64,000 nucleotides of DNA from Candidatus Nitrospira nitrosa (GTDB lineage Bacteria; Nitrospirota; Nitrospiria; Nitrospirales; Nitrospiraceae), in NCBI RefSeq assembly GCF_001458735.1, contig NZ_CZQA01000001.1:1116001-1180000 (forward strand). Direction: 5' to 3'. Positions 1 to 64,000 of the stretch are shown here, in pieces. Position 1 is the stretch's first letter, and each line of letters begins with the position of its first letter. The position numbers and the translations under genes are program-made. The notes beneath the pieces were generated by a model, which was given only the letters and a program-made list of their open reading frames with translations, searched no databases and was not told the origin of the DNA.

Positions 1-2484
1 CTCTCGTCGCAGTTAACCGCCCTACCGGGATGGACAGGGTATCTCAAGTGGCGATCTCAGCAAACGGACCATCCCTATCAGGAGGTCTACCCGGTTGACC
101 TCGTCAAATACCTGGCGGTCAGACTCTTCTATGAACGAGAACTTGTGCAGGAGGCCTGTCGGGATACCTTGGGGATAGACGGACAGGATGAGGCGATCCA
201 CCGTTTTGTCGTAGCCTATCCACACGCGTATCGCCTGCGTCGGACTTGGGTCAACGGACAGGTGCTGACTCCATTCCAACGGCAAGTTCGGCAGATGCTG
301 AAACCGAAGACTCGACATGCGCATCACAGTTGGGAAGAACTTGGCCTTCAGCACGAGGCCCATTGGCGTACACGCCAAGTTCACCAACGCCATCATCGGC
401 TGGCCTCACAGCTCATGCGCCTGTCGAAGGCACTTGCGGTAGATCCGGAGGCGATCCAAACAACCACCCGGTCAGACCTGCAGACATTATACGAATGGCT
501 GGAAGGCTGCTCATCGGCCCTGCAGTCTTCCATATGGTTGAACGCGTTCGAAGGAGGGTACAGAAGGCGAATCCTCCATGAGTTGACCGCAAGCCCCAGG
601 CAAGGTGAGGCGGATTCTGTCTCTCCTTCATTGCGAGCCTTAGCCCAGGTCGTTTTCTGCATCGACGTGCGTGCCGAAGTGTTTCGTCGGCATTTGGAGC
701 AGTTGGGTGGGTATGAAACATTCGGTCTTGCGGGATTCTTCGGCGTCCCGCTGGATTATCAGCCATTCGGCGCACATCAGCCTGTCGCGCACTGTCCTGT
801 TCTGCTGAAGCCAAAGAATCGGGTCCGCGAGGTTCCACGAAGTTACCAAGGCCTTTTGGTGGAAGAACGGAAACAAGCCGAACAGTTGGCTCGCACGGCT
901 ACTGAATTGCTGCATGACTTGAAGACCAACGTGGTGACACCCTATGTCATGGTCGAGGCGATCGGCTGGTTTTTTGGGGTTCCGCTGCTAGGCAGGACGC
1001 TCTTTCCTGCTTGGTATGCCAAGGTCAGACGATGGGCCCGACGAGTGTTCATGCCATCACTGGCCACCACCCTGACAGTGGAGACACTGCAACGGGAAGA
1101 GGCTGAGGAAATGGTCGCCACCGAACAGCGAGCGATCATTCGGGAGGTTGTCCGTCAACGGCTCGCTCTCGACGGCGCTGTGCTCTCGCCGACACTGCTC
1201 GATAAAATCAGACGAGTAGCGATCGGTGAAGCCGAAAATAGTCATGAGGACATTGTGAGGGTACTCGGCTTGACATCTGAAGCGCAGGCGGCCCTCTATC
1301 AAGAGTTACGCGATCGCCATCGGATCAGTCCAAGAGGAGTGTCCGCGTACTTAGGACGTCTCACACATACGGGATTTTCGGCGGGAGAACAAGCCTACCT
1401 TGTCGAGGCGGCCTTACGGCTCATGGGTCTCACAGCCAATTTCGCACGTGTTGTCCTGTTCTGTGCGCACGGCAGCACCTCGCAGAACAACCCATACGAA
1501 GCGGCGCTGGATTGCGGCGCCTGCGGTGGAAATCATGGATTGCCGAACGCTCGTACGATCGCGGCGATGGCCAATAAACCGACATTGCGGGAACTACTGA
1601 AAAAACGTGGGATCGTGATTCCTACGGATACACAGTTTTTGGCTGCAGAGCATGATACGACGACAGACTGTGTCCGCATCGTCGATTTGGAAGACGTTCC
1701 GGCTACTCACCGGAAAGATCTCGAGCGATTACTGCTCGATCTCGATCGAGCAGGGGGGCAGGTGTCGCTGGAACGGGCTCAAGCCTTGGCGCCACGAACT
1801 TCCCATAACGCCCGTTCGGCTCGGCAGTCAGCTAGACGAAGGAGTGAGGATTGGGCGGAAGTGAGACCTGAGTGGGGGCTGTCAAAAAACAGTTTGATTG
1901 TGATCGGCCGTCGCGCTTTGACCCAAGGCCTGAATCTAGAAGGTCGCTCGTTCCTCCATTCGTATGACTACAGGCAAGATGCGGCGGGCAAAATTCTGGA
2001 GGCGATTATGACCGCTCCGTTGGTGGTCGCGCAATGGATCAATATGGAGCACTATTTTTCGTCGGTCGATAACGAGGTGTACGGCAGCGGCAGTAAGGTC
2101 TACCATAATGTTGTGGGCCGTATCGGGGTTATGACCGGAGTTTGGAGCGACCTCAGACTTGGGCTTCCGGCTCAAACCGTCCTGAACGGGTCCGTGCCCT
2201 ACCATGAACCGATGAGGTTACTGACTATTATCGAAGGACCGAAGGATCGCATCGACCGGGTGATCGGCAAGCATCCCCTCTTGGACCAATTGATTACCCT
2301 GGGTTGGATCACCCTGATTTCGCTCGATCCGACGGACCACCGATGCTATCGGTATGATCGCGTCAGGGGCTGGATGAAGGAAACTCAGCAGCAAGGAGGC
2401 AGCAATCATGGCTGGACTGACATTGCACCCGATGAAGGAAATCAAGATCGTTGTGCAGGGCGAGCAATTGAAATTTGTCACTGA
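1..2484 (+). CDS. dabA: Inorganic carbon transporter subunit DabA (DUF2309), 5'-truncated by window edge
   Basis: The reading frame is open from base 1 and ends at 2484, so 827 residues are visible and the true start lies upstream. Early residues (LPGWTGYLKWR) match the DUF2309/DabA family. The beta-carbonic-anhydrase-like zinc site is visible: Cys and Asp in FCIDVR (codons at 658 and 664), His in FCAHGS (1468) and Cys in DCGACGG (1513-1524). DabA is known to work with a membrane NADH-dehydrogenase-like subunit DabB to drive one-way CO2 hydration and bicarbonate accumulation; dabB would be expected upstream, outside the window. The end overlaps the PII-like gene by 77 bp, implying translational coupling. 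Family assignment is firm; function as a carbon pump is inferred from characterised members. Confidence 0.93.
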   Translation, partial: LSSQLTALPGWTGYLKWRSQQTDHPYQEVYPVDLVKYLAVRLFYERELVQEACRDTLGIDGQDEAIHRFVVAYPHAYRLRRTWVNGQVLTPFQRQVRQMLKPKTRHAHHSWEELGLQHEAHWRTRQVHQRHHRLASQLMRLSKALAVDPEAIQTTTRSDLQTLYEWLEGCSSALQSSIWLNAFEGGYRRRILHELTASPRQGEADSVSPSLRALAQVVFCIDVRAEVFRRHLEQLGGYETFGLAGFFGVPLDYQPFGAHQPVAHCPVLLKPKNRVREVPRSYQGLLVEERKQAEQLARTATELLHDLKTNVVTPYVMVEAIGWFFGVPLLGRTLFPAWYAKVRRWARRVFMPSLATTLTVETLQREEAEEMVATEQRAIIREVVRQRLALDGAVLSPTLLDKIRRVAIGEAENSHEDIVRVLGLTSEAQAALYQELRDRHRISPRGVSAYLGRLTHTGFSAGEQAYLVEAALRLMGLTANFARVVLFCAHGSTSQNNPYEAALDCGACGGNHGLPNARTIAAMANKPTLRELLKKRGIVIPTDTQFLAAEHDTTTDCVRIVDLEDVPATHRKDLERLLLDLDRAGGQVSLERAQALAPRTSHNARSARQSARRRSEDWAEVRPEWGLSKNSLIVIGRRALTQGLNLEGRSFLHSYDYRQDAAGKILEAIMTAPLVVAQWINMEHYFSSVDNEVYGSGSKVYHNVVGRIGVMTGVWSDLRLGLPAQTVLNGSVPYHEPMRLLTIIEGPKDRIDRVIGKHPLLDQLITLGWITLISLDPTDHRCYRYDRVRGWMKETQQQGGSNHGWTDIAPDEGNQDRCAGRAIEICH

Positions 2485-2737
2485 GCTCTTAGACCGAACC
2501 GGCGCCACAGGCTATACCATCATCAACAACGTATCCGGTAAGGGACATGATGGTTTTCATGAAGGGCACCTGGTGTTTGATGATACCAGCAGCCAAGTGA
2601 TTGTGTTCACGGTCGTGCCTGATAGCAAGGTTGAGCCTATCTTGGCCGGGCTCGGTCCACTTTTCCATCGACACTCCGGTGCCATGTTCGTGAGCGATGT
2701 GGCAGTCAGCCGACGAGAGCACTTTACTCCACAATGA
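2408..2737 (+). CDS. PII-like signalling protein linked to DabA
   Basis: This 109-residue protein has the size and beta-alpha-beta pattern of PII/CPII proteins (MKEIKIVVQGEQ near the start, VFTVVPDSKVEPILAGLGPL in the second half) but no recognisable GlnB uridylylation T-loop. A strong ribosome site AAGGAGG (2393-2399) lies 8 bp before ATG 2408; a second in-frame ATG at 2432 is possible but has no such site. It begins inside the end of dabA. PII-like proteins beside bicarbonate transporters (SbtB, CPII) bind adenine nucleotides and sense carbon status, so control of the Dab pump is the likely role. That is an inference from position and fold. Confidence 0.8.
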   Translation: MAGLTLHPMKEIKIVVQGEQLKFVTELLDRTGATGYTIINNVSGKGHDGFHEGHLVFDDTSSQVIVFTVVPDSKVEPILAGLGPLFHRHSGAMFVSDVAVSRREHFTPQ

Positions 2738-2858
2738 AGAGAGATCGGTCCAACTGACTCCACGTAGCTCTCCCATGCCTGATGCCAGGGGTGAGTTGCC
2801 TGGCCGAGGCCTTCTCCGGGTTCAGTCGAACTCATCGAATCCTGCGGCTCTTTTCTGG

Positions 2859-2969
2859 CAGGCTGTTGCCAAAGACTGCCAGCAGCGTTCTCGCATCGCT
2901 CAGAGGCTCAACGTACAGGGCAGAGTACGATCCACCTCTTCACTCGCTGAGGCCTTTCTGACCAGCCTG
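2859..2969 (+). repeat. MITE-like dispersed repeat, copy A
   Basis: A 111-bp intergenic unit that begins CAGGCTGTTGCCAAAG and ends CTTTCTGACCAGCCTG, so its ends form an imperfect terminal inverted repeat. Internally it shares CGCTCAGAGGCTCAACGTAC and TCGCTGAGGCC-like blocks with the reverse complement of 13824-13947. The rest of the 2738-3203 gap shows no convincing gene. A further shared fragment, a match to AGTGTGTTGACAAAC (reverse complement), lies near 3030-3050 and also beside copy B. Confidence 0.8.
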
Positions 2970-3203
2970 CGGGCCACTCTGCTCCCGTTGGAGACCTTAA
3001 AAGTTGTGCGTTTTCAGTTTGGTGAACGTGTTTGTCAACACACTGTTCGCACAGTTTATGGGGGGCTCAAAGATCTTCGGAGGTGTTTGAGACTTGCCTC
3101 CAGCAGGAGTCTGTAATGTTGGCTCAACGGGCCTGGGAAATCTGAACATTCATCGTGGCAAGACGGGACATACTCCCATAGCGGCTGCTGATGGTGTGGC
3201 GAA

Positions 3204-3584
3204 TTAGTGTGTAGACGATTGTGTGATAGGTTCAAGCAGTTTAATAACGACAGTGCTGAGACCCGCTTCTGGGTCGAGATCCGTCACGATGTTTTGAACT
3301 TTGACACCGATGGCTTGCTCAATGCGGCCTCGCAGCACATGCTGACAAGAGTCAAACAAAGCCCGATGAAATCGACGGAGCAGCTCGTGACCGTCAGTTG
3401 ACCTGGCCAGTTCCTTCTCCGCCGGAATGGATGTGCTTCGGGCTGATGTGACGTAGATCAGTTCGTCATACGCGTGGGCTTGCACATGGGAATAGCCAGA
3501 CTTCATGAACTCGGTCTGAAAATCTAAAACAGCGAGCATGACCGCATATTCGATCTCCGCTTTGTTGGAGAGAACTCTAGCCAT
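3204..3584 (-). CDS. MpsC / DUF2294 family protein
   Basis: A 126-residue protein whose second half (LLRRFHRALFDSCQHVLRGR, then IEQAIGVKVQNIVTDLDPEA) matches the DUF2294 family. Some members are annotated MpsC, part of a sodium-translocating membrane-potential system in Gram-positives, but here there is no membrane segment and no MpsAB neighbour, so the name says little about function. It is the last gene of a minus-strand run (isocitrate dehydrogenase, its C-terminal-like partner, an unknown protein, this one) with only 3 bp to the gene before it. A GGGGAA stretch before ATG 3584 is a modest ribosome site. Confidence 0.7.
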   Translation of the reverse strand: MARVLSNKAEIEYAVMLAVLDFQTEFMKSGYSHVQAHAYDELIYVTSARSTSIPAEKELARSTDGHELLRRFHRALFDSCQHVLRGRIEQAIGVKVQNIVTDLDPEAGLSTVVIKLLEPITQSSTH

Positions 3585-3587
3585 GAT

Positions 3588-3869
3588 CTATTCCCCATCG
3601 GTGCGCCAGGACCGAATCCACCGTCCAGTTTGGGGGTTTTCGAGTCTGATGCCGAAGCGATCACGGAGAAATGCTTCTTGCCGTTCGGTCAGTATCGTTG
3701 AGCCTGTACGGGGGCTAGGAGCTGATGGCTCCAACTCGAGCATAGGAGGCTCTATGCCTTCCCACGCGGCAATTCCAAGGTCTTCACTCGTCAAGACTTT
3801 CATGCCGCACTTCCGGTGAGATGCGTGCCACTCTATGGCTGAGGCGATGGCGCTCTCGCGAACGTCCAT
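3588..3869 (-). CDS. Hypothetical protein in the isocitrate dehydrogenase operon
   Basis: I do not recognise this 93-residue protein. ATG 3869 is preferred because it follows the stop of the upstream gene (3886) without overlap; a longer version starting at 3914 would overlap that gene. The middle is proline-rich (PPMLELEPSAPSPRTGS) and the end is basic with two tryptophans. Its tight spacing on both sides (16 bp and 3 bp) argues that it is expressed with the isocitrate dehydrogenase operon. No signal peptide or membrane segment is visible. Confidence 0.5.
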   Translation of the reverse strand: MDVRESAIASAIEWHASHRKCGMKVLTSEDLGIAAWEGIEPPMLELEPSAPSPRTGSTILTERQEAFLRDRFGIRLENPQTGRWIRSWRTDGE

Positions 3870-3885
3870 CGCCTCGATGCAGGTG

Positions 3886-4236
3886 TTAGTAAGCTTTGCT
3901 GAAGCCGGCCTCACCGTCGTAGTTCCATAACTTCTGCGCTGCGGACCACCACCAACCCTTCTTGCTCAGGGCGTCCAGGAAGGTATTGACGTCCGCATCC
4001 TGCACATCCTTGGTGGCCATGAACCGGCATCGGTACCAATTGACCTGAAGCAGATCAGGACTCACGAAGCCAGGCCAGACCTTCGTGCCTCTGTTCGAAA
4101 TGAATTCACATTTGAACGGTCCGATGTCATCGAACTTCGGAATGCCTTTGTCCGCGATGATGTACATATCGACTCCGACGAGTTTGATGTCTTTCTTCTT
4201 TTTGGTTGCCTTTGCAGTTTCAGTGAATGTTGGCAT
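3886..4236 (-). CDS. Stand-alone protein resembling the C-terminal domain of long isocitrate dehydrogenases
   Basis: A 116-residue protein with a lysine-rich N-terminus, then GVDMYI, FISNRGTKVWPG, WYRCRF and LWNYDGEAGFS. These blocks resemble, in the same order, the roughly 130-140 residue extension that follows the catalytic core in long (about 480-500 residue) bacterial isocitrate dehydrogenases; this comparison is from memory and not searched. A near-perfect ribosome site AAGGAGATATCC precedes ATG 4236. It lies 33 bp after a core-only isocitrate dehydrogenase on the same strand, so the two may form one enzyme from two chains. It could also be a paralogous small protein with another role. 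Confidence 0.65.
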   Translation of the reverse strand: MPTFTETAKATKKKKDIKLVGVDMYIIADKGIPKFDDIGPFKCEFISNRGTKVWPGFVSPDLLQVNWYRCRFMATKDVQDADVNTFLDALSKKGWWWSAAQKLWNYDGEAGFSKAY

Positions 4237-4269
4237 GGATATCTCCTTATTCAGTCCGGACTCTGAAGC

Positions 4270-5286
4270 TCAGGCCTTTGCGTGCATCTTGTCCACGATT
4301 GCTTGTGCATACTCGTCTGTTTTGGCGGTTCCACCGACGTCGTATGTCACATGTTTTCTCTCATCAAGCACGGCGAACATGGCCTTCTCGATTCGAGCAG
4401 CAGCAGCTTCTTCACCGAGCCAACGAAGCATCATGATGCCGGAGACCAGCACGGCTGAAGGATTAACCTTCTTCATGCCGGCGTATTTCGGCGCTGAGCC
4501 ATGGACGGCTTCGAAGATCGCGCATCCGTCGCCGACATTGGCGCCGGGTGCGAATCCCAAGCCTCCCACTAGTCCAGCACAGAGGTCCGTCAGGATGTCG
4601 CCGTAGAGGTTCGGGAGCACCAGGCAGTCGAACTGGGCAGGATTTCGCACCAACTGCATGCAGCAGTTATCCACGATAATGTCGCCGGACTCGATGTCCG
4701 GATACTTTTTAGCGACTTCCCGGAAGGCATCGAGAAAGAGACCGTCGGTCATCTTCATGATGTTGGCCTTGTGGACGCAGTAGATCTTCTTGCGTCCGTT
4801 GGCTTTCGCCCACTTAAACGCGAAGTCAGCAATCCGGTAGGAGCCTGGCCAGGTAATGACCTTGAGACATTGCGCGACTTCATCCGATACCATGTGCTCG
4901 ATGGCGGCGTAGCAGTCTTCGGTGTTCTCACGAAAGTTGATGATGTCGATCTTGTCCCAAGGCCGCTTGAGGACGGGGATGAGTTTGGCCGGCCGCACAT
5001 TCGCATAGAGATCAAAGACTTTACGGAGGGTCACATTGGCGCTCTTATGTCCGGTTCCAATCGGTGTGGTCGTGGGCCCCTTCAGGGCAACCTTGTTCTT
5101 CGCGATGTTTTGAATGGTCTTGTCAGGCAGGAGGGTGCCGTACTTCTCGAGGCAGTCGAGCCCAATGTCCTCATACTCCCACTTAATATTGACTCCGCTT
5201 GCATCGATGACGAGCCGCACCGCTTCGCAAATTTCCGGGCCGGTGCCTTCTCCCGGTAACATCGTGACGACATGCTGGTTCCCCAT
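4270..5286 (-). CDS. icd: Isocitrate dehydrogenase (NAD-type, core only)
   Basis: A 338-residue beta-decarboxylating dehydrogenase. Visible are MLPGEGTGPEICEAV at the N-terminus, the substrate-binding FRENTEDCYAAIEH, the metal-binding stretch LPNLYGDILTDLCAGLVGG and GCAIFEAVHGSAPKYAG. ATG 5286 is chosen because AGGGAGGT sits just upstream; a longer start at 5358 lacks a ribosome site and adds non-conserved sequence. It converts isocitrate to 2-oxoglutarate with NAD(P), or the reverse in a reductive TCA cycle. Isopropylmalate or homoisocitrate dehydrogenase are alternatives, but the ENTED-type loop and neighbours favour isocitrate. It heads a four-gene operon. The missing C-terminal extension appears to be supplied by the next gene. 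Confidence 0.88.
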   Translation of the reverse strand: MGNQHVVTMLPGEGTGPEICEAVRLVIDASGVNIKWEYEDIGLDCLEKYGTLLPDKTIQNIAKNKVALKGPTTTPIGTGHKSANVTLRKVFDLYANVRPAKLIPVLKRPWDKIDIINFRENTEDCYAAIEHMVSDEVAQCLKVITWPGSYRIADFAFKWAKANGRKKIYCVHKANIMKMTDGLFLDAFREVAKKYPDIESGDIIVDNCCMQLVRNPAQFDCLVLPNLYGDILTDLCAGLVGGLGFAPGANVGDGCAIFEAVHGSAPKYAGMKKVNPSAVLVSGIMMLRWLGEEAAAARIEKAMFAVLDERKHVTYDVGGTAKTDEYAQAIVDKMHAKA

Positions 5287-5600
5287 TGAAACCTCCCTTA
5301 AGCAGCAAGGGCGATCGGACCATCCGCTCCCCTTTCTTCTATGGGATGAGTAGTGCAAATGCGATTCCAGCCGAATTATTTTCTCGCTGGGTCAAGAGGG
5401 TATTAAAAATACAGGCAAATATGGGCAGAAGAGAGACTGGATGGATGTGCCGGGATCATGCTGGGCTTATGGGGCGTGCGCCAATACACGTGTTGCACGG
5501 AACCTCGTGCGCCTGTGCTCATCTCTGTAAGACGCATAGCGAGATCTCATGATGCCTCGCATAGGTACGCTCAGGACCAGGGGGGCGTAAGGAAATTATA
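5287..5600. other. Intergenic region upstream of icd
   Basis: About 314 bp between the icd start and the 3' end of the cysD relic. No supported gene. It should carry the icd promoter on the minus strand, but I could not place -10/-35 boxes with confidence. Confidence 0.4.
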
Positions 5601-6374
5601 TATGCCCAAGTTTGCGAAGCGTCTCAATGCCGCGGCCTTGCACCTGGGCACGACCGCTTCGCTCTGCAATGGTGGCGACGTGGAGTTCAGAAAGCATTTG
5701 TGGAATCGTCGAGGCACGACGACACAGTACCGGTGCAAGGCACACATCCGAGACTCCGATATCGCATCCCGTCACCTTGAGCGAAGTAGAGTGTAGGAAG
5801 AGGAACTCGTTCGAGCTCCAAATATTCCCAGATGTTTAGTTCCGTCCAGTCCAAGAGGGGATGCACGCGGATATGGGAGCCGGTCGGGAAGGTCGTAGTA
5901 AATTAATCTCAGAGCTTAGGGGGTTGATCCAGGAAATCCCATTCGCCATGCTTATCGCGCGATGAAAAATAACGCTCTTTGGCGCGTGTTCCTTCTTCAT
6001 CCGCACGAATCCCCAGAATGATGGCGGTCCGCTTGTGTTTGGCAATAGTTTTCTTGAGGGCCTCGATCCTCATGGCCGTATAGCAGGTCACACGGCCTTG
6101 TTCCGGGCCCATGCCTGCTGACAGTGCCTCGGAGTTCTGACCCACGACCAGATCGAGGTGCCATTCGCGACACTCGATGAGTTCCGGCATTTCGTAGCCG
6201 GAATCGATGTGAACGAGTGGGAACGACACATACCCAAAGAAGGCCTTGCGTGCGAGTCACAACAACACAATCGAGTCTTTTCCTATGGACCAGCATCGCC
6301 AGATCGGCAAAGTGCTTGTAGGCCTCGCGCAGAATGTAGACGCTTTGATCTTACAATGTCCGTAAATGCTTCAT
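5601..6374 (-). pseudogene. cysD: Decayed sulfate adenylyltransferase subunit 2 (cysD)
   Basis: Joining frames gives a nearly full-length CysD. It begins ATG 6374 (MKHLRTL), then DQSVYILREAYKHFADL, the PP-loop [68 protein letters not shown] and [13 protein letters not shown], and after a frameshift near 5709 ATIAERSGRAQ. Stops interrupt it at 6351-6353 (TAA), 6258-6260 (TGA where Trp of LLWLARKA is expected), 5909-5911 (TGA) and 5903-5905 (TAA). CysD pairs with CysN to make adenylylsulfate; no cysN is present here. The high residual similarity suggests recent inactivation. The decayed copy implies another route or another sulfate-activation locus. Confidence 0.88.
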
Positions 6375-6742
6375 TCTCTTCCCACCCTCATCAGTCTGTG
6401 TGGGGGGGGCGGTGCTGCTTCATGATGAACAGGGAAATTGGGATGCGCCTACAAAGAGAAGGGTAGATACAATGGGTTGTAACAGCATGGTTCGTGATCC
6501 GAGACTGTAGGAAAACTAGGAGCGAGCATCGGCCTGATGATTCCTACTGATATCATCGTGGCGTCAGAAATTCGTGCAATCGTCAGCCCCAAGGATGCGT
6601 TGGAAGAAGTGAGGAACAGTTGCTCACATATCATCTATAAACTGGAAGAGCTGGATGGTGGTATCAGGGAGGCGTCTATGGACTGTGCTGTAGATTGTGT
6701 GTCAGCGCACAAGCCTGCGTGTGAATGTGCGTCGGTGCTCGC
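6375..6742. other. Intergenic region between cysD relic and response regulator
   Basis: No convincing gene. A plus-strand frame at 6537-6746 (69 codons) lacks a well-spaced ribosome site, has no recognisable motif and runs into the end of the response regulator. Confidence 0.4.
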
Positions 6743-8146
6743 TTAGGGATTGTTGGGCTTGCGTCGTCGGTCCAGCATCCAGCGGGTGATACCAAGATGC
6801 TTGGCAGCCAGAGATTTATTTCCATCGGACCGTTGTAATACTTCGCTGATGATGCGGTCCTCAAGGTCCGTTAAGGATTCACCGAGGTGGAATGAAAGGT
6901 GGATCTGAGCGGGATCCGTCGTATCTGACATCGATCTAGGAGGAGCCGTATCAGCGATCGGCTGCACGGGAGTTTCTCGCACGTCAGAGGGGAAATGCCC
7001 TGCTTCAAGCGTTTCACCAGGGCAGAAGAGTACCGCCCGTTCTATGAGATTACTCAATTCACGCACATTGCCGGGAAAGTGGTACTGCTGTAACAGCGTT
7101 TCCGCGCTGGTTCCCAGTGCCCGAACCGGTTTCCGAAGTGACAGTGCGGAGCGGGCTAAAAATTGCTTCGCTAGCAGGATGATGTCATCCGGCCGTTCCC
7201 GCAACGGGGGAATTGTGAGGGTCACGACATTCAGTCGGAAATAGAGATCTTCGCGAAATTCGCCCTTGGCAACCGCATCCTTCAGATTGCGATTCGTGGC
7301 CGCCATGAAACGCACATCCACCGGGATCGTGGCTGATCCCCCGACACGGCGGAGCGTCCGTTCTTCGATGACCCGCAAGAGCTTCGCTTGTAACGGGAGG
7401 GGGAGGTCACCGATCTCGTCGAACATGAGGGTTCCCCCCTCCGCGAGTTCGATCAAGCCAGTCTTGCGGCCTATTGCTCCAGTAAATGATCCTTTCTCAT
7501 GGCCAACGAGCTCACTCTCAAAGAGTTCCCGTGGAATCGATGGACAGTCGACTTCGATACAGGGTTTGTGGGCTCTGGCGCTGTTATAGTGGATCACCCG
7601 GCCCATGTATTGTTTCCCGGTGCCGGTCTCGCCCTGGAGTAACACGGTGACACGGTCGTTCTTGGCGAGCTCCCGGACCTGGCTCATGAAGTGCTGAGTG
7701 ACGGGGCTTTTGGCAATGACCCGGTCGAGCGCGTATCGGTCAGCGTCTTGCCCGCTCTGCATATGAACCTGGCGCTGCAACGTCAGCAGCTGCGTCGCTC
7801 TGCTCAACGCGTGCAGGAGGTCTTCCATGTCGATGGATTTGGCCACGAAGTCGAAGGCTCCCAGTTTCGTCGCCTCGACGGCATCTTTGACCGTGCCCCT
7901 TGCAGTGACGAGGATAACCAGCAAGTTTGGCGAGCTCTGTTTGACACGGGCCAGCACGTCCAGGCCCGTGAGATTCGGCATGACCAGATCAAGCACGAGA
8001 ATATCCGGTTCAGTCGTACGGAGCAGCCCAAGCGCTTCCTCGCCGGAACTCGCGGTCTGGACCATATAGCCGTGATCGCTGAGGCGCAGCGCGAAGGCTT
8101 CGCGAACAGACGTTTCATCTTCAACGAGAAGGAGTTGCCAGGTCAT
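6743..8146 (-). CDS. NtrC-family sigma-54-dependent response regulator
   Basis: A 467-residue regulator in three parts: receiver domain (residues 1-120, acidic pocket VEDE, phospho-acceptor in VLDLVMPN, conserved Lys in FVAKS), AAA+ domain (about 145-375, Walker A GETGTGK, sigma-54 contact loop GSFTGA, Walker B LMFDEIGDLP, arginine-rich RLNVVTLTIPPLRER) and a Fis-type helix-turn-helix at the end (LAAKHLGITRWMLDRR). The contact loop reads GSFTGA rather than the usual GAFTGA. It starts 1 bp after the histidine kinase stop, so kinase and regulator are an operon and a cognate pair. It would activate sigma-54 promoters; targets are unknown. Confidence 0.93.
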   Translation of the reverse strand: MTWQLLLVEDETSVREAFALRLSDHGYMVQTASSGEEALGLLRTTEPDILVLDLVMPNLTGLDVLARVKQSSPNLLVILVTARGTVKDAVEATKLGAFDFVAKSIDMEDLLHALSRATQLLTLQRQVHMQSGQDADRYALDRVIAKSPVTQHFMSQVRELAKNDRVTVLLQGETGTGKQYMGRVIHYNSARAHKPCIEVDCPSIPRELFESELVGHEKGSFTGAIGRKTGLIELAEGGTLMFDEIGDLPLPLQAKLLRVIEERTLRRVGGSATIPVDVRFMAATNRNLKDAVAKGEFREDLYFRLNVVTLTIPPLRERPDDIILLAKQFLARSALSLRKPVRALGTSAETLLQQYHFPGNVRELSNLIERAVLFCPGETLEAGHFPSDVRETPVQPIADTAPPRSMSDTTDPAQIHLSFHLGESLTDLEDRIISEVLQRSDGNKSLAAKHLGITRWMLDRRRKPNNP

Positions 8147-8147
8147 G

Positions 8148-10136
8148 TTATCGCTCGGGGTTCAAGGGAAGCCACACTTCCACCACTGCTCCGCTGCCGG
8201 GTGGACTTGTGATGACCAGTTGCCCACCATGTCGTTCGATAATATCGTGTGTGATGGTGAGTCCAAGCCCAACGCCCTTGGCTTTCCCACTGGTGAAGAA
8301 CGGCTCGAAAATCCGTTTGAGATTGTCAGGGTCAATCCCCTTTCCCGTATCAGAGAAAGCAAGAAGTACACCAGTGCCTCGCCTGGGTTCCATTCGTATC
8401 GTGATCGTGAGTTCTCCACCATTCGGCATGGCGTCGATCGCATTCATCGCGATGTTGAGACAGACCTGCTGAAGATGCGCACGAGAGGCTTCCACGAGCG
8501 GCAGGTCTGGAGCAATCGCCTTTCGTATGTGAATGTTCTGTTTGGTCAAGTTTGGTTTCAGCAAGGTCATGGTGTCATCGATGAGCGAGGGAAGATTGCA
8601 GGGATGTAGATCAAAGGGACGTGGTCGAAGTTGGCTTAAGTGAGACTCCAACAGCTCGTCAATACGAGTGGCTTCCCGTGCGATGAGCCGACAGCGATCT
8701 CTAGCCGCTTGCGGCAAGTGTTCTTGATCGGCTAAGTGGGTTGCGAGGCTACCGAGCCCAATCAATGGATTGCGGACTTCGTGCAAAATACCACCGGTCA
8801 ATTGTCCGACCAGTTTGATTTGCTCCGCATGTCGTAAGGCTTCTAGCATCTGCTCGCGCTCGGTCAAGTCGGTGAGGATGGCCATGTAGTACTGTGTTGT
8901 GCCGTCACGATCTTTCACCGGGCTCACGCTTTCCCAGACGAGGAATTCCGAGCCATCCTTCCGTCGATTCACGAACCGATCGACGAACGGATGTCCGGCC
9001 CCAAGCGCCTGCCAGAGCCGGTCGTAAAATTCTTGCCCATGTTTTCCCGACTTGAGAATAGAAGGGCGTTGTCCCAATGCTTCTTCGCTGGTCCATCCGG
9101 TCATTCGTTCGAGCGCGGGGTTCCACTCCAAGATTCGGCCCTCGGTGTCGGTCAACATGATCCCGTCTTGCGCCGTCATAAACAACCGATGGTAGAGATC
9201 CCGTTGCGTATCGGCGCGCCGTCGTCGTTCCAGTACCGTCGCGACGGTATTGGCGACCGTACAAAGAAACTCGAGTTCCGTCACCGTATAATCTCGGACC
9301 GACCTGGAATGGGCGGTCATGGCTCCATAGACACGATCCTCCACCAACATTGGGACGCACATGCCTGCGATCCCGCCATGTTCGGTTAAGAGTTTGGAGG
9401 GACTGAACCGTGTTTCCCTCCGTAGATCCCGGACGACCACGGGGAGCCGTTCACGAATGGCGTAGCCGGCTTGCGAATGGGTGCCACCCTCGATCGTCAG
9501 CTTTCCGATCACCGTTGAGTCAAGGCCGATTCCTGCCACCACGGTTAAGTGATCATCTGATTCTTGTGGGACAAGAATCTTGCACAGCTCCACGCCAAGG
9601 GCCTCAGCTGTATATTTGACCGCTTCGGTCATCAGTTCTTGTGCCGGTGCATCGGTGACAGCAAGCGTTCCGATGCGGGCCAGCACGGACTGAAACCGAG
9701 CGATCTGCGAGGCTTCCTGGACCAACTCCGTATGTTCGGTGGCGTCCTGTAGGACCAACAGTACGCCGGTCTCCCCATGGTAGGGGACCACGTGATATCG
9801 GCATTCGTAGACGAGCGTTTGGCCTTGGCGATCGAGGAGACGATAGGTCTTGCTGCCTCTTGCACCGAGGCTGTCCCTATTCCAGGTCATCGCATCAGCA
9901 AAGAGCTGTGATCGAAGCGTTGCATCATGGCCGGACCGGTCGCCTGATGGCGAAGCCGAGGCTTCAACCAGTTCGCCGAACTGCGAATTCTCAAATACCA
10001 GGATCCCCTTGGCCATGAAACACAGTCCGCCCTCCAAGCAATCACTCACCCAAGCCAATACTTCCGCTGCGGCGACCTCCGGACTGGCGTGAATAGAGCT
10101 CTTGGACTGAGAGACAGATGTCGTGCGACGTTTCAC
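8148..10136 (-). CDS. PAS/GAF sensor histidine kinase
   Basis: A 662-residue soluble kinase. Order: N-terminal PAS-like region (about 30-150), GAF domain (about 160-310, CVPMLVEDRVYGAMTAHS), PAS/PAC (about 315-435, GIMLTDTEGRILEWNPALER), HisKA with phospho-acceptor His in GGILHEVRNPLIGLG, then the ATPase domain with N box QVCLNIAMNAIDAMPNGG, G1 DTGKGID and G2 GKAKGVGLGLT. The start is GTG 10136 with GAGG about 6 bp upstream. No membrane segment is visible, so the signal is probably cytoplasmic (redox, gas or small ligand). Its regulator follows directly. Confidence 0.92.
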   Translation of the reverse strand: MKRRTTSVSQSKSSIHASPEVAAAEVLAWVSDCLEGGLCFMAKGILVFENSQFGELVEASASPSGDRSGHDATLRSQLFADAMTWNRDSLGARGSKTYRLLDRQGQTLVYECRYHVVPYHGETGVLLVLQDATEHTELVQEASQIARFQSVLARIGTLAVTDAPAQELMTEAVKYTAEALGVELCKILVPQESDDHLTVVAGIGLDSTVIGKLTIEGGTHSQAGYAIRERLPVVVRDLRRETRFSPSKLLTEHGGIAGMCVPMLVEDRVYGAMTAHSRSVRDYTVTELEFLCTVANTVATVLERRRRADTQRDLYHRLFMTAQDGIMLTDTEGRILEWNPALERMTGWTSEEALGQRPSILKSGKHGQEFYDRLWQALGAGHPFVDRFVNRRKDGSEFLVWESVSPVKDRDGTTQYYMAILTDLTEREQMLEALRHAEQIKLVGQLTGGILHEVRNPLIGLGSLATHLADQEHLPQAARDRCRLIAREATRIDELLESHLSQLRPRPFDLHPCNLPSLIDDTMTLLKPNLTKQNIHIRKAIAPDLPLVEASRAHLQQVCLNIAMNAIDAMPNGGELTITIRMEPRRGTGVLLAFSDTGKGIDPDNLKRIFEPFFTSGKAKGVGLGLTITHDIIERHGGQLVITSPPGSGAVVEVWLPLNPER

Positions 10137-10314
10137 ACGGAGCCTCGGTTGTAGGAACCCATCACGTCACGAATGGATAGTATACCGAGATGGCCGAGAT
10201 ATCGTCGAGTGAGCTGAAAGAGACGGATAGGATGGCGATCTGGGGCACGAGGAGGGGTGGGGAGCCGATCGAGCAGAGAGTTTGGCTTGACACGTTTGAG
10301 CCATAGCCAAGGCC

Positions 10315-11814
10315 GTGAGGCTCGTGATACAGAATGGAATGCCCCGGCGAACGCTTGAAACGCTTTCCTTCGACAATACCTATGCCCGGCTTCCTCAGGC
10401 CTTTTATGCGCGATTGAACCCGACTTCCTTTAGTGCACCTCCCTATTTGGTCCATGCCAATCGATCTGCCGCCGAGTTGATCGATCTTGATCCAGGGCAA
10501 TTGACTCGGCCGGCGTTCGCGGAGCTGTTCGGGGGGAATGCACTCGCGCCCGGCATGGAGCCGCTCGCGATGCTGTATTCCGGTCATCAATTCGGCGTCT
10601 ATGTTCCGCAACTCGGGGACGGCCGAGCGATTCTCCTTGGTGAAGCAACGAACGAGCAAGGGGAGCGGTGGGATCTCCATCTCAAAGGAGCGGGGCTAAC
10701 GCCGTTTTCACGCGATGGGGACGGCCGGGCCGTACTGCGTTCGACAATCCGTGAATATCTCTGTTGCGCGGCGATGCGTGGCCTTGGGATTCCAACGACA
10801 CTGGCGCTCTGTCTCGTCGGTAGTGATGACAAGGTGTATCGCGAACAGATTGAAACCGGCGCGATGCTGGTCCGCATGGCGCCGTCGCACGTCCGCTTCG
10901 GCACATTCGAGATCTTCTACTACCGAAAGCAGTATGACCATCTGAAAATTCTTGCCGACTATGTGATCGACCAGCACTTCCCCCATCTCCGCGACGTCAA
11001 TGAGAAGTATGCGAAATTCTTTACTGAGGTGGTCGAGCGCACCGCCCGATTGCTCGCGCAATGGCAAGCCGTGGGTTGGGCTCATGGGGTGATGAACACC
11101 GACAATATGTCGATTCTCGGTCTCACGATGGACTACGGGCCGTATGGATTCATGGATGACTACGACGCAGGTTTCATCTGTAACCATTCGGATCATAACG
11201 GTCGCTACGCCTTCAATCAGCAACCCTACATCGGGCTCTGGAATCTGAGCTGCTTGGCGCAAGCCCTGTTGCCATTGGCGGAGAAAGACGCGCTCAAAGC
11301 GGGCCTTGAGACCTATCAGTCATTGTTTGAGCAGGAATACCAGAAGCTCATGCGAGCGAAATTGGGATTGGTCGAGATGCGAGCAGAAGACCATGACCTC
11401 ATTCAAGACTTTCTGGGTCTGCTCCAGGGCAGTCATGCCGATTACACGATCGTGCTTCGCGAATTGGGTACGTTTGCTTCTTCGGAAGGTATGACGAATG
11501 ACGGCTTGCGCGAACATTTTCTCAATCGTGATCGGTTTGACGAGTGGGCGGTGCGCTATCGGGACCGACTGAGGAGTGAGCGCAGCCGCGATGACGAACG
11601 GTGGAATCGAATGAATCGTGTCAACCCTAAGTATGTGTTGCGGAATTATCTTGCGCAGATCGCGATTGAGAAAGCACAGAACAAGGACTTCTCCGAGATC
11701 GACCGGCTCTTCACCCTGTTGCAAGATCCCTTCAAGGATCAGCAGGGCATGGAGTCCTATGCCCTTCCTCCGCCGAATTGGGGCAAGCATTTGGCTGTCA
11801 GTTGTTCCTCCTGA
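10315..11814 (+). CDS. selO: Protein adenylyltransferase SelO (YdiU/UPF0061)
   Basis: A 499-residue pseudokinase that attaches AMP to proteins. Conserved stretches: LETLSFDNTYARLP at the start, MLYSGHQFGVYVPQLGDGRA, the ATP-site LHLKGAGLTPFSRDGDGRAV, HGVMNTDNMSILGLTMDYGP and FMDDYDAGFICNHSDHNGRY. The end is WGKHLAVSCSS; eukaryotic SelO has selenocysteine near this point and bacteria usually cysteine, as here. GTG 10315 has a weak AAGG upstream; ATG 10339 is an equally possible start. It is divergent from the kinase operon and stands alone. SelO is linked to redox stress responses in other bacteria. Confidence 0.9.
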   Translation: MRLVIQNGMPRRTLETLSFDNTYARLPQAFYARLNPTSFSAPPYLVHANRSAAELIDLDPGQLTRPAFAELFGGNALAPGMEPLAMLYSGHQFGVYVPQLGDGRAILLGEATNEQGERWDLHLKGAGLTPFSRDGDGRAVLRSTIREYLCCAAMRGLGIPTTLALCLVGSDDKVYREQIETGAMLVRMAPSHVRFGTFEIFYYRKQYDHLKILADYVIDQHFPHLRDVNEKYAKFFTEVVERTARLLAQWQAVGWAHGVMNTDNMSILGLTMDYGPYGFMDDYDAGFICNHSDHNGRYAFNQQPYIGLWNLSCLAQALLPLAEKDALKAGLETYQSLFEQEYQKLMRAKLGLVEMRAEDHDLIQDFLGLLQGSHADYTIVLRELGTFASSEGMTNDGLREHFLNRDRFDEWAVRYRDRLRSERSRDDERWNRMNRVNPKYVLRNYLAQIAIEKAQNKDFSEIDRLFTLLQDPFKDQQGMESYALPPPNWGKHLAVSCSS

Positions 11815-12051
11815 ATCAGCCTGCGGGCATCCAGATTCGGTCGTCCACCGAACGTACCGATTTTTCCAGAAGGAGGCGCAGGGTTTTCAATACAGGGCTA
11901 GCCATTAGGTGTGGCGTGAACGATGAAAGACCTCGGCCTTCACCAGGCGGTATTGCGAGGAACCACTGGTAGGCTCCGTATTACGGATGATATGGCTGTA
12001 GGTCGCGGTTGAGCGGATATGACTGAAGAGCCGGGGGCAGACTTTTCAAAG

Positions 12052-12324
12052 TCAGCGTTCGCTGCTGGGGTCACTGGGACCAGGACAGAGTTCGAATCCG
12101 AGTCGTGATTTCCTCACGCCACCCTCTCCTAGCCCCGCCACACCAAACGGATCCGTCTCAACATTGTGGATGACTTCGTGGTCTGCGCGTTGGGTTGTGG
12201 TGAGAAGGCTGCCGGCCTGTGTGGCCGACGGCCACAATAACTTGTAGCCGGCGAGCAGTGCACCAGCGACGGAAGTTTTCATAAATGCCCGGCGAGTCCA
12301 AGACCAAGAATCTTTGTGCATCAT
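12052..12324 (-). CDS. Small protein with Tat signal peptide
   Basis: A 90-residue protein with a clear twin-arginine signal: WTRRAFMKTSVAGALLAGYK followed by a hydrophobic stretch and a likely cleavage after SATQAG. The remaining 50 or so residues (TQRADHEVIHNVETDPFGVA, then a glycine-rich tail) match nothing I know. GGGGTGG lies upstream of the start. It may be a complete small exported protein or the stump of a longer Tat substrate; downstream DNA to 11815 shows no clear continuation. It follows the carbonic-anhydrase-like gene by 100 bp on the same strand. Confidence 0.5.
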   Translation of the reverse strand: MMHKDSWSWTRRAFMKTSVAGALLAGYKLLWPSATQAGSLLTTTQRADHEVIHNVETDPFGVAGLGEGGVRKSRLGFELCPGPSDPSSER

Positions 12325-12424
12325 TGACCACCCCGATTATGGTGACCTGTTATCCGTCTTGCATCAGTTCACTTCTGCCAAATGTTTGCGCGATGGGTCA
12401 ATCTTTTTGTTAGAGTTGATTTGC

Positions 12425-13519
12425 TCACACAATCAGCTCCAGCGCGCGTGTATGCCAGGAGAGGACCGCTTTGCGTATGTTGATCTTGTCTGCGATCTTG
12501 GCATGGTCAGAGCGGATGATGTGAGCGGCGAATTCAGCCATGAAACGGCTCTTGAGCGTGGCACGTGCCCGGTCGACACCGACCTCTTGGTAGGGGGCGA
12601 CGGACAATAGCAGAAAGCCGTCGTCGGGGATGCGGTCATCTCGCATGTTGGCCGCGATAATGCCACCGGCCTTGCTGAGAGGATCGGCCAGTTCCGGGCT
12701 GTGCGGCCCGATGATCAATGCCAGGTTCGGCATGTGGAGCCAATGAAACCCTCGTCCGATGCCGATCATCCATTCGTGATGGACGATCTCCAGAGTCCGA
12801 TCATTTTTTCTAACTTCCTCGATATGGGCGATGTTGCCCTGCACGAGCGGCAAGAGATCTTCCTGCATCTCTTCGGGCATGTCCGGATACAGCCGGGACA
12901 ACGAGGCAGGCAGGGAAGCGAGATCTTGAGCGGAAACGGTTGAAAGGTCCAAGGTGTCACGATGATTACTTCCGTGAAGAACCAGGGCGTCTTCGTCGGT
13001 CTCGAATCCACACACTAGCGGGTACACGGTGCTGTGTGCCGAGCCAAAGACCTCCTCTACTTGTCGTTTGGTCCGAAGCGCATGGTCTCGGGCGGCATCG
13101 GTGTTGTATCCCCAGCCGGCACAGCCACGATGTTGATCGCCCTTGGAGTAGTGGTAATTCATGAGGATCAGTGTCCGGCGACCATGTCGGACCATCTGCT
13201 GGATCTGGTCCGTCATGACCTCTCCAAAATGGGGCCACCCCATGTCGAAACGTCCGCCAAGATTGCGGATCGGCTGGATGATACCGGGCGGGGTATTGGT
13301 GGCTACGGACAGATTGAGGCGCCCGTCCATACACTTGAGCGCGATGATGGCGGTGTCGTGCTTTGCACTGTACCGTTCGCGTGCGAGAAAGGATTCTGGA
13401 CTTTGGTATACCTGGGCATAGCGACGGGCATGTTCCATCAGCCAGTCGATTCGTTGTTGTATGGGCAAGTTGCGGATCGCGATGCTGTCGGGGCTGGCTT
13501 GAGGAACAGTCGAGTTACC
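12425..13519 (-). CDS. Beta-carbonic-anhydrase-like protein (possible CsoSCA relative)
   Basis: A 364-residue protein with the zinc-site pattern of beta-type carbonic anhydrases: Cys-x-Asp-x-Arg in LKCMDGR and His-x-x-Cys in QHRGCAGWGY, about 70 residues apart. The surrounding text (RNLGGRFDMGW, LILMNYHYSKGD) differs from ordinary beta enzymes and the protein is longer, which recalls the diverged carboxysomal CsoSCA group; no carboxysome genes are present here. ATG 13519 is chosen for the GAGGT 8 bp upstream; an upstream frame extension to 13603 lacks support. If active it would interconvert CO2 and bicarbonate, complementing DabA. Activity is inferred from metal ligands only. Confidence 0.6.
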   Translation of the reverse strand, partial: GNSTVPQASPDSIAIRNLPIQQRIDWLMEHARRYAQVYQSPESFLARERYSAKHDTAIIALKCMDGRLNLSVATNTPPGIIQPIRNLGGRFDMGWPHFGEVMTDQIQQMVRHGRRTLILMNYHYSKGDQHRGCAGWGYNTDAARDHALRTKRQVEEVFGSAHSTVYPLVCGFETDEDALVLHGSNHRDTLDLSTVSAQDLASLPASLSRLYPDMPEEMQEDLLPLVQGNIAHIEEVRKNDRTLEIVHHEWMIGIGRGFHWLHMPNLALIIGPHSPELADPLSKAGGIIAANMRDDRIPDDGFLLLSVAPYQEVGVDRARATLKSRFMAEFAAHIIRSDHAKIADKINIRKAVLSWHTRALELIV

Positions 13520-13823
13520 CATCAGGATATACCTCAGTGGTTGGGAGAGGAGTGGAGCCGATTTCGAAATCGGTTTCCTGCCTTGCTTAGCTTGGGAAAG
13601 CAAAACCGATACCTTGCTATGGCACCGCCCACCCTGCGCATCGCGTTATGAGCTTAGAAATGAGCGAGATGTGCGGATAATTGCCCAATAGGGCGTAGTG
13701 GCCGCCGACAACTTTCAGGTGAATATTTGCAATAGAGTGTTGCTAGCAGTGTGTTGACAAACCCAAGAACGAGCTCGGAAATGGAGCCCTGCCTGAGGTC
13801 ACGAACGTCTGGAGAATACCGCA

Positions 13824-13947
13824 CAGGCTGTTCAGAAAGGCCATCCAGCAAGGCCGCAGCGAGCGAAGCGGCGAATCGTACTCTCTGCCGTACGTTGAGC
13901 CTCTGAGCGAGGCGAGAACGCCGCTGGTGGACTTTGTCAACAGCCTG
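13824..13947 (-). repeat. MITE-like dispersed repeat, copy B
   Basis: A 124-bp unit. Read on the minus strand it begins CAGGCTGTTGACAAAG and ends CTTTCTGAACAGCCTG; the two ends are inverted repeats matching at 14 of 16 positions. The core carries CCGCAGCGAGCGAAGCGG (plus strand) and CTCAACGTACGGCAGAGAG (minus strand). This is the best preserved of four copies in the window and gives the family its consensus. Next to it (13743-13770) AGTGTGTTGACAAAC is shared with DNA beside copy A. Confidence 0.85.
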
Positions 13948-14239
13948 CTAGCTGAAAAGCGGACTTGTGCGATTCAGCACTGAGCGGAGCGTGCGATAAA
14001 CAGGAATATGGTATCGCGAGAGACGCGAGGCGATGTCCTCTAAACCGTACCGCTTGGGCAGGCATAGACTCGCCGGCTGTTCAAGAGAGCAGACGATTGA
14101 GGCAGCGAATCAGCGGTTTCTTCGCAGCTCTACCAACAGACGACGGCAACTATCAATCTGGCAATGGCCTCTCTTCTCAACCGTTCAGTCGCACTTCAGG
14201 GAACCTCAGCTTCACTCTCTCAACGGTCTGTTGTAGAGT

Positions 14240-14281
14240 GTCACGCGTGACTTCTGCGCGAATATCTCTGTGACGCGTCAC
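14240..14281. promoter_or_regulatory. Paired palindromes upstream of the giant membrane protein gene
   Basis: Two perfect 12-bp palindromes, GTCACGCGTGAC (14240-14251) and GTGACGCGTCAC (14270-14281), have centres 30 bp apart, close to three helical turns, and end 16 bp before the ATG at 14298. Arrangement and position suggest paired operator sites for a dimeric regulator. Chance or a simple intergenic repeat cannot be excluded. The rest of the 13520-14297 gap outside the repeat shows no gene. Confidence 0.4.
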
Positions 14282-14297
14282 CTCTCTGAGAAGCGAG

Positions 14298-17200
14298 ATG
14301 GCTAAGAAACAAAGTGATTCAAAAATTGCCGTGGCAGGTGCCTTGACCTTGGTGTTGGCGCTGGCGGGAGCCATGCTAGTCAAGGAACCGCTGCGTAGTT
14401 CACGTCCGGTCGGCACGGGACTGGACATGAAGGCTACGATTGAAGAGCAAACGGTACGCGCGCGTTTGTGGGAAGACCCTGTCGCAGCGGTTCAACGAGG
14501 CCTTCGGGAAATAAAGGGGAACCGACCGGCCACTACTCCGCCGTCTCCGCTCACACAACGGCTCAGGTCACTTCGGCATTCTATTACGGAGCGGGTTAAG
14601 GAGGGCCAGCGTGTGACGGTCCTCCTGGTGACGACCAGTGGAGGTCCCTATGTCGAAAGCACCGAGTCGCGGATCCGAGATCGGTATGCGGTTGGAACGG
14701 CTCTGGGAGTGTCCTGTTATGCGCCGGAACAGGAGGGGCAGCTCTCGTTTGTCGAATGGGACTCCCAGAGCCCTCTCCCGGCACTGCCGTATGAGTGGTA
14801 CCGACTTAGACGAACCAGGCTGTGTGACGAGGAATCGCAGCGCTCCCACAGTGTGCTGGTCGTTTGGTTTCCTGATGAAGCACTCAGTCAAGGATTTTTT
14901 GCCGGCCTGACCTCCTTCTCTCAGTCGCTCGTTTGTCGAGAAGCTGAGAAGAAAAGCGAGTGTCTGCTCACCGACGATACGCGCAAGTTGGTTCGCTTGA
15001 ATCCGCAGCTCCAACGGTCTGTCACCTTTAAGATCCTCGGACCGCATAGCTCCTCCGCATTTCGGGCGCTCTTAGACGAGGCGGGAGAGTCATATGGCAA
15101 GCCCCATATGGGAATCGGTGTCTGGCCAAACGCTGACGGCTGGATCGAGCTGTACTCCCCGTGGAGTAGTGCGATGAAGGGGCTTCTGGCCTACGGACTC
15201 AAGTCGATCGGCGGGACAGGTTCGGCCTGTGACTCCTACACCGCGTGCGAGCAGGAATTTATCCGGCGACTCACAAGCGCGAACATTCGGCTGGCCTACG
15301 ACATCGGGTCCGATGACCAGTTATTCGAATCACTGGTCGAGGAATTAGAGCGGCGACAGGTTCGCCTCGGTTGGGATGCTGTCATCCTAATCGGGGAATG
15401 GGATTCGTTCTATGGGAGGACGCTCCCGATCGAGTTTCGAGCGGCTGCGTGCAAGAAAATTTCAAGCTTTCCCGAACAGGATCTGGGGACGATTGATGTT
15501 CCGGTAACGATCAAACAGTGGTGTTCCGATATTCCCCATGCCGTCGACCTCCAAATTCGACGGCAAGCCGACTATGAGTCGTTACGTCTCAACGTTCAGC
15601 GGTACAGCTACCTGAGCGGACTGGACGGCGAAGTACCGGGGGAAGACAAAAACAAAACAGCACGTGCCGACGGCACGAAAGAGAACCAGCGTGAACGTCC
15701 GGAAGGCACCAGTCAGGTGGACTATGTACGGGCGTTGGTGAATCGCATCCAGGATGAAGGTGAAGGGGCTCGAGCCATCGGGATCTTTGGCACCGATCCG
15801 TATGATTCGCTCCTGATCATCAAAGCTCTTCGCCCTGCATTCCCGCACGCCATTTTCTTTACGGTCGGTCTGGATGCCCGACACCTGCATCCGAGCGAGT
15901 ACAAATGGACCCGCAACATGGTTATTGCCTCGCCGTTTGGATTGCAGCTGGATGGAGGCTTGCAGCGCGACGTCCCGCCTTTCCGGAGCAATTATCAGAC
16001 GTCGACCTATTTCGCGACTCTGCAGGCCGTCGGCCACGTCAGGTGTCGCCGTGGGCAGCCTGAGATGCCGAACGGCCCCTGTGTGACGACCTACCATGCG
16101 GCACTGACGCCTGAGAGCCGAGTGTACGATGCCGGAGTTCCTTCGAGATTGTTCGAGGTGGGAAGGAACGGCGCCGTCGACTTGAGCCTCGTCACTAAAG
16201 AAGGGGTCCGTACGATTCATCCGTTACGACCTGACCTGGCCTATACGGATGATTATGGTCAGCTACGGCAAGGTGTCGGATTCAACAACGCTGCGGTGGC
16301 GGCGGGGACGGTCGTGGGGTTTGCGCTCTTCATCGTGGTGGCCTGGAGCAATCAGCGCCTCTGGTCCGGCATCGTGCGGTACCCACGTGTATTGAGCATC
16401 ACGGCCGTCGTGCTCGTCGCGCTGTTTGCAGTCTTTGTCTTAGCCGGCGGAGCCGATGCGCTATTGGCTGGGCATGACGAAGGAGAGCCGTTTTCTTGGA
16501 CGGCCGGCGTCAGTATCTGGCCGAGCGAGTTGCTGCGATTCGTGGTGGTCGTGCTGTCTGTCCTTCTGTTTGTGAAGGGCGCCCGGGATCTCAAGAAGAA
16601 CGGTGATCAGATCGACGAAAAGTTTCAGTTCGAAGACGCGTCGAGGCGTCAGCGGCTTTCACCCAAGACGTTTTGGACGAATCTCCAGCGGGTCTACCAT
16701 CCGCTTGCCACGGTCGCCTTCATGAAGGTCGATCAGGCCTGGGGACGCTATCGTGAAGCGAGTCAGCTGAGCCAGGGAACGGTCCGTGCACTTCTGCTGT
16801 TCATCCTCTACATGGCAGCGATGTGGGCCATCGGGCATTTCGTGCTGGATGAGGAATATATCCATCCCTGCCGCGGATACCTGAGTTGCCACGTCGACTC
16901 ATTTATGACGCTCGCCAGTGTCGCCATCGTGGTGCTGCTGAACTTGGCAGTGTTCGATGCGGTGATGTTATGCCGTCGCTGGATTGGGTGGGTGGTGAGT
17001 TCGACGGGCGGGTGGTCCCAACAAGTCCAGGAAGAATATCTCCGCAACTATGGATTGGGAGAAGCACAGAAAGCCGAGTTTGAGAAGTTGAAGTACCTTG
17101 CCGTCGTCGACCTTATTGCGCAGCGGACCGAGGTGATCAATCGACTGATCCGCTATCCTTTTATTGCGCTCTTGATCGTGATCGCTGCGCGCAACGAGTA

Positions 17201-17519
17201 TTTCGACATCTGGAACTATCCCCTCCTCTTGCTGCTGTCCTGGTCGGTCAATGTCTTGGTCGCGCTGCTCGGAGCATTCCTTCTCTATCAATCGGCCAGT
17301 CAGGCGAAGGCGGCTATGCTGGCCGGGCTCAATCGGCAAATCGTTCAGACTTTGGGGGTTGGGAAAGATCACGATATTCGCGTGAAGCAGATTCAGCACG
17401 TGATCAGCGAAGTGGAAGACAATGAACAGGGTGCGTTCGTACCGCTCTATCAACAGCCGGTGGTTGAATCTTCGTTGTACGGCCTGGTGGCGTTATTGCA
17501 ATATCTGTATCTCACTTAG
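14298..17519 (+). CDS. Large multi-pass membrane protein of unknown function (1073 aa)
   Basis: I do not recognise this family. An N-terminal membrane anchor (about residues 10-28) is followed by some 600 residues predicted outside the membrane, then about seven hydrophobic segments between residues 660 and 1010 (for example ITAVVLVALFAVFVLAGGAD and FVVVVLSVLLFVKGA), ending in a cytoplasmic-looking tail rich in charged residues. The outer part contains GIFGTDPYDSLLIIKALRPA and FFTVGLDARHLHP, which resemble periplasmic ligand-binding folds. It heads a three-gene operon with two alpha/beta hydrolases (gaps of 8 and 4 bp). A role as a large sensor or transport-like membrane protein is a guess. 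Confidence 0.8.
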   Translation: MAKKQSDSKIAVAGALTLVLALAGAMLVKEPLRSSRPVGTGLDMKATIEEQTVRARLWEDPVAAVQRGLREIKGNRPATTPPSPLTQRLRSLRHSITERVKEGQRVTVLLVTTSGGPYVESTESRIRDRYAVGTALGVSCYAPEQEGQLSFVEWDSQSPLPALPYEWYRLRRTRLCDEESQRSHSVLVVWFPDEALSQGFFAGLTSFSQSLVCREAEKKSECLLTDDTRKLVRLNPQLQRSVTFKILGPHSSSAFRALLDEAGESYGKPHMGIGVWPNADGWIELYSPWSSAMKGLLAYGLKSIGGTGSACDSYTACEQEFIRRLTSANIRLAYDIGSDDQLFESLVEELERRQVRLGWDAVILIGEWDSFYGRTLPIEFRAAACKKISSFPEQDLGTIDVPVTIKQWCSDIPHAVDLQIRRQADYESLRLNVQRYSYLSGLDGEVPGEDKNKTARADGTKENQRERPEGTSQVDYVRALVNRIQDEGEGARAIGIFGTDPYDSLLIIKALRPAFPHAIFFTVGLDARHLHPSEYKWTRNMVIASPFGLQLDGGLQRDVPPFRSNYQTSTYFATLQAVGHVRCRRGQPEMPNGPCVTTYHAALTPESRVYDAGVPSRLFEVGRNGAVDLSLVTKEGVRTIHPLRPDLAYTDDYGQLRQGVGFNNAAVAAGTVVGFALFIVVAWSNQRLWSGIVRYPRVLSITAVVLVALFAVFVLAGGADALLAGHDEGEPFSWTAGVSIWPSELLRFVVVVLSVLLFVKGARDLKKNGDQIDEKFQFEDASRRQRLSPKTFWTNLQRVYHPLATVAFMKVDQAWGRYREASQLSQGTVRALLLFILYMAAMWAIGHFVLDEEYIHPCRGYLSCHVDSFMTLASVAIVVLLNLAVFDAVMLCRRWIGWVVSSTGGWSQQVQEEYLRNYGLGEAQKAEFEKLKYLAVVDLIAQRTEVINRLIRYPFIALLIVIAARNEYFDIWNYPLLLLLSWSVNVLVALLGAFLLYQSASQAKAAMLAGLNRQIVQTLGVGKDHDIRVKQIQHVISEVEDNEQGAFVPLYQQPVVESSLYGLVALLQYLYLT

Positions 17520-17527
17520 GGGATTGC

Positions 17528-18241
17528 ATGCACGAAGTCTTGCTCGGGGGATTGAAGGTTCGACTCACCGGCGGTTCGGACGGAAGAGGCGGAGGCAATG
17601 GTCCGGTCGTCATCCTGCTCCATGGCTTTGGTGCACCGGGCGACGACTTGGTTCCGCTTGCAGATGTGATCGAAGTTCCCCGTGGGACCCGGTGGCTCTT
17701 TCCCGAAGCTCCCCTCTCTCTTAATATGGGGTTCGGCGATTCGCGGGCCTGGTGGATTATCGACTTTGCACGTATTCAAGCGGATCGTGCTGCGGGCCGC
17801 ATTCGAGATTTATCTGTGGAGGTTCCGCAGGGTCTGGCCTTAGCACGGGAGCGTGTCCAGGCATTTTTGAAAGAGCTCCCTAGGCAGTTTCCGATCGATT
17901 ACAAGCACGCAGTCATGGGTGGATTTTCACAAGGGGCGATGCTCACCTGCGATGCCGTCCTCCATACCGACTATCCATTCACGGGCCTGGTCCAGCTGTC
18001 CGGCAATTTGCTGGCGCAGACTGTCTGGAATCCATTGATGCCGAAGCGCAAAGGTCTATCAGTCTTTCAAAGCCATGGCATTGAAGATGACATCCTCCCA
18101 CACATTGGAGCGGAACGTCTTCGCGACGGGCTGCAGCGAGCCGGCCTTGTCCTGGAATGGCACAGTTTTAAAGGGGGGCATGAGATTCCAGGGCAAGTGG
18201 TGAGGCAACTTGGGTCATTTCTTACGAAACGGCTGGGATAA
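17528..18241 (+). CDS. Phospholipase/carboxylesterase-family alpha/beta hydrolase
   Basis: A 237-residue serine hydrolase of the acyl-protein-thioesterase/carboxylesterase type: VVILLHGFGAPGDDLVPLAD near the start, nucleophile elbow GGFSQGAM (Ser about residue 140), late acid in GIEDDILP and the catalytic His in FKGGHEIPG. TAGGGG sits upstream of ATG 17528, 8 bp after the giant membrane protein gene. It has no signal peptide. Substrates could be short esters, lysophospholipids or acylated proteins. Confidence 0.85.
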   Translation: MHEVLLGGLKVRLTGGSDGRGGGNGPVVILLHGFGAPGDDLVPLADVIEVPRGTRWLFPEAPLSLNMGFGDSRAWWIIDFARIQADRAAGRIRDLSVEVPQGLALARERVQAFLKELPRQFPIDYKHAVMGGFSQGAMLTCDAVLHTDYPFTGLVQLSGNLLAQTVWNPLMPKRKGLSVFQSHGIEDDILPHIGAERLRDGLQRAGLVLEWHSFKGGHEIPGQVVRQLGSFLTKRLG

Positions 18242-18245
18242 GACG

Positions 18246-18992
18246 ATGACATCGCTTGAACTCATCGGGACCGATGGCAAACGTATCAAAGGTGATCGAA
18301 TTGCTGGAACAGCCCGACAGATTCTCTTCATCACCGGGTTTCTCTCGAAGCGGTGGGGCAACAAGAGTCAGGCGTTGGCGCGATGGTGTCAGGAGAACGG
18401 GTGGGGATTCTGCTGCTATGATGTGCGCGGCTTCGGCGACTCCGAGGGGCAGTTCACTGATTATACGCTCTCTGATTGGATCGCTGATGCACGCGTGGTC
18501 TTAGATTCCATCAAGACTGGTCCGCCGATCACCATCGTCGGGAATTCCCTCGGGAGTTGGATCGCCTGGCTCGTGGCGCAGCAATTTCCCATTGTCGAAG
18601 AGCTCATCTTGATCGCTCCGGCATTTAACATGATGGGCGAGCGCGCCAAAACCATCTCGAGCGAACAGCTGCATGACTGGCACACGGCCGGATGGATGCC
18701 GTGGGATGAAGACCCGTTACATCGAGCCTGGCCGTTGTCCTGGAAGTGGGTAGAAGAAAGTGAGCAGCATTGGGCGAAGACGTTTGACGTCGTTCGTTGT
18801 GTGAACACCACGATTTTGCATGGTCAGGACGATCGAGTCATTGCTCCAGACGGGAGTCGACAGTTCGCCAACGAACTCGTGCGCCGACATCCCGGCTTTC
18901 CACTCAACCTGAACCTCATTCCAGGTGATCATCGGCTCAGCGGCTCCGAACATCTCGAGCGATTTCGGCGACTGGTGATGAGGCAGGAGTGA
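18246..18992 (+). CDS. Alpha/beta hydrolase
   Basis: A 248-residue hydrolase: ILFITGFLSKRWGNKSQAL (oxyanion region), FCCYDVRGFGDSEG, nucleophile elbow GNSLGSW, catalytic Asp in LHGQDDRVIAPD and His in IPGDHRLSGSEH. ATG 18246, four bases after the previous stop, is preferred over an upstream ATG at 18210 that lies inside the previous gene. It is the last gene of the operon with the giant membrane protein. The specific substrate is unknown; the DVRGFGDSEG context resembles thioesterase-like hydrolases. Confidence 0.82.
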   Translation: MTSLELIGTDGKRIKGDRIAGTARQILFITGFLSKRWGNKSQALARWCQENGWGFCCYDVRGFGDSEGQFTDYTLSDWIADARVVLDSIKTGPPITIVGNSLGSWIAWLVAQQFPIVEELILIAPAFNMMGERAKTISSEQLHDWHTAGWMPWDEDPLHRAWPLSWKWVEESEQHWAKTFDVVRCVNTTILHGQDDRVIAPDGSRQFANELVRRHPGFPLNLNLIPGDHRLSGSEHLERFRRLVMRQE

Positions 18993-19222
18993 CGCGGTTC
19001 TATCGCCATCCGGAGTTGCGTAGTCGGACCTAACAGAAGGTTGGTTCCGCTGCACTCATGCATCCTGCATCCTGATTCATCACTGGGCCACGACTCCATG
19101 CAGCATCGTTGGTTTCTCGTCGGTAATGAACAGATGGCATCCTGTTCGGTATCCGACTCAGTCGGTGCCAGGAATATGGTCTTGCGGGAGGTACGTAACT
19201 GGACTAGAATCCATTTCTGGCG

Positions 19223-21958
19223 ATGACACCAAAAGCTACAAAGAAGAAGCGTTGGGTCAGAGCGGGTCCACGTGCACCGGTATACCAGACCAGCGATCGA
19301 CAAGGAAGCACGGTCGAACCTGCAAGAGACGAGTTCTTCGCCGAAGCCTTCCGCCTCAGTCCCCACCCAATCGGTATTACGGAACTTGAAACCGGGCTTT
19401 GCCTGGAGATCAACGACGCGGGCCTCAATACATTCGGGTTTCGTCGTGAGGAAGTCATCGGTCGGACCACGTTGCTGTTGGGGATTTGGCCGGATGCGCA
19501 AGATCGGGCCAGACTCGTCGATCGTCTTCGATCCCAAGGGACCGTCACAAATCTCGAAGTGTCGATGCGGACCAGGTGCGGTGCACTGCGGCAGTTCCTG
19601 ATCTCGGCGAACTTGCTTATGCTTAGAGGGAAAACCTGCCTACTGACGATCGGTAACGACATTACCGACCGTAAGAAGGCTGAAGAGGCCTTGAGTCGGA
19701 CTTCTGAGGAGTTAGAACAGCGTGTTCGAGAACGAACGGCGGATCTCAAGCGAATCAATGCGGCGCTGCAGGAGAGTGATGAGCGGTTTCGCTTGTTCAT
19801 CGAGCATGCGCCGGCTGCCATTGCGATGTTTGATCGCGATATGCGGTATCTGGCGGCCAGTCGACGATGGATTGAAGACTACCGCCTGACGAATGAGATC
19901 CTCGGTCGATCGCACTACGATGTGTTGCCAGATGCTCCCTCACGCTGGAGGGATGTCCATCAGCGAGGCCTGACAGGGGAGATGTTAAGTGCCGATGAAG
20001 ACCAGTTCTCTTGGAGCGATGGCTCCAGCCAATGGATCACGTGGGATGTTCGCCCTTGGTACCGCGGTGATCAGGTGGGTGGGATTATCATTTCCACGGA
20101 AGATGTGACGGCTCGGGTCAAAGCCAAGAAAGCGCTCCATGAACGAGAGGAACGGTCTGATCAGGTTGTTCGATTAGCCAACTTTGGGATCCTTGATCAG
20201 GATCATCGCACGGGGAATATCTATTGGTCTCCGGTCATGCGGGAAATCTACGGGGTCGGGCCTGATGTCCCTGCTTCGGTTGATGCGTTTATTCGACTGA
20301 TTCATCCGGAAGACCGTGCCATGATGGTTGCGGCGATCGCGCAGGCTTCCGCCCCGGTGGGCGATGATTTCTATTCGATCGAACACCGTCTAGTTTTGCC
20401 GAACGGCCAGGTGCGGTGGATCAGTTTTCGAGCCTGGACCTTGTTTGACCTGGACGGACCGGAGCGCCGTCCGGCTCGGACATTAAGTGCGATGATCGAC
20501 ATTACGAAACGCAAACAGGCCGAGGAGGCGCTGAAAATCAGCGAGCGCCGGTTTGCTTCTTTTATGGATCACTTGCATGGGTTTGCGTGGATCAAAGATG
20601 GCCAGGGTCGATATCTGTATGTGAATCGACTCTTTCAAGAATCCCTGCTGGAAGGACGAGACTGGAAAGAAAAGACCGATCAGGAGTTGTGGCCGGCACA
20701 CGTGGCCGAACCCTATGAGCGCAACGATCGGACGGTACGGGAGACCGGAGTTCCGCTGCACACCGTCGAGGTCTTCATCCAACAGGGAGGGATTCGACAC
20801 GCCCTTGTCAGTAAGTTTCCCATCGTTGATCACCAAGGAGAGCCGGCCTTGTTCGGGGGGGTGGCCGTCGACATCACCGAGCGTCAGCAGACGGAAGAGC
20901 TGCTCAAACAGCAGGCCGACATGTTGAACCATTCCAGCGATGCGATCCTGGCATGGAAGATCGGTGGCGGGATCGTCTACTGGAATCGTGGGGCTGAAGG
21001 GCTCTATGGTTGGCGATCCCATGAGGTGATTGGTCGCGGGAGCCATGAGGTGCTCAGTACGAACCCATCGCCGACGATCGCAGATATGGAAGCCTGTCTG
21101 GTTCGAGAAGGTCGGTGGTCCGGTGAGCTGTCTCATGTCACCAAAGACGGGCGGCGGGTGATTGTGGAGAGCCGGCTGGTGCAAGTCACCTATGGTGGAA
21201 CGGACTACGCCTTGGAGTCCAATCGTGATATTACGGAACGCAAGAGTGCGGACGAGACGCTGCATCGTAACCAGTTGGATCTGCATCAGCAACAAGTGCA
21301 ATTGGAGGAGCTGACCTCCAAACTCTTGAACGCGCAAGAACGTGAGCGTCAACGTATCGCGCGGGACCTACACGACGATGTGAGCCAACGCTTGGCTGCC
21401 TTGGTATTGGAAGTGGCCTCGTTGGAACAACATCCGGCCTCTCTATTAGGTGAGTGTGTCCCAGCGCTTGCACCGATCCGAGAGCAGCTGGAACAGTTGT
21501 CAGATGATGTGCACACCCTCGCATATCGGTTGCACCCCTCGCTCCTCGAGCATGCCGGACTTTGTCCCGCAGTTGAGGATCATATTCAACAAGTGTCCCG
21601 TCGCGCAGGTGTACCCATTTCTCTCAAGATCGCCGGGGTGCCGACGGCGATTTCGCTCGATCATGCGACCTGCCTCTTCCGCGTCATGCAGGAAAGTGTG
21701 CAAAATGTGGTCAAGCACGCCCAAGCGGCGGTTGTGACGGTCCAGCTTCGAGGATCATCGAAAGGAGTTGGGTTGTCTGTGACGGATAACGGTAAGGGGT
21801 TTGATCTCCGTGATCACCAAGCCCTCCGACGGGGGTTGGGGTTGAGCAGTATGGAGGAACGGTTGCGACAACTGCACGGGTATTTTCAGATTCAGTCTCA
21901 ACCGGACGGAGGGACAAAGGTGTGCGCCTGGGTGCCTTGTGAGGAGGCGACCCCATGA
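19223..21958 (+). CDS. Multi-PAS sensor histidine kinase (NarX/HisKA_3 type)
   Basis: A 911-residue cytoplasmic kinase with about five PAS domains: roughly residues 35-150, 190-300, 310-425, 435-550 and 560-670. A coiled coil joins the first and second (LEQRVRERTADLKRINAALQ). The kinase core is HisKA_3, with phospho-acceptor His in RIARDLHDDVSQRLAAL, and ATPase motifs FRVMQESVQNVVKHA, DNGKGFD and GLGLSSMEERL. No membrane segment is visible. Its stop overlaps the start of the NarL-type regulator by 4 bp, so the pair is co-translated. The many PAS domains suggest integration of several redox or small-molecule cues. Confidence 0.93.
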   Translation: MTPKATKKKRWVRAGPRAPVYQTSDRQGSTVEPARDEFFAEAFRLSPHPIGITELETGLCLEINDAGLNTFGFRREEVIGRTTLLLGIWPDAQDRARLVDRLRSQGTVTNLEVSMRTRCGALRQFLISANLLMLRGKTCLLTIGNDITDRKKAEEALSRTSEELEQRVRERTADLKRINAALQESDERFRLFIEHAPAAIAMFDRDMRYLAASRRWIEDYRLTNEILGRSHYDVLPDAPSRWRDVHQRGLTGEMLSADEDQFSWSDGSSQWITWDVRPWYRGDQVGGIIISTEDVTARVKAKKALHEREERSDQVVRLANFGILDQDHRTGNIYWSPVMREIYGVGPDVPASVDAFIRLIHPEDRAMMVAAIAQASAPVGDDFYSIEHRLVLPNGQVRWISFRAWTLFDLDGPERRPARTLSAMIDITKRKQAEEALKISERRFASFMDHLHGFAWIKDGQGRYLYVNRLFQESLLEGRDWKEKTDQELWPAHVAEPYERNDRTVRETGVPLHTVEVFIQQGGIRHALVSKFPIVDHQGEPALFGGVAVDITERQQTEELLKQQADMLNHSSDAILAWKIGGGIVYWNRGAEGLYGWRSHEVIGRGSHEVLSTNPSPTIADMEACLVREGRWSGELSHVTKDGRRVIVESRLVQVTYGGTDYALESNRDITERKSADETLHRNQLDLHQQQVQLEELTSKLLNAQERERQRIARDLHDDVSQRLAALVLEVASLEQHPASLLGECVPALAPIREQLEQLSDDVHTLAYRLHPSLLEHAGLCPAVEDHIQQVSRRAGVPISLKIAGVPTAISLDHATCLFRVMQESVQNVVKHAQAAVVTVQLRGSSKGVGLSVTDNGKGFDLRDHQALRRGLGLSSMEERLRQLHGYFQIQSQPDGGTKVCAWVPCEEATP

Positions 21959-22608
21959 AGCGACCACGTATCTTGATGGCAGATGATCATGCGATTGTCC
22001 TAGCCGGGCTTCGGAAGTTGGTGGAAGCCGAGGGTGAGGTGGTGGGAATGGTGGAAGATGGGCGTTCGCTGGTCGAGGCCGCCCAAGAGCTGCGGCCTGA
22101 TATTGTGTTGCTTGATATCTCGATGCCGCTCCTGAATGGCCTGGATGCGGCTCGTCAGTTGACCAAGCTGGTACCGGAGAGCAAGTTGATCTTCCTCACC
22201 ATGCATGCGACTCCTACGTATGCCACGGAAGCCTTTAAAGCGGGCGCCGCAGGGTATCTCATCAAGCGATCCGCAGCCGTGGAACTCAAGCAAGCCATCC
22301 AGGCCGTCATGCGAGGCCAGCACTATATGACCCCGCTCATTACCAAGGACGTGTTGGCCGCCACGCTTCAGTCCGCGGATGGTCCATCAACCAAGCCGTT
22401 AGTCAGTGCCCTCACTCAGCGGCAACGCGAGGTCTTGCAGCTTGTGGCTGAGGGAAAGGGGACCAAGACAATTGCCTCCATTCTGAATATCTCAGTGAAG
22501 ACCGTAGAGTTTCACAAATTCAGGATGATGGGCGAACTCAATCTGCATTCCACTGCCGAATTAATTAAGTACGCGATAGCCGAAGGCCTCGTCAGCGTCT
22601 CCTCCTAA
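21955..22608 (+). CDS. NarL/FixJ-family response regulator
   Basis: A 217-residue regulator: receiver domain (residues 1-120; MADDHAIVLAGL, phospho-acceptor in IVLLDISMPLLNGLDAA, Lys in YLIKRSA) and a LuxR-type helix-turn-helix (about 150-210; LTQRQREVLQLVAEGKGTK, ISVKTVEFHKFRMMGEL). It starts inside the kinase stop (ATGA, 21955-21958) and is the cognate partner. Target promoters are unknown. Confidence 0.94.
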   Translation: MKRPRILMADDHAIVLAGLRKLVEAEGEVVGMVEDGRSLVEAAQELRPDIVLLDISMPLLNGLDAARQLTKLVPESKLIFLTMHATPTYATEAFKAGAAGYLIKRSAAVELKQAIQAVMRGQHYMTPLITKDVLAATLQSADGPSTKPLVSALTQRQREVLQLVAEGKGTKTIASILNISVKTVEFHKFRMMGELNLHSTAELIKYAIAEGLVSVSS

Positions 22609-23129
22609 CCCGCATTCTTCATCAACACTTCTGCGGCCATCGCCGATCCGCTGTGGCGACCTTCGTCACTGGTCTCTCGTACTTACGAGACGTGGCGAGA
22701 CATGCGCGAATGGCGGGACTCGTCTCGACGACCCCTCAATCCGTCGCGCTTTTCTCGCGACTCGCGTCACGTTTCACGCCCCACGCTCCACGAGATACGA
22801 CGCCCAGGCAATTTCGTAACGAACCGCTATGAATCATGCGGGCTATGCAATGGGCATTACTGCTCCTCAATGCGGAATCTCGGTCCCGCGAAGATTACGC
22901 AGAGATATTGCGCATACCGAATCAATCCATAGCCATCTAGTAAGATCTCACGATTCTACTAGTGACTTCCCTAGTTCACAGTTACGCCAAAGGCCAAGTA
23001 TATTTTCTGGTACGACACTGCGTGGTAGACGGTCTGCAACAATTACCATGCGGAGTCGTGCTGATCGAGGGGGTACTGGAGGTACGCAAAGGATCTAGTG
23101 TGCCCACCTCTGTTTGTTTAGGAGACGCC
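22609..23129. other. Intergenic region with short degenerate repeats
   Basis: Over 500 bp without a supported gene. The stretch 22680-22800 is rich in short direct repeats built on gag/cacg words (for example TCACGTTTCACGCCCCACGC). Nothing resembling a tRNA or terminator with a clear U-tract was found. The promoter of the gene at 23130 should be near its 3' end. Confidence 0.4.
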
Positions 23130-23393
23130 ATGCTGGTAGCAGCGATCATAGAGCGAGTGCATCTGGCATTGCAGGAGTATGGCAAGGACTGCTCGATGGA
23201 GGAGGTCGTGGGGCTCTGCCCGGACCTTACGTGGAATCAAGTCTATTTGGCCATCGACTATCTGAACAAGACCGGTATGGTCCGTGTCGCATTGGATCCG
23301 GATCGGACTTACATGATCCAAGTTTATCCAGCGCTTAGTGAACCACCGCAGGTGGCGTCCCAGCAAAGTTCTGTGCAAAAAGCTTCGTCGTAA
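23130..23393 (+). CDS. Small winged-helix-like hypothetical protein
   Basis: An 87-residue protein starting MLVAAIIERVHLALQEYG, with LCPDLTWNQVYLAIDYLNKT in the middle, followed by a predicted beta wing (MVRVALDPDRTYMIQVYP). The helix-helix-helix-wing pattern suggests a winged helix DNA-binding domain. ATG 23130 has AGGAG 7-8 bp upstream and is preferred over a start at 22962. I recall similar unnamed proteins in Nitrospira genomes, but could not search. It stands alone. Confidence 0.65.
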   Translation: MLVAAIIERVHLALQEYGKDCSMEEVVGLCPDLTWNQVYLAIDYLNKTGMVRVALDPDRTYMIQVYPALSEPPQVASQQSSVQKASS

Positions 23394-23835
23394 GTAAGCA
23401 AGATCGTAACCCTTCCCCTCCAAATTCTTCCAGGCAACGTAGGCTCAAGACTTCCACGTGGGCTATTGCGTGGATGAACCATTTGGTCTTTCTCTTGGTA
23501 GGAGTTGCACAGGACGGAGGGGGTCCAGTCTCAATGCTGGTTTCTAGGACAACGTGCTTATCCGCCTCGCAGAAAACTACAACAGGTAGGTTGTGGAAGA
23601 ATGTGCAGCGGATGTCCTCCCGAAACGTGAAGGGAATATGGTTCTCAAGCCATAGGGCTCCACAGCCTTGATGAATATTGCCTCGAGTATCTTTGTCATG
23701 TAGATAGAAATACGACTTGGAATCCGCTCTTTCTGCAGGAATGGATGGGATTGGCTTGAGATGGCCGACATCCAATTGAACTCCATAAAATGCAGAGAAA
23801 AAGAAGCCGCTGGAGTACTCAACTGAGTTGATCAA
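23335..23835 (-). CDS. Possible hypothetical protein
   Basis: A 166-codon frame with a natural-looking composition but no recognised domain. The likely start is TTG 23835 with GGAG 6 bp upstream. Its last 59 bases overlap, head-on, the end of the gene at 23130-23393. It could be a real orphan gene or a chance frame. Confidence 0.3.
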   Translation of the reverse strand: MINSVEYSSGFFFSAFYGVQLDVGHLKPIPSIPAERADSKSYFYLHDKDTRGNIHQGCGALWLENHIPFTFREDIRCTFFHNLPVVVFCEADKHVVLETSIETGPPPSCATPTKRKTKWFIHAIAHVEVLSLRCLEEFGGEGLRSCLLTTKLFAQNFAGTPPAVVH

Positions 23836-24034
23836 GGCCTACTCCAGTGAAGTCAGTTATGTGAGCAGCTTGTATTTTCATGCACTTACATCTTGACGTT
23901 ATCCAGGGGCGCTTGCAGCGAAGTTTCCCTGCAGAGGGATACAACAGTGCATACAATTAACTTGACACTGGAATATGAGCGGAATAAAAATAGGCCCGAC
24001 ATTGGTTCCCGAAGGTGCGGCGGGCCGAGTTGTT

Positions 24035-24048
24035 GTTTGACGTCAAAC
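24035..24048. promoter_or_regulatory. 14-bp perfect palindrome, possible operator
   Basis: GTTTGACGTCAAAC is a perfect palindrome in the 23836-24168 gap, about 120 bp upstream of the 26-codon membrane peptide gene. It looks like a dimeric regulator site. The rest of the gap shows no gene. Confidence 0.35.
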
Positions 24049-24168
24049 CCTGTTGATGTCTCCTGCAGCTTAGTTCAGGGGAAGATGTCCATCGGTCTCC
24101 TCCCTTAGGGAGTATGCTGTTCTCTACTGAGTTCGTTGCGTGACGGGTCCGAACGAAAGGAGTAGTTG

Positions 24169-24249
24169 TGGATACTCTCATCATGTTCATCATCGTGATG
24201 CTCATTCTGTTTGTCGGTGGCCTGTTTGTGTGGAAGAAAAGCCAGTAGA
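24169..24249 (+). CDS. 26-residue single-pass membrane peptide
   Basis: GTG 24169 is preceded by a strong ribosome site (AAAGGAG, 24157-24163) and opens a 26-codon frame ending TAG 24249. The peptide is almost wholly one membrane helix (LIMFIIVMLILFVGGLFVW) ending KKSQ, the positive-inside pattern of small membrane proteins that act as subunits or regulators of larger complexes. No partner is evident nearby. Confidence 0.5.
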
Positions 24250-24577
24250 AGTACCCTGTGCTTCTTCCCCTGTAGGCTATTGCGACGGAGCGAGGTGGCC
24301 CATCTCGGCTGAAGGCTATCAAGTAGCCGGGATGGGGGCCTGTTTCTGTGTACTTAGTGTGTCTGTAGAATTATTGAGCTATCTCGTTGAGACTAGCTCA
24401 GGAATTCTTTTTCCTGCCAGCCTTGTCGAATCACTTTGTGAACTCCACAGCAGGACAGCCTTCAACAGGCACACTCCATTTCGTATCGTATATGGAAGAA
24501 ACGCTGGCAGGTAGTGGAAGCCACGCATTGGGATCGTCAAAACCGTAAGCTATTTGGAAGCCACCGATAGCCCAAAA
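24250..24577. other. Intergenic region
   Basis: No supported gene. A 9-bp inverted repeat CCTGCCAGC ... GCTGGCAGG (near 24413 and 24505) brackets about 90 bp and might be an old mobile fragment or a structured region; it shows no U-tract. Confidence 0.3.
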
Positions 24578-25501
24578 CTATTCACGGATGGCCTTTGCTC
24601 GCTTCTGCAGGTAGGCGTTTCTGACTGCGGCGTAAAGATCCAGGGTCGATTCTTCAACCCCTTGAAACTTTTCTAAGTTCAGAGAGCGGTCGTTTACAAT
24701 TTCTGTCGCACGCGCGGCAAGCGAGATGGCATATGTGGCTGCTTGCTCCTCTACATCAACCACAGTTGGAATGGCATCGATGTTATGCATGACGGGGACG
24801 ATGAGCCAATAAATCGGATTGAGAACGATGTCACCGCCATACCCAATCAGATCTCGAACGGTATAGGGCCCAAGAAGCGGTACCATCAGGTAGGGGCCGG
24901 GCTTAACTCCATAAAATCCGAGCGTCTGCCCGGTATCTTCTTCTGGTGTGGTGAGATTGAATCGTTGGGCCACATCAAAAAATCCACCGATTCCAACGGT
25001 GGTATTGATGAGAAACCGTCCTGCTTCGATCCCTGCGCCCTTGAATTTCCCTTGGAACAGATTATTCAGCAATCGGGGGGTCACACGGCTATTGTAGAAG
25101 ACATTGCTGACACCGACTTGGACAACGTTCGGTACGACGAAGTTGTAGCCTTTGGCAACCGGTTTCAGGATCCACCGATCCAGTTGCCGATTGAATTCAA
25201 AGAATTTGGTATTGAGCGGTTCCCAGGGATCATACTCTTCCATCCCTTCAACATCCGACTTGGCGAAGGGATCGAATGGCTCGTCCGGAGATGAATCGCT
25301 GCTCGTCGCAGGCGGTGTCGCTTGAGGGGAAGCGTCAGCAAGCAGGATGGGTTGAGCATGTTGCTCGGGCTGAACCATCGAAGAGGCTGTTGAACCTTTG
25401 GCCACGGCACAGCCAGAAGCCAGCATTAAAGCAATGGCTAGCACACATCCCTCTATAGGCAGTAACGGCCCGAGCGGCCTGCACGCAATTGTCGGTCTCA
25501 T
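24578..25501 (-). CDS. mlaA: MlaA/VacJ-family outer membrane lipoprotein
   Basis: A 307-residue lipoprotein with lipobox LMLASGC after a hydrophobic signal. The MlaA core begins YDPWEPLNTKFFEFNRQLDR and contains VLNNLFQ-like RLLNNLFQGKFKGAGIEAGR, GFYGVKPGPYLMVPLLGPYT and VRDLIGYGGD. MlaA sits in the outer membrane inner leaflet and passes stray phospholipids to MlaC for return to the inner membrane. ATG 25501 is chosen for the upstream AGGAGGG, although the gap is about 12 bp; ATG 25537 is an alternative. No mlaBCDEF genes are adjacent. Confidence 0.88.
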   Translation of the reverse strand: MRPTIACRPLGPLLPIEGCVLAIALMLASGCAVAKGSTASSMVQPEQHAQPILLADASPQATPPATSSDSSPDEPFDPFAKSDVEGMEEYDPWEPLNTKFFEFNRQLDRWILKPVAKGYNFVVPNVVQVGVSNVFYNSRVTPRLLNNLFQGKFKGAGIEAGRFLINTTVGIGGFFDVAQRFNLTTPEEDTGQTLGFYGVKPGPYLMVPLLGPYTVRDLIGYGGDIVLNPIYWLIVPVMHNIDAIPTVVDVEEQAATYAISLAARATEIVNDRSLNLEKFQGVEESTLDLYAAVRNAYLQKRAKAIRE

Positions 25502-25764
25502 TCTTGGCCTGACCCTCCTAGGACTGAACAAACCCATCGCCTCAATATGGCGCCGCACTGTATCAAAAGTGGAGTTCTCCGCCAATCACTAATTTCTGAC
25601 TTCTTCTTTCTGCAACGAATCCGTGCAGGGTCCCAAAGTGATCGATATAATGAGAAACGCTGTTCGTATGGTATTGCGAATCAGGGTAGGTGGCCAGAGC
25701 ACAATGATCGGCTTCGTGGCCTCAAGCACAGAGAACAATTTCGCCAAAGGATGAGAAAAGCCCG

Positions 25765-25932
25765 ATGCTCGTCTTAATTCACAAGGAATGTGGTGGCCCG
25801 GCGCTGGAAGAATCGCCGGTCGGAGAAGTCTGTGTGATTCCGGTCGATCGTTTCCCTTTCTCCTGCTTTACCTGCCTCGAAGAGATCATCGACGAGTCGG
25901 AAGTGCGGCTGTCGGAAGAGCTGGGGATCTAG
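25765..25932 (+). CDS. Small cysteine-containing protein (55 aa)
   Basis: A 55-codon frame from ATG 25765 to TAG 25932. Four cysteines occur as KECGGP, EVCVIP and SCFTC, a spacing compatible with a metal or disulfide site; the C-terminus is acidic (EEIIDESEVRLSEELG). Codon choice and composition look coding. The ribosome site is weak (GAGAAAAG). No function can be assigned. Confidence 0.5.
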   Translation: MLVLIHKECGGPALEESPVGEVCVIPVDRFPFSCFTCLEEIIDESEVRLSEELGI

Positions 25933-26162
25933 TAGGCTTAATTCATGGCGGTTCGTCTTCGTCATCGTGAAGTCGCATTGCGAGACGGTTCGACATACTT
26001 ACCGCTCTGGGCAGAGTTAAAGGGCGGGCAAGCAGAGGGCTGACGGAGCAAGGTGTACTTGAAACAGTACGCCGAGGTCGTGAGGGGCGAGCTCACCCTC
26101 CGAAGACCTGTCGTAGTACCGAAACCGACGACTGCCGGAGAAGGATGCATGAATCATATGGG

Positions 26163-27470
26163 TTAAGGCGTCTGACTTGGAGCAACAGACTGGGCCTTGC
26201 GATAGGCTTCGTCCGCCTCGCGGAGAAGCTTTGCGCCTTCCGGTCCGCTGGTGCGCTCGCCGTCTTCCTGGAGCGCGTTTCCCAAGTTGTGCTGGATCTT
26301 GGCCCACAGCTCCGGGAAATCCTTTTTAGAGTACACGGTACAGGCGTCTCGTAATGCCACGGCTGCAGCCCGGAAGTGTTGATGAAGGCCCTCCTCCTCT
26401 GACCGGACAGCAATGTGTCGCTGCGTGTTTCCGATATCGATCATCAGAGTGGCCCAGAGGGTCGGCATCTCTTGTTTTGACACGTGTTGCAAGCCTTCCT
26501 GATAGGCAGCCAACGCCTGGTCAAATTGGTAATCTGCATAATAGGCATGTCCCGCGAGTCGGAAATCCTCTACAACGTCTTCCGTGAGTTGGATAAGCTG
26601 GCGCTTGGCCTCTTCCAATTGAGCGGGGTCAGCGGTCTTGGTCGGGAGCTCACCGGAAAGGAATACTTCTGGTCGATTGTGCCGTGAGTCAGTCCAGGAA
26701 ATAGGCGTGGATTCGGCCGGCACTCGGATCACCGTCATAAATCTACCTGCGATACGGGGTTCTCGCGGGGTTTCAGTTTTTCGGATCGTTCGGGACAGGG
26801 CGTCAACTTCCTGGCTTTTCCGTTTGAGCAAGTCCAGTTTGTTGATCGTGTTCTGCTGACGGCACGTGGCGGCCTGTGTGAGGTGCTTGTTATAGATGGC
26901 GGCAAGGCACTGCTTCCCTCGATCGGCCGATTGTTCGTATTGCCTGACCAACTCCTCGACCTTGGCTCTGACCTCTTGTTCCGGCAGGCTGTGGGTGGCC
27001 GCGTACTCCTTCACCACCTGCGTTGGGTCGACGTCACCTTCCTTGCCATTGGGCGTGACCTGCTTCTTGAGTTTCTCCGGCAGGCTCTCCAGGAGCTTGT
27101 CAAATTGGGCCGCAGAGAGAAATATCGGAGAGGTCTCTGGCACCAGCACGATGTCGCTTGTGAGCTCGGGGGAGAGCTGCACTTTGCCGGCCAGGGGTAT
27201 AGCAATCGCCCAGCCCTTACGCTTGACGTACAGCGCAATGGTTTGGCCGACTCGAATGGCATCAGGAACCAGCACACGATAGCCGCCATCTGACTGCGTC
27301 ATATAGGGATTGCCGACATTCACGATCCAGATCTGGGCCCCGACCGCTGGCTTCTTGGTGCCGCCGTGATGTTCCAGGACCTGGCCCTGTAGCCAGTTCT
27401 CGGCATGTGCGAAACCTCCGGACAGCGTCAGCATCAAAAAGAGGGCCATAAAGGAGGTTCGTGTGCGCAC
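26163..27470 (-). CDS. Exported TPR protein with carboxypeptidase-regulatory-like domain, partner of TIR protein
   Basis: A 435-residue protein with a signal peptide (MALFLMLTLSGGFAHA) and a beta-sandwich-like domain of the carboxypeptidase-regulatory type (about 28-115; VGAQIWIVNVGNPYMTQSDG, YRVLVPD). A helical middle follows, then TPR-like repeats toward the end (AYYADYQFDQALAAYQEGLQ, ELWAKIQHNLGNALQEDGER). It starts GTG 27470, sharing one base with the stop of the TIR gene, so the two are one transcript. The location should be periplasmic. With the TIR partner it may form an envelope sensor; that is inference. Confidence 0.75.
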   Translation of the reverse strand: MRTRTSFMALFLMLTLSGGFAHAENWLQGQVLEHHGGTKKPAVGAQIWIVNVGNPYMTQSDGGYRVLVPDAIRVGQTIALYVKRKGWAIAIPLAGKVQLSPELTSDIVLVPETSPIFLSAAQFDKLLESLPEKLKKQVTPNGKEGDVDPTQVVKEYAATHSLPEQEVRAKVEELVRQYEQSADRGKQCLAAIYNKHLTQAATCRQQNTINKLDLLKRKSQEVDALSRTIRKTETPREPRIAGRFMTVIRVPAESTPISWTDSRHNRPEVFLSGELPTKTADPAQLEEAKRQLIQLTEDVVEDFRLAGHAYYADYQFDQALAAYQEGLQHVSKQEMPTLWATLMIDIGNTQRHIAVRSEEEGLHQHFRAAAVALRDACTVYSKKDFPELWAKIQHNLGNALQEDGERTSGPEGAKLLREADEAYRKAQSVAPSQTP

Positions 27471-28408
27471 TATTTCCCCTTCTCTAGTGGGAAACGGAGA
27501 TCCGTGTTCCCCAAGTTGGCGTAGTTCAAGTAGCTGTTGTACCCATTCTTCTGGGCGGTGAACTTCACCCGTGCTTGCTTCTGGCTTGTCACGCGAAAGC
27601 TAAAGAAACCGTCGGCCCCTGTCGTTTTCTTCATGTCAAAATCGGGCAGGGAGACGATGACGGCTGGGAGGGGTTCATGTGTCACCTCGTCCAGCACCAT
27701 CCCCGCGAGCGGCTGCTCGAAAGGCACGGCCGGCGGCGGTGCCCTACTCCACTTCGCTGGAAGATCCAGGAGGAGCGTGACGGCGGTGAGAGTCGCGACG
27801 GCTAAGCCGGACCAGGCCTGCCATTTCTCGACAAGGGGTTTAGTTTTTTCGGGCACACGTGCGGTCGCAGACTCGTTGTGAATGTGAATGTCGCCGCCGG
27901 CTTGGTAGACATTGCCTTGAACCGTCCATTGTTGCTGTGCGAAGACGGCCTTGGCCTGTGCGAGCACAACGGTCTCGTTTCGCGACGTGATGTCATCCAG
28001 CTTGGCAAGGACGGGCGTTCGTCTGCTCTGGTCAGCCGGCAGCGCAGCGGCTAGGGAAGTGGTTAACCCAGCGACATCCTGCAGTGGATACCCATGAAAT
28101 GCTCTGAGCGATGGAGCCAGCGGCGTCTCATCCAGCAGGCAGGGGATGATGGTCTTCTTGAGCGCGACGGCTGTATTCCATTCCAGCTCAACGAAATGGG
28201 ATGACGCCGCGTGCTTCGACCAGGCCAGCAGAAAGACATCCTGATCGGCAATTGCTTCGCCCAAGACCTTGGGCCATTTCTGTCCTCCGTAGATCTTTTC
28301 CTGATCACGCCAGAGAGAAACCTCGGGTGACGAAGCTCGAAGGCGTGCCGCAAGTTGTTCGATCAACGGCAGATCTTCTCTGGAGTAGCTCAGAAAGACG
28401 CTAGGCAT
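27470..28408 (-). CDS. Membrane-spanning TIR-domain protein
   Basis: A 312-residue protein in four parts. A TIR domain comes first (about 1-140; VFLSYSREDLPLIEQLAARL, DVFLLAWSKHAASSHFVELE with the candidate catalytic Glu). A linker contains NVYQAGGDIHIHN, a motif typical of signalling proteins with effector domains. Then one membrane segment (about 195-217, LAVATLTAVTLLLDLPA) and a C-terminal carboxypeptidase-regulatory-like domain (about 230-312; GMVLDEVTHEPLPAVIVSLP, GADGFFSFRVTSQK). The TIR part would be cytoplasmic and the last domain outside. Bacterial TIR domains often cleave NAD+ in immune systems; whether this one does is unknown. It is followed directly by the exported TPR gene. Confidence 0.82.
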   Translation of the reverse strand: MPSVFLSYSREDLPLIEQLAARLRASSPEVSLWRDQEKIYGGQKWPKVLGEAIADQDVFLLAWSKHAASSHFVELEWNTAVALKKTIIPCLLDETPLAPSLRAFHGYPLQDVAGLTTSLAAALPADQSRRTPVLAKLDDITSRNETVVLAQAKAVFAQQQWTVQGNVYQAGGDIHIHNESATARVPEKTKPLVEKWQAWSGLAVATLTAVTLLLDLPAKWSRAPPPAVPFEQPLAGMVLDEVTHEPLPAVIVSLPDFDMKKTTGADGFFSFRVTSQKQARVKFTAQKNGYNSYLNYANLGNTDLRFPLEKGK

Positions 28409-28595
28409 GTGTGTGCCTCAGATGCTTGCGAAACGAGTTCTTTAGGAATCGACACGGTACACGAAACTGCGTAGACCGACAAGAAGGGATCTGCATCCAA
28501 TGAAATCTCCTTCCACGACGTCTCTCTGAGTGGAAATGTCCGACTGATCCAGGGTAAGGTGTCCCCCGGTTCATTGCTCGGAGAAGAGATCAGCC

Positions 28596-29402
28596 ATGTC
28601 CTCTTTGCGACAACACAATAGCGGGCCGGATTCAGACGGGCCTGAGGTTCCGGAGCCCTCCCATGCTGAGCGGGCCAGGACGTTGGTCTATCTTCAGCAG
28701 ACCGGCAGTCTGTCGACGCTCTCCCGCAAGCAGCCAGGCTGGCCATTTGGATCGGTGATGCCCTACGCCCTGGATGCTCAGGGGCAACCGGTCTTTCTCA
28801 TCAGCACGATGGCCATGCATACGCAAAACCTGCTGGGCGATCCCCGCGCCAGCCTTCTGGTAACACCGCCGGAGAGTCGGCGCGATCCTCTTGGTGCAGC
28901 CAGAGTGACGTTGATGGGGTCGGTGACCAAGGTACCGAAAGAGGAGCGTGACGAGGTTCGTACGTGCTATCTGGCACGCCATGCTCAGGCCTCGTACTGG
29001 GTGGATTACCAAGACTTCGGGTTTTTCCGCATGGCGCTAGCGGAGATTTACTTTGTCGGAGGGTTTGGGTCGATGGGGTGGGTGGCGCCGAATGACTATG
29101 CAAGGGCAACAGTAGATCCGCTGGCGAATGACGCGGCGAGCCTGGTTCATGAGCTTAATATGGAGCAGGTAGAGACGCTGTTGCTTCTAGCCCGTGTCTT
29201 TGGCAATCCGGACGCGCAGCAGCCGACGGTGACGGCACTGGATCGATTGGGCTTTCATCTTCGATTCACTACCCCAGACCGCATGCAGGGTGGACGGGTG
29301 GCGTTTACCAGTCCCGTGGGCAACGCATCTGAAGTTCGGGCTGGCCTTGCCGGTTTGGCCGCTCAAGCGGAGGCGGGTATGCACGTGCTACATTCGCTGT
29401 AG
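28596..29402 (+). CDS. HugZ-like FMN-binding split-barrel protein
   Basis: A 268-residue protein of the pyridoxamine-phosphate-oxidase-like split barrel class: LSRKQPGWPFGSVMPYALD, FLISTMAMHTQNLLGDPRAS, YWVDYQDFGFFRMALAEIYF and VGGFGSMGWV, followed by a DUF2470-like C-terminal domain (about 175-268, DPLANDAASLVHELN). This layout is that of HugZ-type heme oxygenases and related chloroplast proteins. Heme binding is inferred from the family. GGAGAAGAGA precedes ATG 28596. It is divergent from the TIR gene and shows no heme-uptake neighbours. Confidence 0.8.
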   Translation: MSSLRQHNSGPDSDGPEVPEPSHAERARTLVYLQQTGSLSTLSRKQPGWPFGSVMPYALDAQGQPVFLISTMAMHTQNLLGDPRASLLVTPPESRRDPLGAARVTLMGSVTKVPKEERDEVRTCYLARHAQASYWVDYQDFGFFRMALAEIYFVGGFGSMGWVAPNDYARATVDPLANDAASLVHELNMEQVETLLLLARVFGNPDAQQPTVTALDRLGFHLRFTTPDRMQGGRVAFTSPVGNASEVRAGLAGLAAQAEAGMHVLHSL

Positions 29403-29480
29403 CGGGCTCTTGCACCAGGTTATGGATAATGGTAGTTCCGTTCAATTCAGCAGCACATCACGAGCGAAATAGAGGAGTGT

Positions 29481-31163
29481 ATGGCCACGAACGATAAACA
29501 GGTAATTTTTTCTCTGGTTAATGTCGGGAAGGTCTATCCGCCGAAGCGGCAGGTGTTGCGGGAGATCTATCTTGGCTTCTACTACGGGGCCAAGATCGGC
29601 GTGCTGGGTTTGAACGGTTCGGGCAAGAGTTCCTTACTCAAAATCATCGCCGGGGTTGATCCGAACTATACAGGCGAGATCACAAGGTCCAAAGGCTATA
29701 GCGTTGGCCTGCTAGAGCAAGAGCCGCAGCTCGATCCGAACAAGACGGTCAAGGAAGTGGTTGAAGAAGGGAAAGCAGAGCTCGTTGCCTTAATGAAAGA
29801 ATATGAGGATGTGAGCAACCAGATTGGCTCGGCTGACCCGGACACGATGGAAAAGCTGCTCGACAAGCAGGCACAACTGCAAGAGAAAATCGAAGCGGCG
29901 AATGGCTGGGAGCTCGAGAATCAGCTCGATATTGCGATGGATGCATTGCGCTGTCCGCCCGCCGACCAGAAGGTGGGGACCTTGTCCGGTGGAGAAAAGC
30001 GTCGGGTGGCACTCTGTCGCCTGATGATCCAAGAGCCGGATATTCTTCTCCTCGACGAGCCGACGAACCACCTCGATGCGGAATCCGTGCAATGGCTCGA
30101 ACAGCATCTTCAACAATACAAGGGCACAGTCATTGCCGTGACGCACGATCGGTACTTTTTGGACAATGTGGCCGGGTGGATCTTAGAGCTGGACCGAGGC
30201 CATGGGATTCCTTTCCAGGGCAATTACAGTTCCTGGTTGGAGCAGAAGAAAGACCGATTGGAAAAGGAAGAAAAGGCAGAGTCGAAACGGCAGAAGACGT
30301 TGGAGCATGAGTTGGAATGGATCCGCATGTCGCCTAAGGCTCGGCAATCGAAGGGCAAAGCGCGTTTGAATCGGTATGAGGAACTCGTCAACCAGAAGCA
30401 GGACCAGGTAGCGGCAGATTTGGAAATCTATATTCCACCAGGACCGCGGCTCGGCGATGTGGTCATCGAAGCGACCGGTATCAGTAAAGCCTTCGGGGAC
30501 AATGTACTGTACGAAAAGGTCAATTTCAGCTTGCCGAAAGGTGGGATCGTCGGTGTCGTCGGCCCCAATGGCGCAGGGAAGACGACCATGTTCAAGATGA
30601 TTATCGGCAAGGAGAAGCCGGATGCCGGCACGATCAAGGTCGGTGAGACCGTGGAGCTTGGTTATGTGGATCAGGATCGAAGCTTGGACGGGAACAAAAC
30701 GGTGTATGAGATCATTTCGGATGGGCAGGACACCGTCAAGCTCGGCAAGGCTGAAGTCAACGCTCGTGGCTACTGTGCTCGGTTTAACTTTGCTGGGACA
30801 GACCAACAGAAGAAGGTCAAAGACCTCTCTGGCGGGGAACGGAATCGGGTGCATTTGGCGCGTATGTTGAAGGAGGGGGCGAATCTGATCATCCTTGACG
30901 AGCCGACGAACGATCTTGATGTGAACACGTTGCGTGCGCTTGAAGAAGGGCTCGAAAGTTTCGCAGGCTGCGCAGTGATCAGCAGTCACGACCGGTGGTT
31001 CCTCGACCGTCTTGCCACCCACATTCTCGCATTTGAGGGCGACAGTAAGGTGGTCTGGTTCGAAGGGAATTACAGTGAGTATGAAGCCGATCGGAAGAGA
31101 CGTTTAGGTAAAGAGGCTGACCAACCGCATCGAATTCGATATCGGAAATTGACGCGTCAGTAG
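29481..31163 (+). CDS. ettA: Energy-dependent translational throttle protein EttA (ABC-F)
   Basis: A 560-residue ABC-F protein with two ATPase domains: first Walker [10 protein letters not shown], signature [15 protein letters not shown], Walker [13 protein letters not shown]; second Walker [10 protein letters not shown], signature [15 protein letters not shown], Walker [13 protein letters not shown]. The linker is highly charged. EttA binds the ribosomal E site and gates early elongation by ADP/ATP ratio. Length and the [20 protein letters not shown] start match EttA rather than Uup or ABCF resistance proteins. AGAGGAG precedes ATG 29481. Confidence 0.95.
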
Positions 31164-31280
31164 CTGGCGGTGAAAACTCGCATCAGCTTCGTGCTTCTGA
31201 CGCTCAGCGGCTCAACATGCAGAACAACCCATGACCAGCCGCTTTGCTCACTACAGCCTTGCTGGACAGTGCTGTTGACC
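31160..31280 (+). repeat. MITE-like dispersed repeat, degenerate copy C
   Basis: The intergenic DNA after ettA carries CGCTCAGCGGCTCAACATGC, CCGCTTTGCTCACTACAGCC and TTGCTGGACAGTGCTGTTGA in the same order as the consensus from copy B read on the minus strand. The left end is poorly kept, so the boundaries are approximate. Confidence 0.6.
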
Positions 31281-31318
31281 CTCCTTCGTAAGGAAAGCAG
31301 GGTAAGGGCTGGTCTGAC

Positions 31319-32200
31319 ATGAAGCCAATTGCCATCATTACCGGGGCAGCGGGGTTGATCGGGCAGTACGTCATCAAGAACGCTGCTCGATGGGCACCTG
31401 ATTGGGAAGTCCATGGCCTAAGTCGGGCTGAGCTGGATCTGACGGACCAGCGGGCGGTCGACCAGGTATGGCGAACGCTTCAGCCGCGTGCGGTCATTCA
31501 TTGTGCGGCGTTGAGCCGAACGAAGGATTGTGAACACGACCCGCAGCAGGCTCGACGGATCAATGTCGAAGCCACGGCGCACCTGGCTAGATGCTCCAAG
31601 GAAATCCCCTTTGTGTTCCTGTCGAGTGGCGAAGTTTTTAATGGGCGGGTTGGGTGGTATCGAGAGACTGATCACGCCAATCCGATCAATGTCTATGGCC
31701 AAACCAAGCTTGAAGCTGAGCACCAAGTACTGCAGAATCCCAGACATACGGTGCTGCGTATTGTTCTGACCGCGGGGACCTCGTTGAACGGAGATCGGAG
31801 TTTTGTCGAAGATATGCGCCGGACGGCCAGGAGTGGCAAAACCATGACGCTCTATGGCGACGAATTTCGATGCCCATTGCCAGCTGGAGTCATTGCAAGA
31901 GCGGTCTGGGAACTCATGAATCGAGAGGCCCGAGGTCTCTATCACTTGGGCGGCCGGGATCGGCTATCTCGCTGGGAAATTGGTCAGGCACTACTAGCCT
32001 GGTATCCAGAGCTGCAGGGACATCTCTTTGAAGGGTCGGTCACGGGTCACACCGGTGCCCCGCGCCCGCGAGATCTTTCCCTGAATTGCGACAAGCTTCA
32101 GGCGCTCTTGTCGTTTCCCATCCCAGGGTTTCGGGAGTGGGTACAGAGCCGGATGCAGCAAGGGGGCGACCTGTGGGATTATGAGTCAACATTGGCATAA
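31319..32200 (+). CDS. SDR-family sugar-nucleotide reductase (RfbD-like)
   Basis: A 293-residue extended short-chain dehydrogenase. The nucleotide-binding GAAGLIGQY is near the start, then SRAELDLTDQRAVDQV, AVIHCAALSRTKDCEHDP, catalytic Ser region FVFLSSGEVFNG and YGQTKLEAE with the Tyr-x-x-x-Lys pair. This layout fits dTDP-4-dehydrorhamnose reductase-like enzymes, but no rhamnose cluster is present, so the substrate is unknown. It is followed by a DUF1295 gene 12 bp away. Confidence 0.82.
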   Translation: MKPIAIITGAAGLIGQYVIKNAARWAPDWEVHGLSRAELDLTDQRAVDQVWRTLQPRAVIHCAALSRTKDCEHDPQQARRINVEATAHLARCSKEIPFVFLSSGEVFNGRVGWYRETDHANPINVYGQTKLEAEHQVLQNPRHTVLRIVLTAGTSLNGDRSFVEDMRRTARSGKTMTLYGDEFRCPLPAGVIARAVWELMNREARGLYHLGGRDRLSRWEIGQALLAWYPELQGHLFEGSVTGHTGAPRPRDLSLNCDKLQALLSFPIPGFREWVQSRMQQGGDLWDYESTLA

Positions 32201-32212
32201 AGGGTAAGAACA

Positions 32213-33046
32213 ATGGGAATGCAAGATGGGATGGATGAAGCGGATCCGTTGTCGCTGGTTGTAATCGCCTATATCGCAGTGGCGGCCTTGATGGTGATCT
32301 TGTGGTTTGTGCAACGGAAGACCAAAAATGCCGCAATCGGTGATGTTGGATGGTGTGTGGGGCTGATCGCCGCTGTGCTCTTGTATATCACGCAAGCCCC
32401 CGTTGGAATTGAGCGGATCATGCTGACGGCGATGCTCGTGCTGATGTATGCCGGGCGACTGGGATACCACCTGTATTCGCAGCGCCTCACCGGGCAACCG
32501 GAGGATAATCGCTATCGGCGCTTGCGCAAGGAATGGGGTGATTCCGAGTCGGTCAATATGTTCGTCTACTTCCAATGGAAGGCCGTGTCTGTGGCGGTAT
32601 TTTCGTTTCCGTTTCTTGTGGTGCTATGGAACCCACGGATTCCATCCTCGGTTGTCGAAATGATCGGACTGCTGATCTGGGGGCTGGCGGTGTCCTGGGA
32701 GGGAAAGGCTGACCGGCAGCTTGCCCATTTTCGGGGCGACCCGAGGAATAAGGGGCGTGTCTGCCGAGAGGGACTCTGGCGCTATTCACGCCATCCGAAC
32801 TATTTCTTTGACTGGCTGCACTGGTGTTCGTATGTGGTGATGACCTTGGGGGCCCCTGGCTGGTTATTTACCTTGGTGGGGCCCATTGGCATGGGGTGGT
32901 TATTGTTCAGAGTCACCGGGATTCCACGAGCGGAACGGGAAGCCCTCTCCACTCGTGGAGAAGAGTACAAAGCCTATCAGGCGACGACCAGTGCTTTTTT
33001 CCCTTGGTTCCCTCGCCCAACACCCGATCGTGCGACTCAGTCTTAA
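32213..33046 (+). CDS. DUF1295 / steroid 5-alpha-reductase-like membrane protein
   Basis: A 277-residue multi-pass membrane protein with the family signature in the second half: GKADRQLAHFRGDPRNKGRV, GLWRYSRHPNYFFDWLHWCS and a final TSAFFPWFP. Such proteins resemble NADPH-dependent lipid double-bond reductases; the substrate is not known. AAGGG lies about 7 bp before ATG 32213, and it is probably co-transcribed with the SDR gene. Confidence 0.85.
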   Translation: MGMQDGMDEADPLSLVVIAYIAVAALMVILWFVQRKTKNAAIGDVGWCVGLIAAVLLYITQAPVGIERIMLTAMLVLMYAGRLGYHLYSQRLTGQPEDNRYRRLRKEWGDSESVNMFVYFQWKAVSVAVFSFPFLVVLWNPRIPSSVVEMIGLLIWGLAVSWEGKADRQLAHFRGDPRNKGRVCREGLWRYSRHPNYFFDWLHWCSYVVMTLGAPGWLFTLVGPIGMGWLLFRVTGIPRAEREALSTRGEEYKAYQATTSAFFPWFPRPTPDRATQS

Positions 33047-33072
33047 CCGGAGGCCAGGCTAACATGGCTGAG

Positions 33073-33435
33073 TCATGGGTGTGAGCCCGTTAGCACCTTC
33101 TCTGTTGGGCTGGCCGCTCTGAGCTTTTCAACAAAGTGGGTCAACCGGGTTCGGTTTGCTTCATCCATCCGGAGGATTTCCCAGCCTGAAATTTGACCAT
33201 CAGACCATCGTACAACGGCCGCATCAATCAGTATATTGTGTGATTGGTCTCCCTCAAGAATGGTCATATAGACGGTCGATTCAGTCCCAGCATGAACCGG
33301 ACGTTCTCCGGCTGCGCGCCAGCCAACTTCGGACAGATCCCACACGATCCCAGTGGTGAGAGAACCATCACAAAAGTAGCAGAGTTGGCAACGAGCCGAA
33401 GTCCGTACCGTCTTGCGAATAGTATAGGTCTTCAT
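33073..33435 (-). CDS. PilZ-domain protein
   Basis: A 120-residue protein with the pattern of a stand-alone PilZ domain: an N-terminal Arg-containing segment (YTIRKTVRTSARCQLCYF), VWDLSEVGWRAAG in place of the D/NxSxxG motif and IDAAVVRWSDGQISGWEIL. The expected RxxxR is imperfect (RKTVR), so c-di-GMP binding is plausible but not assured. It stands alone. Confidence 0.65.
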   Translation of the reverse strand: MKTYTIRKTVRTSARCQLCYFCDGSLTTGIVWDLSEVGWRAAGERPVHAGTESTVYMTILEGDQSHNILIDAAVVRWSDGQISGWEILRMDEANRTRLTHFVEKLRAASPTEKVLTGSHP

Positions 33436-33527
33436 ATTCCCCCCTCCTGACTTGGTTCGGTCACTCTCCCATAGTGCCCACTGACAACCTTAGAGGATGA
33501 TGCGAAACATGCCATGCAACGAAAGAA

Positions 33528-33554
33528 GGGGGAGGGAGGGGCAAAGGTAGGGGG
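33528..33554 (+). other. G-rich tract, possible G-quadruplex
   Basis: The run GGGGG-A-GGG-A-GGGG followed by an 8-base loop and GGGGG could fold as a G-quadruplex on the plus strand. It lies between two minus-strand genes, about 95 bp upstream of the PilZ gene start. Confidence 0.35.
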
Positions 33555-33620
33555 CAGAACGCAACACGGAGTCCTCTCACGGAAGGGCGAGGTCAGGCTC
33601 CTGATGCAGTACGACAGTGG

Positions 33621-33842
33621 CTATTGCCTGGATTTTAGATCGGCGATCCGAGCCCGCGCAATTTCCCCTTCTCTACTTTCAGGATAGGTCCGAGCCAATT
33701 CCTGGTAGATCTCCAGTGCGTGCGGAAAATTGCTTTGGCTTTCTTCGAACGCGGCAGTCTCCAGCAGCTCTTTTGCCTTGTCGGAACAGCCGAATAAGAC
33801 GGTAATGCAGAGGGCACAGAGGACGAGACGTGCTGTCTTCAT
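33621..33842 (-). CDS. Small TPR-like lipoprotein
   Basis: A 73-residue lipoprotein: signal with lipobox VLFGC, then one helical-hairpin repeat resembling TPR (NFPHALEIYQELARTYPES). It starts inside the stop of the Zn-ribbon regulator gene (ATGA overlap, 33839-33842). Role unknown. Confidence 0.7.
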   Translation of the reverse strand: MKTARLVLCALCITVLFGCSDKAKELLETAAFEESQSNFPHALEIYQELARTYPESREGEIARARIADLKSRQ

Positions 33843-34372
33843 ATAGATCCTTTCCCACTATTGCTCCGGCGTGACGCCATCAGGCTGTCATGCGTCGTGC
33901 CAGATGCGAGTGATTCAATATGGTAGCGTGGGGGAGTAATCCCTTCACTTCGACATTGCGGGCAACGGCTTGGTCGCGTTAGGCGCGTACGGTCGCGAAA
34001 CATGAATCCACAGTCCATGCAGCTGGATGGTTCACGGAGAAATCGCCGTGACCGGTCTCGAGCAACCGTTTTTACCACATGCGCAAGGTGTTCCTCTACC
34101 AGCCGCTCGGCGATGCTCAGGGCACGGGCGAGTTGATGGCTCGCCATCGGAGCGCCGGTCAGGAGTTCAATGATGCGCTGTCGTGTGGTCTGTTCGGGAG
34201 ACGGCATGGGGATATGGTAGGCACTCATGCCAAGAAAAGCCAGAGTGCCCTCCCCAGATTCATGGGAAATCATCTGAAGTTGTCGGAGCTTATGGGGTCC
34301 CACTGGTTGCACAGCAGTGTTCATTCTGTCAGAATGCATCCCCGCATCGGCTGTCATATCACGATCAACCAA
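33839..34372 (-). CDS. HTH and zinc-ribbon transcriptional regulator
   Basis: A protein of up to 177 residues: a helix-turn-helix-like segment in the middle (QRIIELLTGAPMASHQLARA), then a zinc ribbon with Cys pairs SCMDCGFMF and RCPQCRSEGI. This HTH plus Zn-ribbon layout is known for small putative regulators in archaea and some bacteria. The first 50 residues look unconserved; the true start may be ATG 34228, but no clear ribosome site decides. It is divergent from hpnR, so regulation of that gene is possible. It overlaps the following lipoprotein gene by 4 bp. Confidence 0.65.
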   Translation of the reverse strand: MVDRDMTADAGMHSDRMNTAVQPVGPHKLRQLQMISHESGEGTLAFLGMSAYHIPMPSPEQTTRQRIIELLTGAPMASHQLARALSIAERLVEEHLAHVVKTVARDRSRRFLREPSSCMDCGFMFRDRTRLTRPSRCPQCRSEGITPPRYHIESLASGTTHDSLMASRRSNSGKGSI

Positions 34373-34449
34373 GTGGGTCGGACGAGTCCTTCGTATTCAC
34401 GAATGGTTTGACCTGGCTCAGCGCTTTATAGACGAGGAGGTTGGGGCTC

Positions 34450-35997
34450 ATGAAGTTCCTCGCAGTTCATCCCGGTCCGCTCATGTACACCAAGATTTAT
34501 CTCCGCCTGGAGCCGCTTGGCCTGGAGATGGTGGCCCAAGCATGCCGCCAGGCTGGTCACGATGTTCGTCTGATCGATCTGCAGGCAGACACATGGAAAG
34601 ACTATGAGGCGTTGATCCGTTCCTGGAAACCCGACGCAGTCGCATTCGCCTGTAACTATTTGGCCAATGTTCCTGAGGTCGTGGACCTTGCGAAATTGAC
34701 GAAAAAGGAGTTGCCGCATGCCTTCGTCTTTGTCGGGGGACATAGCGCTTCCTTCGTGGCCAAGGATTTCTTGGAGCATGGGAATGGGGCCATCGATTGT
34801 GTTCTCAAAGGCGAAGGCGAAGTCGCCACCCCTAAGCTGTTAGAAGCAGTGGAGCAAGACCGCAAGGCCATTACAAAGGTTCCCGGCGTTGTCACGCTCG
34901 ACGGCGAAGGACCGCCGGCACAATTTATCGAGAATCTCGACAACGTCCGTCCGGCACGCGACCTATTGCGAAACCGGCACAAATACTTCATCGGTGTACT
35001 GGACCCCTGTGCCTCCGTCGAATTCGCACGAGGCTGTCCCTGGGATTGTTCCTTCTGCAGCGCCTGGACGTTCTATGGCCGCAGCTATCGCATGGTCAGT
35101 CCGGAGAAAGCGGTCGAGGAATTGGAGCAGGTGCAAGAGCCAGGCATCTTCCTGGTCGACGATGTGGCCTTCATTCAAGGCAAGCAGGGCATGGAGATCG
35201 GCGAAGCGGTCGCGCGGCGTGGCATCAAGAAACAGTACTACATGGAGACGCGGGGCGACGTGCTCCTGCGCAATAAGGAAGTCTTTCAATTCTGGAAGAC
35301 GCTCGGCCTGCAGTACATGTTCTTGGGCGTTGAGGCTATCGATGCCGAAGGCCTTAAGATGCACCGGAAACGCATTTCATTGGGGCGGAACTTCGAGGCG
35401 CTTGAATTCGCCCGCTCCCTCGGCATTACTGTGGCCATCAATTTGATCGCAGACCCCGACTGGGATCGGGAACGGTTCGAAGTCGTGCGGCAGTGGTGCC
35501 TGGACATTCCGGAGATTGTAAATATCAGCGTCAATACGCCGTATCCCGGCACGGAGAGCTGGGTGACGGAATCTCGCAAGATGCATACTCGGGATTACCG
35601 CCTGTTCGACATTCAGCATGCCGTCATGCCGACCAAAATGCCGCTGCCGGAGTTTTATGCAGAGCTGGTCAAGACGCAACAGGTGTTGAACAAGAAGCAC
35701 CTGGGTTGGGCTGCGCTGAAAGGTACGGCAAAGATTGCGGCAGGGCATTTGATGCGGGGGCAGACCAATTTCATCAAGATGCTGTGGAAGTTCAACAGCG
35801 TCTACAATCCCGAGCTGCAATTAGCGGATCACCGCCGACCAGTGGTCTACGAGATGACGCCGCCACCGGAGCACAAAGAAAAGGTCGATGCGAAACAGCT
35901 GTACATCCTGCCGGCCAAAGGTCGCCAGGGTCGAAACATCGACGACGCAACAGAAACCTTCGTCGACGAGACTCGCATGGGCACCACGGCGGTCTGA
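34450..35997 (+). CDS. hpnR: Hopanoid C-3 methylase HpnR (radical SAM, B12-binding)
   Basis: A 515-residue protein with an N-terminal cobalamin-binding-like domain (LEPLGLEMVAQACRQAGHDV, FVFVGGHSASFVAKDF), then a radical SAM domain with iron-sulfur motif FARGCPWDCSFCSAWTFYG (CxxxCxxC) and a long C-terminal part. The start LAVHPGPLMYTKIYLRLEPL matches HpnR, which adds a methyl group to C-3 of hopanoids. ATG 34450 is chosen because GAGGAGG lies 9 bp upstream; TTG 34441 is too close to it. No other hopanoid genes are in the window. A related B12 radical SAM methylase cannot be fully excluded. Confidence 0.85.
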   Translation: MKFLAVHPGPLMYTKIYLRLEPLGLEMVAQACRQAGHDVRLIDLQADTWKDYEALIRSWKPDAVAFACNYLANVPEVVDLAKLTKKELPHAFVFVGGHSASFVAKDFLEHGNGAIDCVLKGEGEVATPKLLEAVEQDRKAITKVPGVVTLDGEGPPAQFIENLDNVRPARDLLRNRHKYFIGVLDPCASVEFARGCPWDCSFCSAWTFYGRSYRMVSPEKAVEELEQVQEPGIFLVDDVAFIQGKQGMEIGEAVARRGIKKQYYMETRGDVLLRNKEVFQFWKTLGLQYMFLGVEAIDAEGLKMHRKRISLGRNFEALEFARSLGITVAINLIADPDWDRERFEVVRQWCLDIPEIVNISVNTPYPGTESWVTESRKMHTRDYRLFDIQHAVMPTKMPLPEFYAELVKTQQVLNKKHLGWAALKGTAKIAAGHLMRGQTNFIKMLWKFNSVYNPELQLADHRRPVVYEMTPPPEHKEKVDAKQLYILPAKGRQGRNIDDATETFVDETRMGTTAV

Positions 35998-36338
35998 TCG
36001 CTGCTTCGGCAAATCGCTCGGTCAGCCGTTCGGGTCGCCGTCATCCAGTGGCGTGATGGTGTAACTGATGCGAATGGTGGGCCACGTGCGGCAAAAAAGT
36101 TTGGACATTCCTGAAGCCACTCCAATCGTCCAAGAGAAAATCGCCACCGGGATTGCGGGGTTGTTTTAGCTCGATTCCGCATAAAGACCCGTTCGCAGAC
36201 TCAACTCATTGAACGGCAAGGGTATGGCGTATTATTCCTGAACCGTAGTGGTGTGTCTTACAGACAGAATTGGGCAGATCCGGCTTTTATGCAGGTCGGT
36301 CTAAACATTGTTAGCCTTCCAAATTATCTTGTCTGACT
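35998..36338. other. Intergenic region
   Basis: About 340 bp with no supported gene, terminator or repeat. It marks the passage from hpnR to a toxin-like patch. Confidence 0.35.
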
Positions 36339-37097
36339 ATGGAACACTCGGAAGCAATCACCCTTCTCCGTGGAATCTTGGCTGAAGTTTCTCTTGCAAG
36401 TGGGGCGGCTGCCACTGAGCAATTTGGTGGGCTTCGTGAAGTAGACGCAAAGGTGCGTGAAGCACGCCATGTCATTGAAAATGTGGCTGGGCTTTCTCCG
36501 AACTTCCTAACCCAGTTCGACAACGACGAAGACTTTCAGACACAAAGCCGCCGAGTTCGCTTGGAAGCTTTGGCTGGCCATATCCGTAGCGCTCTGAAGT
36601 TCCTTGATGCCGGTGGCGTCACCAAACCAAAGAAGGAAATCTTCGCGCCTCCAGATGTATCAAATCTTACGTCGTCCGTTCCAAACCTTAATGATTCGAT
36701 TGGCCGTAGGTGGAGAGAGGCGCAGAAGTGCGCGCATATCGAGTGCCACACGTCCGCTATAATCATGATGGGTAGCATTCTAGAGGCTTTGCTTCTAGCT
36801 AGAGCCACGCTGACTCCGGCGATCGCGTATCAGTCCGGAAAAGCACCAAAGGATAGAAATGGGAAAGCCCCTGCCCTCCAAGATTGGACTCTTGGCTCCC
36901 TAATCGATGTAGCTGTAGATGTCGGTTGGCTTAAGAGTGATAGGGGAAAATTCAGCCACGCCCTCCGAGAATCGCGGAATGTTGTTCATCCTTGGGTCGA
37001 AGTAACTACTAGAGCAAATTTTGACGATGCGACGTGCAGAACCTCATGAGAAGTTCTTAAGGCTTCAGTCAATGATTTGCTTAAATCTGTTCCGTAA
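36339..37097 (+). pseudogene. HEPN-like protein gene with late in-frame TGA
   Basis: The frame runs 236 codons to TGA at 37047, then continues in the same frame for 15 sensible residues (EVLKASVNDLLKSVP) to TAA 37095. The TGA stands where Trp would fit. The second half looks like a HEPN-type helical domain: HTSAIIMMGSILEALLLARA and RESRNVVHPWVE, an Arg-x4-6-His pattern as in HEPN ribonucleases and DUF4145-like proteins. Loss of about 16 end residues may or may not inactivate it. It sits beside the MNT/HEPN pair. Confidence 0.6.
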
Positions 37098-37286
37098 CAC
37101 AAGGCTAACCCGCACCAGAAGTGATATCGGGGTCACTTCTTGAGGTTGCATTCCCATCAGCAAATCAAGCGGGAGAGCTGGGCAAACTCAAGAACTCCCC
37201 ACCAGCTTCGCTTCTCCACGGCCTGGTCAACGCAGTACCAGCCTTTCCGTCTCGCATCAGTCGGATATTTCGTATATATTCTCCAT

Positions 37287-37604
37287 ATGAGCACAAGTTC
37301 TCTCACCCGTGATGAAGCAATTCGGCGACTTCACGCCATTGAGTCAAAGATTCGGGGCCTTGGTATTCGTCGGCTGGCACTCTTCGGGTCCGTACTTCGT
37401 AACGAGGCTCGCCCCGACAGTGATGTTGATGTGCTTATCGAGTTCGCTCCGAATGAAAAGACATTCGATCGCTTCATGGAGCTGGCGGATCTGCTGGAAG
37501 ACACGTTGCAGCATCGGGTGGAAGTGATCACTACGGAGTCACTCTCACCGTTTATCGGGCCACACATTTTGGCCGAGGCAACGGATGTCCTTCGAGCCGC
37601 ATGA
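37287..37604 (+). CDS. MNT-family nucleotidyltransferase antitoxin
   Basis: A 105-residue minimal nucleotidyltransferase: LALFGSVLRNEARPDSDVDV gives the GS...DxD catalytic motif, followed by FDRFMELADLLEDTLQHRVE. In HEPN/MNT modules this enzyme adds AMP to a tyrosine of the HEPN toxin. ATG 37287 has no ribosome site but lies directly after TATATT, so the message could be leaderless; an in-frame extension to 37140 is unlikely. It overlaps the HEPN gene by 20 bp. Confidence 0.85.
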   Translation: MSTSSLTRDEAIRRLHAIESKIRGLGIRRLALFGSVLRNEARPDSDVDVLIEFAPNEKTFDRFMELADLLEDTLQHRVEVITTESLSPFIGPHILAEATDVLRAA

Positions 37605-37929
37605 CTATCTGCGGCATATCCTCGCGGAAGTCGAGTATCTCCTCGATTAGAGTCGGACGCTTACCTATGAGCGATTTGTAGTCGATCAGACGCTGCGACG
37701 TGCGTTCGTGCGCAGCTTGGAGATTATCGGCGAAGCAGTGAAGAACTTGCCCGCTGAGTTCCGGGCATCGCATCCCGAGGTTGCGTGGCGTCCGATGGCT
37801 CAGATGCGAGACCGCCTGATCCACAGTTACTTTGGAGTGGATTATCAACTGGTATGGGATGTGGTGTTCGAGAAAATTCCGGAACTGAAGCGTAGCATCC
37901 AGCGGATTATTGATTCACAACAAGCTTAG
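37585..37929 (+). pseudogene. HEPN toxin (DUF86) gene interrupted by an amber codon
   Basis: From ATG 37585 the frame gives MSFEPHDYLRHILAEVEYLL, then TAG at 37648 (codon 22) where Gln is usual, then an otherwise intact DUF86/HEPN protein: RAFVRSLEIIGEAVKNLPAE and the active motif RDRLIHSYFGVDY (RxxxxHxY). The Tyr is the residue modified by MNT partners. A single nonsense change disables full-length translation; a GTG at 37708 could start a 73-residue remnant that keeps the RxxxxH motif. It overlaps the MNT gene start-to-end as in working modules. Confidence 0.82.
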
Positions 37930-38170
37930 CCATCAAGGCGGGGGAGACGTGGAATGACGAGACTCTCACGCGAACCGTTCGGCGGCGCAGCTCATAGTCG
38001 CCAGCTTTCTTAGGAAGCTGCAAGGTCAGGCGCGTTCACCTCGTACCTGAGACCGGATCAGAAGAATCGGCAGTAAGTCAATCTCGTCCATCCGACTTTG
38101 AGACCCTCACCGTTTTGCTCCCCACCTGTTATACTGACCCATCTCTTCCATCACTCTGAGGACCAGCCTC

Positions 38171-39628
38171 ATGAGCTCACCGACCTGGGATGAATTTGCC
38201 GAGCTTGCGCTGAAACGGATTACGGCCTCGGGTGCCGAGTACGGCGACATCCGCATTCAAGACAGCCAAACAGAACAGATCGAAGGCGAAGATCGTCGAA
38301 TCGCGTCGATTCGAGATATCCGGGACATCGGCTTCGGGGTCCGCGTGCTCTATCACGGAGCTTGGGGATTTGCTGCCAGTTCGATTCTCTCACTGGAGGA
38401 AGTTCCACGAGTCGCGGATCTGGCCGTCGAGATCGCCAAGGGGTCTGCCTCTGTCGCCCTTGAAAAGGTCAGATTAGCTCCGGAGCCGGTTCATCGTGAT
38501 CGTATCGTGACGCCATATCGCATCAGTCCCTTCGGCGTCCCGCTCGAGAAGAAAACCGACTTACTGTTGAGTGTCATGGAGATTCTTCACCGGCAGAAGG
38601 GGATCGCACGAAGCAGTGCGAGCCTCTGGGCGAGACGAGACCAGAAATTGTTTGTGTCGACAGAGGGGTCTCACTTGGAGTTTGATCTCTTGGCGGAACA
38701 AGGGGACTGTACCGCAACCGCGTTACATGATGGCCTGTTTGCGTCACGGAGCTTCAATACGCCTCATCTGCGCCAAGGGTATGAATTGATCGAGGAGGCT
38801 GACCTGCGGCGAGAGGCCTCGCGTGTGGCCGCTCAAGCAGCCGAAAAAGTTAGATCTCCCACGGTCGATGCGGGCCAGTATGATCTCGTACTCGACCCGG
38901 AACATCTCTCCTTGACAATTCATGAATCCTGCGGCCATCCGAGTGAACTTGATCGTGCGCTGGGGTACGAAGCCAATTATGCCGGCACCAGTTTTTTGAC
39001 GACGGAGAAATTGGGAACCTTTCGGTATGGCTCTCGGTATGTGAACCTCGTGGCGGATAACACCGAACCGGAGACGCTCGCGGCTACCGGATATGACGAC
39101 GACGGAGTCTCGTGCCAGCAATGGGACGTGATTCGAGACGGGATCTTCGTCGGCTACTCTACCAATCGAGAAGTGGCACCGAAGATTGGCGCGACTCGTT
39201 CCCGTGGGTCCAACCGCGCTGATGGATGGGGCAGCGTCCCTATCGTTCGCATCGCCAATATCGGGCTTGAACCAGGGGCGGCGACGGTCGAGCAACTGAT
39301 TGCCGATGTGAAACGGGGCATCTACATCGAAGGCCATGGGTCGTACAGCATTGATCAGCGGCGGTATAACTTCCAGTTCGGCGGGGACGCGTTTTGGCTG
39401 ATTGAAAACGGTCGACGGACTCATATGGTGCGGGACGTGATCTATCATGGGATCACGCCGGAGTTCTGGAACAGCTGCGACGGCGTGGCGGATCGATCAG
39501 CTCGTCGTCGGTACGGGTTCATCACGTGTGGGAAAGGTCAACCAGGTCAATCGGGCTGGATGACCCATGCCGCGTCAACCGCAAGATTTCGACAGGTACA
39601 GGTGATCAGAGGAGAGGGACAGGCATGA
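38171..39628 (+). CDS. tldD: Metalloprotease TldD
   Basis: A 485-residue TldD/PmbA-family protease subunit. The zinc motif HESCGHPSELDRALG (HExxxH) marks it as the catalytic TldD. Other family blocks are FGVRVLYHGAWGFAASS and SVPIVRIANIGLEPGAAT. TldD with TldE degrades unfolded peptides and processes some modified peptides. Its stop overlaps the next gene (ATGA), so the two subunits are coupled. Confidence 0.93.
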   Translation: MSSPTWDEFAELALKRITASGAEYGDIRIQDSQTEQIEGEDRRIASIRDIRDIGFGVRVLYHGAWGFAASSILSLEEVPRVADLAVEIAKGSASVALEKVRLAPEPVHRDRIVTPYRISPFGVPLEKKTDLLLSVMEILHRQKGIARSSASLWARRDQKLFVSTEGSHLEFDLLAEQGDCTATALHDGLFASRSFNTPHLRQGYELIEEADLRREASRVAAQAAEKVRSPTVDAGQYDLVLDPEHLSLTIHESCGHPSELDRALGYEANYAGTSFLTTEKLGTFRYGSRYVNLVADNTEPETLAATGYDDDGVSCQQWDVIRDGIFVGYSTNREVAPKIGATRSRGSNRADGWGSVPIVRIANIGLEPGAATVEQLIADVKRGIYIEGHGSYSIDQRRYNFQFGGDAFWLIENGRRTHMVRDVIYHGITPEFWNSCDGVADRSARRRYGFITCGKGQPGQSGWMTHAASTARFRQVQVIRGEGQA

Positions 39629-40968
39629 CCGCCGCGAGTGGGAAGTCCTGGCCGCACATGACGAGTCGTGAGGAGTTTCGCTTTCTCAGTGATCTCGTCT
39701 TCACACGCTCGTCTGCCGATCATACGATGGTCAGCCTTCATGACCGCCATGCCGGAACGACTCGATTTGCCAATAATCAGGTTGTGCAAAACGTCGATAC
39801 GAGACGCGGGACACTATCTGTTCGCGTTGCGTTTGATGGGCGGCAGGGAACGGCCAGCACAACGGATTTCACGGCTGGTGCGATTCAGGACGCCGTGACT
39901 CGGGCTGAGCGGATTGCCAGAGTCTCTCCGGTCGATCCGGAATACCTTCCCCCACCGGACCCCTGCGCCTTTGCCATGCGAGCGACGGCAAAACCTGAGA
40001 CTGCTGGGGCGGGGCCAGCCCGCCGGCTGGAGTACACCAACGAAGCAATCAGTCAGTGTCGGATGGAGAATCTGTTGGCGGCAGGGGTGGTGTCGTCCTC
40101 GATGACGGCGGTCGGGATTGCTGCAAACAATGGGCTCTTCGGCTATGAGCAGCGGGGGGATGCCCGGTTTAGCTTGACCGTGCAGGCCGGAGAGGCAACA
40201 GGTTGGAGTGCTGCCGCACATCGATCGATTGATCACTTAAAGGTTCAGGAGCGGACCTTGGTCGCGATTAAGAAAGCCAAGTCCGGCCGTGATGTGCAGG
40301 AGCTCTCACCAGGGACGTATCCCGTGATCCTTGAGCCGGCGGCGGTGGCAGGCCTGTGGACGTGGCTGATGTGGTCGCTCGATGCCAAATCCTATGCGAA
40401 GGGAACCAGCCCATTTGCTGGGAAGCTGGGACGTCTCATTGTGGATGAACGATTGAGCCTCCGGAATAGTCCAGATCATCCTGATCTATTGGGTGAGGGG
40501 TTTACGGCGGATGGCTTACCGAGTCTTGCATCGGTCTGGATTGAGCATGGAGTCTTACGACAGCTGGCCCACAACCGGTTTACGGCCAAGACTGATGGCG
40601 TGGATCCTGTCCCGACTCTGGACGCTCCGGCCTTATCCGTGGAGGGACTCCCAGTGGCCTCCATTCAGGATCTCGTGAAGAATTCGGAGCGGGCAATTCT
40701 GGTCACGAATTTTTGGTACATCCGGCCTGTAAATCATCGCAACCTGCTGCTGACCGGCATGACACGAGATGGGACCTTCCTTGTAGAGAAGGGGGAGGTA
40801 GTGTCTGCCGTGAAAAACTTCCGCTTTCATGAGAGCCCGCTCGTGGCCTTTCGACAGGTTGAGGCCTGGACGCGTCCGATGGAAGCCGTGAATTCGGAGA
40901 TAGGGAAAATGCTCGTCCCGGCCATGGTCTTGCCACGGTTTACCTTCTCCAGCATGACCCGGTTCTAG
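39625..40968 (+). CDS. tldE: TldE/PmbA-family partner subunit
   Basis: A 447-residue protein of the same family lacking HExxxH, as TldE does. Visible blocks: TTRFANNQVVQNVDTRRGTL, ELSPGTYPVILEPAAVAGLW and ILVTNFWYIRPVNHRNLLLT. ATG 39625 lies in the tldD stop and has GGAGAGGG upstream. It forms the heterodimer with TldD. Confidence 0.92.
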   Translation: MTAASGKSWPHMTSREEFRFLSDLVFTRSSADHTMVSLHDRHAGTTRFANNQVVQNVDTRRGTLSVRVAFDGRQGTASTTDFTAGAIQDAVTRAERIARVSPVDPEYLPPPDPCAFAMRATAKPETAGAGPARRLEYTNEAISQCRMENLLAAGVVSSSMTAVGIAANNGLFGYEQRGDARFSLTVQAGEATGWSAAAHRSIDHLKVQERTLVAIKKAKSGRDVQELSPGTYPVILEPAAVAGLWTWLMWSLDAKSYAKGTSPFAGKLGRLIVDERLSLRNSPDHPDLLGEGFTADGLPSLASVWIEHGVLRQLAHNRFTAKTDGVDPVPTLDAPALSVEGLPVASIQDLVKNSERAILVTNFWYIRPVNHRNLLLTGMTRDGTFLVEKGEVVSAVKNFRFHESPLVAFRQVEAWTRPMEAVNSEIGKMLVPAMVLPRFTFSSMTRF

Positions 40969-41090
40969 CTAACTAGTTATGAATACGAATATATTTTTGC
41001 CTCCAGTGAATAAAAAGGTTGACTCTTGAGGCGATGAGGAGTAGGTACATTAATCATGGGTGACTAGGTCTGAATGAAGGGATCCGCCAG

Positions 41091-41765
41091 ATGCCTCCTC
41101 GCTTCAATAAAGAACCTATCAACTTAATCCATCGGATTCCGTCTCAAAAGCAAATTGATGAAGCACGACCGGTGCCTCCGGCCTACGGTCAAGTTCTGCT
41201 TCAGGCAGGGGCGCTCTGTCTCAGTAAAGTCCGTAATTTCATTACGAATGTGGTGCAATATGTAGGGGACACTTCCGCTCGAGTCAGGAAGAAGCCTCTT
41301 GCGCTGCCGGATTGGACAAAAGAACGAAGTGACCAAGTTGAGCGCTTTGGTAGTAACCATAGTGTGAGACGCGTGAGTGCGGTTGAAGAACATGCACAGG
41401 TAACTGCAACTCCTTTGGCACCAAACGTTACGATTCTCCAAACCCCAACACCTGTTCAATCAGGAGAAGTTGCCGATCTCCGAGCCTGCTTGGTCGGCCA
41501 ACAGGATGAGATTGCCCGGCTCACGTCGCATATTCAAGAGTTGACCTCGTTGGTGAGTGCTCAACAGCAGGTCCTTGTTCATTTAGGGAAAGAACTCGAA
41601 ACGGGAGAGTTTTCAACCACGTCCAACGGCACAGCGGCTGCGACGGTGAAGAGAAACCGTGTCGGTCGAAAGAAGCCGGCAGTCGGTGAAGCACAAACTC
41701 ACCCGCAAGGAAATGAACGTCCGTTTCCCCATCAGGAAGCTGAAGGCCCGTCGCTCAACCTCTAG
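41091..41765 (+). CDS. Hypothetical protein with central coiled coil
   Basis: A 224-residue protein I do not recognise. The middle (about 125-165; LRACLVGQQDEIARLTSHIQ) predicts a coiled coil, and the end is basic and proline-rich (KRNRVGRKKPA), a pattern compatible with polymer or nucleic-acid binding. It resembles small phasin- or adaptor-like proteins in layout only. It follows an AT-rich 120-bp spacer and stands alone. Confidence 0.6.
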   Translation: MPPRFNKEPINLIHRIPSQKQIDEARPVPPAYGQVLLQAGALCLSKVRNFITNVVQYVGDTSARVRKKPLALPDWTKERSDQVERFGSNHSVRRVSAVEEHAQVTATPLAPNVTILQTPTPVQSGEVADLRACLVGQQDEIARLTSHIQELTSLVSAQQQVLVHLGKELETGEFSTTSNGTAAATVKRNRVGRKKPAVGEAQTHPQGNERPFPHQEAEGPSLNL

Positions 41766-41916
41766 CGCTAAACCTTCATCAGTTGTCCTGCCTGTATCCT
41801 GACTTCAATTTCCCGGCAAGCCAAACACGAGCCTAGTCCATGAGTAATGGTGAGATGGGGCCTGTGTTCCCTCATCCTCTAGTCAGGTACTGGTCTCGTC
41901 TGCTAAGACTCTAACG

Positions 41917-43554
41917 ATGATGACTCGTCGACTCTCCTCCTGTGTCGTACTCTGTCTTAGTCTATCTGTCCTAGAGTCCGCGGGAGCAGGTGAACAAGCT
42001 GCGAATCGAGTCCCTCTCTTCGAGAATCTCGGGACTCTGCACCACCCAATCACCACCCATTCTAAGGATGCACAACGATACTTTGACCAAGGGTTGCGGC
42101 TCGTCTACGGTTTTAACCATGAGGAGGCAATCCGGGCGTTTGAGCAAGCAGCGAAACTTGATCCTTCTGCCGCGATGGCCTACTGGGGCATCGCACTTGC
42201 GCTCGGGCCAAATATCAACGCAGCCATGGACAAGACAGATGAGCGCCGGGCTTGGGAGGCTCTGCAGAAAGCCCGATCCTACAGTGCCCATGTGACCCTC
42301 GCCGAACAGGCCTATATCACTGCCATCGGCAAGCGCTACACCCTGAAGGGACCCACACGAGCGATACTGGACAAGGCTTATGCGGATGCGATGCGAGTCC
42401 TCTGGAAACAATTTCCGGAGGATCCCGATGCCGGAGTCTTGTTTGCCGAAGCCCTCATGGATCTCCATCCCTGGGATTTCTGGACCGTCCATGGAAAGCC
42501 GAAGTCCGGGACAGAGGAACTTGTCACAACGCTGGAGACGGTTCTTGCGCGTGTACCGAATCACCCTGGAGCCTGTCACTACTATATCCATGCCATGGAA
42601 GCGTCATTGACTCCAGAACGAGCCTTGGGTTGCGCAGAACGCCTACCAGCGTTGATGCCAGGGGCCGGACATCTCGTTCATATGCCGGCGCATATCCATA
42701 TGCGACTCGGTCGTTATCATGAAGCCGTGGAAGACAATGCACAGGCTGCTGAAATCGACCGACGCGACTTGGCTGGGAGATCATCTCGTGGGGATGAGGC
42801 TGATGGCTATTACCGGCACAACCTCCATTTTCTCTGGGCGTCGTTGATCATGGAGGGGCGAAGCGTCGAAGCCATGAAGGTTGCACGACAATTAATGGGG
42901 ACGATCAGGGAAACGGAAGTACGGCAAGATGTATCCAAGGACTTGTACCGGCCTGTGCCACTGTGGTCGATGATCCGGTTTGGACAGTGGGACGCGCTGC
43001 TCCAAGAATTGCCTCCACCGAACACGTTCCGACTCAAACAAGCCATCTGGCGATTGGGAAGGGGAATGGCGTTGATGGCATCCGGCAGGGGGCCTGGAGC
43101 CGAAGGAGAGCATGTCGCATTGGCGGCGTTGGCAAAACGATTCGCGCGACACCAGACAAGCGAGGAGCGAACCGAGCGGGCGCTCATTCAGATTGCCGAG
43201 CGACTGCTTGCCGGAGAAATTGCCGTTCATCACAAGCACTATGATGCGGCAATCACAGCCCTTCGGGAGGCCATCAAATTGGAGGACGCCCTACCGTATT
43301 CGGAGCCATCGTTCTGGCCCCTTCCAGTTAGGCACTATTTGGGTGTCGTTCTGCAGAAGGCTGGCAGAGCTCAGGAGGCGGAATCGGTCTATCGAGCCGA
43401 TCTGATCAAGAATCCACACAATGGATGGGCTGAGTACGGGCTGATGCAGAGCCTTCGCGCTCAACGCAAGGATCGCGAGGCGAACGAGGTGGAGCAGCAA
43501 TGGAAGCGGGCATGGGCATATGCCGATGTGAACCTGGTTGCCTCTCGTTTTTGA
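41917..43554 (+). CDS. Exported TPR protein
   Basis: A 545-residue protein with a signal peptide (SCVVLCLSLSVLESAGA) and a run of TPR-like repeats, first GLRLVYGFNHEEAIRAFEQA then AMAYWGIALALGPNINAAM. The LGTLHHPITTHSKDAQRYFD start belongs to a family common in environmental bacteria and near metal or oxidative-stress genes. Exact role unknown; periplasmic scaffold is likely. Confidence 0.8.
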   Translation: MMTRRLSSCVVLCLSLSVLESAGAGEQAANRVPLFENLGTLHHPITTHSKDAQRYFDQGLRLVYGFNHEEAIRAFEQAAKLDPSAAMAYWGIALALGPNINAAMDKTDERRAWEALQKARSYSAHVTLAEQAYITAIGKRYTLKGPTRAILDKAYADAMRVLWKQFPEDPDAGVLFAEALMDLHPWDFWTVHGKPKSGTEELVTTLETVLARVPNHPGACHYYIHAMEASLTPERALGCAERLPALMPGAGHLVHMPAHIHMRLGRYHEAVEDNAQAAEIDRRDLAGRSSRGDEADGYYRHNLHFLWASLIMEGRSVEAMKVARQLMGTIRETEVRQDVSKDLYRPVPLWSMIRFGQWDALLQELPPPNTFRLKQAIWRLGRGMALMASGRGPGAEGEHVALAALAKRFARHQTSEERTERALIQIAERLLAGEIAVHHKHYDAAITALREAIKLEDALPYSEPSFWPLPVRHYLGVVLQKAGRAQEAESVYRADLIKNPHNGWAEYGLMQSLRAQRKDREANEVEQQWKRAWAYADVNLVASRF

Positions 43555-43584
43555 GAGGTTGGATATGCAGAGGTGGAGGTAGGG

Positions 43585-44127
43585 ATGCGATTTATCGTTG
43601 GAGTAATGGGACCAGCCAAGGCACCGAAGAAGGATCTCGATAATGCGCGAATCCTTGGCGAGTTTATTGCGCGACGCGGCTGGGTGGTGCTGACGGGCGG
43701 GAAAGACGTGGGCGTCATGGAAGCTGCCTGTGAAGGCGCCAAACGGGTTGGGGGCAGCCTGACCATCGGTATCTTACCGACGGCGAAGGACAAGGTGTCT
43801 CGGCATGTCGACGTGTCCATCATCACCGAAATGGGCAGTGGTCGGAACAACATCAACGTGTTGACTAGCCATGTCGTGGTGGTATGCGGATTGAGCGGGT
43901 CCGGGACCGTCTCCGAAGTGGCCCTGGCGGTCAAGGCCGGGAAACCCGTCATTCTCGTCGCGGCATCGGATGCGGATGTGACATTTTTCCGCAAACTCGA
44001 CAAGCGACTGGTCAATGCAGCAGCTACGCCGGAAGAAGCGATCGAGCTCATCATGAAGCTGATGGACAAACGGCAACGACGGGCACACCGTACGGCACAG
44101 GACACCTATGGGTATCTGCCGGTGTAA
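43585..44127 (+). CDS. SLOG/TIGR00725-family nucleotide-binding protein
   Basis: A 180-residue Rossmann-like protein of the LOG/lysine-decarboxylase-like superfamily: VVLTGGKDVGVMEAACEGAK, GSGRNNINVLTSHVVVVCG and SGSGTVSEVALAVKAGK. ATG 43585 is preferred; GGAGG lies 6 bp upstream. The usual LOG PGGxGTxxE motif is changed to SGSGTVSE, as in the TIGR00725 branch. Enzyme activity not known. Confidence 0.8.
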   Translation: MRFIVGVMGPAKAPKKDLDNARILGEFIARRGWVVLTGGKDVGVMEAACEGAKRVGGSLTIGILPTAKDKVSRHVDVSIITEMGSGRNNINVLTSHVVVVCGLSGSGTVSEVALAVKAGKPVILVAASDADVTFFRKLDKRLVNAAATPEEAIELIMKLMDKRQRRAHRTAQDTYGYLPV

Positions 44128-44254
44128 CCGGACAACCAGCGCATGCCATCTTCGTTCTTGGGTCACGTAGTGCGACAACGATTCTGCGAAGTGTGCTGTC
44201 TGGCGATGTAAGAATGGAGCCTCCGCGACGACGATAAGGGAGGAGGATACCAAC

Positions 44255-44875
44255 ATGACAACTCAACGGCGGTTCATAGCTCTGGCCATCGGAATTATCG
44301 TATGCACGCTTCTCGCACAGGTCCCACTTGCGGAAGCGCCAGGCGCATCTCCAAGCGCCAAGGCATATTTTGCCGGTGGCTGTTTCTGGTGCATGGAAGA
44401 AGCGTTTGAAAAGGTGGAGGGTGTCGTCAGTGTTGTCTCAGGGTATATGGGGGGTACTGCGGCCAATCCGACCTATGAGGAGGTGTCTGCCGGACGGACG
44501 GGCCATGCGGAATCTGTTGAAGTTATCTATGACCCAACAAAGGTCACCTACCAGAAGCTCCTCGATGCCTTCTGGCACAATGTGGACCCGCTTACGCCCA
44601 ACGCGCAGTTTTGCGATCACGGGACTCAGTACCGATCTGCCGTGTTCTATTCAAACGAGGAGGAAAAGCGACAAGCGGAAGAATCGAAATCCGCAATCGA
44701 GCAAGCCAGGAAATTTCCTGCGCCAATCGTGACCCAGCTCGTCCCTGCGGCGACCTTCTATTCAGCCGAAGACTATCACCAGGATTACTACAAGAAGAAT
44801 CCGCTGCGCTATAAGTACTACAAATATGGCTGCGGAAGAGCCAACCGGTTGGAAGCCCTGTGGGGGAAGCCGTAG
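44255..44875 (+). CDS. msrA: Peptide-methionine (S)-S-oxide reductase MsrA, exported
   Basis: A 206-residue MsrA with an N-terminal signal (IALAIGIIVCTLLAQVPLAE). The catalytic motif GGCFWCMEEAFEKVEGV is clear, as are GYMGGTAANPTYEEVSAGRT and HVDPLTPNAQFCDHGTQYRS-like sequence; C-terminal recycling Cys in YKYGCGR. It repairs oxidised methionine, here probably in the periplasm. GGGAGGAGG precedes the start. Confidence 0.93.
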   Translation: MTTQRRFIALAIGIIVCTLLAQVPLAEAPGASPSAKAYFAGGCFWCMEEAFEKVEGVVSVVSGYMGGTAANPTYEEVSAGRTGHAESVEVIYDPTKVTYQKLLDAFWHNVDPLTPNAQFCDHGTQYRSAVFYSNEEEKRQAEESKSAIEQARKFPAPIVTQLVPAATFYSAEDYHQDYYKKNPLRYKYYKYGCGRANRLEALWGKP

Positions 44876-45203
44876 CACAATATCCATTCAACTCAACCGA
44901 CGGGATACAGTTGATGTCAAACTTGTTATCTTACGTAATGTCGGTGCGAGGCAATCAGACAATGGGGCCCAGAGTTAGACCGCTTTGTCTGGGAATCGGG
45001 GATTCTGCAGAGTCTTTATGCCTTGCCTTCATCCATCGGTAGCCCAGCATTCAGTCGCACCAGGGCACAGAGCAAGAGGTGAGGTGGCCCGAATTCTGAA
45101 GCTCGCAACAGGGTAATATACGCTTTGCATGAACGATAGCGTTGTTCATATTAAAGTTTAGAGGTCCAAGAGCCATGTTTCTGTCGTCTCAATTGAGAAT
45201 GCG
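44876..45203. other. Intergenic region upstream of the DUF3800 gene
   Basis: About 330 bp with no supported gene. It becomes AT-rich near 45110, where a promoter/operator candidate lies. Confidence 0.35.
45125..45154 (+). promoter_or_regulatory. Candidate promoter with inverted-repeat operator
   Basis: ATGAAC-N9-GTTCAT (45129-45149) is a perfect inverted repeat that overlaps a possible -35 TTGCAT (45125-45130) and -10 TATTAA (45149-45154, 18 bp spacing). It lies 50 bp before the DUF3800 gene. A repressor site over the promoter is plausible. Confidence 0.4.
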
Positions 45204-46295
45204 ATGTCAAAAGTTGAAGAACAGAAGATTGCCAAGAAGGAGAGTAAAGAAGAGCGAATAGAACGAGAGAAGCAAGCTCTTCTGGCTCGTATCGCTTCTT
45301 CCTCACTATCTAGCATGCATCACCGAGTTGCATGGTTGATGAATCATCACCCGGACACTAGAAACTCGGATATCGCACTACAGATTCGATATTGGCGAAC
45401 ATTTGAAAAAGGTATTCTTAATGGCGATTATGTGAAGTTGGACGATCTGTATAGACTCCCACGGCTTCATTCCCTAGTGAGGGCACGCGCAAGGATTCAG
45501 AACTCGTACCGATTGTTTCAAGCGGATCCGGCTGTGCGGGAAATACGTGGCACGCTTGAGGAGGATGAGAGAGAAAAGGCTATTGAAACTCCTGACCATC
45601 CCGTTTATGCGGTGTTCCTAGATGAAAGTGGGAAAGATTCGCCCAATCTAATTGTGGGCAGTCTATGGTTTCTATCGGGCGGTGAGGATGCCCTCAAGCT
45701 ACAGCTCGCTTCCAGCGAGTTAAAACAAAAAAGGAAGTTTGCACACGAATTTCACTTTTCTAAAGTTAGTAAGGAAGACCTGCCTATTTATAAAGAACTA
45801 GTCGATATTTTTATTACACAAGGCGTAACGATAAGTTTTAAATTCATCTCGGTCGAAAGGGCAGGGATTAAGAATTCCAAAGTTGCCCTTGATGATCTGT
45901 TCTATCTTCTCATTACAAGAGGTATTGATCACGAGATTTTGACAAGCAGGGCTCCGCTTCCACGCATTCTTGATGTATGGAAGGACCTTGAAGAAGTCGG
46001 CGCCGATAAATTGCTCACTGCAAATCTAGAAATGAAACTTAAGCAAGCAGCAGCAAGCATATATGGCGGAAAACTGTTTGTGCAAAGATGCGTTGCCCTA
46101 GACTCAAAAAGTAATATTTTTCTTCAGATGGCAGATCTTATCGCAGGTAGTGCGAACCGTGTTCTAAGCCGTGGATCGAGTACCTCTAACCATAAAGATG
46201 AGTTGGCAGATTATGTTTTAACACGCTTAGGGGTTGCTATGAGTCCCAATGCCGATGGATCCATCGGAGATCTCGCAGTCCACATAAGGCTATGA
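45204..46295 (+). CDS. DUF3800-domain protein
   Basis: A 363-residue protein. Residues 1-130 are helical and charged; the rest is a DUF3800 domain with VFLDESGKDSPNLIVGSLWF and QMADLIAGSANRVL, acidic residues expected in an RNase H-like fold. DUF3800 proteins occur in mobile and defence-linked loci but their action is not settled. The gene is clearly more AT-rich than its surroundings, a sign of transfer. It is single and has a candidate repressor site upstream. Confidence 0.78.
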   Translation: MSKVEEQKIAKKESKEERIEREKQALLARIASSSLSSMHHRVAWLMNHHPDTRNSDIALQIRYWRTFEKGILNGDYVKLDDLYRLPRLHSLVRARARIQNSYRLFQADPAVREIRGTLEEDEREKAIETPDHPVYAVFLDESGKDSPNLIVGSLWFLSGGEDALKLQLASSELKQKRKFAHEFHFSKVSKEDLPIYKELVDIFITQGVTISFKFISVERAGIKNSKVALDDLFYLLITRGIDHEILTSRAPLPRILDVWKDLEEVGADKLLTANLEMKLKQAAASIYGGKLFVQRCVALDSKSNIFLQMADLIAGSANRVLSRGSSTSNHKDELADYVLTRLGVAMSPNADGSIGDLAVHIRL

Positions 46296-46671
46296 TGTAG
46301 AACCCTGATTGAGGGGAGACTTCAAAAAGTACTAGGGGCAGAGAGCAAGTTCATAATCGACAGGCGACCGAAGGTGAAACGCGGGACTGTCCGAACGGGT
46401 TGCTCGTGAAACCAAAACTGCACTCTGCTCCTTTGTCTCAGCTTCAGATCGCTATAAGAAATAGGTAGTGAGGTCGAGGCTTGTCCTGTGTATACCAGCG
46501 AGCAATCATTTGAAGAGTTACGATCCGTTTCTTCAGATCAGAGCGTTATACCGGTATCCTTGAATCTATGATGGTTGAGAAGAGCCAAACTTACGCGGGT
46601 CGGATACTTTTTAGATCACCGTATGGTTTCTCGGTGCTATCGTTCAGCGCAGTGTTCGGCGCTTCGAGACC
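46296..46671. other. Intergenic region
   Basis: About 375 bp, AT-richer than average, with no supported gene or repeat. Confidence 0.35.
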
Positions 46672-47403
46672 TCAGTCCTTCAACGAGAACGGCGTGAAGT
46701 TCGTCTGCCTGTCGTACCAGTCCTCGTTCTCCTGGCGCTTGAGCCAGCCTACGATCGCGTAGGTCACCGGCGTGAAGACGATCTCAACGGAGACCTTGAA
46801 CGCCCAGTTGAAAGCGATAACCTTCATCATCGTCCCAGCCTGCCAGGTCCCAAGAAAGGCGATCGGATAGAAGAGGGCGCTGTCGACCAGTTGGCCGACT
46901 GCGGTTGAGCCGATCGTGCGGGTCCAGAGATGACGCCCATCGGTCCAGACTTTCATCTTCGCCATGACATAGCTGTTTATGAAGTCGCCGCACCAGTAAG
47001 CGATCATCGAGGCAATGACGATCCGTCCTGTGTTCCCGAAGACGACTTCCAGGGCGGGTTGGATGACGGCATTGAAGGGTTCATCCGGGTCCCCCGGCAT
47101 GTGGATCACGAAGAGCCCCATGATTGTTGCGAAGATCATTGAGATGAAGCCCGCCCAGATGACTTTGCGCGTGCGCGCGTAGCCATAGACCTCGGTCAAC
47201 ACGTCACCGAAGATGTAGGAGATCGGGAAGAAGAGGTTCCCGGCGCCGAACGTGAGGCCGAAGAGAATGCAGGTCTTGCCGGGCCCAATCAGGTTCGAGC
47301 AGAGCAGTACCGTCACGAAGCCCGCCATAACGAGATCGTAGTAGCGGTAGTGGCGTCTATTAGCGACGAGTTCTGGCTTGGGTGGTTCAGCGTGCGCGGT
47401 CAT
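46672..47403 (-). CDS. VUT-family (YhhQ-like) queuosine precursor transporter
   Basis: A 243-residue membrane protein with several hydrophobic segments. Family blocks: GLTFGAGNLFFPISYIFGDVLTEVYGYART and RTIGSTAVGQLVDSALFYPI. YhhQ-type proteins import queuosine precursors (preQ0/preQ1). ATG 47403 is chosen so the protein starts MTAHAEPP; a longer frame to 47472 adds non-conserved sequence. It is GC-rich, unlike the DUF3800 gene next to it, and no queuosine genes are adjacent. Confidence 0.85.
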   Translation of the reverse strand: MTAHAEPPKPELVANRRHYRYYDLVMAGFVTVLLCSNLIGPGKTCILFGLTFGAGNLFFPISYIFGDVLTEVYGYARTRKVIWAGFISMIFATIMGLFVIHMPGDPDEPFNAVIQPALEVVFGNTGRIVIASMIAYWCGDFINSYVMAKMKVWTDGRHLWTRTIGSTAVGQLVDSALFYPIAFLGTWQAGTMMKVIAFNWAFKVSVEIVFTPVTYAIVGWLKRQENEDWYDRQTNFTPFSLKD

Positions 47404-47736
47404 TGGTGGACCAGGCCTCTCTTGCTCTGCGATCCTATTTGCCCGATGCGGGTGCCCGTCCTTGCAATCCAAATCTGGAACTCAGCGTGGTCTTCGGATA
47501 GCTGAGGCGGCTTGTACAGTCGATCGGCCACTCAACAAGAACTAGCGAATCCAAAAGTCTTACTGGAGTTACAGTCTCCCAAGACTATCACGAGGTGCGT
47601 AGACCAGTATCATTCATGGCGGCAACAAGTGCTTTTGCCAAACATCTGGCTGCCTCGAGAATTCCCGCATATTGCCAATAAGCGGAGGATTAGAATGGGA
47701 TATGAGGTGACTCAGCAGAGGTGGCTCCGGTTGGTT
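47404..47736. other. Intergenic region between VUT gene and IS element
   Basis: About 330 bp with no supported gene. A plus-strand frame at 47512-47781 runs into the IS left end and has no recognisable motif. Confidence 0.35.
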
Positions 47737-47781
47737 GGACAGTTTTTACCAGTTCATAAGTGGCGCCTGGCGGATTGCTGA

Positions 47782-48612
47782 CTACGCGGCAGTCCGTCGT
47801 GTGGTCAGATTGTCATAATAGACCTGGTCGGGCGTCTGGCCATCAAGCGCCTGATGCGGTCGGGTCTGGTTGTAGAACAGCAGATAGCGCTCCAGCCCCT
47901 GATAGGCAGTGCTGACCGTGTCATACGCGTGCAAATAGACCTCCTCATATTTCAGGCTTCTCCACAACCGTTCCACGAAGACGTTATCCCGCCAGCAGCC
48001 TTTGCCGTCCATGCTGATCTGAATGCCGTGGTCTTTCAAGAGTCCCGTGAACTCCTGGCTGGTGAACTGGCACCCTTGATCCGTGTTGAAGATCTCGGGG
48101 CAGCCATGCTGCGTGATCGCCTCTCGCACGGCGTCGAGACAGAAGTCCGTGGTCAACGTATTGGAGAGCCGCCAAGCCAACACTCGGCGACTGGCCCAGT
48201 CCAAGATAGCGAAGAGATACACGAAGCCGCGTCGCATCGGAATATAGGTGATATCGGCCGCCCAGACATGATTGGGACGACAGATCGTGAGATCACGGAG
48301 GAGATACGGGTAGATGGTGTGGGCCGGATGCCGCCGACTCAGATGCGGTTTCCGATACAGCGCCTCAATCCCCATCCTGCGCATGAGGGTGACCACCTGG
48401 CGTCGCCCAATGGCATGGCCCTCCTGCTGTAACAGATCGCGCAGCATCCGAGCCCCGGCAAAGGGATAGTTCAGATGCAGCTCGTCAATCCGCCGCATCA
48501 ACGCCAGCGTCGTCTCGGAGGTCGGCGTCAGCTGGTAATAGGCGGTCGAGCGGGCCAGCTGCAGGAGTTGGCATTGCCGCACAACCGGCAAGGGATGCGT
48601 GCGATCGATCAT
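47782..48612 (-). CDS. IS3-family transposase OrfB (DDE)
   Basis: A 276-residue transposase with an HTH_21-like start (YPFAGARMLRDLLQQEGHAI) and integrase core. The catalytic triad is visible: Asp in WAADITYIPM, Asp in FNTDQGCQF and Glu in DNVFVERLWRSLKYEEVY, followed by the RPHQALDGQTPDQVYYDN end. It begins ATG 48612 inside the orfA stop (ATGA), so the fusion or coupling of both frames is likely. All key residues are present and no stop interrupts it. Confidence 0.95.
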   Translation of the reverse strand: MIDRTHPLPVVRQCQLLQLARSTAYYQLTPTSETTLALMRRIDELHLNYPFAGARMLRDLLQQEGHAIGRRQVVTLMRRMGIEALYRKPHLSRRHPAHTIYPYLLRDLTICRPNHVWAADITYIPMRRGFVYLFAILDWASRRVLAWRLSNTLTTDFCLDAVREAITQHGCPEIFNTDQGCQFTSQEFTGLLKDHGIQISMDGKGCWRDNVFVERLWRSLKYEEVYLHAYDTVSTAYQGLERYLLFYNQTRPHQALDGQTPDQVYYDNLTTRRTAA

Positions 48613-48908
48613 CGCTTTGCGCTCAGCAAGCCGGCCTTGGTGAGCGCGCCTTCTAAAAAATCATTCTCCAAGGTCAGTTGCCCGATCTTCGCGTGCAGGG
48701 TCTTGAGATCCGGAGCCTCCGCTGATGGTTTCGTCCCACCAAATACGTCCGAGGCTCGCGCCAGCAACTGCTGTTTCCATTCTGTGATCTGGGTGGGGTG
48801 GACGCTGAATTGCTCGGCCAATTCGGCCAGGGTCTTATCCCCTTTGACCGCGGCCAACGCCACCTGTGCTTTAAAGGTGGCTCCGTGATTCCGTCTCGTG
48901 CGTTTCAT
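48609..48908 (-). CDS. IS3-family OrfA (HTH)
   Basis: A 99-residue DNA-binding protein: helix-turn-helix [20 protein letters not shown] and a C-terminal leucine zipper-like segment ([20 protein letters not shown]). ATG 48908 has AAAGGAG upstream. It would bind the IS ends and join OrfB. Confidence 0.92.
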
Positions 48909-49261
48909 TGCCTCGCTCCTTTGTGTCGCCACCTTCCGGTGGCGTTGGTGAAGCCAGGCTCCCACTTATCACACTGTCCGAATTTCCGAAGCCCTCTCTA
49001 GCCTCGTGAAGAATACTCTGACTGTTGATGATTGACGGAGGAATGAAATGTGTCTATAACGTGGCCCTACAATACTATGGAACACAAACAACGATATGTG
49101 GTTACCGACCCATCTGTGGAAAAGCGAACTGCGAAGACAGTGTAAAGGAAGAATCCTAAGCCATACCTTGCTCAACGTGCATCCATTATGGGAATGCCTA
49201 GACCTACGCATCTTGGGTAAAGAAGAGAATCGAAGAATCTTTGTCCAAATTGGAGGAGTCC

Positions 49262-49879
49262 ATGAAACTTCAATTCTTGCTCCCAGCTGTTCTTAATGTC
49301 GTCTTTGTCGCGGCAGCCGTCGCTTCGCCGGTCACCCTTACTCCAGTCAGCGACGGATCCCTCTATACCTGTGATGGCTGCAATACGGTTTCCGATGGTG
49401 ACTATGTTGGGGCCAGCGGTTATATACAGGGCGCAATAAAGTTTTCTACATCGGCAATCCCCAGTGTGGTGACGAATGCAATGCTTTCAGTGAATCCATA
49501 CGGCTTGCCTATTTGGGATTCGACGATAGACATTTACGGATATGGAACATCAATTGCTCCGCTTGATATCACAGATGCTAATGCCGGGTCCTTTCTTGGC
49601 ACCCTCACGCTTCCTCCAGGATTGGACTTTGGACAAGACGCATTCTTTGATGTCACATCGTTTGTGGCTAATACCCACGCGCCGTATCTTGCGTTCAACC
49701 TGCGAGCAGACGAGGGTGGTGGAGTGCTCTTCAGTTCCATGGAGTTTAATTATGGTCATCCGTCGCAGCTTATCGTGACAGCAGTTCCTGAGCCATCCAC
49801 GAGTGCGCTTCTTGTCATGGGTGTGTTGAGTCTAGGAATAAGTCGTATGGTCAAGCGACTATTTGCACATTCCGTGTAG
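49262..49879 (+). CDS. PEP-CTERM sorted exported protein
   Basis: A 205-residue protein with a signal peptide (LLPAVLNVVFVAAAVA) and a C-terminal sorting tag VPEPSTSALLVMGVLSLGIS followed by RMVKRLF. Exosortase cleaves such tags at the PEP site and anchors or releases the protein with exopolysaccharide. The body is a beta-rich domain (FDVTSFVANTHAPYLAFNLR), as in many PEP-CTERM proteins. ATG 49262 is chosen for the GGAGGAG just upstream. The exosortase is not in the window. Confidence 0.85.
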   Translation: MKLQFLLPAVLNVVFVAAAVASPVTLTPVSDGSLYTCDGCNTVSDGDYVGASGYIQGAIKFSTSAIPSVVTNAMLSVNPYGLPIWDSTIDIYGYGTSIAPLDITDANAGSFLGTLTLPPGLDFGQDAFFDVTSFVANTHAPYLAFNLRADEGGGVLFSSMEFNYGHPSQLIVTAVPEPSTSALLVMGVLSLGISRMVKRLFAHSV

Positions 49880-49986
49880 AAGATATTGCTAAATGATTCG
49901 AGGGACGGAGGCAATAAGAGCTCTTCTTGCCAAGTGACATCCCTAGAAGTTAAGACCCCTGCTACCCTTTTCCGGCCTTGTGCACG

Positions 49987-50490
49987 CTATTTCGGACTTG
50001 TAGAAGAATCTGTTGGCGAGCCGGAGAACATGCCCGGCTCAACAAGCGTGCCGGCATTGGTGAACGGCAATCGTCCTTCCGAGCTATGTAGCACACCCTT
50101 GATGTCGTACATCAGTTCCTGTTTCTGAGAGAATTGAAACAGTTGGCGCACGATGTCGAGCGTGGACGTCGTGGTCTCGATAGTCATTACGGCATCACCC
50201 AACCGGGGAATGGTGAGCTCCTTGCCCCCAAGGCCACGGGCCAGACGGTTCCCGTTCAGATTCAACGTAAAATCGATGCCTGTCAGGTGATAATCAAAAT
50301 CGTTGGGATTGCGGACCCGGAGATCGACACGGAGGCGTTGTTCGAAGATCGTCGCGTCCAACGGGGTGACGTTGGTGACGAGCACCTCGGGTGCTTCACC
50401 TTTTAGGAACCAGGAGGCGCAGCCAGCCAGCAGGAAAGCCATGGCGAAAAGGAACGAGGCTGCTCGGTGAAGTCGCATAGATATCATCAT
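49987..50490 (-). CDS. LEA14/WHy-domain lipoprotein
   Basis: A 167-residue lipoprotein with lipobox FLLAGC and a late-embryogenesis LEA type-2 (WHy) domain: VLVTNVTPLDATIFEQRLRV, VRNPNDFDYHLTGIDFTLNL and LGDAVMTIETTTST. Such proteins bind or stabilise partners under desiccation or envelope stress. Start could be ATG 50478 (MRLHRAA). Confidence 0.82.
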   Translation of the reverse strand: MMISMRLHRAASFLFAMAFLLAGCASWFLKGEAPEVLVTNVTPLDATIFEQRLRVDLRVRNPNDFDYHLTGIDFTLNLNGNRLARGLGGKELTIPRLGDAVMTIETTTSTLDIVRQLFQFSQKQELMYDIKGVLHSSEGRLPFTNAGTLVEPGMFSGSPTDSSTSPK

Positions 50491-50646
50491 AGCAAGAGCA
50501 TCTACGGAAAAGCCACGTGCAGTATGGTGCTCGGGTATTCAGAGGGAGTGGTCATAGGTTGAGAGCAAGCCTTGCTCTGCGCGTCGCAGCATCATGGTCG
50601 CTCGTTAGCGTACGGAACTCGACTAACTTCAATAGCTGCGTACTCA

Positions 50647-51054
50647 TTAGTAGCAATTTGGATTGGACGGCCAGCTCCCTGGGGGAGGTAAACAGTTCGC
50701 TGGACGTGGCGGAGGGAGCCTGGCCGGACCCTCTGGTCGCGGCTCCGTCTCGGGGTGCTCGCCTTTCGCCAGGGCCTCATTGACCATCGCCTCGATTTCC
50801 GTCTCGGCCAAATCTGGGTGTTCCTGTCGCAACTTGCGCTCAAGGACTGGGCGGGTGGTTGCAACATAGCGTTCACGAGATTGTCGTAGCCCCTCACGGG
50901 CCTGCTCATATAGGGTCCTGCGTCCCTCGGTCTGTACAGTGCCAATTTGGTTGTACGTGGTACTGGTCCTAGAGTCGGGATCTAGCCCGTCATTGAGGCG
51001 AGATTCTGCACATCCAGTGAGCAGGGCCAAGATGGAAGCAAGAGCGAGTCGCAT
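50647..51054 (-). CDS. Small lipoprotein, function unknown
   Basis: A 135-residue lipoprotein: ATG 51054 (AAGG upstream) gives MRLALASILALLTGCAESRL with lipobox LLTGC. The middle is helical and charged (EQAREGLRQSRERYVATTRP) and the end proline-rich (GPARLPPPRPANCLPPPGSW). A longer frame to 51207 would bury the signal peptide. No family recognised. Confidence 0.65.
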   Translation of the reverse strand: MRLALASILALLTGCAESRLNDGLDPDSRTSTTYNQIGTVQTEGRRTLYEQAREGLRQSRERYVATTRPVLERKLRQEHPDLAETEIEAMVNEALAKGEHPETEPRPEGPARLPPPRPANCLPPPGSWPSNPNCY

Positions 51055-51537
51055 GATGCGGCCTTGTAGGAAGTTCTGATCGGTCGCCACTGTTTGGACT
51101 GACGTGCTAGTGTAGTTAGCTGGCGCACTCTTCGGCAACAGGTCTATGGTTAGACTCTTCCGCACAGGATTGGCGTTATGTCGTTTATTTGTAGGCTCGT
51201 GGGCCATGACACCGGAGGTCGGATCCCTTGTCTACGGAAAATACAGTTATGCGGGGACATATGATGTTTTATGCGAGGATCCGAACAACGGTGGCATAAG
51301 GCTAAGGGGGGCATATGCTTTTTTAGCCACCACATCGGTCGTCACGGTCGCCATGATGAACACTCCAAGGGGTCAGGCGAGCTGGGGGGATGATTCTTCC
51401 GACGGTCCTCAAAACTATATGGATCCGATATCTAGTGTGCGGTCGAAGCCTCCCATCCTATCTTGCCCATCTTGACGTTGGCACAATCCTCTGACAGAAA
51501 AGACAGCAGTTCGGAATAGAAAAGAAGGAGTATCGTG

Positions 51538-52695
51538 ATGCGTACAGTCAGTCGACGGATGACGGATTTGGCTCAGTCAGAAATTCGAGCCATGACTCAG
51601 GCCTGCGCTGAAGCTAAGGGCCTCAATATGGCTCAGGGCGTCTGTGATACGCCGGTTCCACCGGTCGTGCTCGAAGGAGCTGAGCGGGCGATTCATGATG
51701 GCTATAACGTCTATACGCGCTTCGACGGGTTGCCGTACCTCCGGCAGGCCATCGCCGAGAAGCTAGAGCGGTATAACCGGATGAAGGCTGACCCGGAAAC
51801 CGACATTACCGTCAGCGCCGGTGCGACGGGAGCCTTCCATTCCGCCTGTGCTGCCCTGCTGAATCCCGGCGATGAGGTCATTCTGTTTGAGCCCTACTAC
51901 CAATACCACATCAGTGCCCTTGTGGCGGTCGAAGCGGTTCCGGTCACGGTTTCCATGCAGCCTCCGATTTGGTCCTATTCGATGACCCAGTTAGAGGAAG
52001 CCGTGACAGCTAAAACGAAGGCTATCATCGTCAATTCACCGGGCAACCCATCCGGGAGGGTCTATAGCCAATCTGAACTCGAGGCATTGGCGGAATTTGC
52101 CTGCCGGCATGACCTCTTCGTCTTGACGGATGAAATCTATGAATACTTCCTCTATGACGGACGACGCCATGTCAGCATGGCCTCATTGCCGGAGATGGCG
52201 GAGCGAACCATCACGATTGGCGGATACTCCAAGACGTTCAGTGTGACGGGCTGGCGGATCGGGTACAGCGTCGCCTCACGACAGTGGGCACAAGCCATCG
52301 GCGCCATGAACGATTTGCTCTACGTCTGTGCGCCAGCGCCGTTGCAGATGGGTGTGGCGCGGGGGATTCGTGAATTGCCGGATAGTTTCTACGAAGGCTT
52401 GCGGCAGGAGTATCAGGGGAAGCGTGAGAAATTCTGTCGGGCGTTATCTCAAGCTGGAATCACTCCATCCATTCCCCAAGGCGCCTATTACGTCTTAGCG
52501 GATGTCTCCCATCTTCCTGGCCTGACGGGGAAGGCGCGCGCGATGTCTCTGTTAGGCAAAACCAGGGTCGCCGGCGTGCCAGGGGAAGCCTTTTTCACGA
52601 GCAAGGTCGGGGCTGATTTTATCCGATTCAGTTATGCCAAGACGGATCAGGATCTGGAGGAGGCCTGTCGGCGGCTGACGCAAGATGGAATGTAG
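51538..52695 (+). CDS. Class I/II pyridoxal-phosphate aminotransferase
   Basis: A 385-residue enzyme of the aspartate aminotransferase fold: GNPSGR, LTDEIYEYFLYDG and the PLP lysine in TIGGYSKTFSVTGWRIGY. VSAGATGAFHSACAALLNPG is the cofactor phosphate region. ATG 51538 is preferred over GTG 51535 because AAGGAG sits 7 bp upstream. Substrate unclear: kynurenine aminotransferase-like or aspartate-type. Confidence 0.88.
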   Translation: MRTVSRRMTDLAQSEIRAMTQACAEAKGLNMAQGVCDTPVPPVVLEGAERAIHDGYNVYTRFDGLPYLRQAIAEKLERYNRMKADPETDITVSAGATGAFHSACAALLNPGDEVILFEPYYQYHISALVAVEAVPVTVSMQPPIWSYSMTQLEEAVTAKTKAIIVNSPGNPSGRVYSQSELEALAEFACRHDLFVLTDEIYEYFLYDGRRHVSMASLPEMAERTITIGGYSKTFSVTGWRIGYSVASRQWAQAIGAMNDLLYVCAPAPLQMGVARGIRELPDSFYEGLRQEYQGKREKFCRALSQAGITPSIPQGAYYVLADVSHLPGLTGKARAMSLLGKTRVAGVPGEAFFTSKVGADFIRFSYAKTDQDLEEACRRLTQDGM

Positions 52696-52721
52696 CTACC
52701 CAAGGTAGTGAATGAACCTGA

Positions 52722-53516
52722 CTAGCCAGATGTGGGAGCAAGGCTCGCCAATGCTCGACTGAGAGACGCGGGACAGCAAGGGCTCGTGGCGATGATTCCA
52801 CGGTACCGCGGGGTTGGTTGGTTGAACGTCAGAGTCTGCCCGCTTCCATCAGTAATTGTTCCGCCAGCTTCATTGATCAATAGGACTCCAGCCGCGACAT
52901 CCCACTCATTTTCGGGTTCAAATGTGGCCACCGCATCGATGCGGCCGCATGCCATCAGCGCGAGGGCCCAGGCGATGGAAAGCATCGGACGATGTTGAGT
53001 GGATGAATCGAAAGCCGCAAAACGACCAGTTTGACGCTCCCATGGACCCAGCGCAATCACCGGGAGGTGTCCGGCGTTGGTAGGCCGTGAATCGATTGAC
53101 TCGTGGTTCAGTCGAAGTCCTTCGCCTCGGATTGCACTGAAGAGTTCGTTGGTCGAAGGGTTATAGATGGCGGCCACGATGGGAAGACCCTGCTCGATGA
53201 GGGCGACGGAAATGCAAAATTCCGGAACTCTGTTGATGAAGGCTTTGGTCCCATCAATGGGATCGACTACCCAGATCCGATCTTTCTGCAGTCGACTGGC
53301 ATCATCCGGGGATTCTTCCGATAGCCATCCGTCGTGGGGAAACGCTGAGAGCAGCTGTGCGTGAAGAATCCGGTTGACCGCGAGGTCCGCCGATGTGACC
53401 GGAGACTGGTCTGGTTTTCTGATCGTCTCGAATCCCTCAGTCGCCAACCGCAAGGCCTCTGAGCCGGCCGCTCGCATCGCTGCTTCAAGTTGTTCAAGCT
53501 CTCGAGGCCATTTCAT
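52722..53516 (-). CDS. cysQ: 3'(2'),5'-bisphosphate nucleotidase CysQ-like
   Basis: A 264-residue inositol-monophosphatase-family protein: WLSEES and VVDPIDGTKAFINRVPEFCI provide the metal site (Glu, Asp-Pro-Ile-Asp-Gly-Thr), then NEWDVAAGVLLINEAGGTIT. CysQ hydrolyses PAP, the by-product of sulfate activation. ATG 53516 begins MKWPRELEQLE; the frame continues to 53714 but upstream sequence is not conserved. It is not linked to other sulfur genes here; the cysD relic is far away. Inositol monophosphatase activity is possible. Confidence 0.78.
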   Translation of the reverse strand: MKWPRELEQLEAAMRAAGSEALRLATEGFETIRKPDQSPVTSADLAVNRILHAQLLSAFPHDGWLSEESPDDASRLQKDRIWVVDPIDGTKAFINRVPEFCISVALIEQGLPIVAAIYNPSTNELFSAIRGEGLRLNHESIDSRPTNAGHLPVIALGPWERQTGRFAAFDSSTQHRPMLSIAWALALMACGRIDAVATFEPENEWDVAAGVLLINEAGGTITDGSGQTLTFNQPTPRYRGIIATSPCCPASLSRALASLAPTSG

Positions 53517-53610
53517 GACTGGCAGATTACCAGGCTTATGATTGAATGAAAAGGAACGCGCCAGTTCTTGGCTTGACGTTCCACAGGAATCTGCGTACAA
53601 GCTCGCTATC

Positions 53611-54666
53611 ATGAAGTTAGTCCAGAAGCGTTCGAAGAAGACCGGCCTGTCTCCCGGGACTCTAATCCACATTGGTGAGACACGTACGAACTCCGTGACC
53701 GTGACTCGCTTCAACTATGCCGGTACGCACTGCGACGAGCAGGTTGTGACGGACATGGAGACCCTTCGCCCACCAGCGGATGAGACGGTGACCTGGGTCA
53801 ATGTCGGTGGTGTCCACAAGGTTGAGGTGCTGGAAGGATTCGGCAAACACTTCGGCCTCCATCCGCTTCTGCTGGAAGATATTGCCAACACCGATCAGCG
53901 TCCCAAGCTGGATGACTACGAGACATACTTGTTTCTTGTGATGAAGATGCTGATGACCTCCGACCGAGGAGATATTCTGGTTGAACAGGTTAGTTTTGTT
54001 CTCGGACGGAACTATGTGCTCTCGTTTCAGGAGAACGGGACGGATGTGTTTGGCGCCGTTCGGGATCGCCTCAAAGGCGGCAAGGGCCGACTGCGTCAAA
54101 ATGGCTCGGACTATCTTATGTACGCGTTGATCGATGCCGTGGTGGACCAGTATTTTACCGTGCTCGAAATGCTCGGCGAACGCATTGAATCGCTTCAGGA
54201 ACGGGTGATCGCCGATCCGAAGCCTGAGACACTACAAGACATCCATGCGCTGAAACGGCAACTGCTCTTTGTGCGTCGGGCTGTGTGGCCGTTACGGGAA
54301 GCGATGAACAATCTCTCGCGTTCGGAATGCCCGTTCCTGCATGAGCCGATGAAACTCTTTTTCCGGGATGTCTATGACCATGTGGTGCAGATTGTGGACA
54401 CGATTGAGACCCTACGTGAAATGGTTTCAGCCAGCCTCGATATCTATTTATCCAGCGTAAGCTATCGCCTGAATGCCGTCATGCGGGTCCTGACGGTGAT
54501 CACGACGATTTTCATGCCGCTCAGTTTCATCGCCGGCATCTATGGGATGAATTTCGAACATATGCCCGAGTTGAAGTGGGCATGGGGCTATCCCATGGCG
54601 CTCGGCATCATGGGCATCGTCGCCGCGATCATGCTGATCGGGTTCCGTTTGAAAAAGTGGCTGTAA
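53611..54666 (+). CDS. corA: CorA magnesium/cobalt transporter
   Basis: A 351-residue CorA with its signature YGMNFEHMPEL (GMN) between the two C-terminal membrane segments, and DIANTDQRPKLDDYETYLFL in the cytoplasmic part. It forms a pentameric Mg2+ channel. ATG 53611 is preferred; a TTG at 53542 would add 23 residues. Divergent from cysQ. Confidence 0.93.
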   Translation: MKLVQKRSKKTGLSPGTLIHIGETRTNSVTVTRFNYAGTHCDEQVVTDMETLRPPADETVTWVNVGGVHKVEVLEGFGKHFGLHPLLLEDIANTDQRPKLDDYETYLFLVMKMLMTSDRGDILVEQVSFVLGRNYVLSFQENGTDVFGAVRDRLKGGKGRLRQNGSDYLMYALIDAVVDQYFTVLEMLGERIESLQERVIADPKPETLQDIHALKRQLLFVRRAVWPLREAMNNLSRSECPFLHEPMKLFFRDVYDHVVQIVDTIETLREMVSASLDIYLSSVSYRLNAVMRVLTVITTIFMPLSFIAGIYGMNFEHMPELKWAWGYPMALGIMGIVAAIMLIGFRLKKWL

Positions 54667-54680
54667 GCGGTAAGGCTTGG

Positions 54681-55031
54681 CTACTCCTGAACTTCCACTT
54701 TATCGACAAAATAGGTCGTGTCCCCGAAGCAGGTGGTGGGGATATAACGATACTCCTTATAGTGTAGGATCACGCGCTTTCCCATCATGTCGTTCAATTG
54801 ATCGGCGACTTTGTCGTCCCAGATTGTAAACGGCCACAGGACCGGTGCGGTCCCAGGTACCGTGGTCATGGCCAACTCTCCCTCATGTGTTTTGCACACC
54901 CACCCCTTCGAGGAGAATTTTTGGATGTACCCGGCTCGGTTTCCATCGGAATACGTCCAGTTGAATACAACGATGAGATAGGCCGCACCAAGAAACACGA
55001 GGATAGTCAACAATACTTTCACTGCTTTCAC
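54681..55031 (-). CDS. Membrane-anchored hypothetical protein
   Basis: A 116-residue protein with one N-terminal membrane segment (VLLTILVFLGAAYLIVVF) and a beta-rich body: GNRAGYIQKFSSKGWVCKTH, TTVPGTAPVLWPFTIWDDKV and GKRVILHYKEYRYIPTTCFG. This belongs to a widespread unnamed family; role unknown. It ends 14 bp before the corA stop head-on. Confidence 0.7.
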   Translation of the reverse strand: MKAVKVLLTILVFLGAAYLIVVFNWTYSDGNRAGYIQKFSSKGWVCKTHEGELAMTTVPGTAPVLWPFTIWDDKVADQLNDMMGKRVILHYKEYRYIPTTCFGDTTYFVDKVEVQE

Positions 55032-55046
55032 CAGATGTCTCCCTCG

Positions 55047-55670
55047 TTACGCGTGAAGGTCGCCGAAGAGCCAGGGGGCCTCAGTCTTTCGACGAGTCTC
55101 GTAGGCTGAGATGGACTGCTCGTGTTGGAGCGTCAAGCCGATCGAATCAAGACCCCGGTAGAGACAATCCTTGCGGAAGGGATCGATCTCAAACCGATAG
55201 ACTGTTTTCTCCGGCGTCGTCACCGTCTGGTTGGCGAGATCGACTGTAAGCCGGTATCCCTCGGTCTCAACGGCATGCTTCATGAGCGCCAATACTTCGT
55301 CTGCTTTCAGCACCACGGGAAGAATGCCGTTTTGAAAACAGTTGTTGTAAAAAATGTCGGCAAAACTTGGGGCGATGACGCAACGGAACCCTTGGTCCAA
55401 CAGGGCCCAGGGGGCATGTTCTCGAGATGAGCCGCATCCAAAATTATCGCGCGTCAATAAGATCGATGCCCCTTGATAGCGAGGCTGATTCAAGAAAAAG
55501 TCAGGATCAGGGGATCCATCCTTTGTCTTTCTCCAGTCGAAAAAGAGACCTTCGCGGAGCCCGGTCCGTTTGATCGTCTTTAAAAATTGCTTCGGAATAA
55601 TTTGGTCGGTGTCCACATTGATTTGATCCAATGGGGCCACGAGACCAGTGAGAGTGGTAAACGGTTCCAT
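55047..55670 (-). CDS. leuD: 3-isopropylmalate dehydratase small subunit LeuD
   Basis: A 207-residue Leu[16 protein letters not shown] near the start and the swivel-domain [39 protein letters not shown] 55670 is well inside a longer frame and lies 8 bp after leuC. LeuCD isomerises 2- to 3-isopropylmalate in leucine synthesis. Confidence 0.95.
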
Positions 55671-55678
55671 AAACGACC

Positions 55679-57082
55679 TCAGCTCCAATGTCGAATATCG
55701 ACGAAGTGTCCTTCGATAGCCGCCGCCACTGCCATGGCAGGGGAGACCAAGTGGGTTCTCCCGCCTGCGCCTTGGCGTCCCTCGAAGTTGCGATTGCTGG
55801 TGGAGGCACAACGTTCTCCTGGCTGCAGCACATCGGCATTCATCGCCAGGCACATACTGCACCCTGCCTCCCGCCATTCAAATCCTGCGTCACGAAACAC
55901 ACGATCAAGCCCTTCCGCCTCGGCCTGTTGTTTGACGAGACCGGACCCTGGGACCACCATGGCATGCACGGATGTCGCCACCTTCCGACCTTTGGCCAGG
56001 CTGGCCGCCAACCGCAAGTCTTCAATACGCGAGTTGGTGCAGGAACCAATGAAGACCTTGTCGACTTTGATGTCAGTGATCGGTGTATTAGGAGATAACC
56101 CCATGTAGTTCAATGCCCGTTCCGTCGCACTCTTGGTTTTGACATCAACGATCGTTCTCGGGTCTGGAATTTTTTGATCCACCCCCAGCACCATTCCGGG
56201 GCTCGTTCCCCAGCTGACTTGCGGCGCGATCTCTTCCGCTCGCAGGGTCACGACAGCATCATAGCTGGCATCTTGGTCGGTCTTGAGGGATTGCCATGCT
56301 TGAACCGCCTGTTCGAACAACGTTCCTCTCGGAGTTAGTGGACGTCCCTTCACATAGGCGATCGTTTTTTCATCAGGGGCCACGAGTCCAGCGCGGGCTC
56401 CTCCCTCGATGGACATGTTGCACAGGGTCATGCGTCCTTCCATACTCAGTGCGCGAATCGCTGATCCTGTGTATTCGATGACGTACCCAGTCCCCCCGGC
56501 CGTTCCGATCTTCCCGATAATCGCCAAAATAATATCCTTAGCCGAGCAGCGATCAGAAAGGGCCCCCTCAACCCGCACTTCCATCGTCTTGGGCCGCTTC
56601 TGTACCAAGCACTGTGTGGCCAAGACATGCTCGACTTCGCTGGTCCCGATGCCGAAGGCTAAGGCTCCAAACGCTCCGTGGGTCGACGTATGAGAATCTC
56701 CGCACACGATCGTCGTTCCGGGAAGCGTGAACCCCTGTTCAGGGCCGATGACGTGGACCACGCCTTGTCGGATGTCGTCCATACCAAAGAAGGTAATACC
56801 AAAGTCGCGACAGTTTTCCTCAAGGGTTTGAATCTGCTTCGCGCTGATGTGATCGGCAATCGGCAGTGTCCGGTCGGTCGTAGGAACATTGTGATCCGGT
56901 ACCGCCAGTGTGGCCGCCGGGCGGCGTGGACGCCGGCCGGCAAGCTTCAACCCCTCAAAGGCTTGCGGCGACGTCACCTCGTGTACGAGTTGCCGGTCGA
57001 TGTACAGGAGGGTGGTCCCATCTGGTTCCGCTCGAACGACATGCGACTCCCAAATTTTGTCGAACAGTGTCTTGCCCGCCAT
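55679..57082 (-). CDS. leuC: 3-isopropylmalate dehydratase large subunit LeuC
   Basis: A 467-residue aconitase-fold enzyme. The 4Fe-4S cysteines are in [11 protein letters not shown] and [10 protein letters not shown], and early motifs include [20 protein letters not shown]. It works with LeuD. GGAGCACTG precedes ATG 57082. No frameshift seen. Confidence 0.96.
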
Positions 57083-57195
57083 CAGTGCTCCTGTTTTTGT
57101 AAAGTGGGACCCCTATTATACAGAGAAGGCCTATGGTCTTGACAAGGTGCCTATCCCGCTTGCCCTTCCCCCCACGTCGTGATACCACCAGACCC

Positions 57196-57663
57196 ATGAA
57201 GGCTGCACCGTGGAACGAACCGCGCATTGTGGAGTGGAGTCAGTTCTTGCTGGACAGCTATCGCCGTTGGATTGGAAAGGAGTTGATTGAGCGGGCCGGA
57301 GATGTCACGGCGCAAGCTCAGAGGTTGTTCGATGCTTCATGTGTGGTGGTGTCGCATGGTGCCGAACCCGATCCGATCTTAAACTATGGCAATCACGTCG
57401 CGCTGGATTTGTGGGAGGTCTCTTGGGAACAATTGACCGCGACTCCCTCGCGACTGACGGCTGAGCCTGACAACCGAGCCGAACGGGATCGCATGTTGGC
57501 TCAGGCGCGAATCAACGGCTACTATGACGGCTATAACGGTGTGCGGATTTCAGCAACGGGTCGACGTTTTATGGTTGAGCAGGCTGTGATTTGGACTGTG
57601 GTTGATATGGGGGGAAGTCCGCTTGGTCAGGCGGCGACGTTTTCACGATGGTCACGAGTATGA
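57196..57663 (+). CDS. MEKHLA-domain protein
   Basis: A 155-residue stand-alone MEKHLA domain, a PAS-like fold: LDSYRRWIGKELIERA, VVVSHGAEPDPILNYGNHVA, DLWEVSWEQLTATPSRLTAE and YNGVRISATGRRFMVEQAV. The role of single-domain copies is unknown. ATG 57196 begins the conserved region; an upstream start at 57133 is less likely. Confidence 0.82.
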   Translation: MKAAPWNEPRIVEWSQFLLDSYRRWIGKELIERAGDVTAQAQRLFDASCVVVSHGAEPDPILNYGNHVALDLWEVSWEQLTATPSRLTAEPDNRAERDRMLAQARINGYYDGYNGVRISATGRRFMVEQAVIWTVVDMGGSPLGQAATFSRWSRV

Positions 57664-57743
57664 TAACCCAGCCTGCGTTACAGGAATTGACGAGATGTTT
57701 CCATGAACGGATCTTGAACGAGAGGCCAAAAAAGTCAGTAAGG

Positions 57744-58355
57744 TCAGGTCCATAATTCAAGGGGGCCGTGGTTGGCGAGGCCACGGAGCAGGTCTTGCCT
57801 GGAAAGTATGCCGACGAGACGACGGCTCTGATCGAGAATCGGAACCGCATGGATCCGTTCCTCCAGCATGACTCGGGCGATTTCACGGATCTCCGTGGTA
57901 GGGGTTGCCGAGATCACTCGCGGAGTCATGACCTCGGCAGCATGCTTGTGGGAAGCCTGTTGTGTATCGGCCGATGTGATCAATTCAGGGACATGATGGA
58001 GGAGATCCCGATACGAGAGCATTCCCACGAGCGTGCCATGTAATGAGGTGATGGGGATGTGGTGAAATCCCTTGTGACTCATGAGCGTCCATGCATCAAG
58101 GAGCCGACTGTCAGATGGAAGCGAGAGCACGGCTGTCGTCATCAAGTCTCGGGCCAGGACTGCCGGCGTTGGGTGTGATCGATCAGGGCTCTGTTGTTGG
58201 TAGGCCGTTTGCGCAACTAAGGCGGGGTGATCCAACGTCGATGATTGTTGGCCATGATGCTCCCGATCTGCCACCGTCTCCAGGCGGTTATACCGTGGAG
58301 TCACGAGCTTTGCCGGATAGACTTCCGCAACCCCGTTGACTGCCACAATAATGGG
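57744..58355 (-). CDS. Tandem CBS-domain protein
   Basis: A 203-residue protein: an N-terminal 70-residue region and two CBS domains (about 75-130 LMTTAVLSLPSDSRLLDAWT; 145-200 VMTPRVISATPTTEIREIAR). CBS pairs bind adenine nucleotides. ATG 58355 is supported by AAGGAGCTACAGC. No partner enzyme is adjacent. Confidence 0.88.
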   Translation of the reverse strand, partial: PIIVAVNGVAEVYPAKLVTPRYNRLETVADREHHGQQSSTLDHPALVAQTAYQQQSPDRSHPTPAVLARDLMTTAVLSLPSDSRLLDAWTLMSHKGFHHIPITSLHGTLVGMLSYRDLLHHVPELITSADTQQASHKHAAEVMTPRVISATPTTEIREIARVMLEERIHAVPILDQSRRLVGILSRQDLLRGLANHGPLELWT

Positions 58356-58812
58356 CATGCTGTAGCTCCTTGGCTGTTGTATCGGCATATTGGTGAAATA
58401 CTTAAGCGAAGGAGAGGGCCGATGGTCGGTTTTTCAAGCTGAGTCCGTCCGTACTTTTGTACCCGTATGAGGTTCTTCGGGCGAGACGGGATGTGAACAG
58501 AGCCATGTCTAACCCCACCGCCGGCATCAGTCGTGGGTGAACGGCGTGGCCGCCAGTTGCGGCCAACTTGGGACGAGTTCTTCTGCCTAGGATGGCTCTA
58601 AATCGGTTGCTTCCATTTTGAGCCCTATGTTATACATGTCTCTGCATAGTTGAAATTTTAGGGTTATGGATAAGTTGTTTTAAGCACTATTAAAAAAGAA
58701 AAACGGTACGCAGTACCAAGCGCCTGCACGTCATCTAGGTTTTGGCATCATCACGATATCGGTTTACAAGCTTCTATTTTATCTCTTCTTTAATCTCGCA
58801 AGGGGGGTGGCC
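58356..58812. other. AT-rich upstream region of the cupredoxin gene
   Basis: About 457 bp. From about 58610 it is AT-rich and holds a palindrome GGTAC-GCA-GTACC (58705-58717). This likely includes the promoter of the cupredoxin gene; exact boxes are unclear. No gene is visible. Confidence 0.4.
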
Positions 58813-59289
58813 ATGGGTAAGGTATTGTTGACGGGCTTTCTCGGCCTTGGATTGGTGTTGGCCGGGGTTTCAGGTTCATACGCACTTCAAGCGGGCGGTG
58901 TCGAGACCGGGGATCTCGAATCAGGTTCCGTCGTGGGACAGCCATTCAAAGAACTCACCGTTGATGCCTCGTTCTTCGCGATCGAGCTTGGCAACATGAA
59001 AGTTTGGTATCCTCCTGTGACAGTGATCGATTTCAAGACACGTCCAGGTGCACCCGTTCTCCTAAAAGTCACGAATAATTCAACGGCTGAGCACGGGTTT
59101 CAGCTCACTGCCGCAGTGAATCAATCGGCGCCAACCGTTTTACATACGAAGCTCGTGCTCAAGCCAGGAGAGACGCAATATATCGGTGTTCCGACCAGCG
59201 ACCTGTTTTATGCGGCCGGGACCGTCCTGGAGTATAAATGTCACTTGCATCCTGCCCATGTGGGTGGCAAGTTACTCATGCTGAAATAG
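58813..59289 (+). CDS. Exported cupredoxin-domain copper protein
   Basis: A 158-residue protein with a signal peptide (LTGFLGLGLVLAGVSGSYA) and a cupredoxin fold: VLLKVTNNSTAEHGFQLTAA with the first His, then VLEYKCHLHPAHVGGKLLML with Cys, His (Cys+3) and His (Cys+6). The CxLHP arrangement recalls nitrosocyanin, but the Glu ligand of nitrosocyanin is replaced here by His, so it may be a different class. AAGGGGGG precedes ATG 58813. A perfect terminator follows. It may carry electrons in the periplasm. Confidence 0.8.
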   Translation: MGKVLLTGFLGLGLVLAGVSGSYALQAGGVETGDLESGSVVGQPFKELTVDASFFAIELGNMKVWYPPVTVIDFKTRPGAPVLLKVTNNSTAEHGFQLTAAVNQSAPTVLHTKLVLKPGETQYIGVPTSDLFYAAGTVLEYKCHLHPAHVGGKLLMLK

Positions 59290-59326
59290 TTCACGGCAAC
59301 GAATAAAAAAGTCTCGGTGTAGATTG

Positions 59327-59366
59327 ACGGCCTCAAGGAAATCCTCCTTGGGGCCGTTTCGTTTTC
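59327..59366 (+). terminator. Rho-independent terminator after cupredoxin gene
   Basis: A 13-bp stem ACGGCCTCAAGGA/TCCTTGGGGCCGT (one T-G pair) is followed by TTCGTTTTCC. It is 38 bp after the cupredoxin stop. Confidence 0.8.
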
Positions 59367-59405
59367 CGGCTGTCTGAAGTGGCCGTAGAGGCGTCAAGAA
59401 TCCAT

Positions 59406-59449
59406 TAAAAAGCGGAAGGCCTTGGTTCTCTTCAGAGCCAAGGCCTTCC
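59406..59449 (-). terminator. Rho-independent terminator of the ferredoxin gene
   Basis: A perfect 12-bp stem GGAAGGCCTTGG/CCAAGGCCTTCC lies 25 bp after the ferredoxin stop; read on the minus strand it is followed by GCTTTTTAA. An inner CTC/GAG pairing extends it. Confidence 0.85.
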
Positions 59450-59474
59450 TTCAACGCCAGGAACAGAGATTGAG

Positions 59475-59849
<375 letters not shown>

Positions 59850-60043
59850 TCAATATTGACAAGCTCCCACGTCCGCCACCATAGTAGTGACCAATTTGAC
59901 GAGTGGCAGCGTGAGTAGGCATTCTATCCTGTGCTGATTTTCCAGGTCAATGTAACGAGTTCCGGTCAGAAGGCCTAGGGCAGTTGTACGCATGGGTCAT
60001 TGGGCCCAGCATGTGAAAAAATAAAGTCGGTACTCTTCTCCAG

Positions 60044-60544
60044 ATGTCTCGTAGTCATAACCAAGCGAGTGAGCGAGAGCAGAAAAAGAAGCGGATCATC
60101 ATGATGATCTTGCTGGCGGTGCTATTGATGAGCGCCTCAGTGATTCTCGTTGAACGCAAAGAATCGAGCGTGATTGTGGTGACGTTTCCCAGTGGCGTCG
60201 AATTGGAGACCGAGGTGGCCGATACGCCTGAGAAGCTCCTCTTTGGACTTGCCTTTCGAGAGGGGTTACCAGCAAATGCGGGCATGCTGTATATTTTTGA
60301 GGAAAATGGTCTTCATCGTGTCACGACGCGGGAGTACCGATTCCCCATCGACATACTGTGGGTCGATGAGAGTCATCATGTGGTACATCTGCTTGAACAG
60401 GCAGAGCCCTGCGCGAAGGATCCATGCCCACTGTTTGGGCCGCCACCCGAGGCGGCTCGCTATGTGATACAGGCGGAGTCTGGGTTCATTAAAAAGTCAG
60501 GTGTGGCCAAAAACGACGAGCTCAAATACGCCCTGCGCCTCTAG
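60044..60544 (+). CDS. DUF192-family membrane-anchored protein
   Basis: A 166-residue protein: one membrane segment (MMILLAVLLMSASVILVE), then a DUF192 domain with FPSGVELETEVADTPEKLLF, GMLYIFEENGLHRVTTREYR and FPIDILWVDESHHVVHLLEQ. DUF192 proteins are small beta-barrel proteins often exported; function unknown. Confidence 0.85.
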   Translation: MSRSHNQASEREQKKKRIIMMILLAVLLMSASVILVERKESSVIVVTFPSGVELETEVADTPEKLLFGLAFREGLPANAGMLYIFEENGLHRVTTREYRFPIDILWVDESHHVVHLLEQAEPCAKDPCPLFGPPPEAARYVIQAESGFIKKSGVAKNDELKYALRL

Positions 60545-60621
60545 CCAAGTAGAAGTTAAATCGGTCATTACGAACAAATTACAGATGGGGTGTTCCAATC
60601 ACCATTCATGACGATCACATC

Positions 60622-60745
60622 AGGACAGTCAAAAAGGTTGTCCGCCAGGGCCGCAGCGAGCGAAGAGATAAGGCGCACGCATCAGCACGGTGAACCCTAA
60701 ATAAGCGGTGCCAGCACGTCACTGGTGGATTTTTTCAGCATTCAG
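60622..60745 (-). repeat. MITE-like dispersed repeat, copy D
   Basis: The block CCGCAGCGAGCGAAG is identical to copy B, preceded by an AAAAAGGTTGTCCGCCAGGG end and followed by CACTGGTGGATTTTTTCAGC, which matches the other terminal repeat (GGTGGACTTTGTCAAC). Approximate edges. Confidence 0.7.
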
Positions 60746-60779
60746 CAGATACGCCTTGCGGCATACCAAGGGAATACAC

Positions 60780-61100
60780 ATGATGGATGGGTTTCAAAAG
60801 GTCGGTCAGGTTGAGGACGTACCTCCGGGGCAGTCGAAGATCGTCAAGGTCAATGATCGACCGATTGCCCTGTTCAATATCGATGGGAAATTTTATGCCA
60901 TCCATAATAGCTGCCCTCACGAAGGGGGGCCTCTTATCGAAGGTCGACTCAAGGGGTACGTCATCGCCTGTCCGTGGCATGACCTTGCGTTCGACATCCG
61001 AAATGGACAAGGTACGGATGGGGGCGGGTATTGCGTGGGAAGTTACGAGGTGCGAGTGGAGGGAAGTGAGATCATGATCGGCCCGCGAAAAAAATCATGA
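60780..61100 (+). CDS. Rieske [2Fe-2S] ferredoxin
   Basis: A 106-residue soluble Rieske protein: cluster ligands in NSCPHEGGPLIEG (CxH) and ACPWHDLAFDI (CxxH). It is of the type seen with oxygenases or nitrite reductase small subunits. ATG 60780 with AAGGGAA upstream. It precedes the chagasin-like gene by 16 bp. Confidence 0.9.
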   Translation: MMDGFQKVGQVEDVPPGQSKIVKVNDRPIALFNIDGKFYAIHNSCPHEGGPLIEGRLKGYVIACPWHDLAFDIRNGQGTDGGGYCVGSYEVRVEGSEIMIGPRKKS

Positions 61101-61116
61101 AGATTTTCAAAGAAAC

Positions 61117-61494
61117 GTGCATAGCCGTAACGAACGCACAGAGGATGCCGGTGTGAATACCGTTGGTGTCGAACCCCTATCGATAGGGGAGACCGGAGAT
61201 TCCCGCAAGGTCGTGGTTGATCGACCCTTTGTCCTTCAGTTATGGGAAGACCGGACAAGGGGTGAGCAGTGGGTCGCGTCCTATGACACCAAGGGACTGG
61301 CTTTGCTCGGCGACGAATTTCTCCGCATCGCCAGTAATAACGCGGTCGACAACGGACAGCGAATCTTTGAGTTTAAGGCCGTGCAGCCAGGTGTCTATCA
61401 CATCGTGTTTGAAAAGCGCATGGGGTGGAAATTCACCTCGGAAGATCGCCGGCTCTTCACGATTGAGGCGCAGCCGGTTACGACGGGGGATTGA
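61117..61494 (+). CDS. Chagasin-like (I42) protease inhibitor domain protein
   Basis: A 125-residue protein with the I42 fold pattern: RPFVLQLWEDRTRGEQWVAS, GQRIFEFKAVQPGVYHIVFE and MGWKFTSEDRRLFTIE. No signal peptide. GTG 61117 is a weak start. It lies between the Rieske and aminotransferase genes, only 4 bp from the latter. Inhibition of cysteine proteases is inferred from the family. Confidence 0.65.
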   Translation: MHSRNERTEDAGVNTVGVEPLSIGETGDSRKVVVDRPFVLQLWEDRTRGEQWVASYDTKGLALLGDEFLRIASNNAVDNGQRIFEFKAVQPGVYHIVFEKRMGWKFTSEDRRLFTIEAQPVTTGD

Positions 61495-61498
61495 GTCC

Positions 61499-62338
61499 AT
61501 GCCAGACATTGCATTTATCAATGGGCGTTTCCTTCCATGGCAAGATGCGACGGTATCCATCGATGACCGCGGATTCCAATTCGGCGATGCGGTCTATGAA
61601 GTGATTCGAACCTATCGAGGGTCCCCGTTCGAAATGAGTGCACATCTTGACCGGCTTGATCGAAGCGCAACGCAACTCTCCATTTCCCAACCCTATACCA
61701 GAAGGCAATGGACGCAATGGATTCACCAGGGACTGAGCCTAGCTGGCTATCAGGACGCCAAGATCTATATTCAGGTAACGCGAGGGGTGGCTCCCCGCGA
61801 GCATGGCTTTCCTTCAGAGAGTCGGCCAACTGTCGTTATGACGATTCGAGCCATTCACCCGCTCAGTGTTGAAATGCGCCACACCGGCGTGATGGCCTGT
61901 ACGTGCGAGGATCTGCGATGGGGCCGATGCGATGTCAAAAGCGTGAATTTGCTGGCCAACGTGCTGGCTCGTGAGGAGGCAAGAAAAGCGGGTGTATTTG
62001 AGGCCATCTTGGTTCGTGACGGCTTGGTCATGGAGGGCGCCGTGAGCAATGTGATGGCTGTTCAGGGAGGCGTACTCGTGACGGCTCCCGAAAGTCCGCG
62101 TATTCTGTCCGGAGTGACCAGGACCGTCGTCTTGCAATTAGCAAGAAGGGAAGAGGTCGTCGTCGAGGAACGATTCATGTCGATCGACTCCCTGTACCAG
62201 GCAGACGAGGTTTTTCTTACCGGGACCACGCTCGAAGTACTCGGGGTCGTTCAGATCGACGGGAAATCCATTGGCAACGGTCGCCCCGGTCCAGTGACTC
62301 AGGCATTGGCAGCTCGATGGGCGATACTGACGGGCTAG
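61499..62338 (+). CDS. Class IV aminotransferase (D-amino-acid or branched-chain type)
   Basis: A 279-residue PLP enzyme. INGRFLPWQDATVSIDDRGF and FGDAVYEVIRTY are typical, the PLP lysine is in RCDVKSVNLLANVLAREEAR, and VMEGAVSNVMAV and DEVFLTGTTLEVLGV complete the fold. The spread favours D-amino-acid transaminase (Dat) over branched-chain, but not strongly. It is followed by the rimP promoter. Confidence 0.86.
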   Translation: MPDIAFINGRFLPWQDATVSIDDRGFQFGDAVYEVIRTYRGSPFEMSAHLDRLDRSATQLSISQPYTRRQWTQWIHQGLSLAGYQDAKIYIQVTRGVAPREHGFPSESRPTVVMTIRAIHPLSVEMRHTGVMACTCEDLRWGRCDVKSVNLLANVLAREEARKAGVFEAILVRDGLVMEGAVSNVMAVQGGVLVTAPESPRILSGVTRTVVLQLARREEVVVEERFMSIDSLYQADEVFLTGTTLEVLGVVQIDGKSIGNGRPGPVTQALAARWAILTG

Positions 62339-62343
62339 TCCCC

Positions 62344-62412
62344 TTGCATTGCTTAGGGGTGCGTGCTATGGTACCGCCTCTGTAAGTGGGCGCACGCCCA
62401 CTTTTTTGTTTG
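62344..62412 (+). promoter_or_regulatory. rimP-nusA promoter and terminator-like leader hairpin
   Basis: TTGCAT (62344) and TATGGT (62367) are spaced by 17 bp. Transcription from near 62379 would at once make AGTGGGC-GCAC-GCCCACT (62385-62402) followed by TTTTTTG, a short terminator-like hairpin. The same promoter-hairpin layout is known upstream of rimP in Proteobacteria as the rimP leader. It could act as an attenuator for the ribosome maturation and NusA operon. It also ends any readthrough from the aminotransferase. Confidence 0.65.
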
Positions 62413-62459
62413 GTCACGTGCCTAAGAGGACATGAAGGTTGAGGACGCCGGGGAGTAGT

Positions 62460-62927
62460 GTGCAGCCGGTTATCGACCGATTGCAGGAAGTTATTTCGCC
62501 GATTCTATGGACGCTCGGACTCGAATTGATCGATGTTGTTTGCGTTGGACGTGGTCCGCGGTCTGTTGTTCGTGTGTTGGTCGACAAACCGGGTGGAGTG
62601 ACCATCACCGACTGTGAGCAAGCACATAAGGCTCTAGGGCCGGCACTCGATGTCGCCGATCCGTTCCCTCACGCCTATACGCTTGAAGTCTCATCTCCAG
62701 GTTTGGATCGCCCGTTCCAGAGAACTCAGGACTATCAACGGGCGATTGGAAAACAGGTGAATCTCAAGCTTCGACAGCCTCTCGAAGGTCAGTGGCGGAT
62801 TACCGGAGAACTGATGCAAGTAGACGAGACTCTCGTCGTGTTGGAGGTCGGTACGCATCGAGCTCCCTTGGCGATTCAGCTCAGCCGTGAGAGCATTGCG
62901 GAAGCGAAATTGGTCGTGAAAATCTAA
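62460..62927 (+). CDS. rimP: Ribosome maturation factor RimP
   Basis: A 155-residue RimP: VIDRLQEVISPILWTLGLEL, VVRVLVDKPGGVTITDCEQA, LEVSSPGLDRPF and the C-terminal SH3-like domain. GTG 62460 follows GGGGAG by 5 bp and is preferred over an upstream TTG. RimP assists 30S assembly. It starts the rimP-nusA operon. Confidence 0.9.
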   Translation: MQPVIDRLQEVISPILWTLGLELIDVVCVGRGPRSVVRVLVDKPGGVTITDCEQAHKALGPALDVADPFPHAYTLEVSSPGLDRPFQRTQDYQRAIGKQVNLKLRQPLEGQWRITGELMQVDETLVVLEVGTHRAPLAIQLSRESIAEAKLVVKI

Positions 62928-62977
62928 ATTGTGGGTGGGGGCGCCGTGGATGCAAACCGGATGCAGGAGCGTGAGGT

Positions 62978-64000
62978 ATGAACCGAGAACTGATTTCAGT
63001 AATTGACGAAATCGGGCGCCAAAAGGGAATCGACAAGGCGCGCGTAATCGGAGCCATTGAATCCGCTCTGCAGACTGCCGCAAAAAAGCGCTTTGGGCAG
63101 GCTGAGAACATTCAGGTTGAGATAGATCCGAAAACCGGAGAAATTTCAGTTGTCTCCAAGAAGACGATCGTCGAAACGGTCAGCAATCCTAAAGCCGAAA
63201 TTTCCCTACAAGAAGCCCGTCAGTATGACAGCGAAGCCGAAGTTGGAGACGAAATCGGTTCCCTGATTGAGATGAATGAATTGGGAAGAATTGCTGCGCA
63301 GACCGCCAAGCAAGTCATTTTTCAGAAGGTTCGTGAAGCAGAATGGGAGGCGGTGCAGAAGGAATACTCCACGAGGCAGGGTGATTTGGTCACCGGCATC
63401 ATTCTTGGCATGGAGCGCCGTAATTACTTGGTAGATCTCGGGAAGACAGAGGCGATTCTCCCGATACAAGAGCAGATCCCGCGTGAAACATACCGTCGTG
63501 GTGATCGTGTGAAAGCCATGCTGTTGGAAGTTCGTCGGACCCCTAAGGATGTACAGGTGATTTTGTCGCGAAGCCATCCCCAATTTGTGTCGAAACTCTT
63601 TGAGCTCGAAGTGCCTGAGATCATGGAGAAGATTATCGAAATCAAGTCGGTTGTTCGAGAGCCTGGGGATCGGACAAAGATTGCTGTGACGTCACGGGAA
63701 AAGGCGGTGGATCCGGTGGGTGCTTGTGTCGGTATTAAAGGTTCCCGCGTGCAAGCCGTCGTCCGTGAGTTGCGTGGTGAGAAGATCGACATCATTACCT
63801 GGACCCAAGATCCGAGGGTATTCATCGCCGAAGCCTTAAATCCTGCGACGATCGAAAAGGTCGGTATCGATGAGGAGAAGAAGTCGGCATTGGTGGTGGC
63901 CGCCGATTCCCAACTATCTTTGGCGATCGGCAAGAATGGCCAAAATGTCAGGCTTGCGGCGCGTTTGACAGGATGGAAAATCGACATCATCAGCGCCACG
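62978..64000 (+). CDS. nusA: Transcription termination/antitermination protein NusA, 3'-truncated by window edge
   Basis: From ATG 62978 the frame is open to the window end (341 residues). N-terminal domain (MNRELISVIDEIGRQKGIDK), S1 domain (VTGIILGMERRNYLVDLGKT), KH1 (GACVGIKGSRVQAVVRELRG) and KH2 (SLAIGKNGQNVRLAARLTGW). NusA binds RNA polymerase and nascent RNA. infB is expected downstream. Confidence 0.96.
   Translation, partial: MNRELISVIDEIGRQKGIDKARVIGAIESALQTAAKKRFGQAENIQVEIDPKTGEISVVSKKTIVETVSNPKAEISLQEARQYDSEAEVGDEIGSLIEMNELGRIAAQTAKQVIFQKVREAEWEAVQKEYSTRQGDLVTGIILGMERRNYLVDLGKTEAILPIQEQIPRETYRRGDRVKAMLLEVRRTPKDVQVILSRSHPQFVSKLFELEVPEIMEKIIEIKSVVREPGDRTKIAVTSREKAVDPVGACVGIKGSRVQAVVRELRGEKIDIITWTQDPRVFIAEALNPATIEKVGIDEEKKSALVVAADSQLSLAIGKNGQNVRLAARLTGWKIDIISAT

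Follow-up and report, generated by a model that had tools for sequence, protein, structure and literature searches.

Organization of the locus

The window, that is, the whole 64,000-nucleotide stretch of DNA analysed here, belongs to a 4.4 Mb genome (G000), and its nearest related loci are from Nitrospira. On the minus strand it carries an isocitrate dehydrogenase (IDH) in two parts: a catalytic core of 338 amino acids (positions 4270-5286), recognized by the PF00180 profile and by alignment, and, downstream of it, a detached C-terminal (C2 clasp-like) domain protein of 116 amino acids with its own ATG (3886-4236), recognized by PF18324 and its match to the Thermus enzyme 2D1C. The two-gene layout described in the sequence-only reading proved exact, including the 33-bp intergenic spacer (4237-4269, minus strand), which keeps the two genes in one frame here, unlike in most relatives. 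A Shine-Dalgarno sequence (AAGGAG, 4243-4248, minus strand) precedes the small gene, whose start region reads AAGGAG-ATATCC-ATG, and a Shine-Dalgarno-like AAGGGAGG can be read in the sequence before the core gene (5292-5299, minus strand). In other bacteria the long IDH is made as a single chain. The comparisons given below confirm that this pair of an IDH core and a small clasp-domain gene is genuine and conserved in Nitrospira and Leptospirillum.

The surrounding genes are considered as context only. They include the 3' part of dabA, for inorganic carbon uptake (145-2484, plus strand), a P-II protein after it (2408-2737, plus strand), an MpsC-domain protein downstream of the pair (3204-3584, minus strand), and a sigma-54 response regulator with a PAS/GAF histidine kinase (6743-10136, minus strand). 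The full DabA has 1117 residues and starts upstream of the window (G000:C1:1113000-1118800), so that its N-terminal part is missing from the window; it is preceded by a 570-residue membrane protein that looks DabB-like by eye. DabA, the sigma-54 regulator and the histidine kinase recur near the pair in Nitrospira and Leptospirillum loci, not at every locus and with many contigs cut, while MpsC recurred, by the same search, in Nitrospira loci only. Besides, the window holds a SelO protein adenylyltransferase gene (10315-11814, plus strand; PF02696, 491 bits) and a PAPS-reductase domain fragment (5909-6398, minus strand) covering positions 26-127 of 175 in the PF01507 profile, from which the N-terminal portion is separated by a stop and a change of frame; an intact 265-residue relative occurs in locus L036, and the fragment looks like a decaying gene.

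Identity of the two chains

It had been proposed from the sequence that the small protein corresponds to the C-terminal extension of long IDHs, and both the profile and the fold comparison bear this out. The protein matched PF18324 (Isocitrate_DH_C_bact) over model positions 3-107 of 110 (E-value 1.6e-14, 54.3 bits), above the gathering cut-off of 25 bits, and the sole PDB sequence that it matched by phmmer was the Thermus IDH 2D1C, at residues 388-492 (E-value 1.8e-9). When the small protein was modelled by itself with AlphaFold (pLDDT 74.3, pTM 0.65), Foldseek likewise gave 2D1C as the single match with an E-value under 0.001 (1.3e-5, 31% identity), and seven residues (G21, D23, N48, G50, P55, R71, and L103) were invariant across 20 split and 32 fused domains. 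These results show that the small protein is a homologue of the C2 clasp-like domain, encoded by a conserved gene of its own. Its identity to the closest fused domains is only about 35-38%, so that its function may have shifted. The C2 domain of subfamily IV IDHs has been described (PMC3521221), and we found no paper in the open-access literature describing a split IDH or PF18324.

The core matched PF00180 (Iso_dh) over its full length (positions 2-348 of 348; 339 bits, reaching the gathering score) and aligned end to end with the Thermus IDH 2D1C (E-value 6e-104). Neither NCBIfam equivalog model claimed it: under the long NADP-IDH model PRK09222 the core scored 397.7 and the small protein 49.3 bits, below the cut-off of 509, and under the short IDH model PRK08997 the core scored 423 bits, its best NCBIfam score, below the cut-off of 510. 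The clasp of the core, EHMVSDEVAQCLK, aligned with EHMQTPSVAQTLK of Thermus and, as judged from its sequence, is a reduced two-strand clasp (C1); within it, H131, V137, Q139, and L141 are common to the core and the fused IDHs and are not found in the sister short IDHs. The reduced clasp is only supportive of a link to long IDHs, because human IDH3A and the Xanthomonas IDH have one without a C2 domain. According to the motif alignment, the core carries the NADP-type residues K267, Y268, and Y315, which we take to correspond to E. coli K344, Y345, and Y391; the NADP-binding set of E. coli also includes R395, and the equivalent position of the core is not an arginine. The NAD-type pair DI occurs in most fused IDHs of our set and KY in Thermus. 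Regarding the features of subfamily IV, the single chain of 480-500 residues is replaced here by two genes of 338 and 116 amino acids, and the C2 clasp-like domain is supplied by the separate protein.

Distribution and other isocitrate dehydrogenases of the hosts

Our survey covered two phyla, with 396 Nitrospirota genomes and 296 genomes of a phylum identified as Bacteroidota from a locus titled Taibaiella (L056). Among the Nitrospirota, the small gene stands alone in 52 genomes and is fused in one. The core clade, defined by at least 82% identity to the core of the window, was present in 51 of the 396 genomes (33 from the family of the window, 17 from the Leptospirillum family, and one, G157, from another family), and all 51 also carry the small gene. 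Since the family of the window contributes about 110 genomes by hand count, roughly 30% of its members would hold the pair. In the Bacteroidota, all 83 matches lay in open frames of at least 460 amino acids and so were fused, and a search of plasmids yielded nothing but a fused Deinococcus IDH. The one fused long IDH of the Nitrospirota sample (G268, contig C31, locus L128) groups with the Bacteroidota-type fused IDHs, which suggests transfer or misbinning. A small-gene remnant and no IDH core were observed at three places: G175, the only one of the 52 genomes with a standalone small gene that has no such core, where a TAG lies within the small gene (C13:135217-135447), L053 (5854-6240), whose remnant has an internal stop, and L055; DabA and P-II are kept in L053 and L055, and the three apparently reflect secondary loss.

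A full-length IDH elsewhere in the genome, coupled with no predicted complex, had been named beforehand as a point against a two-chain enzyme, and this objection holds by half: the window genome does encode a complete monomeric IDH (PF03971, 1330 bits), but of an unrelated family. The split IDH is thus not the only IDH of the window genome. The monomeric enzyme was found in 112 of 114 good genomes of the window's family and was absent from all 21 Leptospirillum-family genomes, many of which have a further Iso_dh protein of about 418 amino acids; one of these, read out from locus L200, is E. coli-like by eye. In G010 (99% complete) only leuB and the split core were found, while G125, which lacks the monomeric IDH, also has an E. 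coli-like IDH. Because other IDHs are present in most hosts, the split enzyme is usually a second IDH. In some relatives of Leptospirillum it could be the sole IDH, although the proteins of about 418 amino acids exclude this for the Leptospirillum family as a whole.

A two-chain enzyme as the probable reading

We consider it quite probable that the pair forms a two-chain IDH of subfamily IV (the Thermus/Rickettsia type), with the C2 domain binding the core dimer in trans. The small chain would fold alone and bind to the dimeric core across its clasp, the assembled enzyme would be an a2b2 complex, and the small chain could stabilize the core dimer, a function proposed for the fused domain in Thermus. 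This reading is supported by consecutive genes that are inherited together and under purifying selection. Structural modelling of the joined chain, as read-through would produce it, gave a weak model (pLDDT 68.0, pTM 0.55, linker below 50), whose best match by E-value was 2D1C over all 495 columns at an rmsd of 17.6 A, so that the domain placement of Thermus was not reproduced. Besides, a monomer model is unable to show a clasp that spans a dimer, and we discarded the joined-chain model as proof of a complex, given its low pTM and because it cannot be superposed on 2D1C.

Counted against a two-chain enzyme are the second IDH of most hosts and the fact that subfamily III IDHs work without a C2 domain. 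Accordingly, the core might be complete alone, in the manner of subfamily III, with the small protein acting as an optional regulator or stabilizer or having moved to another partner such as the monomeric IDH or a metabolon. This would agree with the short relatives that lack the domain and with the preference of the core for the short-IDH model PRK08997, and a metabolon has indeed been suggested for N. moscoviensis (PMC8407350). We nevertheless regard such a self-sufficient core as unlikely, though worth keeping in mind, since the small gene strictly co-occurs with the core and adjoins it, retains the motifs common to the fused domains, and may be present or not in Nitrospiraceae that nearly all have the monomeric IDH.

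Separate translation and selection

In the window, the frames of the core and the small gene are in register with one TGA between them, and for this reason stop-codon read-through, or an ongoing fission with a fused long IDH as the working product, had to be weighed against a two-chain enzyme. Among 53 related loci and further loci of the searched genomes, the two genes are found together repeatedly, the core lying immediately upstream of the small gene in the same orientation. The gaps are mostly 10-38 bp and at most 74 bp, excluding L022, which has a misplaced start. In that locus (2168-2554) the small gene lacks the usual ATG and start context, possibly through a frameshift or an assembly error. 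The frame offset between the two genes is 0, +1 or +2 among the relatives, most of them being out of frame, and some of the in-frame relatives have several stops; these offsets rule out read-through of a single TGA as the mechanism. The ribosome site of the small gene, which the sequence-only reading had taken as a sign of independent translation, is also conserved, as an AAGGAG-like sequence precedes the gene in nearly all homologous loci. A fused working product is therefore very improbable.

The small gene had a median dN/dS of 0.082 (113 usable pairs from 28 loci) and the core one of 0.046. Given the recurrence of the pair, the ribosome sites, and these ratios, the small protein is very likely translated separately and kept under purifying selection. 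An assembly error or a decaying long IDH, for which the isolated relics in G175 and L053 could be adduced, is hardly credible and was excluded, considering the dN/dS of about 0.08 and the conservation in some 50 other loci, among them two pairs (L023 and L032) in the closed chromosome of N. moscoviensis. The latter two are divergent copies of the split pair on one chromosome.

Evolutionary origin

In the core tree (61 rows), the split cores grouped in a single clade (100/99), with the short Nitrospirota IDHs as its sister group (98/93). Constraining the split and the compact fused IDHs to one clade was not rejected (p-AU 0.116), nor was a clade of the split and all fused IDHs (p-AU 0.255). Both the fission of a fused ancestor and the persistence of an originally separate gene are possible.

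Possible role and significance

IDH is an enzyme of central metabolism, and its step in the reductive TCA cycle is uphill. The hosts of the pair fix CO2 by this cycle, and many copies adjoin a gene for inorganic carbon uptake, so that a second, NADP-linked IDH acting within or close to the reductive TCA cycle can be proposed, as a weaker inference than those above; a reductive role of the split IDH would be reasonable on these grounds. The presence of DabA beside many copies fits a role in CO2 fixation and is no proof regarding flux. For N. moscoviensis, a published study reports carbon fixation by the reductive TCA cycle and places IDH, with the isoform unspecified in the text, among the most abundant TCA enzymes (PMC8407350). 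In Leptospirillum ferrooxidans, an idh termed NAD-dependent, which may or may not be the split core, was induced more than 20-fold in planktonic cells (PMC2996932). A more ambitious version, in which an obligate a2b2 IDH with a separable clasp subunit would be specialized for reductive carboxylation and tied to the adjacent DAB uptake system, the small chain tuning stability or direction, is speculative and seems to us rather doubtful.

The role of the C2 domain in long IDHs is poorly understood, and with a naturally separate C2 the domain can be supplied, left out or varied in amount without any need to engineer the enzyme. Moreover, the pair points to a second IDH in important nitrite- and iron-oxidising bacteria. 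Its annotation as a plain 'isocitrate dehydrogenase' next to an unassigned small gene could introduce errors into models of metabolism that describe the reductive TCA cycle.

Comparison with known systems

The monomeric IDH (PF03971) performs the same reaction in the same genome, but it belongs to an unrelated domain family, has about 745 amino acids, and contains no C2 domain. The subfamily III IDHs (human IDH3A, Xanthomonas 6LTF) resemble the split core in length, fold, and reduced clasp and differ from it in their NAD-type residues and the absence of a C2 domain; in addition, the multi-chain IDH3 enzymes pair homologous core subunits, whereas the pair of the window combines a core with a detached domain. 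The short Nitrospirota IDHs (about 360 amino acids) have K267, Y268, and Y315 in common with the split core but lack a C-terminal domain and carry ~20 inserted residues in the clasp, and no small-domain gene was found beside them by HMM within flanks of about 1.5 kb.

Among the fused enzymes, the compact IDHs of about 460 amino acids from the phylum of Taibaiella provide the nearest domain-bearing cores (53-59% identity) and the nearest C-terminal domains (35-38%); they differ in being fused and in having the NAD-type DI where the split core has KY. The core tree does not place Thermus with the split clade. The Thermus thermophilus IDH (2D1C, subfamily IV) is alike in its NADP-type KY pair and its reduced clasp, and both parts of the split enzyme can be aligned with it, the difference being that Thermus makes one chain of 496 residues and the window encodes two genes with no covalent linker.
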